Positions 1-54,824 of a DNA stretch of 54,824 nt are shown in pieces. Both the position numbers and the translations under genes were made by a program. The stretch's first letter is position 1. The number at the start of each line of letters is the position of its first letter. Below the pieces are notes generated by a model that made no database searches, was not told the DNA's origin, and saw nothing but the letters and a program-made list of their open reading frames with translations. Origin of the DNA: an uncultured Chitinophagales bacterium. Its GTDB lineage: Bacteria; Bacteroidota; Bacteroidia; Chitinophagales; JAHDHT01. The DNA lies in NCBI GenBank assembly GCA_938023075.1, contig CALHDG010000106.1, positions 1 to 54,824 on the forward strand. Direction: 5' to 3'.

Positions 1-11
1 TGATTCATACC

Positions 12-995
12 ATGATCTTTGAACAATATGAAGATCAAATTGAAGACATTACGGTGCAGTGTGGCTTGTGGTTTGAATTAGATACCGAAATTTCTGCCTT
101 TCAATTACCACTCGATGTGTTGATGGTTGACTATATTATGATCAATTTTAAAACCGTTGATCGGATAATGCGCGCCGCTAAAAAACAACGCCGTTTAATC
201 CGCGAGTTTAATTATGAAAAAGGGGCTTGGAGAAATGGTGCCTTAAGGCAAGAAATTATTGAAAGCAGTAAACAGCATGGCGATTTACGTTACAGAAAAT
301 TGGAAATGCCCCCCATCCCTTTTGCAGATTTTGAAAATTATTATACTCAGGCTTTTAATGGTTTGTATGTTTTTAGAAATACCAAAAATAATATACCCTT
401 ATTGGTTTTTGAAAACAATCAATCCAATGCATCCGGTGAAACCGGACATACACATATTGAGTATAATTTGAACGATCCTAAATTAATTGATTATTTATAT
501 GAGCAAGATTTAATTTCAGATAACTTGTATTTATTTGTCAAAAATCCGGTATTGTTAGAAATTGCCAAAGAATATTTGCTCCTAAATGCAGCAATCGCTA
601 AGGACGAAAATGTACGATTTAAGACAATCAGAAAAGCACAAAAAAATGCCATCGTCAATCAATTAGACAAAGCCGGCAAGTTACCTGATGCCTTTACCGC
701 TTTAGAAAAAATGCTACTAATATTAAAAGTCGATACCAAAAAAAAGTATCCTCCCAAAATTGAAGATTCTTTGCGAAGTTATTTTTTACACCCGGATGAA
801 AATTTAAGTGCCATCGAAAAAAAGATGATTTGGAAAATGCTTTGTCAGTTATATCCGCATAATCCGGTATTAACATACTTATTCAATAAAACAACTTTTT
901 ACGCCCAATATGCCAATTGGAAAGCCGAACAACAGGTTTGGGTAATTGAACAGGTTTTGAAACATAAGGGGTTGTTTGGGGAGTTGATTAGTTGA
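12..995 (+). CDS. Hypothetical protein, possibly 5'-partial
   Basis: I do not recognise this family with confidence. The product from the first visible ATG is 327 residues, soluble, rich in Lys, Asn and aromatic residues, with no signal peptide, membrane segment or known catalytic motif. The reading frame stays open from the ATG to the window edge, so the true start may lie upstream. The second half is helical-looking and lysine rich. It ends about 70 bp before the convergent miaA gene. An uncharacterised Bacteroidota-specific protein is the safest reading. Confidence 0.7.
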   Translation: MIFEQYEDQIEDITVQCGLWFELDTEISAFQLPLDVLMVDYIMINFKTVDRIMRAAKKQRRLIREFNYEKGAWRNGALRQEIIESSKQHGDLRYRKLEMPPIPFADFENYYTQAFNGLYVFRNTKNNIPLLVFENNQSNASGETGHTHIEYNLNDPKLIDYLYEQDLISDNLYLFVKNPVLLEIAKEYLLLNAAIAKDENVRFKTIRKAQKNAIVNQLDKAGKLPDAFTALEKMLLILKVDTKKKYPPKIEDSLRSYFLHPDENLSAIEKKMIWKMLCQLYPHNPVLTYLFNKTTFYAQYANWKAEQQVWVIEQVLKHKGLFGELIS

Positions 996-1064
996 TCTTA
1001 TAAAATATGCATTTATTTCACATGCTTCATTTTTTGAAAGTTATCAATTTCTCTTTACCGATTA

Positions 1065-1982
1065 CTATCCAACTTTCTGCTTCTTGATTAAGGTAATCAC
1101 TTTACTAAACTCATTAGGCTCAAACCACTCAATTTGGTCATTTCGTCTAAACCATGTTAACTGCCGTTTAGCGTAACGGCGGCTGTTTCGTTTAATCAGT
1201 TCAACGGCATCTTCCAAAGTGCACAAACCATCTAAGTAGTTAAATAATTCTTGATAGCCCACGGTTTGCAAAGCATTGAGTTGTTTATATGCATACAATG
1301 CACCCACTTCATCCAATAAGCCATCGATCATCATAGTTTCTACCCGTTCATTAATTCGTTTATACAACAGTGCTCTTTCTAAATGCAAACCTATGTACAC
1401 CGTTTTAAATTTACGAGGCACGGGTTGTCGATTTCGATAAGTAGTAAACGTTTTGCCGGTACTTTCAATAACTTCTAATGCTCTAATTAAACGTTGCGGA
1501 TTTTTTTGATCGACTAAGGCATAATAGGCAGGATCTTTTGCTTCTAATTGCGCTTGCAAAAATTCAATTCCTTTTGTTTGATATTGTTCATTTAAATTTG
1601 TTCGGATGCTTTTATCAATTGCAGGTAAATCATCAAAACCCGCACAAACCGCCTGAATAAATAAACCACTACCACCTGCCATAATAATGGGTATGTTTGG
1701 CATCTGCTCAAAGTGATCATTCAAAACATACAAAGCTTCTTCCTCAAATTGCCCGGCACTGTAATTTTGGTGAATGCTCAAATTATTTATAAAATGATGT
1801 GGAACTTGGTTTAACTCTTCGGCAGTTGGTTTGGCTGTGCCGATATTCATTTCGCGATAAAATTGCCTGGAGTCTGCTGAAATAATTGAGGTTTTAAAAT
1901 GCTTCGCCAATTGAATGGCAAAACTAGTTTTCCCAACTGCAGTTGGTCCACAAATTACAATTACTGTATATGGATTATTCAA
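1065..1982 (-). CDS. miaA: tRNA dimethylallyltransferase MiaA
   Basis: Transfers a dimethylallyl group from DMAPP to N6 of A37 in tRNAs that read UNN codons. The 305-residue length fits the family. The P-loop GPTAVGKT is at residues 12-19. The substrate-binding segment SADSRQFYREMNIGTAKP follows, and AGGSGLF and the C-terminal RNSRRYAKRQLTWFRR match the conserved tRNA-contact region. It lies 11 bp downstream of the CCA-adding enzyme on the same strand, so the two tRNA-maturation genes probably form an operon driven by the promoter upstream of cca. Confidence 0.96.
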   Translation of the reverse strand: MNNPYTVIVICGPTAVGKTSFAIQLAKHFKTSIISADSRQFYREMNIGTAKPTAEELNQVPHHFINNLSIHQNYSAGQFEEEALYVLNDHFEQMPNIPIIMAGGSGLFIQAVCAGFDDLPAIDKSIRTNLNEQYQTKGIEFLQAQLEAKDPAYYALVDQKNPQRLIRALEVIESTGKTFTTYRNRQPVPRKFKTVYIGLHLERALLYKRINERVETMMIDGLLDEVGALYAYKQLNALQTVGYQELFNYLDGLCTLEDAVELIKRNSRRYAKRQLTWFRRNDQIEWFEPNEFSKVITLIKKQKVG

Positions 1983-1993
1983 AACAGTTTGGT

Positions 1994-3412
1994 TTAAATT
2001 GTCTTCACTAATGCTAAACCCAAGGTCTCTCCTTGCTTCAACATATATTGATAAGCCTCCTCAAAGTCGTTTTGAATAATACCATCTAAAATTGCTTCTT
2101 TAATGGCATTTTTAATAACGCCAACTTCACGTGAAGGAGCAATTCCAAAACTTTCCATAATCAATTCACCGCTTACCGGTGGTTGAAAATTTCTTACCTG
2201 ATCTTTTTCTTCTACCTCTTTTAACTTGAGGCGCACCAATTCGAAATTTCTTAAATATCGCTTTTGTTTCCATTCGTTTTTGGTGGTGATATCAGCATCA
2301 CACAACTGCATGAGTTCATCAATATCATCGCCGGCATCAAACAATAAACGGCGAATGGCAGAATCGGTAACTTCATCTTTAGCCAATACAATTGGGCGTA
2401 AATGCAAAGCCACCATTTTTTCTACAAACTTCATTTTAGCATCTAAAGGTAAACGCAAACGCTTAAATATTTTGGGTACCATGCGCGCGCCTACTACTTC
2501 ATGCCCGTGGAAAGTCCAACCATGCTCGGGTTCAAAACGCTTGGTTCTTGGTTTGGCAATATCATGTAAAATCGCTCCCCAACGCAACCATAAATTATCA
2601 CTGGTTTTACAAACATTATCCAATACTTCTAAGGTATGATAAAAATTATCTTTATGTCCTTTACCATCTTTATAATCAACTCCTTTTAGTTTAACCATTT
2701 CCGGCAAAATATATTGCAATAAACCACTTTCTTCTAAACCTTTAAAACCAATAGAAGGCACCTCACATAAAATAATTTTATTTAGCTCATCAACTATTCT
2801 TTCTTTTGATAAGATGTTCAACCGTTCCGCATTTTTTTGTATAGATGCAAAAGTCTCAGGTAAAATCTGAAAATTAAGTTGGCTGGCAAAACGAATAGCC
2901 CGTAACATACGAAGCGGGTCGTCATCAAAAGTTTGGTCAGGTGCTAATGGTGTTCTAATCACCCGGTCTTCCAAATCTTTTAAGCCATTAAAAGGATCAA
3001 CCAATTCACCAAAATTAGAGGCATTGATGGCAACAGCTAAAGCGTTAATGGTAAAATCCCTTCTATTTTGATCATCTTCTAAAGTACCATCTTCAACAAT
3101 TGGTTTTCTTGAACTTCTTTGATAAGATTCTTTTCGCGCTCCAACAAATTCTACCTCAATTCCATTAATTTTTAAATTCGCCGTTCCAAAATTTTTAAAA
3201 TAATTTACTTTTACTGAAAATTGACTACCTACTTTTTTTGCTAATTCAATACCACTGCCAACACAAACAATGTCAATGTCTTTTTTAAAACCTCTTTTCA
3301 AAATACGATCTCTAACATAACCACCCACCACATAGCATGGGAAATTTAAGGCATCTGCCTTACTTCCTATGGTTTTTAATAGTTCGATATGTTCTGTTTG
3401 AAAAACGTTCAA
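1994..3412 (-). CDS. cca: CCA tRNA nucleotidyltransferase with HD domain
   Basis: Adds or repairs the 3'-CCA end of tRNA. The N-terminal nucleotidyltransferase domain has the VVGGYVRD signature and a DxD metal pair (KKDIDIV, about residues 39-45). This is followed by RRDFTINALA and the head-domain motif DDPLRMLRAIRFASQL. A C-terminal HD phosphohydrolase domain is visible as GAILHDIAKPRTKR. The 472-residue length is normal for Bacteroidota. First gene of the cca-miaA operon; the start sits about 30 nt downstream of an exact TAnnTTTG element. Confidence 0.95.
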   Translation of the reverse strand: MNVFQTEHIELLKTIGSKADALNFPCYVVGGYVRDRILKRGFKKDIDIVCVGSGIELAKKVGSQFSVKVNYFKNFGTANLKINGIEVEFVGARKESYQRSSRKPIVEDGTLEDDQNRRDFTINALAVAINASNFGELVDPFNGLKDLEDRVIRTPLAPDQTFDDDPLRMLRAIRFASQLNFQILPETFASIQKNAERLNILSKERIVDELNKIILCEVPSIGFKGLEESGLLQYILPEMVKLKGVDYKDGKGHKDNFYHTLEVLDNVCKTSDNLWLRWGAILHDIAKPRTKRFEPEHGWTFHGHEVVGARMVPKIFKRLRLPLDAKMKFVEKMVALHLRPIVLAKDEVTDSAIRRLLFDAGDDIDELMQLCDADITTKNEWKQKRYLRNFELVRLKLKEVEEKDQVRNFQPPVSGELIMESFGIAPSREVGVIKNAIKEAILDGIIQNDFEEAYQYMLKQGETLGLALVKTI

Positions 3413-3444
3413 ATAAAACCAATTTTGATGTTACTAATGAGGAA

Positions 3445-3452
3445 CAAAGATA
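3445..3452 (-). promoter_or_regulatory. -7 element (TATCTTTG) of the cca-miaA operon
   Basis: On the minus strand TATCTTTG exactly matches the Bacteroidota sigma-factor -7 consensus TAnnTTTG and lies 32 bp upstream of the cca start. I see no clear -33 TTTG at the usual distance. Confidence 0.5.
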
Positions 3453-3593
3453 TTGAAAATAAAGTTTAATTAAACGTGTTTGTTTTTTTTGGCTACGATT
3501 ACTTTAAGTAAAATACTTTTAAATTATTTAATAATAATTAGTGCATTAACTCAAAGTTTTATTTTATTTTTGCGAGAACAAAATATTTAGAGC

Positions 3594-3989
3594 ATGAAGT
3601 ATATAGCTTGTTTTTTAATGTTTGCCCTTATAAACACTTGCTCAAAAACCGAAACGATACGAATTAACAATCCTTTAAACGGTACATGGGAATTGGTTTC
3701 ATTCCAAGGCTTCAGGGTATTTGAAGAGTTTGATGGAGATGAAGTATTGCTAAGTTTTAATATAGATGAACAGGTTTTGGTGGTAGTAAATAACTATACT
3801 AAAAGAAATTTAAATTTGCCAGTAACCGGTAAATATCCTTACACTGAAAAGAATGGTCAAATCAGTATTCAAGATGAGCTTTTTATGAATGGAACCAAAA
3901 TTCTGGATTTTGTTATTGAGGGTAAAAGTTTAACCTTAAGTAACAAGCCTGAATTAGATGGACCATTGTTGATCTTATCAAAAATTTGA
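3594..3989 (+). CDS. Small putative lipoprotein, lipocalin/META-like
   Basis: A 131-residue product with a short N-terminal hydrophobic segment ending in a cysteine (MFALINTCSK), which suggests a lipoprotein although the lipobox is weak. The segment NGTWELVSFQGF resembles the opening strand of lipocalin-like or META-type small lipoproteins. The rest is beta-rich (LILSKI at the end). It is a single gene; TATTTTTG at 3566-3573 upstream matches TAnnTTTG. Function unknown. Confidence 0.7.
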   Translation: MKYIACFLMFALINTCSKTETIRINNPLNGTWELVSFQGFRVFEEFDGDEVLLSFNIDEQVLVVVNNYTKRNLNLPVTGKYPYTEKNGQISIQDELFMNGTKILDFVIEGKSLTLSNKPELDGPLLILSKI

Positions 3990-4032
3990 TTGTCTTATTA
4001 AATCTAGCATATAATAACTATATTTTTTTTAG

Positions 4033-4165
4033 AAGCGAACCGGTGGAAACCATTTAGAAAGGGGCTCCCCGCTATCCGTTCAAATGCTGCGCCAACGCAC
4101 AGAGGCAAACGCTTCAGGCAGCATAACCACTGCTATCGGGGCTAAACTTCCAACATCATCACTCT
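4033..4165 (+). repeat. R1 palindromic repeat, copy A1 (core only)
   Basis: A long imperfect hairpin. The outer arms are CCCCGCTATCCGTTCAAAT and its partner ATAACCACTGCTATCGGGG. The inner arms are GCTGC and GCAGC. An AGCGAACC block precedes it and CTAAACTTCCAAC follows. The same layout recurs at 16369-16505 (same orientation) and, inverted, at 19652-19905, 26157-26868 and 47228-47478. It lies between the lipoprotein gene and the aldehyde dehydrogenase stop. No terminal inverted repeat was found around this copy. Confidence 0.85.
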
Positions 4166-4194
4166 TTAAATACGTACCCAATATATATACCGGG

Positions 4195-5670
4195 TTAATC
4201 ATTTGTTTCAATACAAACATTTTTAGGTTCTGTAAAAAAACGGAGGGCTTCCCAGCCACCTTCACGCCCCACGCCACTATTTTTTATGCCGCCGAAGGGC
4301 GTTCTTAAATCCCGGATTAACCAACAGTTTATCCAAACAATGCCTGCATCTATTTTTTGAGCAATTCGGTGTGCTTTGTTTAAGTTTTTAGTCCAAATAG
4401 TTGCCGATAAACCATATTGAGTACTGTTTGCCATTGCCAAAACTTCTTCTTCATTTTCAAATGGTGTTAAGGTTACTACCGGACCAAATATTTCTTCTTG
4501 ATTAGTTCTGCAATCATAGGCTAAGTTCTCAATAATGGTAGGTTCTACAAACCAACCATTAGCACATCTACCAGAAACTTTAACGGGTTTACCGCCATAT
4601 AAAATGGTGCCGCCTTCTTGCTTAGCTAAGTCAATATAACTCAACACTTTCTCAAAATGTGCTTTTGAAACTAAGGCACCCATTTGAGTTTCTTCCAATA
4701 TAGGATCGCCAATTTTGAGTAAGCTGCAACGTTCTTTAAAGGCTTGTTTAAAATGATTATAAATAGATTGCTGAACAAAAATGCGGGAACCACACAAACA
4801 AATTTGCCCTTGATTGCTAAAGGACGAGCGTACAGAAGTAGCCACTGCTTTTTCAAAGTCGCAGTTTTCAAAAATAATGTTGGGATTTTTGCCGCCTAAC
4901 TCTAAAGATAGTTTTTTAAACATTGGAGCAGCAATTTTAGCTATAGTAGCTCCCGTTTGCGTACCGCCGGTAAATGAAATGGCTTTAACATTCAGATGCT
5001 CTACTATACTTGCTCCAACTTTAGGTCCTTCGCCGTGCACTATGTTTAATACACCGGCAGGAAAACCTGCTTCAACTGCCAACTTCGATAAAATATAGGC
5101 AGACATGGGCGTAATTTCTGATGGTTTGGCTACTACCGTATTACCGGCAGCTAAGGCAGGTGCAATTTTCCAACTAAATAAATACAAGGGCAAATTCCAA
5201 GGAGAAATGCAGCCTACTACACCAATTGGTTGCCGCAGGGTATAATTTAACGTTTGGCTATTGGTTGCATGGCTTTCAGATGATGCGTGTAAAATGGCAG
5301 TTGCAAAAAATTTGAAATTAGCCGAAGCTCTCGGAATATCAACTTTTCTGGCAAGCGCAATGGGTTTGCCATTATCAATCGATTCTACTTCAGCTAAAAA
5401 TTCTAAATTTTCTTCAATTAAAGAGGCTAAACGCATTAGTATATTGCTGCGTTCTTCAATAGAGTAGCCCGACCATATTGGAAATGCTTTTTTTGCAGCC
5501 TCAACAGCTTGTTCTACATCCCTTTCATCAGAATCCGGCAGGTAGCTATATACTTCACCTAAGGCAGGATTATAATTTTCTAAATATAATTTCGATAGAG
5601 GTGCACATAATTCACCATTAATGTAGTTCAGTATTTTCTCATCTGTTCGTTTATTCATTTCGCCTTTCAT
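4195..5670 (-). CDS. Aldehyde dehydrogenase, aminomuconate-semialdehyde DH-like
   Basis: NAD(P)-dependent oxidation of an aldehyde to the acid. The family landmarks are present: the SPWNLPLYLFSWKIAPALAAGN cofactor loop region, LELGGKNPN carrying the general-base Glu, and NQGQICLCGSR carrying the catalytic Cys. EEIFGPVV and the C-terminal LRTPFGGIKNSGVGREGG resemble 2-aminomuconate and 2-hydroxymuconate semialdehyde dehydrogenases. I take ATG 5670 as start because it follows one base after the SDR stop; an in-frame ATG at 5700 would overlap the SDR. The pairing with the SDR suggests tryptophan/kynurenine catabolism, which is inference because no other pathway gene is in the window. Confidence 0.9.
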   Translation of the reverse strand: MKGEMNKRTDEKILNYINGELCAPLSKLYLENYNPALGEVYSYLPDSDERDVEQAVEAAKKAFPIWSGYSIEERSNILMRLASLIEENLEFLAEVESIDNGKPIALARKVDIPRASANFKFFATAILHASSESHATNSQTLNYTLRQPIGVVGCISPWNLPLYLFSWKIAPALAAGNTVVAKPSEITPMSAYILSKLAVEAGFPAGVLNIVHGEGPKVGASIVEHLNVKAISFTGGTQTGATIAKIAAPMFKKLSLELGGKNPNIIFENCDFEKAVATSVRSSFSNQGQICLCGSRIFVQQSIYNHFKQAFKERCSLLKIGDPILEETQMGALVSKAHFEKVLSYIDLAKQEGGTILYGGKPVKVSGRCANGWFVEPTIIENLAYDCRTNQEEIFGPVVTLTPFENEEEVLAMANSTQYGLSATIWTKNLNKAHRIAQKIDAGIVWINCWLIRDLRTPFGGIKNSGVGREGGWEALRFFTEPKNVCIETND

Positions 5671-5671
5671 T

Positions 5672-6463
5672 TTAAAGACTTTTTGTTCTGCCACCATCAA
5701 CCGGCAGGTTAATTCCTGTAATATATGCTGCCGCGGGCGATGCCAAAAAAGCTACCGTATCTCCTAACTCTTGTGGTGTTCCAAATCTTGCCATCGGTAT
5801 GGTGCTCATCCAATTATTCAAAGCAGTTTCGTAGCTTATTTCTGCATTATCTGCTCTTGCCTGAAGTATCTGTTCAATCCGTTTGGTTGAAATAGTACCC
5901 GGTAAAACATTATTGACTGTAATACCAAACGGCGCCAATTCCATTGCCAAGGTTTTTGCCCAATTCGCCACTGCCGCTCTTACCGTATTGCTTAAACCTA
6001 AATCAGGAATGGGTTCTTTTATTGAGGTTGAGGTAATGTTAATGATACGCCCATACTGGTTTTTTTTCATAGATGGTATTAATAATGTCGTCAACTCATG
6101 TGCCGCAATCAAATGCATATTCATCGTATCTAAAATTTGGGTACTGCTCATTTCAGCAATTGTTCCTGGTGGTGGACCTCCTGTATTATTGACCAATATA
6201 TCGATATGTTGATTGGTTTTATTTAGATAGTTTTCTACTATTGCTCTTATTTGTTTAGGTTGACTATGGTCGGCAACAAGATATTGATGATGCTGATTAT
6301 TTTCTTTAGATAAATTGGTTAAAACATTTTTTAAAAGCGTTTCATTTCTCGCCATTAAAATAACATTTGCGCCAAGCTCTGATAAGGATTGGGCACTAGC
6401 GGCTCCTAAGCCTTGACTACTTCCTCCAACTATAGCGGTTTTTCCAATTAAGTTTAATTCCAT
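5672..6463 (-). CDS. SDR-family oxidoreductase with atypical active site
   Basis: A 263-residue Rossmann-fold short-chain dehydrogenase. The cofactor glycine motif is GGSSQGLGAA near the N-terminus, NNTGGPP stands in for NNAG, and the C-terminal PAAAYITGINLPVDGG is typical. At the expected YxxxK position the sequence reads SNTVR (in GLSNTVRAAVANWAKTL), so the usual Tyr and Lys are Ser and Arg. It is immediately upstream of, and probably co-transcribed with, the aldehyde dehydrogenase. I recall similar SDRs in Bacteroidota kynurenine gene clusters, but this is not verified here. Confidence 0.88.
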   Translation of the reverse strand: MELNLIGKTAIVGGSSQGLGAASAQSLSELGANVILMARNETLLKNVLTNLSKENNQHHQYLVADHSQPKQIRAIVENYLNKTNQHIDILVNNTGGPPPGTIAEMSSTQILDTMNMHLIAAHELTTLLIPSMKKNQYGRIINITSTSIKEPIPDLGLSNTVRAAVANWAKTLAMELAPFGITVNNVLPGTISTKRIEQILQARADNAEISYETALNNWMSTIPMARFGTPQELGDTVAFLASPAAAYITGINLPVDGGRTKSL

Positions 6464-6601
6464 AGGATGAAAGTAATCATTTGAATAAAAACTTTAACAT
6501 AGTTTATTAGGTTTAACATTCCTATTAAGCAACTTGTCGTCTCTACCAAAGAGAGAAAACTTGCATAATCATCAATTTTCTTTAAATTGAGAGAAGATTT
6601 C

Positions 6602-6619
6602 TCCTTTCCTTCGAAAGGA
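6602..6619. other. Short hairpin between helicase and SDR genes
   Basis: TCCTTTC/GAAAGGA arms around a CTTC loop, in the gap between the helicase stop and the SDR start. There is no U-run on either side, so it is not a convincing intrinsic terminator. It may be an RNA processing or structural element. Confidence 0.3.
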
Positions 6620-6651
6620 CAGAAATGTTAATTGTAATTTCAAACTTTAAG

Positions 6652-7893
6652 TTATTTTGCTCTTGCCATTTTATTTTTCCTGTTGGCAAAAAATTCTTGT
6701 TTTTTTCTTTGCTTTTCTTTGTTCCATTCCTTTTTCTCTTGTTCAGTCATGGGTTTATCAGTTTGTGGATATGGATGCTCTTTAATCACCAAAATTTTTT
6801 GTTTAATTAGCTTTTCAATATCCTTAACGTAGGCATTTTCTTCGGGCTCGCATATCGACATTGACTTGCCTTCTTTACCTGCCCTTCCCGTTCTGCCTAT
6901 TCGATGAACATAGGTTTCGGCAACATTGGGAATATCATAGTTAACTACGTAATTTAGTTTATCAATATCAATACCTCGAGCGGCAATATCTGTAGCCACT
7001 AATACCCTAATTTGTTTTTCTTTAAATTGCCTTAAAGCTTTTTGGCGTTGATTTTGAGCTTTATCACCATGTATAGCTGCTGCTTTAATTTTCTTCTTTT
7101 TTAAATTTCTACAAATTCTATCGGCACCATGTTTCGTTCTTGAAAATAGCAATACCTGATCTATTCGCTCATCTTTCAACAAGTGCAAGAGCAAATCTTT
7201 TTTCTCATTTTTATTAGTATAAAACAAATACTGTTGCACCGTTTCCGCTGTTGAAGAAACCGGACTAACTTCTATTTTGGTTGGATTTTTTAAAATTTTT
7301 CTCGACAGTTCTACAATGTTTTTTGGCATAGTTGCCGAAAAAAATAAAGACTGCCTTTTTACTGGCAATAACTTCAACAACTTTTTAATATCGTGAATAA
7401 AACCCATATCCAACATTCTATCAGCCTCATCTAATACAAACAATTTTACGGTGCTTAAGTTAAGGTAACCTTGCTGTTCTAAATCTAACAATCTACCAGG
7501 AGTTGCCACCAAAATATGCACGCCTTTTTTTAGTAGCTCAACTTGTTTACCTTGTTTTACGCCTCCAAAAATAACCGTGTGTTTTAAATTGGTGAAGGCA
7601 CTATAAGCCTTTATATTATCATCAATTTGAATTGCCAATTCGCGGGTTGGCGTAACAATTAATGCCCTTAAGGTGATATTTTTTTCTCGTCCTTCAATTT
7701 TTTGTATCAATTGAATAATCGGTATCGCAAAGGCTGCTGTTTTGCCAGTACCTGTTTGAGCGCAACCTAACACATCGCTTCTTCTCAAAATTAAAGGAAT
7801 GGCTTTTGCCTGAATTGGCGTAGGTGTTGAATAATTTTTTTGTTTTAATGCTTTTAAGATAGGTTGCATTATACCTAATTCTTCAAATTTCAT
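6652..7893 (-). CDS. rhlE: DEAD-box RNA helicase, RhlE-like
   Basis: ATP-dependent RNA unwinding, with likely roles in ribosome assembly or RNA decay. Motifs in order: Q motif (LKQKNYSTPTPIQAKAIP), Walker A AQTGTGKT, PTRELAIQI, TPGRLLD, DEAD in VLDEADRMLDMGF, SAT in FFSATMP, then the helicase C domain with ATDIAARGIDI and HRIGRTGRAG. A basic, disordered C-tail ends KKQEFFANRKNKMARAK. The 413-residue length fits RhlE. It is divergent from tgt. Confidence 0.92.
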   Translation of the reverse strand: MKFEELGIMQPILKALKQKNYSTPTPIQAKAIPLILRRSDVLGCAQTGTGKTAAFAIPIIQLIQKIEGREKNITLRALIVTPTRELAIQIDDNIKAYSAFTNLKHTVIFGGVKQGKQVELLKKGVHILVATPGRLLDLEQQGYLNLSTVKLFVLDEADRMLDMGFIHDIKKLLKLLPVKRQSLFFSATMPKNIVELSRKILKNPTKIEVSPVSSTAETVQQYLFYTNKNEKKDLLLHLLKDERIDQVLLFSRTKHGADRICRNLKKKKIKAAAIHGDKAQNQRQKALRQFKEKQIRVLVATDIAARGIDIDKLNYVVNYDIPNVAETYVHRIGRTGRAGKEGKSMSICEPEENAYVKDIEKLIKQKILVIKEHPYPQTDKPMTEQEKKEWNKEKQRKKQEFFANRKNKMARAK

Positions 7894-7963
7894 TTTTGTT
7901 TTTATTGTTTTTTATGATGTGAATTTGTGTATACTAAAAAGGAAAGACAATACTGTTATGCTG

Positions 7964-7971
7964 CAAATGTA
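7964..7971 (-). promoter_or_regulatory. -7 element (TACATTTG) of the helicase gene
   Basis: Exact TAnnTTTG match on the minus strand, 71 bp upstream of the helicase ATG, implying a leader of roughly 60 nt. No clear -33 box. Confidence 0.4.
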
Positions 7972-8150
7972 CAATGTTTTACGACTTGTTGTTAATTTAT
8001 TTACAAAAACCTAATATTCAGCGTTCTAAAACAATTCATTAATTTTTAGTTTATGTGATTATGATATTTACAAGACAATTCTAACAACATAATTACGTAG
8101 TTATTTTATACAAGCTCTTTACTAAAACAATATTCCCTATTTTCGCTGCA

Positions 8151-9278
8151 ATGAAATTTTCAATTAAAACTGCTGATACACAAACTAAGGCAAGAACAGC
8201 AACTATTTCGTTAGCACGCGGAACAATTGAGACACCTATTTTTATGCCGGTTGGTACCGCAGCTACGGTTAAAGCCGTTCATTTTAACGAACTTCACGAG
8301 CTACAAGCCGAAATTATTTTAGGCAACACTTATCACCTGTATCTTCGACCCGGATTAGACATTTTAAAAACCGCCGGTGGTTTACATGGTTTTAACAGTT
8401 GGCAAAAACCAATTTTAACCGACAGTGGAGGCTATCAGGTTTACTCTTTAGGAGAAAGACGAAAAATTACAGAAGAAGGCGTGAAGTTTCAATCACATAT
8501 TGATGGATCTTATCATCATTTTACACCAGAAAGCGTAATGGATATTCAGCGTGTTATCGGAGCCGATATCATTATGGCTTTTGATGAATGCACGCCCTAT
8601 CCTTGCGACTATATGTACGCCAAAAAATCGATGGAAATGACCCATAGATGGTTAGATCGTTGCATACATCAATTTGAAAAAACTCAACAAGTTTATCAAT
8701 ACGAGCAAGTCTTATTTCCGATTGTACAGGGTAGCGTTTTTCCAGATTTAAGAAAACAATCGGCAGAAGTCATTGCCTCAAAAAATGCCTTGGGCAATGC
8801 CATAGGAGGTTTATCGGTAGGCGAGCCGGCGGAAGATATGTACGCCATGACTGATTTGGTCTGCTCTATTTTACCAAAAGATAAACCTCGTTATTTGATG
8901 GGTGTGGGAAAACCCGAAAATATTTTAGAGTCGATTGCTTTAGGTATTGATATGTTCGACTGTGTTTTACCTACCCGCAATGCTCGTAATGGAACGTATT
9001 ATACTCGAAAAGGCGTAATCAATATCAAAAATAAAAAATGGGAAAATGATCATAGTCCAATTGACCCGGATAGCAATATGGAAGTTTGCCGTACCCACAC
9101 CAAAGCTTTTTTGAGGCATTTAATTATTTCAAAAGAGATTCTTGGGGCACAGTTGGCTTCCATACAAAACCTGAGTTTTTACCTGTGGTTAGTTCGAGAA
9201 GCCCGTACACAAATTAATCAAGGCACATTTTCAACTTGGAAGAACAAGATGGTTGAACAAGTTACTAATCGACTATAG
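8151..9278 (+). CDS. tgt: Queuine/preQ1 tRNA-guanine transglycosylase
   Basis: Exchanges guanine-34 for a queuosine precursor in GUN-anticodon tRNAs. Diagnostic parts are TPIFMPVGTAATVKAV, the substrate-binding Asp in LTDSGGYQV, GGLSVGEP, YLMGVGKPENILESI, and the nucleophile Asp in FDCVLPTRNARNG. The 375-residue length is normal. The usual C-terminal zinc ligands (C-x-C-x2-C plus a later His) are mostly absent: the region reads DPDSNMEVCRTHTKAFLRHL, leaving one Cys, and the later His position is Gln (SIQNLSFY). This may be common in Bacteroidota; it is not a sign of a broken frame. Confidence 0.94.
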   Translation: MKFSIKTADTQTKARTATISLARGTIETPIFMPVGTAATVKAVHFNELHELQAEIILGNTYHLYLRPGLDILKTAGGLHGFNSWQKPILTDSGGYQVYSLGERRKITEEGVKFQSHIDGSYHHFTPESVMDIQRVIGADIIMAFDECTPYPCDYMYAKKSMEMTHRWLDRCIHQFEKTQQVYQYEQVLFPIVQGSVFPDLRKQSAEVIASKNALGNAIGGLSVGEPAEDMYAMTDLVCSILPKDKPRYLMGVGKPENILESIALGIDMFDCVLPTRNARNGTYYTRKGVINIKNKKWENDHSPIDPDSNMEVCRTHTKAFLRHLIISKEILGAQLASIQNLSFYLWLVREARTQINQGTFSTWKNKMVEQVTNRL

Positions 9279-9292
9279 AATGAACGGATTGC

Positions 9293-10189
9293 TTATTTTA
9301 AATATTCATTGATTTCAATGTAATCAAAATCAGGAGAGTCGGTAAAAAATTGTTTTAATTGATAAACATGACCTGAACCATAAATAAGAAGCAATCTTTC
9401 TTCTTTTTCAAAGTTAGCAAGGTCATAAACGTTTGAAAAAATTCGCAAATTACGTCTATACCATCTTGCCACATTATCTGCTCCAAGATAATTGTCACCT
9501 GCTCCCTCAATTATTGAAGTTAAATATGCTTGATGGTCTTTTAACCGGTTTTTAGGTTCATTTAAACAATATAAATGGTCTTTTAATGATTGTACTGTTT
9601 TTAATGAATCGTCTTTTCTGTAAAATTTACTATAATCGTGCTTGGTATATTGTTCATATTGACCTTTAGATTTTACATAGGTGATATCATCGTAATTATC
9701 CCAATCAAGCTCTACACCAAACCAATCAGCTGTGGCATCAGAACAATATATTTTAGTATGCCCAAGTAATTTAGCCAACTTAAACCCAATTTGATAAATC
9801 TCACTTCTTTTGTCAGAAACATCAAAATCATTAGCCAAGAAAGCCAAAAACTCAGCATTAATAATACTATCTGAAAGAATTCTGTTCCGTTCAATTAAAA
9901 TTTTAGTGGGCTTAAATAATGCTAAGGCACTTAATAATTCATTATTTTCTGCTTGTCGTTTTTCCGAAAGTATATCAAAATCAAATTCCGGTTTATAGGT
10001 ATCTAAGCCAAGGTTGTCGAAATGAAACAACCCAAGTATGGCAACTTTCGATTTGTGATTTCCATTCAGTTCATTTGAATTTTCTTTTTGCGAATGTAGG
10101 ACATCGTTTTTTACAAGAGTTATAGGATGGCATGAAAATAAGAATAAAGTGCTCGCTATAAAAGAGATAATTTTAACGTTTTGTTTCAT
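9293..10189 (-). CDS. DUF5694-like lipoprotein
   Basis: A putative lipoprotein of 298 residues, starting at the ATG that opens MKQNVKIISF and giving a signal peptide with lipobox LFSC. An upstream in-frame ATG at 10243 would add 18 residues before the signal sequence, which is less likely. The core has VAILGLFHFDNLG, KPTKILIER, and near the end LLLIYGSGHVYQLKQF. I associate these with the DUF5694 family, distantly TraB/ChaN-like. Function unknown. It converges with tgt with a gap of 14 bp. Confidence 0.75.
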   Translation of the reverse strand: MKQNVKIISFIASTLFLFSCHPITLVKNDVLHSQKENSNELNGNHKSKVAILGLFHFDNLGLDTYKPEFDFDILSEKRQAENNELLSALALFKPTKILIERNRILSDSIINAEFLAFLANDFDVSDKRSEIYQIGFKLAKLLGHTKIYCSDATADWFGVELDWDNYDDITYVKSKGQYEQYTKHDYSKFYRKDDSLKTVQSLKDHLYCLNEPKNRLKDHQAYLTSIIEGAGDNYLGADNVARWYRRNLRIFSNVYDLANFEKEERLLLIYGSGHVYQLKQFFTDSPDFDYIEINEYLK

Positions 10190-10318
10190 TTTCAAATTGC
10201 TATTATTTGTACTAGAATTTTTATAATGCTTTATATATTTCAAATGAATGCAATCAAATATACATTCACATTAAACTAATGTTTTACTGCAAATAGATCA
10301 CATTATTAAAGTAACTGA

Positions 10319-10542
10319 ACTTAAGTTTCGGTAGTAAAATAATTGCTGTTCCAATGGAACCCTGTTCCATTGTGTCAGCAAAAGCAAGGCAACTTTACTA
10401 CAACAAGTGAACCGGTTCACTTGGATGATTTTATGCTTTATATGTTGAATTAAGTTTACTTGACCTTATGGAGTACTTCAATTTCCATAAATAATTTATA
10501 TTCAAGATATTATGAAATGAATACTACTACCGAAACTTAAGT
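10319..10542. mobile_element. R2 inverted-repeat element (MITE-like), full copy
   Basis: A 224-bp element with 18-bp near-perfect terminal inverted repeats (ACTTAAGTTTCGGTAGTA and its complement). It is flanked by the direct repeat AACTGA at 10313-10318 and 10543-10548; including the element edge, GTAACTGA is repeated over 8 bp. Inside are GTTCCAATGGAAC and a perfect 20-bp palindrome at 10404-10423. It encodes no protein. The left 118 bp recur at 30227-30344. Confidence 0.8.
10404..10423. repeat. Perfect 20-bp palindrome inside R2
   Basis: CAAGTGAACCGGTTCACTTG reads identically on both strands. The copy at 30.3 kb has the same site with two changes that break the symmetry. It could be a protein-binding site or a replication/transposition structure. 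Confidence 0.7.
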
Positions 10543-10570
10543 AACTGAAGTTATCACAATATCAACCTTG

Positions 10571-12646
10571 CTAAGGCGTGCATGACTCAATCTCTATAGT
10601 CAAGTTCGCCTTCGAATTTATTCTAAAGCCCGAATTAAGGGTAACACTTTTACCGGCATAATAAGTAATGTCTTTTGCAGTAAAAATATTAATAGCCGAT
10701 GTTAACTCACCTTTAGCATAATAGCGTTGTCTGTAATTACGGTTTAAAGCACTGTGTATAACATTAGGCTGACAATAACAAATGCCTGTAAAAGCATTCA
10801 TATATTCACAAGAACCATCTGACAATCGTGCCAGGGGATTATAGTTGCAAGCATTAATATCTTTACAACCTTTTAATAAACAATTACAATTGTTATCAAT
10901 TAAGCCATCATTAAAGCTACTTATTGTACAAGATGTACCAACAACCGAACTACCTCCACAAATTCCCCGACAGTCTCTTTTAGTGCAAGAGCCATCATCT
11001 TCTTTGGCATTAGGGTTGAAATTACAAGCATTTCTATCCGTACAACCTCTACCTATACAAACGCAGTTTTCATTATAATAATCGCCGGTTGTTGAAGCAT
11101 GACCATCGTTACAACTAGAACCTGCTAATCGGTTGCCACCACAAAAGCCCCAGCAATCATCTTGCAAACAAGTACCATTGTCTTCTTTGGCATTGGGGTT
11201 GTAATTGCACGCATTTCTGTCGGTACAGCCTTTGCCTATGCAGTTACAATTATCATCTAAATAATCGCCGGTCGTATTCGAAAATCCATCGCTGCAACTT
11301 CCACCGGGTTGATTATTTCCACCACAAATACCCAAACAATCACCATATTCACACGAATTATCCGATCGAGTAGCGCAAGCATCAAAATTACAAGCATTTT
11401 CATCCAAGCAACCAACAGCTTGAAATTGTGTTCTGAAATGATAGTAGGTACTTTCTACCCGTGTACCGTCCAATTTTTTGGCAATTACTTTCCAGCAATA
11501 ACTGGTGTTGTTTTTTAATAAACAATCTTCTATACGATACGTGGTTGCGGTTAGATTCTCTTTTTGATAAACTTCACTTTTAATAACTACACGTGGATTT
11601 TGATGATTCTCGTTTACAAAGCCATAGTAAATTGCCGGTGTTTGATTTCGTCCTTCACTAGCTACCCAAATGGTGCCATTGTTATAAGCAATGCCTTCTG
11701 CTTTAAAAAAATCATCATTATTAACGTTCGGTAAATCTTCAATATCCATTTCTTTTTCACTTATCAGATTACCTTTTAAATCAATTTCTAAGAGTACTGA
11801 TGATTCTTCACTTAACAACAGGATATGTTCACCGGCTTTGGTAGCAGCCATGTTTTTATTTAATGAAAGATGATATAAACCGGCAAGATCAGCAGGCGCC
11901 CACTGTGCATTTCGAATAATAAAGGGTTGTGATAGTGTAACAGGTTCTCTAAAATTTGGAGCGGTAGGGGCATTAAACTCATAAAATGCCATTGGTTGTT
12001 TTTCTTTAACCAAATACATTTTATTATTAATTGGATTGTAAGTAATACCCTCAAAACCGTTATTGTAATTATTACCAGAATTTGTTGCGACTTTGTTAAC
12101 TTTATTAATAGAACTTAATGTATTATTTGACCTATAGTTGAATTTAATAAAACTCAATTGACTAGTATGTTCTTCAACACTGGCAAAAAAATCATCATAC
12201 AAATAAGTAATTCCTTCATTTTGAAAAGTATTTAAAGTACCACTACCGATAAGATTAAATGAATTGTTAAAGGAATAAATAATGGAATACTGGTCATCAA
12301 TAGTAATAAAATTGTTTTCTCGTAATTCGTGGTAAGTTAAGCCAGATGCTTCGTAACCAGCATCACCTTCATAAGCATATTTTAATTCATAGTCGTGTAA
12401 GTTGATTGAATTAAAATTATTTCCAGCTATATAATCCGCTTCATAAATTTGAAGGGTATATGATAAAAATTGATCACTGCCTTTCCATTGAAGGCTAGGG
12501 TCGGAAGTGAAAATTGTAGTTCGGTTTTCGGGTGATTGAGGATAAGGAAAATCTTGGGCTATTGAATAGATGGAAAATAAAAAACAGAAACAAGAGAATA
12601 CAAAATTAGGTGTGCTTAGCAATCGTATAGCATTTCTAACATTCAT
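10571..12646 (-). CDS. Secreted SdiA-regulated/phytase-like protein with Cys repeats
   Basis: A 691-residue exported protein. It has a signal peptide (MNVRNAIRLL...SIAQ), an N-terminal segment of the type seen before beta domains, and then about 250 residues resembling the SdiA-regulated or esterase-like phytase propeller (FEGITYNPINNKMYLVKE, KAEGIAYNNGTIWVASEG). Next come four Cys-rich repeats of the form GCxDxNACNxNPxAxxxDGxC. The last about 55 residues (YYAGKSVTLNSGFRINSKA...IESC) look like the 3-coathanger stack domain of Bacteroidota surface proteins. Catalytic activity is uncertain. It is a single gene with its own promoter. Confidence 0.75.
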   Translation of the reverse strand: MNVRNAIRLLSTPNFVFSCFCFLFSIYSIAQDFPYPQSPENRTTIFTSDPSLQWKGSDQFLSYTLQIYEADYIAGNNFNSINLHDYELKYAYEGDAGYEASGLTYHELRENNFITIDDQYSIIYSFNNSFNLIGSGTLNTFQNEGITYLYDDFFASVEEHTSQLSFIKFNYRSNNTLSSINKVNKVATNSGNNYNNGFEGITYNPINNKMYLVKEKQPMAFYEFNAPTAPNFREPVTLSQPFIIRNAQWAPADLAGLYHLSLNKNMAATKAGEHILLLSEESSVLLEIDLKGNLISEKEMDIEDLPNVNNDDFFKAEGIAYNNGTIWVASEGRNQTPAIYYGFVNENHQNPRVVIKSEVYQKENLTATTYRIEDCLLKNNTSYCWKVIAKKLDGTRVESTYYHFRTQFQAVGCLDENACNFDACATRSDNSCEYGDCLGICGGNNQPGGSCSDGFSNTTGDYLDDNCNCIGKGCTDRNACNYNPNAKEDNGTCLQDDCWGFCGGNRLAGSSCNDGHASTTGDYYNENCVCIGRGCTDRNACNFNPNAKEDDGSCTKRDCRGICGGSSVVGTSCTISSFNDGLIDNNCNCLLKGCKDINACNYNPLARLSDGSCEYMNAFTGICYCQPNVIHSALNRNYRQRYYAKGELTSAINIFTAKDITYYAGKSVTLNSGFRINSKANLTIEIESCTP

Positions 12647-12701
12647 GATTTTACATTAGTTTAAAATAAGTTAAATAAATATATCATGATCTGTGGTACT
12701 G

Positions 12702-12709
12702 CAAAGGTA
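12702..12709 (-). promoter_or_regulatory. -7 element (TACCTTTG) of the SdiA-regulated-like gene
   Basis: Exact TAnnTTTG on the minus strand, 56 bp upstream of the start codon. The remainder of the gap 12647-13057 is very AT-rich. A second minus-strand match, TACTTTTG, lies at 12900-12907. I see no other feature there. Confidence 0.45.
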
Positions 12710-13057
12710 AATAAATAAAATCTAATATTCTAATAATAAATTAAATAATATTTATATAATTAAATATGACGTTTATTTTTAGCTTTAAATTAATGTTAAA
12801 CAGTAATAAATTATTTTAAAAATTTGGTATTTTAATACGTATATACTTTTAAGTTGGCTATATACACAAATATTAAAAAGGTTGTAGTTTTTTTAGATGC
12901 AAAAGTAATCACTTTATTCTTAAAAGGTAAGGCTTTTTATATTAAATAAAAATTTCATTTAAATTATCCTGCATGTTTTATTGTAAACTTAAAATCATCT
13001 CCATACTAAAATCTCCAATTGAAATCACTATATTAGATTGTTTAAAACAAATAGCAA

Positions 13058-16000
13058 ATGAAAAAATCAATTCTAATCCTTCTGTACCTTTTCATAACAG
13101 CATGGGCAACAGCACAAATAACCATTAGCGGCTTAGTAACCAACAAATCAGGTGAAACGCTGATAGGTGTAAACGTTATCGAAACGGGCACAACCAACGG
13201 CACCTCTACCGACATTGACGGTAAATATACCTTAACAGTAAACAATGCCAACGGAAGTTTGACCTTTCGATACTTGGGAATGCAAGAACAAACCCTTGCC
13301 ATTGAAGGACGTAATTCTATCGATCTTGAAATGCAAAGTGATTCACAACTGCTCGATGAAGTGGTAGTAACCGCGCTCGGCTTCGAAGAAAGAAAAGACG
13401 AAATGGGTGCCAGTTCAACCACCGTTGATAGTGAAGCAGTAGCACGTTCTGGCGAAACGGGGGTTATTAATGGTCTATCAGCTAAAGCCTCTAATGTACG
13501 AATTATCCGCTCAAATGGCGACCCGGGCGCGGGCAGTTCCATACGCATACGAGGCGCCAATACTATTACCGGAAACGGCTCGCCCTTGATTATCGTTGAC
13601 GGGGTTCCACTAGGCAACTCCACCGATTACGGCGGTGGTAACAACGTTACTGGTGGCACTACAGGCGGCGTATCTCAACAGTCGCGCCTTAACGACATTA
13701 ATCCGAACGACATTGCTTCGACAACGGTGCTAAAAGGAGCATCGGCGGCTGCCTTATATGGTTCTCGTGCAGCGAATGGCGTAATTGTAATTACCACAAA
13801 AAACGGAGCACTCGGCAAACCAAAAATTTCATACAAAGCCTCAATTTCTTTCGACCAGGTAACCGAACGTGTTCCGATGCAAACCACTTGGGGACAAGGC
13901 AGAAATGGTTCCTACAGCCCAACCAGTGCCGAATCTTGGGGTGATTATATTCCTGACAGAGCAGGAGGAGCAGATCTGTTTGAAGAAGGAGCATCATTTT
14001 TTACTGCCGACGATGGTACAGTGTACTATCCGATTGAGGAGAAAAACTCAACCGAAACTTTTGTCGATTCTAATTGGGATAACGTTTTCCAAACGGGCGG
14101 TTTTCTACAACACGATTTTTCCATTGCTGGAGGTAGTGACCGGTTTACTTATTATTTCGGCTTGGGAAGACTTGATCAGGAAGGCATCATAAAAAACTCG
14201 TTCTACGATCGTACCAATGTTCGCTTTAATAATAAAACCTTTCTTACCGATTGGCTTACTTTAACTACCAAATCATCCTATACACTTACAGGCTCTAACA
14301 GAATTCAGCAAAACTCCAATGTTTCAGGTTTAATGTTGGGCTTTCTGCGTACACCACCTGATTTTGATATTACAGATTATAAAGGAACTTACACCGATAG
14401 CCCAGGCATTTTCTTTGAGCAACGCCAACGTTCTTACCGGAGATATTTGGGTAATGCAGACAATCCAACCTATAATAATCCGCTATGGACCATCAATGAG
14501 CAATCTGCTACTACCAACGTTAACCGTTATGTGATTAATCCTCAATTAGATATTACACCAACCAATTGGTTACGCTTTATTTTAAGAGGAAGTGCCGATA
14601 TTTCGGATGACCGGCGGGTCTATTTCTTCCCGATTGGTTCAGGCAGCGATAGAACACCTGGTATTTTCGCCGAAGATATCATCGGTAGAAAAGCTATTAA
14701 TTTTGATGCTATTACCAAAGCCAATTTTAATTTGGCAGATAACATTGGCTTAGCAACAACTTTAGGTTGGAGTATTAACGACCGTCGCTACCGCCGTAAT
14801 TCAGGGCAAATAACCGGCTTTTTAGCCAACGCCCGCAAAGAAACCACCTCTTTAAGTACCGCAGCAGAAAGTTCTCAATTTGAAGTTTTCCAAACCAATA
14901 GAAGATCGAACCGGGCTTATGGAGTCTTAAGTTTCGATTTGTTTGAACAGGTATTCTGGAATGTATCTGCCAACCTCGAAGCCTCCTCAACCGTTAAAGG
15001 GCAGTTCTTTTATCCTGCAACCGACATCGCCTGGAATTTTGCAGAAAATGTTGGTCCCCTCTCTTTCGGAAAACTTCGCGCAGCTTGGGGTAGAGTAGGT
15101 GTTGAACCCACTCCACACCGTTTCCAAACCGTTGCCGAAAGTGGTTTTAGCTACAGCACTTATAGCGATCCTCTTGATATTTCTTTCTTTGGGGGCAGCT
15201 TCCGCATTGATGATGATTTAGGTAATCCTGAACTTAAACCAGAAATTAAAACGGAGTGGGAAGTTGGAACTGACTTACGATTTTTGCGAGACAAATTGGG
15301 GATAGGTATTACCTATTATAACAACACAATTGATGATGTTTTAATAAGCCTGGCACTATCACCGTCATCGGGTTACGACACCCAATATGGTAATTTTGGC
15401 GCGATAAAAAACAATGGCATTGAGTTAGATTTAAATTGGCAGGCTTACCAAAATGCTGATATGAAATTGGATGTAACCGCCAACTTTTCACGAAACCGGA
15501 ATGAAGTAACCGATCTTTTTGGCACAGAAACCATCAACTTAACACCCGGCGCATCAATAAGCAGTCGAGCCATAGTTGGGCATCCTTTGGGCGTGTTGTA
15601 CGGCACCGGTTCTCAAAAGGACGAAGCCGGCAATTTCATTTTAGATGAAAACGGCTTTCCACAACTCACAGCAAGCCCAGAAGTATTGGGCGACCCCAAT
15701 CCTGACTGGCGATTGGGCGGTGGCTTTAACGTATCGTGGAAGGGCTTAACCCTCAACGCAGTCATCGAACATTCACATGGCGGCGAATTTTCACCACGCT
15801 CACTATGGGTACTCCGTCGCTTTGGTACTACCCAAGAAACCGCCAACCGCCTCACCCTCGATCAACCGCTCCTCAATTTTGATGGCGATGAAATTGCCGC
15901 CGGAACAACCGTGCGAGGCAACATAGAAGACTTTGGCGGCGGTCCTGTACTGTTAGATGAAACCTGGTATCGTCATGGTATTGGAGGCGGTTTTGGCGAT

Positions 16001-16270
16001 AACCAAGTATATAATTTTTCCATAGCTGATGCTACCTTTACTAAAGTACGCGAGCTATCATTAAGCTATCAATTGGGCAGCCAATTGTTCAACGAAAAAA
16101 TCAGTGGCATTAAGGTTGGCATAAGCACCCGTAACTGGATTTATTGGGACCGCATTGACGGCATTGACCCCGAAATTAGCCAAACCGGTGTGGGTAACGG
16201 GCAAGGTTTAGAGTACTTCACCAACCCTGCCACCAAATCATTCTTAGTTACATTCGGTGTAGATTTTTAA
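13058..16270 (+). CDS. SusC/RagA TonB-linked outer-membrane transporter
   Basis: A TonB-dependent outer-membrane channel that pairs with a SusD lipoprotein to import large substrates. It has a signal peptide MKKSILILLYLFITAWATAQ. A carboxypeptidase-regulatory-like domain follows (ISGLVTNKSGETLIGVNV...GKYTLTV, residues about 22-95). Next are the TonB-box region LDEVVVTALG and the plug domain (SIRIRGANTITGNGSPLIIVDGVPLG). The long C-terminal beta-barrel ends in an aromatic strand (SFLVTFGVDF). The 1070-residue length is typical. The partner susD follows after 48 bp. No glycoside hydrolase or regulator is nearby, so the substrate cannot be inferred. Confidence 0.96.
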   Translation: MKKSILILLYLFITAWATAQITISGLVTNKSGETLIGVNVIETGTTNGTSTDIDGKYTLTVNNANGSLTFRYLGMQEQTLAIEGRNSIDLEMQSDSQLLDEVVVTALGFEERKDEMGASSTTVDSEAVARSGETGVINGLSAKASNVRIIRSNGDPGAGSSIRIRGANTITGNGSPLIIVDGVPLGNSTDYGGGNNVTGGTTGGVSQQSRLNDINPNDIASTTVLKGASAAALYGSRAANGVIVITTKNGALGKPKISYKASISFDQVTERVPMQTTWGQGRNGSYSPTSAESWGDYIPDRAGGADLFEEGASFFTADDGTVYYPIEEKNSTETFVDSNWDNVFQTGGFLQHDFSIAGGSDRFTYYFGLGRLDQEGIIKNSFYDRTNVRFNNKTFLTDWLTLTTKSSYTLTGSNRIQQNSNVSGLMLGFLRTPPDFDITDYKGTYTDSPGIFFEQRQRSYRRYLGNADNPTYNNPLWTINEQSATTNVNRYVINPQLDITPTNWLRFILRGSADISDDRRVYFFPIGSGSDRTPGIFAEDIIGRKAINFDAITKANFNLADNIGLATTLGWSINDRRYRRNSGQITGFLANARKETTSLSTAAESSQFEVFQTNRRSNRAYGVLSFDLFEQVFWNVSANLEASSTVKGQFFYPATDIAWNFAENVGPLSFGKLRAAWGRVGVEPTPHRFQTVAESGFSYSTYSDPLDISFFGGSFRIDDDLGNPELKPEIKTEWEVGTDLRFLRDKLGIGITYYNNTIDDVLISLALSPSSGYDTQYGNFGAIKNNGIELDLNWQAYQNADMKLDVTANFSRNRNEVTDLFGTETINLTPGASISSRAIVGHPLGVLYGTGSQKDEAGNFILDENGFPQLTASPEVLGDPNPDWRLGGGFNVSWKGLTLNAVIEHSHGGEFSPRSLWVLRRFGTTQETANRLTLDQPLLNFDGDEIAAGTTVRGNIEDFGGGPVLLDETWYRHGIGGGFGDNQVYNFSIADATFTKVRELSLSYQLGSQLFNEKISGIKVGISTRNWIYWDRIDGIDPEISQTGVGNGQGLEYFTNPATKSFLVTFGVDF

Positions 16271-16318
16271 TCAAAGCTTTCACCATAGGTTATTCAATAT
16301 TAAAAATTCAAAATTATC

Positions 16319-17926
16319 ATGAAAAAGAATCAATTAATTAAACATATAGAAAATTTAGTTTTATTTGTAGCGAAACGTTTGGGTCATCTAAAAACGCGCT
16401 CCCCGCTATCCACTCAAATGCCATTTTGCCAATACTACAAAACCAACGCTTCAAATGGCATAACCGCTACTATCGGGGCTAAACTTCCAACTTCATCCGT
16501 ATTTAAAAACTTCGCCAAAGTCACAAAATCAATGCTCTTTGCAATGCTAATTATAATGGCATCTTGCACCAGCATTGTTGATGACATCAACGACAACCCC
16601 AATGATTTGGCAATTGACGAAGTAGATGCCGAACTCTTTTTAACCGGCGCACAACTCGCCAACGTAGTAGCTCAGGGTGGACATCTCAACCGCATTGCCG
16701 GCATGTATTCTGGTCAATTAGTAGGTATCACCTCACTATATTCCAACATTTATGGCTACGCTTTCTCCACGGCAGAATCCGTCTCTACCTGGAGTCGCAT
16801 CTATATTGGAGTAGTGACCAACGCCCGCCATATAGTAAACGAAGCCCCCAACGACAAACTGTTAACCGGTATCGCCAAAGTATTAGAAGCCCATGCCATT
16901 GGCACCGCAGCTTCCATTTTCGGCGATGTACCCTATTCCGAAATTAACAACTTAGCAATTGACGACCCCAAATTTGACGACCAAATTTCGGTTTTCAATG
17001 CCACGCAAAGTCTGTTAGATAGTGCCATCGAAGACCTCGCAGTATCTAGCAGATCACTAAGTTGGGATATTCACTTTGGAGGTAATTCAGAAGCATGGCG
17101 AGAAGTAGCCTATACCCTCAAAGCCCGTTATTATTTACAATTGAAAGCATACGATTCTGCCTATGCTGCTGCTATCAACGGTATTAGTTCTGATGCTAAC
17201 TCCATGAAATTTATACCGCGTGGTGATGCCAACAATTCAGAAGGAGACAAAAATTTATTTTGGGAAATCCTTGAAGGATCGCGTGCCGGTGACATTGGTA
17301 CAGTAAACAGCTACCTGATGCAATTGTTAGATGCCTCTAGCGACATCAGTCGCAATAACGCCAAAACCAACGAAAGTGCACGTTTCGGTTACTACACTAT
17401 TAATGAAGATGGCGGTTCTGACAACAAAGGAATCATAGAACAATTTGAACCACAAAACTTAGTCTCTTATGCCGAAAACCAATTAATTTTAGCCGAAACC
17501 GGCACGCGCACCCAAAGTATAGATAGCGGTTTGGAAGCCCTTAACAATCTCCGTGCATGGCTTAACACTGGGGCTGGCGTTAACACAACTTTTAGTGATT
17601 CAATATTTTTATATGAAGCATATGAATTAGCAGATTTTGAAGAAGGTGGCATAGAAAATACAGACGGCATCCCCACCGACAGAGCCTTACTACGAGAAAT
17701 TATAGAGGAACGATACGTCTCTGGTTTTGGCATGTATCTTCCCTTTAATGATGCACGGAGGTTAAGAAAGAGCGATAGTGATATAGCAGTGCCCTATGTT
17801 TTAGTTGATGGACCTGCTGCACCATACCCGGAGCGCATGCCTTATTCCGATGATGAACTCAACGCCAACGAAAATGCCCCTGCCGAAGATCCGGGTATTT
17901 TTGTTAAGACGAAGGTTAATGAGTAA
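16319..17926 (+). CDS. SusD/RagB-family lipoprotein with repeat inserted in leader
   Basis: Surface lipoprotein partner of SusC that captures substrate. The mature part starts at the lipobox cysteine in LIIMASC (residue 83 from ATG 16319) and has SusD-type features: the TPR-like regions around SGQLVGITSLYSNIYGYAF and VAYTLKARYYLQLKAYDSA, and a C-terminal ALLREIIEERYVSGFG...NDARRL segment. Normal SusD signal peptides are about 20 residues. Here about 45 codons of an R1 palindromic repeat lie in frame between MKKNQLIKHIENLVLF and the apparent original signal sequence (FKNFAKVTKSMLFAMLIIMASC). Either the leader is extended or translation starts internally, for example at ATG 16532. Confidence 0.92.
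   Translation: MKKNQLIKHIENLVLFVAKRLGHLKTRSPLSTQMPFCQYYKTNASNGITATIGAKLPTSSVFKNFAKVTKSMLFAMLIIMASCTSIVDDINDNPNDLAIDEVDAELFLTGAQLANVVAQGGHLNRIAGMYSGQLVGITSLYSNIYGYAFSTAESVSTWSRIYIGVVTNARHIVNEAPNDKLLTGIAKVLEAHAIGTAASIFGDVPYSEINNLAIDDPKFDDQISVFNATQSLLDSAIEDLAVSSRSLSWDIHFGGNSEAWREVAYTLKARYYLQLKAYDSAYAAAINGISSDANSMKFIPRGDANNSEGDKNLFWEILEGSRAGDIGTVNSYLMQLLDASSDISRNNAKTNESARFGYYTINEDGGSDNKGIIEQFEPQNLVSYAENQLILAETGTRTQSIDSGLEALNNLRAWLNTGAGVNTTFSDSIFLYEAYELADFEEGGIENTDGIPTDRALLREIIEERYVSGFGMYLPFNDARRLRKSDSDIAVPYVLVDGPAAPYPERMPYSDDELNANENAPAEDPGIFVKTKVNE
16369..16505 (+). repeat. R1 palindromic repeat, copy A2, in frame within susD
   Basis: Outer arms CCCCGCTATCCACTCAAAT and ATAACCGCTACTATCGGGG enclose inner arms GCCATTT and AAATGGC. 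It shares the flanks AGCGAAAC and CTAAACTTCCAAC with the copy at 4033-4165. Both A copies read open in this direction and encode a shared peptide tail (IGAKLPTSS). The repeat leaves the susD frame intact. Confidence 0.88.
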
Positions 17927-18050
17927 AGGCTTACAACTATTGTATTTGTTTAGGTTGGTGTTTCTGGTTAAAGGCGCAAACAATTATTTTGGCTACATCT
18001 TTCGCTATAATGCGCAGTAGCTACCGCTCGTTGCGAGGCTGCGCTTGTTG

Positions 18051-18212
18051 CTATACATACCACTGCTGATTTTTGTGGTGTTTAAAATACTTCATCAATG
18101 CCGTATAATTGCTATCAATGGTTTGCCATTTAAGGTCGCCAAATTTTCGGCTGGTTTTTAATACTAAATGGTCAATATACCTTTGCATGTGGTCGCGTAA
18201 ACGTCGTGATTT
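18051..18212 (-). pseudogene. C-terminal gene remnant, family unknown
   Basis: On the minus strand a frame of about 50 codons without a start (RLRDHMQRYIDHLVLKTS...FGDLKWQTIDSNYTALM...) ends at the stop at 18051-18053. Its composition is protein-like and it is closed upstream by a stop near 18212. It resembles the tail of a deleted gene rather than random sequence, but I do not recognise the family. The rest of 17927-18319 shows nothing else; the segment near 18015-18050 contains a short CGCTCGTTGCGAG hairpin. Confidence 0.4.
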
Positions 18213-18319
18213 TCAATTATTTATAGGAGAAATGATATTTTTCGACAAAAGTTTTAAACTAAAAGGATGACCTTTGTTTTGTTCATATATAAGTATCAGT
18301 TTTTTTTATACAATTGAAA

Positions 18320-19636
18320 ATGAAAACAATTCTCGAAAATTTTCCAGGACGAAAAGGCTTGCCTATTGTAGGCGAATTTCTTAATATAGCAAAGCAAGGA
18401 ATACGGTTTTTTGAAAATGAGAAAGAGAAATATGGTGAAGTGTATAAGTTTAGAATGCCTACCGGAATGGTAGTTGGCTTTTTTGGTGAAAAATCGGCAA
18501 TAGAGTTGTTAAAAAACGATGGAAATATAGTGAACATTGGAAATGCCACCAAAGATTTAGTTGGTCCTATTTACCCAAATTCAATAATGTTAATGGATGG
18601 GGCTCAACATAAAAAGGATAGAAGTATTCTTATGGAGGCTTTTAAAAAACAGGCACTACAAGAATACATACAAAAGCTTCCAACAATTATACATAAAACC
18701 ATCAATGAAATTAGGGGCAATAAAGTTGTTGAGGTGTACCCTTTATTTAAAACATTAACTTTACGCATTGCCGGTAAATTGTTTTTCGGTATTGAAGATG
18801 AAGCTTTTATTAAAAAAATAAATGAAGCCATCACACCAATGGGAAAGGCAATGGTAAGTATCCCGCTTAATATTCCTGGAATGGTTTATCATAAAGGATT
18901 AAAAGGACGAAAATATTTGTCAAAAGAATTTTTGAAGCTTGTTCCAGAAAAGAGAAAAAATCCTGGAGCAGATTTCTTTAGCAAACTTTGTTTAGCTTCT
19001 AATGAAGAAGGAGAAACATTTACGGATGAAGCTATTGTTGACCATTTACTGTTTTTATATCAAGCGGCTTATGATACTACTTCTTGGGCAATGAGCTATT
19101 TGGTTTATAATCTTTCTAAACATAAAGAATGGCAAGATAAAATGAGAGCAGAGCTTAACGATTTAGTGCTGGAGGAGCTGGACTTAAAAACAATATTAGG
19201 ACTTGAGGTATCTATGATGATTTTTAATGAATCTATGCGGATGGCTCCATCTGTGCCACTTACTATAAGAGAAGCAAATGTTGACATTAAAGTTGATGAG
19301 AAAATTACGATTCCGAAAGGAACAAAGATTTGGGTGAGTATGGCAATGGGTATGAGAAATCCGAAACATTGGAAGAATCCTGAAATATTTGACCCTACCC
19401 GTTTTGATATTGAACGAGAAGAGCACAAAAAATGCCCTCATGCTTTCCTTCCATTTGGAGCAGGACCGCATCAATGCATGGGTCGTGTTTTTGCAGAAAT
19501 AATTGTAAAAATGATGATGACTTCCATTCTACAGGAGTTTAAATTATCTGTTCCTAATGATTATGTGCTTCCTATTTCTGAATTTCCGATAATGAGACCA
19601 AAAGACGGGTTGCCAACCATATTTGAAAAAATATAA
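18320..19636 (+). CDS. Cytochrome P450
   Basis: A heme-thiolate monooxygenase of 438 residues, probably modifying a terpenoid made by the following genes. It has the N-terminal proline-rich hinge FPGRKGLPIVGEF and no membrane anchor. The I-helix oxygen-binding segment is QAAYDTTSWAM, the K-helix ExxR is NESMR, and the heme-binding loop is FGAGPHQCMGR with Cys386. The general look (class with FPG...GLPIVGE) recalls CYP120/CYP26-like enzymes acting on isoprenoids, a tentative placement. I chose ATG 18320 over the TTG two codons upstream. No ferredoxin or reductase gene is adjacent. Confidence 0.95.
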   Translation: MKTILENFPGRKGLPIVGEFLNIAKQGIRFFENEKEKYGEVYKFRMPTGMVVGFFGEKSAIELLKNDGNIVNIGNATKDLVGPIYPNSIMLMDGAQHKKDRSILMEAFKKQALQEYIQKLPTIIHKTINEIRGNKVVEVYPLFKTLTLRIAGKLFFGIEDEAFIKKINEAITPMGKAMVSIPLNIPGMVYHKGLKGRKYLSKEFLKLVPEKRKNPGADFFSKLCLASNEEGETFTDEAIVDHLLFLYQAAYDTTSWAMSYLVYNLSKHKEWQDKMRAELNDLVLEELDLKTILGLEVSMMIFNESMRMAPSVPLTIREANVDIKVDEKITIPKGTKIWVSMAMGMRNPKHWKNPEIFDPTRFDIEREEHKKCPHAFLPFGAGPHQCMGRVFAEIIVKMMMTSILQEFKLSVPNDYVLPISEFPIMRPKDGLPTIFEKI

Positions 19637-19651
19637 CGGTTAGGAAAACAG

Positions 19652-19905
19652 AGCACGCTTATAAAAGTTGTTGATACTTGCTTGTTTTTGACTGCCATTG
19701 TTTTATAGGAATGCTACGAAGAACCGAAGTTTATAAACTAGCCCCGATTGCAGCGGTTATGCCATTTTGAGTGGCTTTTGCAGCGCAGGCAAATGGAATT
19801 TGAGCGGAAAGCGGGAACCAAGGTTATTATAATGCTACAAGGTTTCGCTTCAAAAAAAAATCAATGTAAAAGTATCAACTATTTTATGGTTTGGATAAAC
19901 TTGTC
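19652..19905 (-). mobile_element. R1 element, copy B1, between P450 and terpene cyclase
   Basis: The core hairpin has CCCCGATTGCAGCGGTTAT...ATTTGAGCGGAAAGCGGG outer arms, inner arms GCCATTT and AAATGGA, and the GGTTTCGCTTC tail. It lies inside degenerate terminal inverted repeats (left ending GTTGTTGATACTT, right AAGTATCAACTA...GGATAAACTTGTC). The sequence is more diverged than copy B3 and no clean target-site duplication remains. It ends 33 bp before the cyclase start, so it sits where that gene's promoter should be. Confidence 0.8.
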
Positions 19906-19938
19906 GAAAAAATGTGATATAATCAGTAACTTTAAATA

Positions 19939-21549
19939 ATGCAACACAGCAACAAAACCAAAGTTAATATTACTTTGCTTAATACTTTACTCAGCAATAG
20001 TATAGATAGTATTTTGACTGCTCAACAAGATAGTGGAGCTATTAACGGGTATTGTGAAAGCCGTGTTTTGGAGTCGACACTTGCTTTGCATTTATTAAGA
20101 AATTTATCCTTTCTGCAATTAAAACAACAGCGCATTGAGCATTATTTACTTGGTGAAATATCTAAAAAAAATCATAATTCTGCTTTGCATGGATTAGAAA
20201 AAATTATTTTGAAGATGGCTGAGCTTGTGCTTCATAATAATACCAATGCTTCAAAAGAAATGCTTCAGTTATTAAATTTGTTGCTGCATAATGAACAAGG
20301 AAGAAAAGGATTGTACTTCGGATGCCTTTTTGCTGAACTCGGTGTTTTGCAATTTTCAGAATTACCTTTTGACTTTAGTGCTTTTCAAAATTCTTTACAG
20401 CCCTTGCAAACGTGGGCAAGAGTAATGATTTGTAGCCTCAAAATTTTATATTGTTATGGTACCTCGAAAGAAAGTTTAATTACTTTGGAGGATAAAAATT
20501 TTCTTACAGAAAAACTTTTTGAAGTTGGTGTTTATGAAAACAATGTTTTAACACAAATTGTAGGCTTATTAGCCCTATCAAAAATGCTTGATAAAAAACG
20601 GCTTGAAGCACCAATACATAGCTTGATGAATTGGCAACAACCCAATGGTGGTTTACCTTTAATGACGGGTCTTGATAACTTTATTACTCCTTTAGCTGGC
20701 TTAGCTGCTATTGAGGCATTGCCTCATTTATCAATGCCATATCAACAAACCGTTCAAAATGCGTTACTTCGAATGACGAATTATATCGCTTCTGTGCAAG
20801 CAGAGAATGGTGGGTGGTCTTATATGTTAGGGACTACACAAACCGACGTAGATGATTCTGGTTTGTGTTGTGCTTTATTAGCAATGGTTAATCCTATTAA
20901 GTTTGATGCTCATCTTCTGAAAGTTGAACACTATATTAAAGTAATGCAGCATAAAGATGGAGGATTTCCGACTTATATAAAAGGTAATCCTTCTACTCCA
21001 TCAATGGCGGCTGCAGCATTGCATGGCATAGCTGAATTGTTGTTGCACCATACTAAAATAGATTTGGCTTGGAAAAATTCAATACATCGAACTATGGATT
21101 ATCTTACCAATAGCCAAAAGAAGGATGGTACATTTGAAAGGCGTTGGAGTAATGCCGAAACACATGCTATGTATAGAGTTGCTGCAGCTTTGCGGTCTGT
21201 TCAAAACCTAACTAATAATACAGATTTGAATAAAATGAATAGCACAATTATGCGTAAAATGCAACATTACTTTTACGAAAACCAAAACGCCGATGGAGGA
21301 TGGGGGTTTACTTCAACAGATAATAGTGACATTATGAGTACTGCCTATGCTATGCTTTGCTTTACAAAAAATGAGCGTGATTTAGCAACAAAAGGAATGA
21401 ATTTTTTAATTGCTCAACAAGAAAATAATGATATATTAAAGTTTAAACCTGATTTATTAGGACCACGTCCATTACCTTATAACATACCTGTTTTACCACT
21501 TGTTATGCAAACTTGTGCCTTTGCATACTTTATGAAAGTATTTTACTAA
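19939..21549 (+). CDS. Class II (DxDD) terpene cyclase
   Basis: A 536-residue alpha-helical double-barrel cyclase that probably protonates and cyclises a prenyl diphosphate such as GGPP. The class II acid motif DVDD is at residues 303-306 within TQTDVDDSGLC. Squalene-hopene-type QW-like repeats are visible (QAENGGWSYML, QHKDGGFPTY, NQNADGGWGF). No class I DDxxD/NSE domain is present. The length agrees with bacterial class II diterpene cyclases and is shorter than squalene-hopene cyclases (about 630). It stands between a P450 and a prenyl-diphosphate synthase, which together look like a small terpenoid pathway. Product identity cannot be read from sequence. Confidence 0.88.
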   Translation: MQHSNKTKVNITLLNTLLSNSIDSILTAQQDSGAINGYCESRVLESTLALHLLRNLSFLQLKQQRIEHYLLGEISKKNHNSALHGLEKIILKMAELVLHNNTNASKEMLQLLNLLLHNEQGRKGLYFGCLFAELGVLQFSELPFDFSAFQNSLQPLQTWARVMICSLKILYCYGTSKESLITLEDKNFLTEKLFEVGVYENNVLTQIVGLLALSKMLDKKRLEAPIHSLMNWQQPNGGLPLMTGLDNFITPLAGLAAIEALPHLSMPYQQTVQNALLRMTNYIASVQAENGGWSYMLGTTQTDVDDSGLCCALLAMVNPIKFDAHLLKVEHYIKVMQHKDGGFPTYIKGNPSTPSMAAAALHGIAELLLHHTKIDLAWKNSIHRTMDYLTNSQKKDGTFERRWSNAETHAMYRVAAALRSVQNLTNNTDLNKMNSTIMRKMQHYFYENQNADGGWGFTSTDNSDIMSTAYAMLCFTKNERDLATKGMNFLIAQQENNDILKFKPDLLGPRPLPYNIPVLPLVMQTCAFAYFMKVFY

Positions 21550-21744
21550 ACTGTCTGTTATTTTGGCAAAATTAATTCAACACCATCAATTTGACTGACG
21601 ACTTAGGAATGTGCAAAGAAATCTACAATTGTGTTTATAGTGACTTTTTGAGCGACTTGGCTTCTCAACGAAGTATATTGAAAATTGGTAAAGACAGCAA
21701 GTAGATTTATTTTTTCTCATTCCTTAAACAACAATTTATTTTTT

Positions 21745-22653
21745 ATGATTGAAATTTCAAAAGAAAAAGAAATTGTTCAACTGTTAAATAAATGGAAAGA
21801 CCGATTAGAAATTGTATTATCTGAAAGGCTGCCCTTTTCAGATACCATTCCAAACCACTTACATAAAGCCATCAGGTATTCTACCCTTAATGGAGGTAAA
21901 CGAATTAGAGGATTACTAGTGTATGCAACCGGTTTTCTATTTGGTGCTGAAGAAAAATTGTTAGACATACCTGCCTGTGCAATAGAAGCTATACAAAGTT
22001 TTTCATTAATTCACGATGATTTACCGGCTTTGGATAATGATGATGTGCGGCGTGGAAAACCTTCTTGTCACCTTGCCTTTGATGAAGCTACAGCAATTTT
22101 GGCTGGAGATGCCTTACAAATGTTTGCCTTTGAGGAACTTAGTAAAAGTAATCATTCGGCAGAACAGCGGCTGCATATGATACGTATTTTAGCAGAAAAT
22201 TCTGGTTCTTTAGGTATGATTGGAGGCGGAGCTATTGAATTACAAATGAGTGGAAAGGTCGCTTCTTTGAAAGAATTAGAAAAACTGCATTGGTTAAAAT
22301 GTGGGAAACTAATTCATGCAAGTGTTTTACTGGGGGCTTATGGTGCTACAATTCCAAATCAAACCATTTTGGCTAAATTAAAAATGTTTGCATATAACTT
22401 GGGGGTAGCCTATCAAATTAGTAACGACCTTTTAGATGGTTTAGGAGCGTCTGTTTTTCTTAAGAAAAACCCTAAATCAGACCAAGCAGCAGGCAGAACA
22501 ACTTTTTTTACTGCAGTTAAAATTGATAAAGCCAAACAACATATGATTGATTTGTTTGACGCTTCAGTTGCTGCTTTAGATGGACTGGAAAAAGCAGAAC
22601 CTTTACGGCAAATTGCTTTACAAATTAAAGGACGTTCGCTTTCGGTGTTTTAG
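21745..22653 (+). CDS. Polyprenyl (FPP/GGPP-type) diphosphate synthase
   Basis: Condenses IPP with allylic diphosphates to supply the terpene cyclase. At 302 residues it matches short-chain synthases. GGKRIRGLL binds IPP. The first Asp-rich motif is DDLPALD (from D91) followed by NDDVRRGKPSCH. The second motif is NDLLD (227-231), with Asn in place of the usual first Asp, and the downstream GRTTF replaces the common GKSTY. Chain length is uncertain; GGPP would fit the neighbouring DxDD cyclase. I use ATG 21745; a longer TTG-start frame from 21685 has no family support. Confidence 0.92.
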   Translation: MIEISKEKEIVQLLNKWKDRLEIVLSERLPFSDTIPNHLHKAIRYSTLNGGKRIRGLLVYATGFLFGAEEKLLDIPACAIEAIQSFSLIHDDLPALDNDDVRRGKPSCHLAFDEATAILAGDALQMFAFEELSKSNHSAEQRLHMIRILAENSGSLGMIGGGAIELQMSGKVASLKELEKLHWLKCGKLIHASVLLGAYGATIPNQTILAKLKMFAYNLGVAYQISNDLLDGLGASVFLKKNPKSDQAAGRTTFFTAVKIDKAKQHMIDLFDASVAALDGLEKAEPLRQIALQIKGRSLSVF

Positions 22654-22658
22654 GATAT

Positions 22659-22839
22659 TATACCAAATTGACCATAAAATGTAACACAAATTTCGGTTTA
22701 ATATTGGGAGTTACTGAATCAAGTTCAGTACAAGCTCTTTGTTAAAAATACTTGCCATAGCCGTTGGCTATGTCTGTGTTTGAGCTCACCAAATTAATCC
22801 CAAAATTTTTGTGTCACTTTTTACAGTCAAATTGATATA
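22659..22839. mobile_element. R4 inverted-repeat element, copy 1
   Basis: A 181-bp element with about 35-bp imperfect terminal inverted repeats. The left starts TATACCAAATTGACCATAAA; the right, reversed, starts TATATCAATTTGACTGTAAA. The interior has CATAGCC-GTT-GGCTATG and ACTGAATCAAGTTCAGT hairpins. It begins 5 bp after the prenyl synthase stop. A 182-bp sister copy lies at 27806-27987 and a right half at 31483-31547. No coding capacity. Confidence 0.78.
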
Positions 22840-22882
22840 ACTGCTATGCGACTATGCCAATTATTATTTCTATTTTGATAAC

Positions 22883-24343
22883 TTAATTACTGTACGTTTT
22901 TTTTGACTTTTTACGCTTATCCCGTTTAAGTTTTCTAATTTCTCTTTTGGTTCTTTTTACTGCTTTTTCGGTAACTTCTTCTACTTTTTCTATCACCTTT
23001 TCCTTTTCAGGCATTACTTCTTCAATAACGGGGATAGCTTGCGTAAAGACACTTTCGTCAATAATGGTATCGTCGCCCAAATAAGTCCAATCTATACCTT
23101 TTGAAGAATATTTTTTAAACGCCTGATTTAAATCTTTTATGGTTAAGGCATTTACATCATCTAAATAAGTTTTGGTATTCTCCCAACCTAAGCCCGACAT
23201 TTCAGCCAAAGCTAAAGTCATAGCTTGGCTACCACCGCTCTCTTCACGCATAAAATGACGTGTTAAAAATCCGGCTTTTTTATCTTTTAATTCTTTTTCA
23301 GAAAAACCAACCGTTCTTAACTTATTAATTTCATCATACATTACCTGAATAGATTCATTAGGTTTATCGGTAGATACATACCAAACCACATATGGAGAAC
23401 CGGCAATTACACTTGGTAAATAAGCTTGTGGAGCATACGATAAATTTCGTTTGGTTCTAATTTCTTCAAATAAACGATCTCTAACAATAGACATACCTAC
23501 TTGCATAGCAACTCGATCACTCGCTGTAGCTTTCGGTGCATCCATATATCCTCTAACGTAGTTGGTTTTAATATCTCTTTTTTCTGGCGTAACTCTCGAT
23601 TTTGTAATGTTCATTTTACCGTAATCAAACATTCTTTTTTCACCTTCTGGTAAACCACTGACTAAAGCCTCAACTTTTGCCGTAATATCTTCCACCTCAA
23701 CATCTCCAACAATCACCATAAAAATATCGCTTTTGGTCATCACTTTTTTAAAGTGATTTTGAACATCTTCTAACGTTAAGTTGGTTAAGCTTTCTTCTGT
23801 TCCACCAGAAATATTGGCGTATGGTAAACCACTAAAACTATTTACCATGGCATTATTTCTCAACTTGGCATCCGGGTTCGAATCGGTTTGCTGAGCGGCT
23901 GCAATTAATCTGTTTTTTAATAGCTCAAATTCTTCTTCATTCATTAACGGGTTGTTAATTACTTCAACCAATAATTTCCACGATTCTTCAAAATTACGTT
24001 TTAAACTCACTAAGTTGAAACTACCATAATCATAAGAAGTGTTGGCAGAAATAGAACTCCCCATTTTTTCTAACATGGTGTTAAAGGTGGTTTTATCATA
24101 AGCTTTAGTTCCACCTTCGGCTGCTAAATTAAAGGCGAACTGTTCAACACCTTCTTTTTCTTTGGTATAGTTAGCCGTGCCTCCTTTTATAATTACACTG
24201 GTTGTTACTACTTTTTTATTGGTTTTTTTTATGATGACTTTTACTCCATTCACTTCTATCTCTTTCGTGTCATCTGCTATAGCTGTATTTATACTCACCA
24301 AAAAACCGAGCATCAATACAAAAATATATTTACTTAAATTCAT
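22883..24343 (-). CDS. M16 family peptidase-like protein, non-catalytic subunit
   Basis: A 486-residue secreted or periplasmic protein with a signal peptide (MNLSKYIFVLMLGFLVSINTAIA) and an insulinase fold. The position of the HxxEH zinc motif reads EQFAFNL (in EGVEQFAFNLAAEGG), so metal ligands are missing. The C-terminal M16 half has the usual RDRLFEEIRTKRNLSYAPQAY segment. A Lys/Glu-rich tail (about residues 445-486) is extra. It follows the catalytic partner by 26 bp, which matches heterodimeric M16B pairs. Confidence 0.9.
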   Translation of the reverse strand: MNLSKYIFVLMLGFLVSINTAIADDTKEIEVNGVKVIIKKTNKKVVTTSVIIKGGTANYTKEKEGVEQFAFNLAAEGGTKAYDKTTFNTMLEKMGSSISANTSYDYGSFNLVSLKRNFEESWKLLVEVINNPLMNEEEFELLKNRLIAAAQQTDSNPDAKLRNNAMVNSFSGLPYANISGGTEESLTNLTLEDVQNHFKKVMTKSDIFMVIVGDVEVEDITAKVEALVSGLPEGEKRMFDYGKMNITKSRVTPEKRDIKTNYVRGYMDAPKATASDRVAMQVGMSIVRDRLFEEIRTKRNLSYAPQAYLPSVIAGSPYVVWYVSTDKPNESIQVMYDEINKLRTVGFSEKELKDKKAGFLTRHFMREESGGSQAMTLALAEMSGLGWENTKTYLDDVNALTIKDLNQAFKKYSSKGIDWTYLGDDTIIDESVFTQAIPVIEEVMPEKEKVIEKVEEVTEKAVKRTKREIRKLKRDKRKKSKKTYSN

Positions 24344-24369
24344 GTTAATTTCTGTTTTTTTGATTCAAT

Positions 24370-25728
24370 CTAATTATTAAATAATTCATCCACTTTTAGG
24401 GTCTCTCTCATCTCTTTATTCACCATAATTCCGGTAACGTTGTTTTGCCCTTTAATGTAGTTTTTTACATAAGCTTTAATATCATCACGGGTAACACCTT
24501 GCATGCCTTCAGCAAATTTGGTGTAGGTTTCAATATCTTTTAAACACCACCACCAACTAACAGATTTTACATAGTTAGATGTAGCTTCTTGCGCATACTC
24601 GTCTTCAATAATCAATAAATCTTTAGCAGTTTGTAGCTGCTCATCTGTAAAATAATCATCGCTGTCCCACATGTCAATATGTTTATCAATGGCAGCCATG
24701 GCTTCTTCAATTCGCTCCGGATCGGGCATTAAGGTAAGAGTAATGGGTCCTTTGGTGCGGTTAGTAAAGTAGCCAACATTCGCAAATCTTGCCAAACCGC
24801 TTTCAATTACCTCTTGATGAAATTTACTACTTTGCTGACCTAAAATGTAAGAAAAAACATCAGCCGCATAGGTAGCGTCTATATCATCAAAAGTGCCAGG
24901 ACCAATATAACCGCGCATAATCATAGGAGCTTGGGCAATTTCATTTTCTAAAATAATATGTTCCGATTTTTCAATCGATTTAAAGGCTGGTACTGGATAT
25001 TTTTCTGCCGGATCAAATCCACTACTTTCCCAATCTCCATAAATGGATTGAATCATCTCAACCACTTCTTCGCTGTTTACATCACCGGCAATAGAAATTA
25101 AGGTATTGTTCGGATGGTAATATTTTTCTTTAATGATCTCCATTTTTTCGGGAGTAGCCGTTAAAATGATGTCGTGATCGCCAATGGTATTTTTTCGGCT
25201 GTATAAATCACCATACATTTTGCGTTGAACATCCCAAAGCAATAACATTTGCGGGTTCGATTCGGCTCTTTTAAATTCAGCATCTACCACCGGATTTTCT
25301 TTACGCATTTCAATGGTATCAAACAAAGGATAACGAATGGCAGAATTCATAAATTCCAATCCTTCTTTTAACTTATCGTTGGTTAATGTAATGAAGTAAT
25401 TCACCTTATCTACCGAAGTAGTACCATTAAAGCTAATGCCCAATTCTCGTACCCGTTCCATATATTTTTCTTGCGAAGGATAATCTTTATTAGCCTTGAA
25501 AAACATATGTTCATATAAATGACTTAAGCCATCAAACTCAGGGTCTTCGGTATAGGCACCATTTCTAACGGCAATTTCAATGGTAACTAATGGTACAGAG
25601 TTGTCTTCAATCACCAACACATCTAAACCATTGTCTAATTTACTTAAATGAAAGTTGTCGGGTAACTTTTGCGCCACTACTTGAAGCCCAAAAATTATAC
25701 AGCAACCCAATACAATTTGTCTTATCAT
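24370..25728 (-). CDS. M16 family zinc metallopeptidase, catalytic subunit
   Basis: A 452-residue peptidase with a signal peptide (MIRQIVLGCCIIFGLQVVAQ). The inverted zinc motif HLYEH is at about residues 66-70 in DGLSHLYEHMFFK, and the third ligand Glu lies in NPVVDAEFKRAE. Family features SIAGDV and a C-terminal M16 domain follow. It is first of a two-gene operon with the catalytically silent partner; together they probably form one chambered peptidase in the cell envelope. Confidence 0.93.
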   Translation of the reverse strand: MIRQIVLGCCIIFGLQVVAQKLPDNFHLSKLDNGLDVLVIEDNSVPLVTIEIAVRNGAYTEDPEFDGLSHLYEHMFFKANKDYPSQEKYMERVRELGISFNGTTSVDKVNYFITLTNDKLKEGLEFMNSAIRYPLFDTIEMRKENPVVDAEFKRAESNPQMLLLWDVQRKMYGDLYSRKNTIGDHDIILTATPEKMEIIKEKYYHPNNTLISIAGDVNSEEVVEMIQSIYGDWESSGFDPAEKYPVPAFKSIEKSEHIILENEIAQAPMIMRGYIGPGTFDDIDATYAADVFSYILGQQSSKFHQEVIESGLARFANVGYFTNRTKGPITLTLMPDPERIEEAMAAIDKHIDMWDSDDYFTDEQLQTAKDLLIIEDEYAQEATSNYVKSVSWWWCLKDIETYTKFAEGMQGVTRDDIKAYVKNYIKGQNNVTGIMVNKEMRETLKVDELFNN

Positions 25729-26147
25729 GATTTTATATTTTGAATTATGTAATGACTATTTTTGATGTCTGCAAAAATCGGTAATTAGAAATCAAAAAAG
25801 TGAGCTTGTTTATAAAAACACCCCCTTACTTCCATATTTTAACTTTTATTAATAAAAAAACTATTTATCTCTTATAAATTGATAACTGCTTTTGCAGAGA
25901 GCTTAAATTCATACCTCAGAATAGGGATTTTTATGTGAAATCCACAATGCTTTTGCATTGAAGCGAATTCATATATTTTTAAATTATTTGGGTTAAATGG
26001 AAGATCCCATTTTCAGCAAACCGTTTAATTAAAAGCGAAGCGCAATACGTCAATTTTTTTTTATTTCTAATTGATCATAGATTAATTAGAAATAAACTCA
26101 GTGCTTTGGATGGGTTATTTGTGTTGGAATTTGGTTATTCTATTTTT
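25729..26147. other. Gene-free AT-rich gap with small hairpins
   Basis: No coding region. There are two short hairpins, CTGC-TTTT-GCAG near 25890 and ATGC-TTTT-GCAT near 25951, with related flanks (AATTCAT follows both). A stronger hairpin at 26061-26095 has perfect 12-bp arms (TTATTTCTAATT and AATTAGAAATAA). These may be remnants of further small repeats. Confidence 0.5.
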
Positions 26148-26324
26148 GGAATTTTAGACAAGTTTATCAAAATGGATGAAACTTTTCTGTTTTTTGATTG
26201 TTCGTATTTTTTGTCTTTCAACGAAGAACCGAAGTTTGCAAACTAGCCTCGATTTCCAAGCCAACAGCACTAAAGTGCATTGGGTTATTTAGCAGCTAAA
26301 TGTTGTTTTTCGAATGGAAAAATT

Positions 26325-26420
26325 CGTCATTCAACATTCGGTGTTCGATATTCGATATTTTTTTGGATGACCATTTAATGAACAACGAATATCGATTAAC
26401 GAATAATGAATGTTGAATTA
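26325..26420. repeat. Imperfect inverted repeat (ATTCAACATTC arms)
   Basis: The left arm runs CATTCAACATTC...TTCGATATTCG and the right arm CGAATATCGA...GAATGTTGAAT. It lies in the sequence inserted into R1 copy B2, just before the MITE, and looks like another small palindromic unit. Confidence 0.5.
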
Positions 26421-26467
26421 TTTTTAATGTATAAATAAATTACATTCAATATACCGAAAGACACTTA

Positions 26468-26693
26468 GGCTACCCGTCTAAGCCCGGACACCCACGTCAT
26501 ACTGAGACCTGTGCTGAACTTGATTCAGTATCTGGAGCGAAGCGGAATAAATGCTCAGTATCTCCCGGCTACTTCAATCAACGTTAATATAACCAATACG
26601 CTGTTTCAATATGACAGATTCTGAGCAAGCTACTTCACTTCGTTCAGCACCTTCTCAGAATGACGGTTTTTGTCCGGTGTTAGACGGGTAGCC
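26468..26693. mobile_element. 226-bp MITE nested in R1 copy B2
   Basis: Terminal inverted repeats begin GGCTACCCGTCTAA with 14 perfect bp and remain similar for about 40 bp (both arms contain CCGGACA and CGTCAT-CTGAGA). It is flanked by the perfect 8-bp duplication GACACTTA at 26460-26467 and 26694-26701. There is no coding capacity. An 8-bp duplication fits several DDE insertion-sequence families; the parent is not in this window. Confidence 0.88.
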
Positions 26694-26882
26694 GACACTT
26701 AGATAGAATTGCAGCGGTTATACCATTTTTGCTTGGGCTTCGAAGCGTTGGCAAAATGGTATTTGAGCGGAAAGCGGAACCAACTTTATTGTATTGTTGG
26801 AAGGTTTCGCTTCAAAAAAAATATTAGTGCAAAAGTATCAGCTACTTTTATTGTTTTGAGAAACTTGCGGAATTTTACTTTA

Positions 26883-27542
26883 CTAAGTATCCAACTTTTC
26901 GGCATCGGCTAAAAACTTAGCTAAGCCTTTATCGGTAAGTGGATGATTTAATAAAGCCTCTATACTTTTTAAGGGGCAAGTAGCGACATCGGCACCTAAT
27001 TTGGCACTTTCAACTATATGCAAAGGGTTTCGGATAGAAGCCGCTAATATTTCTGTGTCTAAAACCTGCTTTTCAAATATTTGATAAATTTCACTAATTA
27101 AACTCAAGCCATTCCAACCAATATCATCAATTCTGCCAATAAATGGGGATACGAAATTAGCCCCTGCATTAGAAGCCAGCAAAGCCTGCCCCGCTGAAAA
27201 TATTAAGGTACAATTGGTGCGAATACCCTTAGTTCGAAAATAATTTAAGGCTTTTAATCCTTCTTTTATTAGTGGAACTTTTACAACAATGTTGTCAGCA
27301 ATCGCAGCAAATGCTTCTCCTTCTTTCTTCATCCCCTCAAAGTCGGTTGCAATTACTTCGGCACTCACATCTCTGCCATCTACCAAACCGGCAATGGTTT
27401 TGTAATGATTCATTACGTTGGCTTTGCCTTTAATGCCTTCTTTAGCCATTAACGATGGGTTGGTGGTTACCCCACTAATAATACCCATTGCCATCGCTTC
27501 TTCAATTTGAGCCAAGTTTGCGGTATCTATAAAAAATCTCAT
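26883..27542 (-). CDS. fsa: Transaldolase-like fructose-6-phosphate aldolase
   Basis: A class I aldolase of the short transaldolase family, 219 residues. It starts at ATG 27542 (MRFFIDTANL); the 11-codon upstream extension to 27575 lacks family similarity. The Schiff-base lysine is K88 in NIVVKVP. Other motifs are GVTTNPSLMAKEG, TLIFSAGQALLA and FVSPFIGRIDD. Short family members are annotated either as transaldolase or fructose-6-phosphate aldolase, and sequence alone does not decide which. It acts in sugar-phosphate interconversion. Confidence 0.92.
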   Translation of the reverse strand: MRFFIDTANLAQIEEAMAMGIISGVTTNPSLMAKEGIKGKANVMNHYKTIAGLVDGRDVSAEVIATDFEGMKKEGEAFAAIADNIVVKVPLIKEGLKALNYFRTKGIRTNCTLIFSAGQALLASNAGANFVSPFIGRIDDIGWNGLSLISEIYQIFEKQVLDTEILAASIRNPLHIVESAKLGADVATCPLKSIEALLNHPLTDKGLAKFLADAEKLDT

Positions 27543-27650
27543 AATAAATTTAGATCTCCATGGTTTAAATTCCAAATTCCAACTTGCGTACTACTGGTTT
27601 TGTTATTGGGTTATGAGATTTGGAATTTATTTTTGTTTACAAAATAAAAA

Positions 27651-27750
27651 AAGGCAAGGACCCCACGTCGACCGCTACAACCGTCTACCCTTGCTCGCTT
27701 CCGCGCCTGGGGGAGTTCAACAGGAGCTGGCCACATGAGGCTTGCCGAGC
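27651..27750 (-). ncRNA. ffs: Signal recognition particle RNA (bacterial small type)
   Basis: Read on the minus strand, a long rod closed by GGCAAG/CTTGCC. Its helix pairs CCTCATGTGGCC with GGTCGACGTGGGG and reaches the conserved apical domain CAGG-CGC-GGAA-GCG-AGCA. That apex contains the GGAA tetraloop and the AGG/AGCA internal loop that bind Ffh. CCTTGCC followed by seven Ts gives a built-in terminator. TACTTTTG just upstream (27752-27759) matches the -7 consensus. Helix 8 and the tetraloop are diagnostic; exact ends are estimated. Confidence 0.88.
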
Positions 27751-27751
27751 G

Positions 27752-27759
27752 CAAAAGTA
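27752..27759 (-). promoter_or_regulatory. -7 element (TACTTTTG) of SRP RNA
   Basis: Exact TAnnTTTG on the minus strand, ending a few bases before the first paired bases of the SRP RNA, as expected for a transcription start at about 27748. Confidence 0.55.
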
Positions 27760-27805
27760 ATAACTTTTTTAGAACTCCTGCACTTTACTTATTTTAAATT
27801 CTAAA

Positions 27806-27987
27806 TAATACCAAATTGACCATAAAATGTAACACAAGTTTTGGTTTAATATTAGGAGTTACTGAATCAAGTTCAGCACAAGCTCTTCGTTAAAAATACT
27901 CGCCGTAGCCGCTTGCTATGTCTGCGTTTTTTGCCTTAAGCTCACCAAATTAATGCTCATTTTGTGACGTAAAGCTTGTGGTATTAT
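27806..27987. mobile_element. R4 inverted-repeat element, copy 2
   Basis: A 182-bp sister of 22659-22839. It shares CCAAATTGACCATAAAATGT at the left, ACTGAATCAAGTTCAGCAC, and AGCTCACCAAATTAAT near the right. The outermost ends are TAATACCA and its complement. It is inserted between the SRP RNA promoter region and the kdsA stop. Confidence 0.78.
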
Positions 27988-27994
27988 GCAACTT

Positions 27995-28828
27995 TTATAT
28001 AATGGCTTTTCTAATTCTTAACAGTTTTTCCAATAAGTTTTCTAACTGATTTAACGGTAACATATTCGCACCATCGCTTTTAGCTTTGGTAGGTTTAGGA
28101 TGTGTTTCAATAAACAAACCATCTGCTCCCACAGCGATTGCCGCTTTGGCGATAGTTTCAATCAGCTGAGGTTGCCCACCGGTCACTCCGCTACTTTGAT
28201 TGGGCTGTTGCAAACTGTGAGTACAATCTACTATCACCGGAACGTTGAATTGTTGCATTTGAACAATTCCTCTAAAATCAACGACCAAATCCTGATAACC
28301 AAACATAGTGCCCCGTTCGGTTAGCCAAACAGTAGGATTATCAGATTGCATAACCTTATCAACAGCAAATTGCATTGCTTGTGGGGATAGAAATTGCCCT
28401 TTTTTAATGTTAACCGTTTTACCCGTGTTAGCAGCGGCTACCAACAATTCGGTTTGGCGACATAAAAACGCCGGAATTTGTAAAACATCCACAAATTGAG
28501 CAGCTTGCTTAGCTTCTGCTGCGGTGTGTACATCGGTGGTTACCGGAATCAACAATTTATTTTTAATATTTGATAAGATGGTCAAAGCTTTTTCATCGCC
28601 AATACCGGTAAAGGAATCTAAACGGCTACGATTCGCTTTTTTGTAAGAGCCTTTAAAAATGAATGGAATTTTTAAACGATTGGCAATTTCTTGAATGGTG
28701 CCAGCAATGTCGAAAGCCATTTGTTCGCCTTCTATAACACAAGGACCGGCAATTAAAAAGAAATTGTTTTCATCAAGATGTTTTAAATTTTCTAAGCCTT
28801 GCCCTATATCATTCATTTTAAAACTCAT
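27995..28828 (-). CDS. kdsA: KDO-8-phosphate synthase, metal-dependent type
   Basis: Condenses phosphoenolpyruvate and arabinose-5-phosphate to 3-deoxy-D-manno-octulosonate-8-phosphate for lipopolysaccharide. Motifs: FLIAGPCVIE, FKGSYKKANRS, LQIPAFLCRQT, NIKKGQFLSP, WLTERGTMFGY, DCTHS and ETHPKP. Cys30 in IAGPC is the metal-ligand cysteine of the metallo class (the E. coli non-metal type has Asn there). The 277-residue length is standard. It implies a Gram-negative outer membrane with LPS. Confidence 0.96.
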   Translation of the reverse strand: MSFKMNDIGQGLENLKHLDENNFFLIAGPCVIEGEQMAFDIAGTIQEIANRLKIPFIFKGSYKKANRSRLDSFTGIGDEKALTILSNIKNKLLIPVTTDVHTAAEAKQAAQFVDVLQIPAFLCRQTELLVAAANTGKTVNIKKGQFLSPQAMQFAVDKVMQSDNPTVWLTERGTMFGYQDLVVDFRGIVQMQQFNVPVIVDCTHSLQQPNQSSGVTGGQPQLIETIAKAAIAVGADGLFIETHPKPTKAKSDGANMLPLNQLENLLEKLLRIRKAII

Positions 28829-29091
28829 TATTTTATTAGCAAAATCATTCTCTTACTCATGCTCAAAATAACAGATATTTTATCGTACTTTTATATTGTT
28901 TGTGGAAATTTCAGTTTTAAAAAGCCCCGAATGTTTAAAAAGTTCGTTTATTTCAATATGAATTTTTATAGAGAAGAAAAATAGCCCTTAATTTTAACAG
29001 AAGAAAACTATAATATATTTTAAAAAACCGGGTTAAATCAAATTGGCAGTTAGTTGTTTTTTGTTAACTTTATAACTTTAAATTAAATGTA

Positions 29092-29928
29092 ATGGAATCG
29101 ATCATCTCTTATTTTTCATCAATCCCATCAGAAACAAGAACGGTATTGTTAGTTAGTGGTATTGCCCTATTTTGGGTATTAGAAGGTGTACTCCCTTTGT
29201 TTTCTTTTCAGTATAAAAAAATAAAACATGCGGGTATAAACTTATTATTCACTTTAATTCAATTGTTAATTGGTTTATTGCTTGCCGGTCTGCTATTAAA
29301 AGTTTCTGATTGGACGGTCGACAATAATTTTGGAGTACTTCGCCTATTTGCTATGCCTTTATGGTTAAAAGTCATTTTGGGTTTGATGATTTTAGATTTT
29401 ATTGGAGCTTATTTTATCCATTGGTTAGAACATCAGGTAAAATGGATGTGGAAATTTCATATCGTTCATCATACCGACACCACAGTTGATGTGACAACCG
29501 GCTTACGCCACCACCCCGGCGAGACAATTTTTAGATTGAGCTTTACCATATTGGCTGTAGCTATTGCTGGAGCTCCCATTGGCATAGTCATGTTGTACCA
29601 AACCTGTTCCATATTTTTTGCTCATTTAACCCATGCTAATATCAATACCGAAAGTACCTTAGATGATGTTTTATCCTATGTTTTTGTTACGCCCAATATG
29701 CATAAAGTACACCATCATTATGTTCAACCTTTAACGGATACTAATTATGGTAATATCTTTTCGCTTTGGGATCGTTTGTTCGGCACTTTTGCTAAAATTA
29801 ACAACAGTGATTTGGTGTATGGCTTAGATACCCATATGGAACCCGAAGCTAGCGAGCATATTGGTAACTTGTTTAAAATTCCGTTTCAGCCTTACCGCCC
29901 ACCTATTGGTAAGTTTAGTGAGGAGTGA
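29092..29928 (+). CDS. Sterol desaturase/fatty acid hydroxylase-family membrane enzyme
   Basis: A di-iron membrane hydroxylase of 278 residues with four hydrophobic segments in the first half. Histidine clusters in order: HWLEH (HX3H), HIVHH (HX2HH), LRHHPGE, then HKVHHH. The active site faces the cytoplasm in this family. Substrates range from sterols to carotenoids and lipids; none can be named here. It is a single gene; the gap 28829-29091 shows nothing else. It is too far from the terpenoid genes (6 kb) to be assigned to them. Confidence 0.9.
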   Translation: MESIISYFSSIPSETRTVLLVSGIALFWVLEGVLPLFSFQYKKIKHAGINLLFTLIQLLIGLLLAGLLLKVSDWTVDNNFGVLRLFAMPLWLKVILGLMILDFIGAYFIHWLEHQVKWMWKFHIVHHTDTTVDVTTGLRHHPGETIFRLSFTILAVAIAGAPIGIVMLYQTCSIFFAHLTHANINTESTLDDVLSYVFVTPNMHKVHHHYVQPLTDTNYGNIFSLWDRLFGTFAKINNSDLVYGLDTHMEPEASEHIGNLFKIPFQPYRPPIGKFSEE

Positions 29929-29964
29929 GCCAATTTTATTTAATATTTTTGATTGAGAATATTG

Positions 29965-30145
29965 GACAAGTTAATCTAAACAATAAAGTAGTTGACACTT
30001 TTTACTCAATTTTTTCAGCATTTGTTTTAAGAGTATATAACTGTAAACAAAGCAGTTTGACCGCAGAGGTCGCAATTTTTGCGACCGTAGAGATCGCAAT
30101 TTTTGCGAACACTACTAAAGTGTCAACCACCTTGATAAACTTGTC
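29965..30145. mobile_element. Element with R1-type termini but a different interior
   Basis: A 181-bp unit. The left end reads GACAAGTTAATC...AGTAGTTGACACTTT and the right end, reversed, GACAAGTTTATC...GTGGTTGACACTTT. These match the terminal repeats of R1 copies B2 and B3. The interior lacks the R1 hairpin and instead carries two tandem GTCGCAATTTTTGCGA-type palindromes (30067-30114). Confidence 0.75.
30067..30114. repeat. Tandem GGTCGCAATTTTTGCGACC palindromes
   Basis: Two successive near-identical hairpin units (AGGTCGCAATTTTTGCGACC then AGATCGCAATTTTTGCGAAC). The same palindrome recurs at 47047-47066, 47104-47124 and 47486-47506, always in intergenic repeat-rich DNA. Confidence 0.7.
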
Positions 30146-30226
30146 TGATATTGCTATCTTTTCACACATAGACTAATTATTTTACTCATGCTTCGCAAGT
30201 TATTTTCCGTCTATAAAATGTTATTT

Positions 30227-30406
30227 ACTTAAGTTTCGGTAGTAAAAATAATTGCTGTTCCAATGGAACCTGTTCCATTGTGTCAACAAAAGCATGACCA
30301 CTTTACTAAAACAAGTGAACAGGTTCGCTTGAATGATTTTATGCTTGAAGTAGATCGGAAAATCTCAAAGGTAAAAATGGACAGTTATTTTTGAATTATT
30401 CCTGAG
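30227..30406. mobile_element. Chimera of R2 (left) and R3 (right) repeat halves
   Basis: Bases 30227-30344 match the left part of R2 at 10319-10437 almost base for base, from ACTTAAGTTTCGGTAGTA to GATTTTATGCTT. At about 30346 the sequence switches to the right part of R3 as in 43356-43416 (GAAGTAGATCGGAAAAT...TTTTTGAATT). Neither element is complete. The junction suggests recombination or nested insertion followed by deletion. Confidence 0.75.
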
Positions 30407-30454
30407 TAGTCTATTCTATTTTTAATTAAAGTTTAGTACATTACTTTCATAATT

Positions 30455-31441
30455 ATGGATAGAAGACTTGCGGTTATAGATTTAGGCACCAATACGTTTC
30501 ATTTATTAATTGTGGATTCGAGTTTGAATGCCGGTTTTAAAATCATACATAAAGAAAAAAAATTTGTAAAGCTGGGTGAATTTGGCTTAGCATCTTTTAA
30601 ACCAGCAATTATAGAACGAGCTATAAAAACCTTAGTATCTTATAAAAAAATAGTAGTTGAATATGAAGTTGAAGAGGTATTAATTTTTGGAACAGCCGCA
30701 CTTAGAAGTTCATCTAATACGCAAACACTAATTGAACAAATTAAAGCAAGCTGTGGATGGAAAGTACAGGTAATTTCAGGTGCTAAAGAAGCTATGTTAA
30801 TTTATTATGGAGTGAAACAAACCATTGATTTCAAGCTATCGATACAAACACCCGATACTTTACAATTGCACGAAACACCCCTAACACCCCTAACACCCAA
30901 AACACCCTATTTAATTATGGATATTGGTGGAGGCAGTGTAGAGTTTATTTTAGCCAATAATCACGAGGTGTTGTGGAGCCAAAGTTTTGACATTGGGGCA
31001 GCTTTGTTACGCCGGCAATTCCATCAACAAGAACCAATAGCTAAGGTTGAAATACAACAACTTAACCGGTATTTAAATGAGGTGTTGTTGCCTTTACAAA
31101 AAGCGATTGATACCTTTCCAACTAAAACACTAATTGGTGCTTCAGGTTCTTTCGATACGGTTGCCGATTTAAGTTTACTAAAAAATGATCGCAAAATAGC
31201 CATACAACTACCCATTCATCAATTTAATGAAATTTATAATGATTTAATTAATAAAGACTTACAACAACGTTTAGAAACACCAAATTTGGTTGCACAGCGT
31301 GCTGATATGATTGTGGTATCGTTAATATTAATTCAATATGTATTAGATAAATTTAATATTGAGTTCTTATATAAATCAGATTATGCGCTGAAAGAAGGTG
31401 TTTTATGGGCATACCATCAACGTGGCGAGTTAATTTCGTAA
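30455..31441 (+). CDS. Ppx/GppA phosphatase-family protein
   Basis: An exopolyphosphatase / pppGpp phosphatase fold (actin-like ATPase superfamily), 328 residues. Motifs are VIDLGTNTFHLLIVD at the N-terminus, IFGTAALRSSSN, VISGAKEAMLIYYGV, and the second phosphate loop MDIGGGSVEFIL. A low-complexity insertion LHETPLTPLTPKTP precedes the phosphate loop and is encoded by a short CTAACACCC-type tandem repeat. Only the catalytic domain is present, as is usual in Bacteroidota homologues. Substrate preference unknown. Confidence 0.92.
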   Translation: MDRRLAVIDLGTNTFHLLIVDSSLNAGFKIIHKEKKFVKLGEFGLASFKPAIIERAIKTLVSYKKIVVEYEVEEVLIFGTAALRSSSNTQTLIEQIKASCGWKVQVISGAKEAMLIYYGVKQTIDFKLSIQTPDTLQLHETPLTPLTPKTPYLIMDIGGGSVEFILANNHEVLWSQSFDIGAALLRRQFHQQEPIAKVEIQQLNRYLNEVLLPLQKAIDTFPTKTLIGASGSFDTVADLSLLKNDRKIAIQLPIHQFNEIYNDLINKDLQQRLETPNLVAQRADMIVVSLILIQYVLDKFNIEFLYKSDYALKEGVLWAYHQRGELIS

Positions 31442-31482
31442 GAGGTATTGATATGCCTTCTTTATTATACTTATTTAATAAA

Positions 31483-31547
31483 ATGCCTTGAGCTCACCAA
31501 ATTAATTCCAAAATTTGTGTGTCATATTTTACAGTCAAATTGGTATA
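31483..31547. repeat. R4 element, right-half fragment
   Basis: GAGCTCACCAAATTAATTCC through ACAGTCAAATTGGTATA, matching the right ends of the other two R4 copies. The left half is missing. Confidence 0.75.
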
Positions 31548-31876
31548 AGACATTGTGTCGCTCCTCTGGAGCTTAATCTTTTTGTAACCTATCTGCTAAC
31601 AAGGTTTTACTCCGCTGGAGTTTGTTTTAGTCATTGAAAAAATATTTACTACAAATTTAATAATGCTACTTTGAGAGATAATCTAACTATCTTGACCTTT
31701 TGTCGCGAAAGGCTTATCTACTGAGAGTAGTTATAATATCTTAACGGGTAATATAGATAATAGTCTGTTGACCTTTATATTGGTTTGTACTATTTCCATT
31801 AAAATGGTTGTAGAACCAATAAAAATTTGTTGGAACTACATCATAAATAGAAATTTAAATTTTTTGAATAGATAAA
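31548..31876. other. Gene-free gap with two CTCC-GGAG hairpins
   Basis: There is no gene. Two small hairpins occur: GCTCC-TCT-GGAGC (31560-31572) and ACTCC-GCT-GGAGT (31609-31621). They form a degenerate pair 49 bp apart. The rest is AT-rich without clear structure. Confidence 0.5.
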
Positions 31877-33826
31877 CTATTGCTTAACCAATCGCTTAGT
31901 AAGCATTTGCCCATCATTACTTACTAATTGTAGCCAATACATACCTCTTGGTAAATTACTTACATCAATATTTAGTTGTTGACTGTTCGAAGTACTTGTT
32001 TTAAACTGCTGCAGAATACTTCCATGCATATCCATTAACAAAATATTGGCTGTGGCATTACTTGGTAAATTATAGGCTAATTGAACTACATTACGCACTA
32101 AATTAGATTGTAACTTCATAGAAATATTATCCACTTTATTAATTAAAGTTTCCTTTGTAGTTGATTGTATTTTTGGCGATGCGCCGCCATTAACACAAAA
32201 AGTTTGGCTTTGTGTAGCACCAAAACTGCCTCCACCAGAAACAAGCGGATTGCCGGAAGCATCACTTAAAGTATAGTTACCACATAAACCGGGTGTAGCC
32301 ACCAAACTTAATGTACCCACAATGCTACCAGGACTTATTAGAGTACCCGGCGTTATAAAAGTGGAAACCCCAACTGCGCTACTTTGAAAAGGACACATTC
32401 CGTTACCCAACGCATCATAAAAATTTAGGGTGTAACAGCCATTTGGTAAACAAGCACTTTCTGTTGCAGAACTGTAATTAGGCAAACCGTTATACGAACT
32501 GCTGTTAGCCACAATATTACCATTGGCATCGGTAATGTCCCAACTACTTTGAGCTGGGAAGCCGTCAAACTGAATCGATAAATCAACCGGCGAACAACAA
32601 ACTTGCGGTAAAACTTCTATGGTTTGTGGTGTACCTACAACATCAATGCAATTGGTTTCGGTTACTGTTAAAGATCCCGGTCCGCTGTTCCACTTTACGG
32701 TTACTTGATTGTTGTTGGTATTGGTAATTAATCCATTAGTTACACTCCAACAATAAATAGAACCCGGTGTTTCAGGCACCTCATACATTTCGGTAGCGCC
32801 TTCGCAAAAAGTTAGAGCACCACTTGGCAAAGGTGAATCATATCTTAAAGTTTTATCATATAAAAAAGTATGTCCTTGTGTAAAAATTGGTGCCCAATAT
32901 TGATTAGGAAAAGTAACTACCCCGGTTGGAACACCATAAATTACATGCCCTTCACCAGGATATGGATAAAATTGATGACAAATGCTTTTAGCAGTCATTT
33001 CGGCAGCTAATGGAACGGCGCCATACATGGTTGGAAAAACGGGTACGTTAAAAGGTGCACCCGAAGTGTAAGGAACAATAAAATCTTCATCGCCGTGTAT
33101 GATGACCATCGGAACATTTTCAGCTGCATCAATAAAATTTAAATCTAAAGTTGCTCCCCACAAATCAATAATACCTTTAATGCTGAAAGGTTGGTTATAG
33201 TTATTTCCTGAACAATCAATACAACCCAAATCAGAACTAAAGAAACCACCAAAAGTTTCTGAGGGTCTTTCACTTTCCTCTAGATAAGCAAGGTGTATGG
33301 CTGTAATTGCTCCAGCACTTTCTCCACCGGTATAAATATGATTGGGATCAATATTAAAGCCAAAACCATTAGGGTCTTCTAATAAATACCGGATGGCTGC
33401 CCTGCCATCTTGTATGGCGCGGTAAGCGGCACGCACCCCTTGGTCGGGTAAGGCAAAATTCACCGCATTATCTAAGCGGTATTCAACCGAAGCACAAGCA
33501 TACCCGTAATGAGCTAAACTATCGCACCAAGCTCTCATATCTGCATCTGCTCTATCTCCAAGTATGTAGGCTCCGCCAAAAAACATCACCACTAATGGTC
33601 GTTTAGTTAAATATTCTTCGGTAGGAGCCGGTTCGTAAAAATCAAGCTCCAAACTCTGGTTAAAGCCAATTACATTTTGGGCATTTCCATAAGTAATATC
33701 GCTGGTTATTTGTATGTTGTTAAATACTTTTTGTTTGTAGCGGTTAGATTGACAATCGGTAGGTTGTGCCATTAAACCGCACGAAAGGCATAATGCAATA
33801 ATTAGACAAAGTTGTATATTTTTCAT
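31877..33826 (-). CDS. Secreted alpha/beta-hydrolase (carboxylesterase) with T9SS tail
   Basis: A 649-residue exported esterase. It has a signal peptide ending GLMAQ. An alpha/beta-hydrolase domain covers about residues 55-330, with oxyanion segment VVMFFGGAYILGD, nucleophile elbow GGESAG (Ser170), acid region IHGDEDFIVPY and a likely catalytic His in GEGHVIYG. PKD/Ig-like sequence and a beta-rich region follow. The last about 80 residues (LVRNVVQLAYNLPSN...LPRGMYWLQLV...KRLVKQ) are a type A T9SS sorting domain. It is probably surface-anchored or released; substrate unknown. Confidence 0.88.
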   Translation of the reverse strand: MKNIQLCLIIALCLSCGLMAQPTDCQSNRYKQKVFNNIQITSDITYGNAQNVIGFNQSLELDFYEPAPTEEYLTKRPLVVMFFGGAYILGDRADADMRAWCDSLAHYGYACASVEYRLDNAVNFALPDQGVRAAYRAIQDGRAAIRYLLEDPNGFGFNIDPNHIYTGGESAGAITAIHLAYLEESERPSETFGGFFSSDLGCIDCSGNNYNQPFSIKGIIDLWGATLDLNFIDAAENVPMVIIHGDEDFIVPYTSGAPFNVPVFPTMYGAVPLAAEMTAKSICHQFYPYPGEGHVIYGVPTGVVTFPNQYWAPIFTQGHTFLYDKTLRYDSPLPSGALTFCEGATEMYEVPETPGSIYCWSVTNGLITNTNNNQVTVKWNSGPGSLTVTETNCIDVVGTPQTIEVLPQVCCSPVDLSIQFDGFPAQSSWDITDANGNIVANSSSYNGLPNYSSATESACLPNGCYTLNFYDALGNGMCPFQSSAVGVSTFITPGTLISPGSIVGTLSLVATPGLCGNYTLSDASGNPLVSGGGSFGATQSQTFCVNGGASPKIQSTTKETLINKVDNISMKLQSNLVRNVVQLAYNLPSNATANILLMDMHGSILQQFKTSTSNSQQLNIDVSNLPRGMYWLQLVSNDGQMLTKRLVKQ

Positions 33827-34032
33827 ATCTAGTTTATTTTATTTAAAGATTGACTAAATACACTCTTCTTAATTTTGTATGAAGTCATAATGGCAAATTT
33901 AACCAAAAAAAACAACATCAAAAATAACTATGATTTGTTTATATTTGTAATTGTTTTGACAAGAAAGGTTTATATTTTGAGGATTGACGTTTCAATTTTA
34001 AACGAAGCCGTAGCAATTGAGTAAATAGTATA

Positions 34033-34198
34033 CCTTAGGAATGAAAAAAAAATAAATTTACATTCTGACTTTAGAATTTTTCGATATACTTCGTTGAAAA
34101 GCCTCGTCTTAGCCCCACTAAGACTGCGTTTTTCACCTCGTCTATCAAAAAATTGTTTTATCATAAATGGTAAATTTATTTTCTCATCATTCCTTAGC
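34033..34198 (-). mobile_element. R3 inverted-repeat element, copy 1
   Basis: A 166-bp unit. The terminal inverted repeats contain TAGGAATGA and TAAGGAATGA and are followed on both arms by an AAATAAATTTA stretch. An internal hairpin GTCTTAG/CTAAGAC is present. A sister copy in opposite orientation is at 43252-43416. It ends 22 bp before the start of the L-domain protein, so it may influence that gene's expression. Confidence 0.75.
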
Positions 34199-34219
34199 AT
34201 TTTAAAAAAGAATCTTATT

Positions 34220-36148
34220 ATGAAAACATGGTTCATTTTAATTTTTAATTTCGTTATAATAAGTGTTTGTTGGTCGTCTACCTGGCTGGGAGATTATTAT
34301 ATTAATTCTCTTGATGATGTGAAAGCTTTTCCAAAAACATGCAATTGCACTTCAATTGAGGGAGATTTGAAAATTACGTTTAACATTGCGGAAGATTTTA
34401 CCCATTTAGATAGCTTATATACTTTAAAAGAAGTAAGCGGTTCAGTTTTAATAATTGCGAATAGATATTTGCAAAATTTAGATGGCTTAGATAACTTAAT
34501 AAACATTGGTAAAGATTTAAAAATCACGCATAACAATGGGTTATCTAAAATTGATGGTTTCCATAATTTAGACAGTATTGGAAGAACGCTTTACATTGAC
34601 GACAATCGAAGCATTAACCAAGTTGCAGGCTTCGAAAAGTTACAAAACATTAATGGTAATTGCCTTATTGGGCTTAATAAAAATTTAAATCAGATAAATG
34701 CATTTAATCAATTGCGAAACATCAATGGTAATATAGAAATTTATGAAAATGAAAATTTAACGGATATCGTAGGTTTTGAAAATTTACAAACTATTGATGG
34801 TAGCTATATTGTGACTAATAATACAAATTTAGAAGAGGTAATTGGCTTTAAGGAGTTACATACCGTTAATGGAGATATTGAAATTTACAAAAATGTTGGT
34901 TTACAAAAAATTAGTGGTTTCCAAAAACTGGAAAACCTTAATGGATCGCTTAACTTTAATAGAAATTACGTTTTAACAAACATAATATGCTTTGATAAGC
35001 TGAATAGAATTGGTGGTAATTTAAGTATCTATTATTCACCTTCGTTAATTAACATAAGTGCCTTAAATAAGATAAGTATAATTGATGGCAACTTAGGTTT
35101 CAATACTTTTGAAACTAATGCGCATGTTTTTTTATTTAACCAGCTAAAAAAAATAAATAAAACATTGTCGATTCGATATGATAATAACTTAGAAGAACTA
35201 TCTGGTTTTGAGAATCTTGAAGTTATTAATACTTTGTTGGTTAAGAACAATGAAAATTTAGAAAGTATAAGTGGATTTGACCAAGTAGAATATGCTTACC
35301 GGATTATTATTGAACAAAATCAAAAATTAAAGACAATTCCTCCCTTTTCAAAACTAAAAAATTTAGGACAGTTGCACCTTAATAATAATTTTTCTTTATT
35401 AGAAATGTCTGATTTTAATCAATTGTTTAATGTTGATGAAATAATGGTAAGTAGCAACGTTAACATTAAACATACAATCGGCTTTGAAAACCTTCAAAAG
35501 GTTCGCCATAGTATTGAAATACACAGCAATAACAACTTGTTAACTATAAGTGGCTTTTCGAACTTAACTCATTTACCAAATTTGTTTATTGCTAATAGAA
35601 ATTTACGTCAATTAGAGGCTTTTACAAACCTTAAAGTAATTGAAAATTTAAGTTTAACCGATAATATTCAACTTAGAAGTATAGACAATTTTTCAAATAT
35701 AAGGTTGATTAGTGATTCACTACAATTGAGCAATAATTTGCAATTGAGTGCATGCTGTTTAGTCAATTGTTGGATAAATGAAGGAAGTATAGCACAGCAC
35801 AAAGTCAATTTAGATATGAATGGAGAAAATTGTTCTGCCGTAAGTGAACTCGACAATCAATGCAATACCAACAATTGTAATATAAGCAAAGAAGAGATTA
35901 CCGATTTAACTATACTAAGCAACCCATCCATTCAATCACTCAATTTTACTTTTATGGCTTTTAATGATGAATCAATCAATTATATCATTTATAATATGAA
36001 TGGTCAATTATTTAAACAAGGTGCAGTAAGCGTAAATATTGGCTTCAATTCGAAAACCATTGATTTACAAGAAGCGCAAAAAGGCTTTTACCTACTATTG
36101 ATTGATAATGAAGCAGCACAACAAATGGTTAAATTTGTGATGATGTAA
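34220..36148 (+). CDS. Receptor L-domain/leucine-rich repeat surface protein, T9SS
   Basis: A 642-residue exported protein with signal peptide MKTWFILIFNFVIISVCWSS. I place the start at ATG 34220 because the longer frame from 34094 translates the R3 repeat. About 18 repeats of roughly 24 residues follow the pattern GFxxLxxIxGxLxIxxNxxL, as in receptor L-domain proteins. The C-terminal 80 residues (LTILSNPSIQSLNFTF...YIIYNMNGQLF...GFYLLLIDNEAAQQMVKFVMM) are a T9SS sorting domain. A ligand-binding or adhesive role is likely; ligand unknown. It converges with the signal peptidase genes. Confidence 0.88.
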   Translation: MKTWFILIFNFVIISVCWSSTWLGDYYINSLDDVKAFPKTCNCTSIEGDLKITFNIAEDFTHLDSLYTLKEVSGSVLIIANRYLQNLDGLDNLINIGKDLKITHNNGLSKIDGFHNLDSIGRTLYIDDNRSINQVAGFEKLQNINGNCLIGLNKNLNQINAFNQLRNINGNIEIYENENLTDIVGFENLQTIDGSYIVTNNTNLEEVIGFKELHTVNGDIEIYKNVGLQKISGFQKLENLNGSLNFNRNYVLTNIICFDKLNRIGGNLSIYYSPSLINISALNKISIIDGNLGFNTFETNAHVFLFNQLKKINKTLSIRYDNNLEELSGFENLEVINTLLVKNNENLESISGFDQVEYAYRIIIEQNQKLKTIPPFSKLKNLGQLHLNNNFSLLEMSDFNQLFNVDEIMVSSNVNIKHTIGFENLQKVRHSIEIHSNNNLLTISGFSNLTHLPNLFIANRNLRQLEAFTNLKVIENLSLTDNIQLRSIDNFSNIRLISDSLQLSNNLQLSACCLVNCWINEGSIAQHKVNLDMNGENCSAVSELDNQCNTNNCNISKEEITDLTILSNPSIQSLNFTFMAFNDESINYIIYNMNGQLFKQGAVSVNIGFNSKTIDLQEAQKGFYLLLIDNEAAQQMVKFVMM

Positions 36149-36153
36149 CCAAA

Positions 36154-37113
36154 TCACATCGCAACACTTTCAAGGCTTTTAAAAAATCGTTTACTTCTAA
36201 TTTTACTAAATCCTTGCTTTAATTTATCTAACGACATTAAGATGAAAAACGGTTGACCAACAATATGATTTTCTGGTACAAAACCCCAGTATCTTGAATC
36301 TAACGAATTATGCCGGTTATCGCCCATCATAAAATAATAATCCATTGTAAAAGTGTAAGAAGTAATTGGTTTGCCGTCAATTATAATTTGTTGTCCGTTT
36401 TGTGTCAATTTCAAACTTTCATTTTTAGTAACAATATCTTTATATAAAGCAATATTAGCAGGATTTAAATCAATGGTTTCTCCCTTTTTAGGAATGGTAA
36501 TAGGTCCATAATTATCACGAGTAAATTTAAAGTTTACAGTATCAAAGGGGAAAATTCTATCATCTACCTTTTGTTCTAAGTCTGCCGAAGCTGTAATTTT
36601 CTCAACTACAGGTATCTGTTTAATTTTATCAGCGTTTTCTTTTGTTAATGTTAGCAAATAGGTGTCTTTTTCTATATTGACATTTTCATTAGGATTAGAT
36701 GATATACCAAATCTTTCTCTTAGTTTATTGATGCTTAACGGAGCATTATTTTTTGTTTTAACCAGATATCGCTCTTGATAATGTTGTGGATTTTCTACTG
36801 CATTTCCATTAATAAATACTTGTCCATTTTTAAGCTCAAATTCATTTCCAGCTTTTGCTACACACCTTTTAATATAATGTGTATTGCCATCAACAGGAAA
36901 TCTAAAAATGACGATATCATTTAAATTGATTTCAGCGCATAAGCCAACGCTTTTTAAAAAAGTGTTGTGGCACTGATTTGAATAAATATAATCACCAACT
37001 AATAAAGACTGTTCCATTGCCGGTGTTGGAATAGAATAAAACCGAAAAAAACAAACCCATATAAATAATACTGAAAATACAATTACAGCAAGTACGATAA
37101 GTATTTTTTTCAT
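36154..37113 (-). CDS. Signal peptidase I paralogue lacking the catalytic serine
   Basis: A 319-residue paralogue of the adjacent LepB, with one N-terminal membrane segment (residues 4-23) instead of several. The box B segment reads [15 protein letters not shown], with Ala32 (GCA) where the nucleophile Ser is expected. The general-base region YIKRCVA and the late [18 protein letters not shown] box are intact, and overall similarity to LepB is high through the C-terminus. It follows lepB by 17 bp, so it is co-transcribed. It is predicted proteolytically dead by the Ser/Lys mechanism; a scaffold, regulatory or chaperone-like role is speculative. Confidence 0.9.
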
Positions 37114-37130
37114 TCAGTTTAATTTTGGTT

Positions 37131-38573
37131 TTACATCGCAATACTATTCGGGCTACGCAACAACCTACTCCATCTAATTTTACTAAATCCTTTTTTAAAT
37201 TTATCTAAGGACATCCAAATTAAAACGGGTTTACCCACCACATGATCTTCTGGTACAAAACCCCAAAATCTGGAATCTAATGAATTGTGCCGGTTATCGC
37301 CCATCATAAAATAATAATCCATTGCAAAAGTATATTCGGTTGCGGGCTTACCATCTATAAAAATTTGATCGTCTTTTTGTTCCAATTGATGCCCTTCATA
37401 TAAAGTAATTAAACGTTTATACAAGGCAATGTTTGATGCCTCCAATGTAACTGTTTCTCCTTTTTTAGGAATGGTAATTGGTCCGAAATTATCAGCTGAA
37501 AATTTGAAATGAGCGGTATCTGATGGAAAAGCTCTTAGATTTACACCTTGTTTTAAACTTGCCGAAGCAGTAACTTTTTCTACCACCGGTAACTTTTGCA
37601 TTTTTTCAACATTCTCGGGAGTTAAGGTAAGCGAATAAGTACCTGGTCCAAAAGGAATATTTTCATTTTCATTGGAAGATAATCCCATTTTTTCACGAAG
37701 TTTATTAATACTTAATGGACGACCATCCTTTGTCTGTACCATATATCTTTCTTCGTACTTCTCCGGATTTTTACCAATTGCTCCATTTATATAAATTTGC
37801 CCATCTTTTACTTCAATTTCATCACCTGCTATTGCTACACATCGCTTAATATAATTTTCTCTTTTGTCAACCGGTCTAAAATCTTCTATTGGATAATTAA
37901 ACACGACAATATCATTGCGTTTAATGTCTTGAAATCCCCATAACCGTTTGTAGGGCCATTTTAACCATTCAACATAAGATTTGGTATTAATAAGCGGAAT
38001 GGTATGATGCACCAGCGGGAAAGCCAAAGGCGTGTTTGGTACACGAGCTCCATAATTTACTTTGCTCACAAATAAATAATCACCCACTAATAAAGATTGC
38101 TCCATAGATGGAGTTGGTATAGTATAAGCCTCTATTAAAAACATACGAATAAAAGTAGCCGCAACAACCGCAAAAATGATGGCTTCTGTCCACTCGCGGG
38201 CAGTAGATTTACCTTCGCCTTTTTCAAACGCAATCTTCTTTTCTGGTGTCAAATATTGCGTTTCTTCCTGATGCGCCATTAGCGGTGTATATACCGGTGA
38301 TGCCAACAAGCCAAAAAAAGTTTGATACCATTTAAATTTACCAAAACTTTTTAGCAATTCAGCTTGCATTAAAATAATATATAAAATATTAACCAAGGGG
38401 ATAAACAACCAAATCATCCAGGTTTTTGGCTTACCCATCATTTCAATTCGCTCTTTCCAATTTAAAATAGGTACAAATGCCTTCCAGGCAGGTCTTCCGG
38501 CTTTTACAAACAAACGCGAAAGCCCATAATAAAAAAGTAGCAGACAAATAATAATAAATAAAAGAAAACCCAT
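37131..38573 (-). CDS. lepB: Signal peptidase I
   Basis: Cleaves signal peptides at the outer face of the inner membrane. It is 480 residues, large as in many Bacteroidota. The N-terminus has membrane segments (GFLLFIIICLLLFYYGL, WMIWLFIPLVNILYIILM, EAIIFAVVAATFIRMFLI). Catalytic Ser156 is in [20 protein letters not shown], the general-base Lys in ENYIKRCVAIAGDEIEV, and box E is [18 protein letters not shown] long insertion between boxes D and E is shared with the dead paralogue. It is the first gene of the pair, 15-20 nt downstream of a good -7 element. Confidence 0.95.
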   Translation of the reverse strand: MGFLLFIIICLLLFYYGLSRLFVKAGRPAWKAFVPILNWKERIEMMGKPKTWMIWLFIPLVNILYIILMQAELLKSFGKFKWYQTFFGLLASPVYTPLMAHQEETQYLTPEKKIAFEKGEGKSTAREWTEAIIFAVVAATFIRMFLIEAYTIPTPSMEQSLLVGDYLFVSKVNYGARVPNTPLAFPLVHHTIPLINTKSYVEWLKWPYKRLWGFQDIKRNDIVVFNYPIEDFRPVDKRENYIKRCVAIAGDEIEVKDGQIYINGAIGKNPEKYEERYMVQTKDGRPLSINKLREKMGLSSNENENIPFGPGTYSLTLTPENVEKMQKLPVVEKVTASASLKQGVNLRAFPSDTAHFKFSADNFGPITIPKKGETVTLEASNIALYKRLITLYEGHQLEQKDDQIFIDGKPATEYTFAMDYYFMMGDNRHNSLDSRFWGFVPEDHVVGKPVLIWMSLDKFKKGFSKIRWSRLLRSPNSIAM

Positions 38574-38595
38574 GAATTTTTATGTGAATTTTGTG

Positions 38596-38603
38596 CAAAT
38601 GTA
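38596..38603 (-). promoter_or_regulatory. -7 element (TACATTTG) of lepB
   Basis: Exact TAnnTTTG on the minus strand, 22 bp upstream of the lepB ATG. It implies a very short leader. Confidence 0.5.
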
Positions 38604-39036
38604 ACCATTGCTAATTAATAAATGAATAATATAAACCTTAATACGATTAAAACTTAAATTGTTTACTTACTGCTAGGTAATAAAACCAACAGGCTCAATA
38701 AAATTGATGTCTTCAAAAAAATATTTTTAAATGGAAGCTTTCATATTTTTTTCAGAATACCTTACATTTGGTCAGTAAAGTTCATACCAATTATTTTATT
38801 TTCAGAAAGCTGTTTACAATCACTTTTAAATATTCGTTTACAACACTTAGTACGTTTATAAAAAAGTTAAATTGCACGCATTAAATTAGATTAAATTAAT
38901 TTATGATCAATCATTAAATTTTGATAAAACTTAGAATTAGAATTGATTTTTTCAACAATATTTATTTTTTCAAACGAAAAATAAAGTTTTGATAATCAGG
39001 TTAATAACCATTTTTAAAACAAGAAATTTTCACTTT

Positions 39037-39052
39037 TGTACATTAATGTACA
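39037..39052. promoter_or_regulatory. Perfect 16-bp palindrome upstream of the M43 protease
   Basis: TGTACATTAATGTACA is fully symmetric and lies 64 bp upstream of the protease ATG, about 30 bp before a plausible TACATTTA -7 element. This is typical placement for a dimeric repressor or activator site. The rest of 38604-39036 is AT-rich with no recognised feature. Confidence 0.45.
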
Positions 39053-39115
39053 TTTTCCATTATGTATACCTCAAAATAATCTTTACATTTATAAAAATTT
39101 TTAAATAAAATTATA

Positions 39116-42100
39116 ATGAAAAATCGATTAGTCCAGTTGTTACTAAAAAACCTGCTTATAGCTATGTTGATTTGTTTTAGTTGTTTGGTGTTCGCTCAAA
39201 CTTCGCGGAAAACTCAGAAAACTAAATCCAACACTATTCAACAAAAATCAAACAACTCTTCAAAAAGTAATTTATCAAAAGCAGAAAAGTATGCATTGGA
39301 TGGTCAAAAGGACAAGGCAGATCTTTTAAATAAAAAGAAGAAAAGTGCTGCTGGAACTTCTGGTTCAAAAAATTCTAATGGAACTTCTGGTACAAAAAGT
39401 TCTAACGGAAATTCATCTCAATCTGCAAAAAAAGCGGATAGATGTCAAACTGATCAATATTATCAGCAGAGGCTTCAGGATCCAAGATATCTTGAACATT
39501 TAAAATTTATTCAAGATAAAGTTGATGAAAGTTTAAGCAGAGGCTATATACCCTGCGATGCAGCCAATACAGTTGTTGTTCCTATAGCTGTCCATTTTGA
39601 TGCCTCTTATGATTGTAGTAATGTACAGTGCCTGATGGATGCGACTGAAGCGCAGATAAATTCATTAAATGATGATTTTGCCTCATTAAATGCCGATTTG
39701 CAATTGTACAATGATATTATAACTAATTGTGGTGGAACAAATGTCGCTTCAGATGGTGTTTGTGTTTCATTTTGTTTAGCCAATCAAAATCACCCTGCCG
39801 GTTCTGGTTTAACTGATGGCCAGCCAGCGATAACAATTGGGCAATATAATGGTGGTTTTGGTGCTGGTGGTACTGGTGCTCCCGAATGGCAAGGCTACTT
39901 AAATATGTTTGTAATTGATGGTTTAGGTTTTGGTGTTGCTGATGGAATTGGTGGAGCACTTAATGGTGACGGTGTTACGCAAGATGGCTCCTTTTTTGGT
40001 GGTCCTGGTTTTACCCCTTGTAGTTCTGGTGGTTTGTTAAACGATGATGCTGCTTGGAATCTTGGTAGAACAATGACACACGAAGTTGGTCACTATTTAG
40101 GTTTGTGGCACGTTTTTCAAGATGGATGTGGCGATGAACCAAACACTCCTTATGATGTAAATGATACGCCTGCACAGGTAAACCCAAGTGGTGGTGTAGT
40201 AGCATCAAGCAACTGTGCATCATTAGCAACAGGTTGTACAGCAGGAGAATTTGTTCAAAAAAATTATATGGATTACTTTGATGACCTAAGTTTGGTTATG
40301 TTCTCCAATGAGCAAGCTATTGCTATGAATACCTTTTCTAATGTTATGACTTGGGCTAACGATGCCGTTGATTTAGGATGCAGTGATTATACAGAAACTT
40401 CCATTGCTTCTTGCGTAGTAAATGCCGCTTTTTCTCCGCCAGATGGGTCAGACTTAATTCTTTGTGCTGATGATGGTAGCCCTTTATTTATAACAGATGG
40501 CTCTTCATTGGCTGTAAGTTGGAATTGGACTTTTACCGTTACCAGCGGTGATTTGGTTTTAAGTACTGCAAGTTCAACTATGCAAAACCCTTCTCCAATG
40601 ATTACCGGCGGTACTTCAGGTACAGTAGAAGTAACTCAAGAAGCATGCGATAATGATGGTATTTGCGATTCTGTAACACATACCTACACTATTACCATTG
40701 CAAGTGGCGATGCTTGTCCTAATGAATGCGATTACACATTAGAATTAACCGATACTTTTGGCGATGGATGGAATGGCGCAACCTTAGATATTCAAGGAAA
40801 CGGCTTTTCAATTTTAGGTAGTCCTTTTGGAACAAATTTTACTGCTGGAAGTTCAGAAATTATTACCATTACTTTAACTGATTCTGAGTTAATCACCTTC
40901 AATCAAACTAATGGTGGTTTTCCAGGTGAAGAAGGTTTTATATTAACCGATCCTTTTGGTAATGTAATTTTTGATACCTCTGCGGGTAATGTTGGTTCTG
41001 GTGAAGTATTTTCTTTTACTGCTTATTGCGATCCTCCGGTTTGTGATGATGGTATTCAAAATGGTTCTGAAGGTGGTGTCGATTGTGGCGGTACTTCTGC
41101 TTGCCCTGATTGTTGTAGCAATGGCGTTCAAGATGATGAAGAAACCGGAGTTGATTGTGGTGGCGCAACTTGTGCTCCATGTCCAGCTTGTCCAGATGGA
41201 TTTGATGAGATTGTTAACGAAACTTTTGACAGTTGTACAATACCTGCCGGTTGGTCAGTTACTTCTACCGAAGGTGGTGAAGCAGATATTACTTTCACTG
41301 GCGGTCCATTAGATGTACCGGGTGGTCTAGATCCATCTCCTGATTTTTCCGGTTGTATTGCCATAATTAGTGATGATGCTAACGATGCGATTGGTATTGG
41401 TTGTGTTGTAACAGATATAATTAATATTGGTGCTTTTATCAATACCACGTTAACATTTGATTGGCAAAACAACGATTTTGCCGGTACCGGTGATTTTGTA
41501 GTAGAAGTTTATGACGGGGCAAATTGGGTTCAGGTGTTTATTGAAGAGGAAGATAATTTTGGTACCAATACAACTGTTGATTTAAGTAGTTTCACAAATG
41601 CAGACTTCCAAATAAGATTTTGTTACAACGATGAAGGAGGATTCGCTTGGGGAGCAGGTTTTGATAATGTTTCGGTATGTGGTGTGCCTAACAATATGTG
41701 CCCAACTACAGTTAGTGCAAATGATGTAAGCGGCGATTATTGTGATGGTTCAACTTTAAATCTTGTAGCAGATAATAATCCTAATTTAGTATATGCTTGG
41801 TCTAGCTCATCAGCAAGTGTAGTAATTGCCGACCCAACCGCTGCAAGTACAACAGCAAGTATTTCAACTACACAAATGTGCTTAGCAGAAACGGTTGATA
41901 TCAGTGCCGTTATTACTTGCCCAATGGATAATGTTACTTTATTTGATGGCGTAGTAAGTACCGTTAATGTATTTCCTAACCCTCCTGCAAATGCAGATGA
42001 TTTAGCTAATTATGTTGATTGTGCAACAGCATCACCTATTTCAGGTTGTCAAGATGTAATAACACTAACTCAAGAACCGGATGGTATGACCTATACCGTT

Positions 42101-42814
42101 ACATTTGCTCACGCGAATGGACCAGATTGTTGTCCTGACGTTAGTGGTTCAACTACAGACATTATATTAGATGGAGATTTTGAAAGTGGTGGTCCGGGTA
42201 ATGGATGGACAGAGTTTTCTGACTTACCCTATCCTGTAATTGACCCAACTTTTCCATTAAATGGAACGTTTGGTATTTGGTTAGGTGGTTTGGCACAAGG
42301 CACTACCTATGTACAACAAAATATTACCATACCTTCAACTTCTGTTTCTGCCGAATTGTTCTTCAACATAGCAGCCGGTCAGTGTGATTGTGCAGGTGGC
42401 GATGATATGCAAGTTCTAATAGATGGTGCAGTTGTTTGGAGTTTATGTAATCCTCTTGCTGGGCAAGTTGATGATCAAACTACTATTTGCGGAACAACAG
42501 ATCCTTCAACAGGCATATTTGTTGCTGTGGGACCTGTAGATGTTTCAGCTTATGCGGATGGTAGTTCTTATGTATTAGAAATTAATTCTTTTGAAGCTGC
42601 AGATGATGGAACAAATACTTCTATTTTTGTTGATGATGTTCAATTATTAGCCGAAGAGCCACCGGGCGAAGATTTATGTTCAACAACCATTACTTGTAAT
42701 CAAAACATACCTACCTTATCTCAATGGGGCTTAATTGTTTTAGCTTTATTATTGATGACTTTTGGTAGTTTAAGACTTGGATTCAGAACAGTTGCCTTCG
42801 AAAAGAAAAAGTAA
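39116..42814 (+). CDS. Secreted M43-type metalloprotease with IPTL-type C-terminal signal
   Basis: A 1232-residue exported protein. It has a signal peptide (MKNRLVQLLL...CLVFAQ), then a Ser/Lys/Asn-rich linker to about residue 105. A pappalysin-like catalytic domain follows, with zinc motif HEVGHYLGLWH (322-332) and Met-turn KNYMDYFDD. Next are PKD-like beta modules, a DTFGDGWNGATL segment and two Cys-rich repeats (NGxExGVDCGG, about 645-690). MAM/lectin-like modules follow. The end is IPTLSQWG, a hydrophobic helix (LIVLALLLMTFGSL) and a basic tail FEKKK, which fits the IPTL-CTERM signal associated with exosortase XrtH, not a T9SS domain. No exosortase is in the window. Confidence 0.88.
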   Translation: MKNRLVQLLLKNLLIAMLICFSCLVFAQTSRKTQKTKSNTIQQKSNNSSKSNLSKAEKYALDGQKDKADLLNKKKKSAAGTSGSKNSNGTSGTKSSNGNSSQSAKKADRCQTDQYYQQRLQDPRYLEHLKFIQDKVDESLSRGYIPCDAANTVVVPIAVHFDASYDCSNVQCLMDATEAQINSLNDDFASLNADLQLYNDIITNCGGTNVASDGVCVSFCLANQNHPAGSGLTDGQPAITIGQYNGGFGAGGTGAPEWQGYLNMFVIDGLGFGVADGIGGALNGDGVTQDGSFFGGPGFTPCSSGGLLNDDAAWNLGRTMTHEVGHYLGLWHVFQDGCGDEPNTPYDVNDTPAQVNPSGGVVASSNCASLATGCTAGEFVQKNYMDYFDDLSLVMFSNEQAIAMNTFSNVMTWANDAVDLGCSDYTETSIASCVVNAAFSPPDGSDLILCADDGSPLFITDGSSLAVSWNWTFTVTSGDLVLSTASSTMQNPSPMITGGTSGTVEVTQEACDNDGICDSVTHTYTITIASGDACPNECDYTLELTDTFGDGWNGATLDIQGNGFSILGSPFGTNFTAGSSEIITITLTDSELITFNQTNGGFPGEEGFILTDPFGNVIFDTSAGNVGSGEVFSFTAYCDPPVCDDGIQNGSEGGVDCGGTSACPDCCSNGVQDDEETGVDCGGATCAPCPACPDGFDEIVNETFDSCTIPAGWSVTSTEGGEADITFTGGPLDVPGGLDPSPDFSGCIAIISDDANDAIGIGCVVTDIINIGAFINTTLTFDWQNNDFAGTGDFVVEVYDGANWVQVFIEEEDNFGTNTTVDLSSFTNADFQIRFCYNDEGGFAWGAGFDNVSVCGVPNNMCPTTVSANDVSGDYCDGSTLNLVADNNPNLVYAWSSSSASVVIADPTAASTTASISTTQMCLAETVDISAVITCPMDNVTLFDGVVSTVNVFPNPPANADDLANYVDCATASPISGCQDVITLTQEPDGMTYTVTFAHANGPDCCPDVSGSTTDIILDGDFESGGPGNGWTEFSDLPYPVIDPTFPLNGTFGIWLGGLAQGTTYVQQNITIPSTSVSAELFFNIAAGQCDCAGGDDMQVLIDGAVVWSLCNPLAGQVDDQTTICGTTDPSTGIFVAVGPVDVSAYADGSSYVLEINSFEAADDGTNTSIFVDDVQLLAEEPPGEDLCSTTITCNQNIPTLSQWGLIVLALLLMTFGSLRLGFRTVAFEKKK

Positions 42815-42842
42815 ATATTATTTTTATTGAATAAAAAAGTGA

Positions 42843-42877
42843 AAAAAGCCGCATACTTTAATAGTGTGCGGCTTTTT
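42843..42877. terminator. Strong bidirectional intrinsic terminator
   Basis: Stem AAAAAGCCGCATAC / GTGTGCGGCTTTTT with a 7-nt loop and T-runs on both strands, 28 bp after the M43 protease stop. The following stretch to 43251 has no gene or clear element. Confidence 0.9.
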
Positions 42878-43251
42878 AATTGTTCCAATGAAATAGTTAT
42901 TCAGGCTCAATTTCAATTAATATAATTACATTGTTTTTCATAGAAATACCTTTTGTTTGGTTCATAAATTAATATGTTTTTAATACCTACTCGCTTTGTT
43001 TGTCTCTCGACAGGATTTTTGGTTTCCTCCTATTATTTGTTATTTAATTGTTATAAATAATAATCCAAAAGTAGATGGATTCATTTTAAAATAAAAGGAC
43101 AAAAAACAGCAGTTTTCTTAAAAAAAGATACAATTTTAACAACAAATTAAGAGGCACATTATTGATAATCAAGGAAATAACTGCAGTTAAAAATCATTTT
43201 TTTCTTGTATTTTTTAAGAATTCCAATACGAAATTAATTTCAACTTATTGG

Positions 43252-43416
43252 CTAAAGAATGATGAAAAAATAAATGTTCAAATTTTAACAAAGAGATTTT
43301 TTGATATACAAGTTAAAAAACGCAGGCTTAGTGGTGCTAAGACGAGTATTTTTAATGAAGTAGATCGGAAAATTTCAAAGGTAAAAATGAACAGTTATTT
43401 TTGAATTGTTCCTAAG
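43252..43416 (+). mobile_element. R3 inverted-repeat element, copy 2
   Basis: 165 bp running from CTAAAGAATGATGAAAAAAT to TTTTTGAATTGTTCCTAAG. The internal hairpin is CTTAG-TGGTG-CTAAG. It is inverted relative to 34033-34198, and its right 61 bp also form the right part of the chimera at 30346-30406. It lies 87 bp upstream of ccmB. Confidence 0.75.
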
Positions 43417-43502
43417 CTGCTCAATTTAAATAATTGTATAACCCATCAATTAGATCATTAAAAGAACCCGATCTTTTATACCTTTACATTTTTGGCAAAA
43501 GC

Positions 43503-44156
43503 ATGTTTAAGCAACTTAGTAGACTCATCATTAAAGAATTTCAATTGGAGTGGCGACAAAAGTATGCCCTCGGTGGAATTGTATTATATGTAGCGGCTTC
43601 TATGATGTTGGTTTTTTTATCAACCTATAGCTTACAACCCATTATGTGGATTACCTTTTTTTGGTTAATGATGTTGTTTGCAGCTATTAATGCCTTAGCA
43701 AAAAGTTTTATGCAAGATAGTGGTGAAAGACAATTGTACTTCTATCAATTGGTTAATCCATACATGTTGTTACTAAGTAAAATTATTTATAATTTTTTAC
43801 TGCTATTACTAATGTCAGTAATTGGTTTGTTGGCATTTATTATTTTATTTAACAACCCTATTGTTGAATATACTATTTTTGTTACAGTGTTTTTTCTGGG
43901 CGTACTCAGTTTTAGTATTTTGTTTACGGTTATGTCATCTATTGCCACACAAAGTGGGGGTAGTTCAGTTATAATGCCCATTATCAGTTTTCCGGTAATT
44001 GTGCCTGTTTTTGTATTGTTGTTAAAATTATCAAAATATGCAGTAACTTCAACTGGTACTTTAAATTATGCGCAAGATGTTCTTTCGGTGTTAGCAATTA
44101 ATGTCGCTATTTTATCAGTGGCATTCTTGTTATTTCCCTATATTTGGCGCAATTAA
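43503..44156 (+). CDS. ccmB: Heme exporter membrane subunit CcmB
   Basis: The membrane component of the cytochrome c maturation (system I) ABC module. 217 residues with six hydrophobic segments; family signatures include EFQLEWRQKYALGGIVLYVA and the QPIMWITFFWLMMLFAAINALAKSF region. I chose ATG 43503 (MFKQLSRLIIKEF), since the longer frame from 43434 has no similarity. First of ccmB-ccmC-ccmD. The ATPase CcmA is not in the window. Confidence 0.92.
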   Translation: MFKQLSRLIIKEFQLEWRQKYALGGIVLYVAASMMLVFLSTYSLQPIMWITFFWLMMLFAAINALAKSFMQDSGERQLYFYQLVNPYMLLLSKIIYNFLLLLLMSVIGLLAFIILFNNPIVEYTIFVTVFFLGVLSFSILFTVMSSIATQSGGSSVIMPIISFPVIVPVFVLLLKLSKYAVTSTGTLNYAQDVLSVLAINVAILSVAFLLFPYIWRN

Positions 44157-44255
44157 TCAATAGTAGTAAATTGCGTGATTATTTTATAATTTAATTATGA
44201 TGTAGTTGATGTTTATTAAAATACGTGATTAATCATTCAAGATTATTAACAATAT

Positions 44256-44936
44256 ATGCAAAACCGTTTATTGTATTTTAGTTGGAGAATTTTAGCAGTA
44301 GTTTTACTTGTATATACTATTGTTTATGGCTTCTTAAATGACGTACCGCGCCTGCCTATTTTAAATGAAACTATCCGAAACTTATATTTTCATGTACCTA
44401 TGTGGTGGACGATGATGATCCTCTTTCTTATATCAATGGTTAACAGTGCCTTGTATCTAATTAAAAGTAATAGAAAATATGATTTACGAGCAGTAGAATA
44501 TGTAAATACCGGTTATGCCTTTGGTATTGCCGGTATGCTTACCGGTATGCTGTGGGCAAAATATACTTGGGGGGCTTACTGGAGTGCAGACCCTATGCAA
44601 AATGGTTCTCTAATTACCCTTTTATTGTATTTTGCTTATGCCATTTTACGTAACTCAATAAACGATATGGAAAAGCGTGCTCGTATCGGTGCCGTTTATA
44701 ATATTATTGCTTTTTTTGTAATGATACCCTTAATATGGGTAATTCCCAGAGTGGTTGATTCTCTGCACCCGGGTAAAGGAGGCAACCCTGGTTTTAGTAC
44801 TTTTGATTTAAATAATTCGATGCGGGTTATATTTTATCCTGCAGGTGTAGGCTGGTTATTGCTCGGTTTGTGGATTAGCAATTTAAAATACCGGTGGAGA
44901 ACACTAAAAGAACAAACTTTATTAAATGATGAATAA
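44256..44936 (+). CDS. ccmC: Cytochrome c maturation protein CcmC
   Basis: A heme-handling protein that loads heme for delivery to apocytochromes c. 226 residues with six membrane segments. The tryptophan-rich periplasmic loop is AKYTWGAYWSADPMQNGS, a Bacteroidota variant of the WGTWWxWDxRLT motif. Two conserved-type histidines flank it (FHVPMWW early, LHPGKGGNPG later). It follows ccmB by 99 bp and its stop overlaps the start of ccmD by 11 bp. Confidence 0.93.
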   Translation: MQNRLLYFSWRILAVVLLVYTIVYGFLNDVPRLPILNETIRNLYFHVPMWWTMMILFLISMVNSALYLIKSNRKYDLRAVEYVNTGYAFGIAGMLTGMLWAKYTWGAYWSADPMQNGSLITLLLYFAYAILRNSINDMEKRARIGAVYNIIAFFVMIPLIWVIPRVVDSLHPGKGGNPGFSTFDLNNSMRVIFYPAGVGWLLLGLWISNLKYRWRTLKEQTLLNDE

Positions 44937-45159
44937 TATTTTTTTTAAGATAGTAGGTACTATAGCTTTTTTAATGATGCATGGAATGCTTTTTGCTCAA
45001 CAAGCAAAAGTAGAAATGGCAGATGTGTTTAGGGAAGAAGGAAAAATTTACGTTGTAATTGGTGTTTTTGTAATTATTATGATTGTACTATTTATTTATT
45101 TATTTATGATGGATAGAAAAATAAGGCAACTAGAAAACCAAATAAAAGAAGAAGACTAA
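44926..45159 (+). CDS. ccmD: CcmD-like small membrane protein
   Basis: 77 residues with a signal-like first segment and one clear membrane helix (YVVIGVFVIIMIVLFIYLFMM), followed by a charged tail DRKIRQLENQIKEED. Size, topology and translational overlap with ccmC point to the CcmD role of linking CcmC to the heme ABC transporter. Sequence conservation in this family is weak, so the assignment rests on context. The gap to gdh shows nothing notable. Confidence 0.8.
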   Translation: MMNNIFFKIVGTIAFLMMHGMLFAQQAKVEMADVFREEGKIYVVIGVFVIIMIVLFIYLFMMDRKIRQLENQIKEED

Positions 45160-45380
45160 GAAAGGCTAACAACATGGCTGATGAAAGGTGAATAGGTATA
45201 AACCTTACTAATAAAGTGTTGCTTAATAAAATTTACAATATAAATGATTTTAAAGTAATAATAGATTATGGCTTTAGTAAGTAATATGAAACTGGAAGGT
45301 TATTTATTTTTAACCCAAAAGGTTTTCCAACGTAAAATATAAATAATTAAAACAATAAACTTAAAGTATTTATTTGAATT

Positions 45381-46787
45381 ATGTCACAATTCAGTTTTTT
45401 TCAAAGCGTCAGTAATTATTTTGACAATGCGGCGCAACATTTAAAATATCCAAAGGGCTTGTTAGATCAAATTAAGGTACCTAACAATGTTTTATCCTTA
45501 AAATTTCCAGTAAAAATAGGCAGTAAAATAGAAATTATTGAAGCCTACCGGGTGCAACACAGCCATCATAAAGTACCGTGTAAAGGAGGAATTCGCTATG
45601 CTATGGGGGTAAACCAAGATGAGGTGACCGCTTTAGCTGCCTTAATGACCTTTAAATGCGCTATTGTTGATGTTCCTTTTGGTGGGGCAAAGGGCGGTAT
45701 TAGAATTGAAGCCAAAAATTATACTGATACACAACTACAACGAATTACCCGCCGGTACACTACTGAGCTAATCAAAAAGAACTTTATTGGACCGGGCATT
45801 GATGTACCGGCACCCGATTATGGAACCGGTGCAAAAGAAATGGCTTGGATTTTAGATACTTACTCTACCTTTAACCCTAACCAAATTGATGCTTATGGTT
45901 GCGTTACCGGTAAACCAGTTGCCTTAGGCGGTATTAGAGGTAGAACCGAAGCTACCGGACTTGGTGTGTTTTATGGCATTAGAGAATTTTGTCGCTTAAA
46001 AGATGAAATGAAAGCCTTAGGTTTAACTACCGGCGTTGAAGGTAAAACGGTAGTTATTCAGGGTTTTGGAAATGTAGGGTACTGGTCGGCAAAGTTTTTT
46101 CACGATGCAGGAGCCATTGTAACCGGTATTGCTGAATATGATGGAACAGTGTACAACGCAAAGGGTTTAGATATTGATGCTTTGCTAAAACACGTAAAAG
46201 CAACCGGATCTATTAAAAAATTTAAAGGTGCCAAAAATTTACCGAGTGCCGAAGGTTTAGAGTTAGAATGCGACATCTTAATACCGGCTGCTATTGAAAA
46301 CGTTATTCATAAAGGCAATGCGAAAAACGTGAAAGCTAAAATAATAGGCGAAGCCGCAAATGGTCCCATTACTCCAGATGGTGAAAAAATTCTTTTAAAG
46401 AAAAAAGTGGTCATTCTACCAGATACTTTTTTAAATGCAGGTGGGGTAACCGTTTCTTATTTTGAGTGGCTGAAAAATTTATCACACGTCCGTTTTGGTA
46501 GAATGGATAAACGTTTTTATGAAAACAGTACCACTTTAATGTTAGATACGGTTGAACGGGTTACTAACAAAAAAGTAAATCAACGAGACCGGAAACAAAT
46601 TGTTAAAGGTGCCGATGAAGTAGATTTAGTATATAGTGGTTTAGAAGAAACGATGATCTCTGCCTTCCACGCTATACGCGATACGCATAAACGCAAGAAA
46701 GATATTACCGATTTACGAACAGCCGCATTTGTAGTATCAATTGATAAAATTGCAACTTCTTATTTGAGTTTGGGTATATTTCCTTAA
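45381..46787 (+). CDS. gdhA: Glutamate dehydrogenase (Glu/Leu/Phe/Val family)
   Basis: NAD(P)-linked reversible deamination of glutamate. 468 residues. The substrate domain contains PCKGGIRYAMGVNQDEV and PFGGAKGGI; the latter carries the catalytic-lysine region. The Rossmann domain begins TVVIQGFGNVGYWSAKFF. It also has GPGIDVPAPDYGTG, KIIGEAANGPITPDGEKIL and LNAGGVTVSYFEW. It is a single gene closed by an intrinsic terminator. Cofactor preference is not decided from sequence. Confidence 0.95.
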   Translation: MSQFSFFQSVSNYFDNAAQHLKYPKGLLDQIKVPNNVLSLKFPVKIGSKIEIIEAYRVQHSHHKVPCKGGIRYAMGVNQDEVTALAALMTFKCAIVDVPFGGAKGGIRIEAKNYTDTQLQRITRRYTTELIKKNFIGPGIDVPAPDYGTGAKEMAWILDTYSTFNPNQIDAYGCVTGKPVALGGIRGRTEATGLGVFYGIREFCRLKDEMKALGLTTGVEGKTVVIQGFGNVGYWSAKFFHDAGAIVTGIAEYDGTVYNAKGLDIDALLKHVKATGSIKKFKGAKNLPSAEGLELECDILIPAAIENVIHKGNAKNVKAKIIGEAANGPITPDGEKILLKKKVVILPDTFLNAGGVTVSYFEWLKNLSHVRFGRMDKRFYENSTTLMLDTVERVTNKKVNQRDRKQIVKGADEVDLVYSGLEETMISAFHAIRDTHKRKKDITDLRTAAFVVSIDKIATSYLSLGIFP

Positions 46788-46813
46788 GCTAGTAGCGTGC
46801 GCAAAAATATTGG

Positions 46814-46839
46814 AAGGAGTGCTTTGGCACTCCTTTTTT
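46814..46839 (+). terminator. Intrinsic terminator of gdh
   Basis: AAGGAGTGC-TTTG-GCACTCCTT stem-loop followed by a T-run, 27 bp after the gdh stop. The following 46840-47046 has no feature I can support. Confidence 0.92.
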
Positions 46840-47073
46840 ATATCATTAATTCAATAACTCGTTAAATTAACACAAATATTAATATATTTTATTAAAAGAC
46901 AAGCTGTGGTATCTTCCAACTACTTTTGCTAAAGTTAGCACAAACAATACTCTTTTTCAATCGGACAGATTTTGAGCAAGCCCTATTTACTGTGTTCTAG
47001 GATAGGTAATAAATATCAACTACCTCTTTTTAATTTGGCTTTGTAGAGGTCGCAATTTTTGCGATCTAATTTT

Positions 47074-47169
47074 TTGCTTGCAAAAAATATTTTTTATTTG
47101 GAAGGTCGCAAAAATTGCGATCTCTACGGTATTATAAAAAGGCAACTAGTTGTTTTTGGATATTTTACC
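47074..47169. repeat. Local direct repeat, unit 1 (uninterrupted)
   Basis: A 96-bp unit running TTGCTTGCAAAAAATATTT, TTTGGAAGGTCGCAAAAATTG, CTCTACGGTATTAT, AAGGCAACTAGTTGTTTTTGG. Unit 2 starts near 47197 and resumes at 47486, interrupted by R1 copy B3. This unit therefore shows the empty insertion site. Confidence 0.82.
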
Positions 47170-47227
47170 GAAAATTGGAAACGTTTGCAACCTTTTCTTG
47201 CTTGCAAAAAATATTTATTGTTTGGAA

Positions 47228-47478
47228 AGACAAGTTTATCAAAGTGGTTGATACTTTCATGTTATCGAGTGTCCTTTTTTTATCTTTCTACGAAGAACCG
47301 AAGTTTGCAAACTAGCCCCGATTGCAGCGGTTATGCTGCCTGAAGCGCAGGGTTTTGCAGCGTTGGCGCAGCATTTGAGCGGAAAGCGGGACTACCTTAT
47401 ATGAAAAGCCTAATGGTCTCGCTTCAAAAAAAAATTATGCAAAAGTGTAAACTACTTTATGGTTTAGATAAACTTGTT
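47228..47478 (-). mobile_element. R1 element, copy B3 (complete)
   Basis: A 251-bp complete element. The ends are AGACAAGTTTATC and, reversed, AACAAGTTTATC, followed on each side by a GTTGATACTTT or AAAGTGTAAACTA block. The core hairpin has outer arms CCCCGATTGCAGCGGTTAT and ATTTGAGCGGAAAGCGGG with inner arms GCTGC and GCAGC. TTTGGAA is duplicated at 47221-47227 and 47479-47485. Confidence 0.88.
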
Positions 47479-47485
47479 TTTGGAA

Positions 47486-47550
47486 GGTCGCAAAAATTGT
47501 GACCTCTACGGTATTATGTAAAGGCAACTAGTTGTTTTTGGATATTTTTC
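47486..47550. repeat. Local direct repeat, unit 2 (right part)
   Basis: GGTCGCAAAAATTGTGACC through CTAGTTGTTTTTGGATATTT, matching 47105-47167. Its left part is 47197-47227, on the other side of R1 copy B3. Confidence 0.8.
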
Positions 47551-47585
47551 ATTAGGCTCAAAAAGCAGTGCCTAAACAGAGAGAA

Positions 47586-48851
47586 TTAGGCATCCAAATC
47601 TCTTAAATAATTACGGCTACCCAAATAAAGAAATCCTAAAGCGATTAGGGTGCTTACAAAAACGGTACAAAATGCCCAACGCAAACTGAACTCACCAAAT
47701 TGTGGAATTAAGGCATCGCTAACCATACCGATAACCAGTGGACCAAAACCAAGACCGATTAAGTTTAACACAAAAAACAAAATAGCAGAGGTAAAGGCAC
47801 GCATTTTGGCATTCACCAAACTATGGCTAATGGCAATGGTTGGTCCAAGGTAAACCGCCGTTAACGCTGCTGATAAAAATGTTGCTACTAACACTACCGG
47901 TAAAGTATCGCTAAAAAACATAAACCCATTGACCAATACGCCCAACAGCCCGGCTACAATAGGCAGCCAAAGATACCAACGCATATCTCTTGTGCAAAAA
48001 CGGTCTGCCAAATAACCGCCCAAAAAGGTGCCTAACCCTCCACCAATACCAGTTGATAAACCCAAAACAAGACCGGCAGTAGCAATATCTAAACCGTGAA
48101 TCCGTTGCAAAAAAGAAGGCAAAAAGTTACCAACCCCATAGTTGCCAAATGCTTGAAAACCAGCTGCTAAAGCAATAAAAACAAAGGTCTTTTTTGTTAA
48201 GAGTGTTCTAATCACATTGCTCAAACTCGGATTCTCTGCACTTAAATCTATTTCATCTAGTTGACCTTTGATGGGTTCTCTTACAGCAAAATATAAAAAC
48301 GCGGCAAACAATACGCCCGGAATACCAATAGCATAAAAAGCGATTCGCCAGCCGTAGGCTTTGGCAATTAAACCACCAACAATGTAACCAACAATAATAC
48401 CGATATAAATGCCAGTAGAGTAAATAGACAATGCTGTTGCTCGTTTTTTTGGTGGAAAGTAATCGGAAATAATGGAGTGAGCAGGTGGACTGCAACCGGC
48501 TTCTCCAATGCCAACTCCAATTCTTGCTAACAATAAATGCACAAAATTGGTAGCCATGCCCGAAACTGCAGTCATGCCCGACCAAACGACCATACTTGTG
48601 GTAATAATATTTTTTCGATTACTCCTATCCGCTAATCTCGCAATGGGAATACCAAGTATAACATACAAAGCCGCAAAAGCTAAACCGGTGAGCAAACCCA
48701 GTTGCGTGTCGGTTAAACCCAATTCTGCTTTAATAGGTTCTTGAAGAATCACCAAAATTTGCCGGTCAATAAAATTGAAGGCATAAACTATAGTGAGAAT
48801 AGCAAGGACGTACCATTTGTAGCGAGTTGATTTTGCTTGATTTTCATTCAT
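47586..48851 (-). CDS. MFS transporter, Spinster-like
   Basis: A 421-residue major-facilitator permease with 12 predicted membrane helices. The N-terminal half has NFIDRQILVILQEPIKAELGL and the loop 2-3 signature GIPIARLADRSNRKNII. The helix-4 region is RIGVGIGEAGCSPPAHSIISDYFPPKKRATALS, which is typical of the Spinster-type group. Substrate cannot be inferred; related members are annotated for sphingolipids, sugars or organic acids. It is a single gene, with a 145-bp leader before the helicase stop. Confidence 0.9.
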   Translation of the reverse strand: MNENQAKSTRYKWYVLAILTIVYAFNFIDRQILVILQEPIKAELGLTDTQLGLLTGLAFAALYVILGIPIARLADRSNRKNIITTSMVVWSGMTAVSGMATNFVHLLLARIGVGIGEAGCSPPAHSIISDYFPPKKRATALSIYSTGIYIGIIVGYIVGGLIAKAYGWRIAFYAIGIPGVLFAAFLYFAVREPIKGQLDEIDLSAENPSLSNVIRTLLTKKTFVFIALAAGFQAFGNYGVGNFLPSFLQRIHGLDIATAGLVLGLSTGIGGGLGTFLGGYLADRFCTRDMRWYLWLPIVAGLLGVLVNGFMFFSDTLPVVLVATFLSAALTAVYLGPTIAISHSLVNAKMRAFTSAILFFVLNLIGLGFGPLVIGMVSDALIPQFGEFSLRWAFCTVFVSTLIALGFLYLGSRNYLRDLDA

Positions 48852-48996
48852 GGTTTCGCCCTTTTATTGACTTGAGTTATACTTCATTGCGAAGTAATTT
48901 AGTGTAATATAAAGATTTTTATCTAATTGCAATCCGGTTTTGTTTCATAGGTAAAATTCGGCAAACTGTAGGTTGTTTTTAATTATAGGTAAGTAA

Positions 48997-51438
48997 TCAA
49001 CCCTTCATCATCCGCTTAATCCGCTCTGCCATAGTTTCATTACTAAATTTGGAGCGCAACCTGTCGGTCATAATTGGAAAGGCAAAAGGCGAAAATTTTT
49101 CGGTTTCGATATAATGGATTTGCTGTTTTTGTATCCGTTTAAATGCTACTCGTATCCGTACTTCGTCTACCTGATTTTCGTAAACTTCTTTAAAGGCTTG
49201 GGCTAACAACAGATTCTTTTCATCGTATTGTTGAAAGACATCAAATATTAATTGAGAAGAGGCTTGCAAATGCTTCCCCTTTTTATATTTACCCGGATAG
49301 CCTTGAAAAACCAAACCGGCTATAACGGCTATATCTCTAAAAGTGCGTTTTGCCATTTCAGTAGCATTAATACTTTTTTGAATGTCTTCAAACAAGTTTT
49401 CCGTAGTAAATAAATTATTGTCAAGTGCTTTCTCAATTGGAATGGGGCGATCAGTCAACAATTCAAAACCATAATCATTCATAGCAATAGAAAAAGTACG
49501 TGCTTTGTGTTTGGCAATCCGATAAGCGACCACCGCAGCCATCCCTTCATGAACCGTTCTACCTTCAAAGGGATAAAAAAAGTAATGATGCCCGTCTTTG
49601 GATTTGGAATATTCAATTAAGAATTCGTGTTCAGAAGGTATAATAGAACGGTCTTGTTGAATAGCCAATAAGGGTTCTAAAGTTTTCAGCTCAATGTCTG
49701 TATTGTTTCCTTGAACATACTCGGTCAATTTCATTCTAAACAATTCCGATAGTTGAGAGGAAAATGACATTCGCCCGCCTTTCCATTGGGGTACAACCCC
49801 TTTCGTTTTTTTTGATTTACGCACATACACTGTCATACCTTTTATGTGCACAAACTCTAAAGCTCTTCCGGCAAACCAAAATACATCGCCTTCTTTTAAA
49901 CGCGACACAAAATATTCTTCAATATGACCCAATGAACTACCTCTTACATAACTTACTTTTAACATCACATCGCCAACTATAGTACCAATTTGTAAACGAT
50001 GTTGCATGGCTTTTCGCCTATCAGCAATTGCAAAAGTATCCGCCACTTTTTTCACTCTCGAAAACTCATCATATTGAACTAAACTTTGCCCACCGGTAGT
50101 AATAAAGGTTAACACTTGCTGCCATTGTTCATCACTTAAACCAGCAAACGAAAAGGTGGATTTCACTTCCTGAAAAGTTTGTTCGGCATTCATCCCTTCT
50201 CCAACAGAAAGGGAAACGGCATATTGAACCAGCACATCAATTGGATTAATAACCGGCTCACGTTTTTCAAAATATTTAATATTTAATGCGTGTTTGAGTG
50301 CAGCGGCTTCAATCAATTCTAAAGAATGGGTGGGCAAAAAATAAATTTTACTAACCGCTCCTGGTTGATGTCCACTTCTACCGGCACGTTGTGAAAATCG
50401 AGCAATCCCTTTTGAGCCACCAATTTGAACCACCGTTTCAACGGGCCAAAAATCTACACCCAAATCTAAACTCGAAGTACAAACTACTGCCTTTAGGTCT
50501 CCGTTACCCAATGCACTTTCAACCCATTGGCGTTTTTCTAAATCAATAGACCCGTGATGCATGGCGATTACACCAGCTAAATAAGGAGCAACTTCCAATA
50601 AATTTTGATACCAGATCTCTGCTTGCGCACGCGTGTTGGTGAACAGTAAAGTTGAACGACTTTTGTCAATAATGGGTAACACTTTTTCTAATAGCTTTAA
50701 ACCCAAATGACCTGCCCAAGGCATTTCATCTACATGATCTGGTAAGATGGAAATGACTTCGACAGGCTTGTATACATTGGCTACTACGGTAGTAACTTTA
50801 TCTACAGAAAAGGTATCGCCCAACAACACTTGAAGGGCTTCATCCATATTGCCGATAGTTGCAGAAATACCCCAAATTTTGAGAGTAGGGGAGATGCCCT
50901 TCAACCTTGATAAAGCCAACTCAGCTTGTACCCCGCGTTTGCTGCCTAACAGTTCATGCCATTCATCTAATACAATAGTTTTTAAATGTTTAAAAAATTT
51001 TGGATAATTTTTAGAAGCTAATAGCAAATGCAAACTCTCTGGTGTGGTAATTAATACTTCGGGCATTTGCTTTTTTTGAGCCGTTCGTTGGGCTTGTTTG
51101 GTGTCACCGGTTCGGCATTCTATCCTCCATGGAATGCTCAACTCCTCACATACCTGTTGCATGGCTTTTTGGATATCTTTAGACAAAGCCCGCAAAGGTG
51201 TTATCCAAATGAGTTGTAAACCATTGTTTTTTTGACTTTGAAATTTTTTGGTGGAGTTCAACCATTCAATCAACACCGGCAAAAAGAGGGCATAAGTTTT
51301 TCCACTGCCGGTTGGGGCATTTAATAAACCAGATTTGCCGTTTAAATACTGCTCAGCCGTTTCTTCCTGAAAAGGAAAAGGCTCCCAATTGCGGGCTTTA
51401 AACCAATCGGTGATGATGTCTCTGCCTTTGGCTACCAT
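48997..51438 (-). CDS. Lhr-type DEXH helicase, ligase-associated DNA damage response type
   Basis: An 813-residue superfamily 2 helicase. Walker A is NAPTGSGKTYALFLP (about residues 39-53), the DEXH box is VLDEWHELLGSKRGVQAELALSRL, SAT is WGISATIGN, and motif VI is FSQRAGRSGHQPG. The C-terminal half is the Lhr-core/winged-helix region. The DEWHELLGSKRG form and the length match the ligase-associated group, which usually sits with a DNA ligase and the PdeM phosphoesterase; neither is in the window. A transposase remnant lies immediately upstream of the start, so the native promoter may have been separated from the gene. Confidence 0.93.
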   Translation of the reverse strand: MVAKGRDIITDWFKARNWEPFPFQEETAEQYLNGKSGLLNAPTGSGKTYALFLPVLIEWLNSTKKFQSQKNNGLQLIWITPLRALSKDIQKAMQQVCEELSIPWRIECRTGDTKQAQRTAQKKQMPEVLITTPESLHLLLASKNYPKFFKHLKTIVLDEWHELLGSKRGVQAELALSRLKGISPTLKIWGISATIGNMDEALQVLLGDTFSVDKVTTVVANVYKPVEVISILPDHVDEMPWAGHLGLKLLEKVLPIIDKSRSTLLFTNTRAQAEIWYQNLLEVAPYLAGVIAMHHGSIDLEKRQWVESALGNGDLKAVVCTSSLDLGVDFWPVETVVQIGGSKGIARFSQRAGRSGHQPGAVSKIYFLPTHSLELIEAAALKHALNIKYFEKREPVINPIDVLVQYAVSLSVGEGMNAEQTFQEVKSTFSFAGLSDEQWQQVLTFITTGGQSLVQYDEFSRVKKVADTFAIADRRKAMQHRLQIGTIVGDVMLKVSYVRGSSLGHIEEYFVSRLKEGDVFWFAGRALEFVHIKGMTVYVRKSKKTKGVVPQWKGGRMSFSSQLSELFRMKLTEYVQGNNTDIELKTLEPLLAIQQDRSIIPSEHEFLIEYSKSKDGHHYFFYPFEGRTVHEGMAAVVAYRIAKHKARTFSIAMNDYGFELLTDRPIPIEKALDNNLFTTENLFEDIQKSINATEMAKRTFRDIAVIAGLVFQGYPGKYKKGKHLQASSQLIFDVFQQYDEKNLLLAQAFKEVYENQVDEVRIRVAFKRIQKQQIHYIETEKFSPFAFPIMTDRLRSKFSNETMAERIKRMMKG

Positions 51439-51444
51439 TTGGGG

Positions 51445-51762
51445 TTAATGTAATGAAATTTGGGAAGTTATGTATCTAAAATCGATCTTATGGTCGTAGC
51501 TGATATGCCGTGAAGTAAATGCTTTCCAATCGCGAATAATATCGGACAATGGATTTTTGTTTGTTCCAATAATTAAATGAATATGACTTGTCATTATACA
51601 GTAGGTATACACTTGTAATCCTTTGTTTTTAATGCAATAATTGGTGCTTTCATAAAACATGTCTCTGAATTGTTTTCTAATGAAGACATCAATCCAATTA
51701 CCCACCGTGAAGGTAACAAAGTAAAGTTGGCTGTTGTCGGCTATTTTGTATTTTAGTGCCAT
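51445..51762 (-). pseudogene. Truncated REP-associated (Y1/HUH) transposase
   Basis: A 105-residue remnant of a RAYT/IS200-like transposase. The N-terminal fold is visible (LYFVTFTVGNWIDVF, then the HUH metal motif HIHLIIG in MTSHIHLII, and SDIIRDWKAFTSRHI). Family members are usually about 160-190 residues and carry the catalytic Tyr on a later helix. Here the frame ends soon after, at FRYITSQISLH, so the enzyme is very likely inactive. It ends 6 bp before the helicase start, and two REP-like hairpins lie just upstream of its own start. Confidence 0.85.
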
Positions 51763-51787
51763 AGAGTTAAATTACTAAAATCATGTG

Positions 51788-51828
51788 GAAGCGAGACGCT
51801 TCAAGTAAAGGAACGTAGCGAGACGCTA
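51788..51828. repeat. REP-like hairpin doublet beside the RAYT remnant
   Basis: Two palindromes share the GCGAGACGC core: GAAGCGAGACGCTTC (51788-51802) and TAGCGAGACGCTA (51816-51828). They start 26 bp upstream of the transposase ATG, the arrangement expected for REP sequences and their cognate RAYT. No further copies of the core were seen in the window. Confidence 0.7.
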
Positions 51829-52001
51829 TGACCATAATGGAGGAGAATAATAAAATACCCAATCTTAATTATAAAATGACTGATAAAAAATCAACTCTAA
51901 CAAATTGTCATTATATTGGTAGACAAATGGCAATTAAAGGTTAAAATTAAAAAGTTAGTTTTCGTCAGCTAAAAGAAATTTTAAAGTTTACTGGTATTTC
52001 A

Positions 52002-52286
52002 ATGAAAGAGATCGCTAAAATAATTGCTTTATCAGATAGACAATTAGCCCGTTATACTGATGATAAAATTTTGAGAACTGATATTTCTGCCCATCTCATT
52101 CAAATTGTAGAATTGTATAAATTTGGTTACGAAGTATTTGAAGATGAAACGAATTTCAAAGTTTGGATGCATAGTGAAATAAGCGCTTTGGCTTATCAAA
52201 AACCAATTGATTTGTTAGATACACCTTTTGGAATCCATAATGTTAAGATTATTTTAGGCAGATTAGAGTATGGTGTGTATTCTTAA
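52002..52286 (+). CDS. Xre/MbcA/ParS-type antitoxin, N-terminally shortened
   Basis: A 94-residue protein with the toxin-binding domain typical of antitoxins of RES toxins (C-terminal FGYEVFEDETNFKVWMHSEIS...PIDLLDTPFGIHNVKIILGRLEYGVYS). The HTH-like part begins abruptly at MKEIAKIIALSDRQLARY. The frame is open for 17 codons upstream without a start codon and is then closed, so the original N-terminus of such proteins (usually about 140-160 residues in total) is missing. It is followed by a remnant of its toxin gene, so the module is no longer a functional pair. Confidence 0.8.
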   Translation: MKEIAKIIALSDRQLARYTDDKILRTDISAHLIQIVELYKFGYEVFEDETNFKVWMHSEISALAYQKPIDLLDTPFGIHNVKIILGRLEYGVYS

Positions 52287-52288
52287 GG

Positions 52289-52357
52289 ATGAAAGTGTTT
52301 AGAATCACGAAACGAAAACTATTTCTACAAAAAACAATTCAATCAGGCGAATTTTAA
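52289..52357 (+). pseudogene. RES-domain toxin remnant (first codons only)
   Basis: Two bases after the antitoxin stop an ATG opens MKVFRITKRK, which matches the usual beginning of RES toxins (MxVYRIxKxKY). The frame stops after 22 codons and no further RES sequence is present before the next gene. Position, spacing and start motif identify it as the left end of the deleted toxin. The identification rests on only about 10 residues. Confidence 0.6.
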
Positions 52358-52454
52358 TTAGATACCAGATTGTTGATTTGAAAAGGTACAAACTTGAAAA
52401 CCTTATTGGAGTATTGCTCTTTATGGTTTCATAAAATTTCATTAACTTTGGAAA

Positions 52455-52688
52455 ATGGAGCTAAATATTCAAAATGCAAAGATAGAACTAATTCAATGGC
52501 TCGCTTCCCTTGAGGATATCAATATCATTCAAAAACTCATTGCTCTAAAAAAGCAAGAAAATCAGGATTGGTGGAATAACCTATCTGATGCTGAAAAAAA
52601 ATCTATTGATAAGGGTATATCAGATGCAGATAATGGTAACTTAAATCCACATACTGAGGCTAAAAAAGTTTATGAAAAGTGGTTATAA
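52455..52688 (+). CDS. ParE-associated antitoxin, small
   Basis: A 77-residue acidic/basic helical protein (QNAKIELIQWLASLEDINIIQKLIALKKQ..., ending EAKKVYEKWL) of the type that precedes ParE/RelE-like toxins in Bacteroidota. Its last 17 bases overlap the start of the toxin frame, so translation is coupled. No DNA-binding motif is obvious. Identification is mainly by position and composition. Confidence 0.7.
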   Translation: MELNIQNAKIELIQWLASLEDINIIQKLIALKKQENQDWWNNLSDAEKKSIDKGISDADNGNLNPHTEAKKVYEKWL

Positions 52689-52949
52689 AATTGAGTGGAC
52701 AGATCACGCATTACAAGAACTTCAACAAACACGGAAAAAGAACTAAACAAACTTGCTTATGAAATTGAGCAATTTGTTACTTTAATTTCTAACAATCCTA
52801 ATATGTTTCCAGTCTCAGATACAAAAGATATCCGGAAAGTAGTTATTAAAAAATACAACACATTATATTATAGAATATTAACAGACAAGGTTGAAATATT
52901 ATCTTTTTTTTCGAACCGGCAAAACCCTGATAAAAGAAAACTATTTTGA
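52672..52949 (+). pseudogene. ParE/RelE-family toxin, frameshifted
   Basis: The frame starting at ATG 52672 encodes MKSGYKIEWTDHALQELQQT, a typical ParE N-terminus, but stops at 52744-52746. The rest of the toxin continues in another frame (TEKELNKLAYEIEQFVTLI, then FPVSDTKDIRKVVIKKYNTLYYRI and IEILSFF-like VEILSFFSNRQNP). The junction near 52729 has also lost the few residues normally found between the two helices, so a small out-of-frame deletion inactivated the toxin. Confidence 0.85.
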
Positions 52950-52957
52950 AGAAGTGG

Positions 52958-54824
52958 CTATATCAACGTCCGTATCCAATCATCTAAAATCTCCTGGTCT
53001 ACTTGATCTAACTTAACCTCACTTTTCACCAATTGTTGAATGGCATTAGACAAGCCATTTTGTTTATGGTTTTGATGAATTTCGTCTAACTGTTTTTGTA
53101 CTTCATCAATTAAACGGTCTTTATCATCTTCCCCTTTTAAGGATTTTAAATAATCAATCGCGGCTTTTTGATCATCGCCAATTTTCTGATCCATCAAATA
53201 CACCTCTTTCTGTTTACTGGTGATCAAACCCAACACCACGCCTTTTAAGTAATGGACCCGCACGATGTCATTTTTATTACCCATTAAAATATTGTTAGGA
53301 TACAGATCATTATCAATGGCATCAGCATACACATAAAAATCGTTTGGTGAAGGTGGCTTTCCATCACTATCAAATTGTTGTAGGCGCGTTCTGCATTCGT
53401 CTACCAAGGTTATTTTAAATGCAGGGAAACCTCTTTTTGCCCTAAAAATGCTGAGCTTATTTTTATCGTTGTTTTCTTCTTTGCTTTCGGCTTTAAAACC
53501 TTGCTCCAATAAAATATTAGCTAATTCCAAGCCATCTTTTTCGCCGACTTGATTAAAATACAAATCACACTTTTCTTCTGTTGGATCGCCGGTACCAAAA
53601 TCTTTTAAATTCAAATAAACTTGCGAGGCTTCTGCCATCAACTTCATTCTGGTATTGGTGTTGGTTTTATTGTTGATGTAATTATCTCTAAACAAAAAAT
53701 CATATAAATTTTTATTAGAAAGATGACGGTATTGCGTTCTGAAAAACTGATCTACTTCGGTTTCTAATTTCGAGATGTCGCCGTTTGCTTTGTAAGCATT
53801 GTAGTAGTTCACAATTTTTCGGTTTTCTTTATCAATAAAAAAATCGCTGGCGGTAGCGTGTTCTCTGTATTGCTCTAAATCTTTACGCTCAATAATATTG
53901 CTTTCAAACAAATTATTTTCAAAATGTAAACCATCAATTTTATGCGCGGTGTTTTCGTAACTTTGTATCACTTCACTTTTAAAACCGCCTAAACTTTTTT
54001 TGGTTTTCTGCACGGCTTGTATCACTTTTAAAATAGTTTCATAAGTATGCGCATATTTTAAATGCTTAAATCGAAGTTGATATTGCTCACTTTCTAAAGT
54101 TAAATACTGATTAATCAAACCCACCTTTTCCTTATTATGATCTTTCATTTGGAGGTTTAAAGCCTTCATGGGTTTACCAATTTGCTTACGATATTTCAAA
54201 AAAGCCCAAACAGCATAAACAATTAAAAGTAGGGTAAACAAGCCACCCCAAACTTCAAAAGCGTTAGTATCCGATTCTTGAAATAGTTTAGTTAAGACTA
54301 CTGGAATTTTTATGTGTACGAACGTAACCAAGGCAGCCGGTACACCAAAAACAATTAAGGGATAAAAAATAAACAATCGCTTCAACAACTTATCCCGTTT
54401 TTCTTTTAGTTTATCTATCTTATCTAATACCAAAGTGCGCTTGCTATCATTGCCTTGCAGCTGCGTTCTAACCTCTTGTTGTTGAGTTTGCTGCTCTTTT
54501 AAATCGGCATCTCTAATTTCTTTTCTAAAGGCGGCACTTTCCAATTTTCGTTTGGTGTCTTCTAAAGTTTTTTGCAAGTCGGCATAAGTTAATTTGTCTT
54601 TGTCAACCTCTTCTCTAAGCCGGTTCAGTTCATCATTTTTTGATTTGAGTTCCGTTTCAATGTTTGATAAATCTATGGTGGTAGATTTTTCACCTTCGCC
54701 AATGTCGCCCATTTCTAACAACATTTTTTCTCGCAATTCTTCCACCTCTTCGGTTAAATAAGCCATGCGTTTTTCTTTGTTTTTTAAATCGATGGCAAGT
54801 TGTTCGGCTTCTTCTAATTGTTCA
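52958..54824 (-). CDS. Coiled-coil membrane protein, 5'-partial
   Basis: The family is not recognised. At least 621 residues are visible and the frame continues past the window edge (in-frame codons upstream of ATG 54766 read LAIDLKNKEKR). The N-terminal about 120 residues form a charged coiled coil. Two membrane helices follow (FIFYPLIVFGVPAALVTFV and VWGGLFTLLLIVYAVWAFL). A second helical region and a C-terminal domain of about 300 residues contain DFYVYADAIDNDLYPNNILMGNKND. The downstream gap to the parE remnant is 8 bp. It may be an envelope or stress protein; nothing more can be said. Confidence 0.8.
   Translation of the reverse strand, partial: EQLEEAEQLAIDLKNKEKRMAYLTEEVEELREKMLLEMGDIGEGEKSTTIDLSNIETELKSKNDELNRLREEVDKDKLTYADLQKTLEDTKRKLESAAFRKEIRDADLKEQQTQQQEVRTQLQGNDSKRTLVLDKIDKLKEKRDKLLKRLFIFYPLIVFGVPAALVTFVHIKIPVVLTKLFQESDTNAFEVWGGLFTLLLIVYAVWAFLKYRKQIGKPMKALNLQMKDHNKEKVGLINQYLTLESEQYQLRFKHLKYAHTYETILKVIQAVQKTKKSLGGFKSEVIQSYENTAHKIDGLHFENNLFESNIIERKDLEQYREHATASDFFIDKENRKIVNYYNAYKANGDISKLETEVDQFFRTQYRHLSNKNLYDFLFRDNYINNKTNTNTRMKLMAEASQVYLNLKDFGTGDPTEEKCDLYFNQVGEKDGLELANILLEQGFKAESKEENNDKNKLSIFRAKRGFPAFKITLVDECRTRLQQFDSDGKPPSPNDFYVYADAIDNDLYPNNILMGNKNDIVRVHYLKGVVLGLITSKQKEVYLMDQKIGDDQKAAIDYLKSLKGEDDKDRLIDEVQKQLDEIHQNHKQNGLSNAIQQLVKSEVKLDQVDQEILDDWIRTLI

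Follow-up and report, generated by a model that had tools for sequence, protein, structure and literature searches.

How a dispersed palindromic repeat can lie in frame within the export leader of a lipoprotein, and what then becomes of the peptide that it encodes, are the questions raised by a susC-susD locus in the 54,824-nucleotide stretch of DNA analysed here, which we refer to throughout as the window. A gene for a susC-like TonB-dependent receptor (13058 to 16270, forward strand, 1070 aa) is followed by its partner, a susD-like lipoprotein gene (16319 to 17926, forward strand, 535 aa), whose product matches the Pfam families SusD-like_2 (PF12771, 3.4e-20) and SusD-like (PF12741, 5.3e-11). 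The lipobox cysteine of this protein is residue 83 (codon 16565-16567), preceded by a leader of 82 residues with 12 K/R against 1 D/E. A preliminary description of the window, made from the sequence alone, had placed a palindromic repeat in frame between the susD start codon and the lipoprotein signal, and this holds: the susD reading frame is open through the copy, the HMM core of which lies at 16359-16503. The bounds then given, 16369-16505, are too short; the flanks of the repeat subfamily (left TTATTAACC..GGCATATA.., right ..GCCACCAGGTTAATAA), the HMM core and alignment to insert-free orthologues together yield an R1/Flavo-1-like palindromic element of about 16335 to 16526, with ends uncertain by several bases. 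Elsewhere in the window (27648-27754, minus strand) lies a Bacteroidales small SRP RNA (RF04183, 68.1 bits).

The closest orthologues of this SusD, from two Saprospiraceae MAGs (CALHBW010000061.1, here L271, and JAHDEO010000198.1, here L272), are 85% and 84% identical to it from residue 70 onward, and their leaders, MKNYIKSIIFTMLIFMASC and MKNYIKSIFFTMLIFMASC, are 18 residues long and free of the insert. Native sequence restarts in the host gene at AAATCAATG (16526-16534, K70-S71-M72), the counterparts of which in the orthologues are AAATCAATC and AAATCAATA, and the remainder of the native signal peptide with its lipobox cysteine (KSMLFAMLIIMAS, 16526 to 16567, forward strand) aligns to KSIIFTMLIFMASC of L271. 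Remoter homologues (38-75%) whose leader frames are cleanly readable have ordinary short leaders, and the N-terminal 60 residues or so, the uniqueness of which had been put forward for checking, are absent from every homologue with a readable leader. Because orthologues of 84-85% identity have 18-residue leaders and no repeat, the susD repeat is an in-frame insertion relative to them. An assembly chimera at susD was considered and is unlikely, since susC and susD adjoin in the orthologues too; the 3' end of susC is syntenic with the end of SusC in L271 and L272 (GTAGATTTTTAA, then stop), and the host susD ATG at 16319 lies 48 nt past the susC stop.

The insert is flanked by two copies of the 7-mer AATCAAT (16328 to 16334 and 16527 to 16533, forward strand), which are 199 nt apart and out of frame with each other, and at the left site the orthologues that lack the insert share AAAATCAAT. 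The pair is suggestive of a target-site duplication but could be a chance match. Looked at for the traits of a MITE, the subfamily ends (TTATTAACC..GGTTAATAA) are inverted and the susD copy has this 7-bp pair, but no general duplication was established. The susC-susD spacer of L271 and L272 carries a different palindrome (CCGTACCGACGACTTTAGCCGTCG ... CGACGGCTAAAGTCGTCGGTACGG) in the last 100 nt or so ahead of the ATG, and the spacer seems to be a site at which palindromes recur.

The repeat is a subtype of Flavo-1 (RF01705), a candidate structured RNA without assigned function (Weinberg 2010, PMC2864571), and the susD copy is a divergent member that falls below the family cutoff; this identity, which lies on the strand opposite to susD, had escaped the preliminary description. 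The match in susD (16395 to 16484, minus strand, antisense to the gene) falls short of the gathering score of 42, at 33.6 bits (E 8.2e-6 on 201 nt), and appears only in E-value mode, a search of Rfam at the gathering threshold returning nothing at the repeat. Against the covariance model the four full copies in the window score 41.3, 37.4, 33.6 (susD) and 32.4 bits, all of them below 42 and all on the strand opposite to the open frame of the repeat. The assignment is made because matches elsewhere in the host genome reach 65.9 bits, with dozens above the cutoff of 42; because loci from the genomes of the phylum that hold the core pattern of the repeat (24 of 296, with none in the reversed control) carry the canonical element, CCCGCTATCCGCTATATCTTTT...AAAAGGATGCCGCTGCTATCGGGGCTA; and because the stem covaries without a break, an alignment of 29 copies that includes the one in susD giving 11 pairs, of which none is broken and 6 are changed on both sides. 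When the repeat itself was used as a DNA query against relatives of the order, only chance pieces of 22-36 nt were returned, because Flavo-1 diverges fast and the covariance model is needed to find it.

Host repeat and described RNA have in common the consensus UAGCCCCGAUUGAAGCGG...GCGGAAAGCGGGA, the stem layout and a distribution restricted to Bacteroidota, RF01705 matching 16 of 41 genomes (the host and its relatives) and 0 of 14 controls. Unlike Flavo-1 as described, the host repeat behaves as an insertion of high copy number, with which an orthologous site may be filled or empty, and a part of its copies lie within reading frames, mainly in antisense orientation. In Flavobacterium psychrophilum, Flavo-1 matches have been reported in sense and antisense orientation to transcripts alike (PMC9723704).

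Further copies in the window lie at 4024 to 4167 (forward strand, with the Flavo-1 match at 4061-4147 on the minus strand), at 19716 to 19859 (minus strand; the 41.3-bit match, 19736-19822, plus strand) and at 47290 to 47433 (minus strand; the 37.4-bit match, 47310-47397, plus strand), and a profile match marks a partial copy at 26708 to 26821 (minus strand). The first of these is intergenic and had already been recognised as a relative of the susD copy; it has, as was then said, the same orientation, an open frame and the peptide IGAKLPTSS. Some Flavo-1 copies (window 26150-26860 and 47070-47548) form part of a more extensive composite repeat whose ends are inverted (AAAGTAGTTGACACTTTTGCAT ... 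GAAAGTATCAACCACTTTGATAAACTTGT), which suggests a bigger palindromic element. Several further families of intergenic repeats with no relation to Flavo-1 (D2, D5, D9 and D10) recur in the window at 90-93% identity (22657-22840, 27805-27929, 31488-31548, 10361-10438, 30269-30406 and 43356-43416), and dispersed repeats are unusually abundant in the host genome. A 300-nt direct repeat of 75% (36156-36455 and 37133-37432) falls in two neighbouring minus-strand genes, which are likely to be tandem paralogues.

Across the host genome (6.12 Mb, 288 contigs) BLAST finds the repeat at 41 places, and a 22-nt stretch of it, allowing at most 3 mismatches, occurs at 90 places against 0 for the reversed control, a frequency well beyond chance. 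The 2.27 Mb that were read (about 37% of the genome) contain 259 copies; these stretches were picked for carrying copies and are a non-random sample, and it is by proportion from them that the genome total comes to several hundred. Copies that do not overlap genes are found within 60 nt of a gene 3' end (74) far more often than within 60 nt of a 5' end (12), and 55 of the 74 that lie behind a stop codon have their open frame on the strand of the gene. A search of a phage collection gave no match.

The capacity of the element to be read through is intrinsic to it: of 207 copies, 87 have frame 0 open over their whole length and only 3 and 7 have the other two frames open, and frame 0 carries an ATG (CAAATGCC). 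We counted as an in-frame fusion a copy whose frame is open through the repeat and for at least 470 nt beyond it, into the downstream gene. Ten of the 259 copies in 2.27 Mb, SusD included, are open in this way, which answers the earlier suggestion that other copies within genes be sought, and all ten directly precede a Sec signal peptide. A repeat in an export signal, previously called unusual, is accordingly the rule for in-frame copies in these 2.27 Mb, none of them being internal or joined to the C-terminal end of a recognised gene. Besides SusD, the genes concerned encode a PD40 protein (L186), LptC (L229), a DUF3108 protein (L235), a protein with a T9SS sorting domain (L065), an M28 peptidase (L172) and four exported proteins without a convincing Pfam family (L201, L230, L231 and L234). 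In L234 the Flavo-1 copy is separated from the signal peptide by a second, low-complexity stretch (KFPNYKTQIPNSKSKTQNSSLKTRQSK, 14138-14400), and junk seems to accumulate in this leader. A profile search of the whole genome yielded only one further long open case on frame 0 (C93:9769-9969, 1214 aa), which is likely to be another in-frame fusion.

Several candidates were set aside. L223 was left out of the count for its short frame of 116 aa and weak signal, and L240 (lipoamide dehydrogenase), considered as a cytosolic in-frame case, proved to be open in part only, with an ATG of its own beyond the repeat. The 389-aa frame at L216 6592-7762 consists mostly of dispersed repeats, two oppositely oriented Flavo-1 copies among them, holds no recognised gene and is probably not one. 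Nor do we read selection into the use of frame 0 by 7 of the 8 forward in-frame copies, since frame 0 is the only one that is commonly open.

In-frame copies are biased to signal-peptide genes. Signal-like N-termini occur in 19.1% of the 1238 genes called on the same sequence, and genes with a non-overlapping copy no more than 150 nt upstream stand at that background level (11 of 60, 18%). The difference in signal-peptide frequency between in-frame and non-overlapping copies gives a Fisher p of 9e-7, or 3e-6 without L172, on a home-made score of hydrophobicity and cleavage motif that was devised after the cases had been seen, the start codons of the in-frame cases being assigned by eye. When real copies are placed at random upstream of genes, 3.5% read through in frame; for the roughly 70 upstream copies about 2.4 chance fusions are expected, mostly non-secretory, against the 10 secretory and 0 fully open non-secretory fusions observed.

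Where translation of susD begins bears directly on the fate of the repeat. The best start is the ATG at 16319 to 16321 (forward strand; MKKNQLIKH...), from which the gene is most likely translated, judging by its distance from susC, its A-rich, unstructured context (local fold from -30 to +33 of 0.0 kcal/mol) and the basic residues that follow, which resemble orthologue leaders of the form MKNYIKS.... An in-frame ATG within the element (16418 to 16420, forward strand, CAAATGCC), the equivalent of which several in-frame copies carry in their open frame, would give a leader of 49 residues. The preliminary description had left the choice between a greatly extended n-region and initiation at the ATG bordering the hydrophobic core (16532 to 16534, forward strand); of the two the extended n-region is the better supported, and 16532 is rejected as the main start, as it leaves MLFAMLIIMASC, 11 residues without a basic n-region, and has a local fold of -7.1 kcal/mol. 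A search for a Bacteroidota promoter (TANNTTTG) within the repeat, upstream of 16532, gave no good candidate. The sister cases point the same way: six (L229, L231, L234, L230, L201 and L065) have no ATG between the repeat and the hydrophobic core, and therefore, barring initiation at some rarer codon, translation must begin upstream of the repeat or within it and cover at least part of it, and L229, L231 and L234 have no GTG or TTG there either. Against this, L172 carries an ordinary ATG downstream of the repeat, and in SusD, L186 and L235 an ATG lies at or inside the hydrophobic core.

The account that we consider probable is that a Flavo-1-family palindrome was inserted into the susD leader, past the start codon and ahead of the hydrophobic core of its signal peptide, is translated through and is then cleaved off, and that this forms part of a genome-wide, RPE-like tolerance of the element before signal peptides. 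The intrinsic open frame would let translation from ATG 16319 pass through the repeat, so that the SusD precursor would gain a basic leader of 82 residues in place of about 18. The lipoprotein signal would still direct Sec export, and signal peptidase II would cut off the whole leader at Cys83, leaving mature SusD unchanged. The bias itself may then arise from selective tolerance: elsewhere in a coding sequence the added peptide would stay and be selected against, and in-frame copies would survive solely ahead of signal peptides, the one place where the added residues are removed. For export tolerance, discard of the leader and counter-selection elsewhere we draw on established secretion biology and on the distribution of the copies.

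It is unlikely that the repeat instead lies in a 5' untranslated region, with initiation at ATG 16532 or a nearby non-ATG codon and a frame that is open by chance. That ATG does exist, the frame of the element is often open regardless of context, and a frame ahead of a native start may be open by chance, as is partly so in L240; yet the resulting leader, MLFAMLIIMAS, lacks a basic n-region, orthologue leaders begin 18 residues before the cysteine, and the ATG lies in folded RNA. Such an arrangement would also leave unexplained both those fusions in which no start codon follows the repeat and the presence of every in-frame copy at a signal peptide when non-overlapping upstream copies show no bias. 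We regard it as very unlikely that the element supplies its own start, SusD being made with the 49-residue leader from ATG 16418 and the upstream codons going unused. The sole ATG before the signal peptide of L230 is indeed that of the element, which is in frame in SusD, L186, L231, L234 and L230, but L229, L201 and L172 have no element ATG in frame, and SusD has a better placed start in the unstructured context at 16319. That susD is decaying, the insertion having disabled its export or expression and the frame being open only through recency, is highly improbable. The insert more than quadruples the leader and the expression of susD is only predicted, but the 535-aa frame is intact (undated relative to the insertion) beside an intact susC of 1070 aa, it is kept across some 200 nt of foreign sequence, and the same arrangement is found in nine other genes, LptC among them.

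The probable account, a leader insertion that is translated and discarded, has its closest parallel in the Rickettsia palindromic elements (RPEs; PMC10969869), which the preliminary description had aptly cited. Like these, the host repeat is a palindrome of about 150 bp that brings its own open frame and has entered genes in phase, where orthologues lack it; its host belongs to a different phylum, Bacteroidota, and we liken the two by behaviour and do not claim descent from an RPE. RPEs have been reported in unrelated metabolic genes (PMC10969869) and are spread over diverse genes and positions, internal ones among them, unlike the host repeat with its ten of ten in-frame copies before signal peptides and none internal, and no signal-peptide bias of RPEs was reported in the literature searched. 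A longer basic n-region should be compatible with export, as export signals tolerate long extensions: autotransporter signal peptides with a long N-terminal extension before the hydrophobic core are exported (PMC2805444). In autotransporters the extension belongs to a domain organisation that one class of proteins conserves, whereas here a repeat supplies it in proteins of a single genome that are unrelated to one another. The element is thus already known, as Flavo-1, and its behaviour is RPE-like; the signal-peptide bias is the new part.

A wider reading is possible, though we hold it only tentatively: that Flavo-1 is a mobile palindrome rather than primarily an sRNA, that its ATG-bearing frame suits secretory genes, and that signal-peptide leaders are a coding safe harbour across Bacteroidota, where the element can give exported proteins new translated presequences, perhaps together with a hairpin by which expression is tuned. 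Since 2010 Flavo-1 has been catalogued as a structured RNA to which no function is attached; that it is present at one site and absent from the orthologous one argues for its spread as an inserting palindrome. For genes fused to the repeat, the prediction of signal peptides and start codons can be expected to go wrong. The signal-peptide bias, finally, amounts to a simple and testable rule, that coding insertions survive where the cell cuts the added peptide off.
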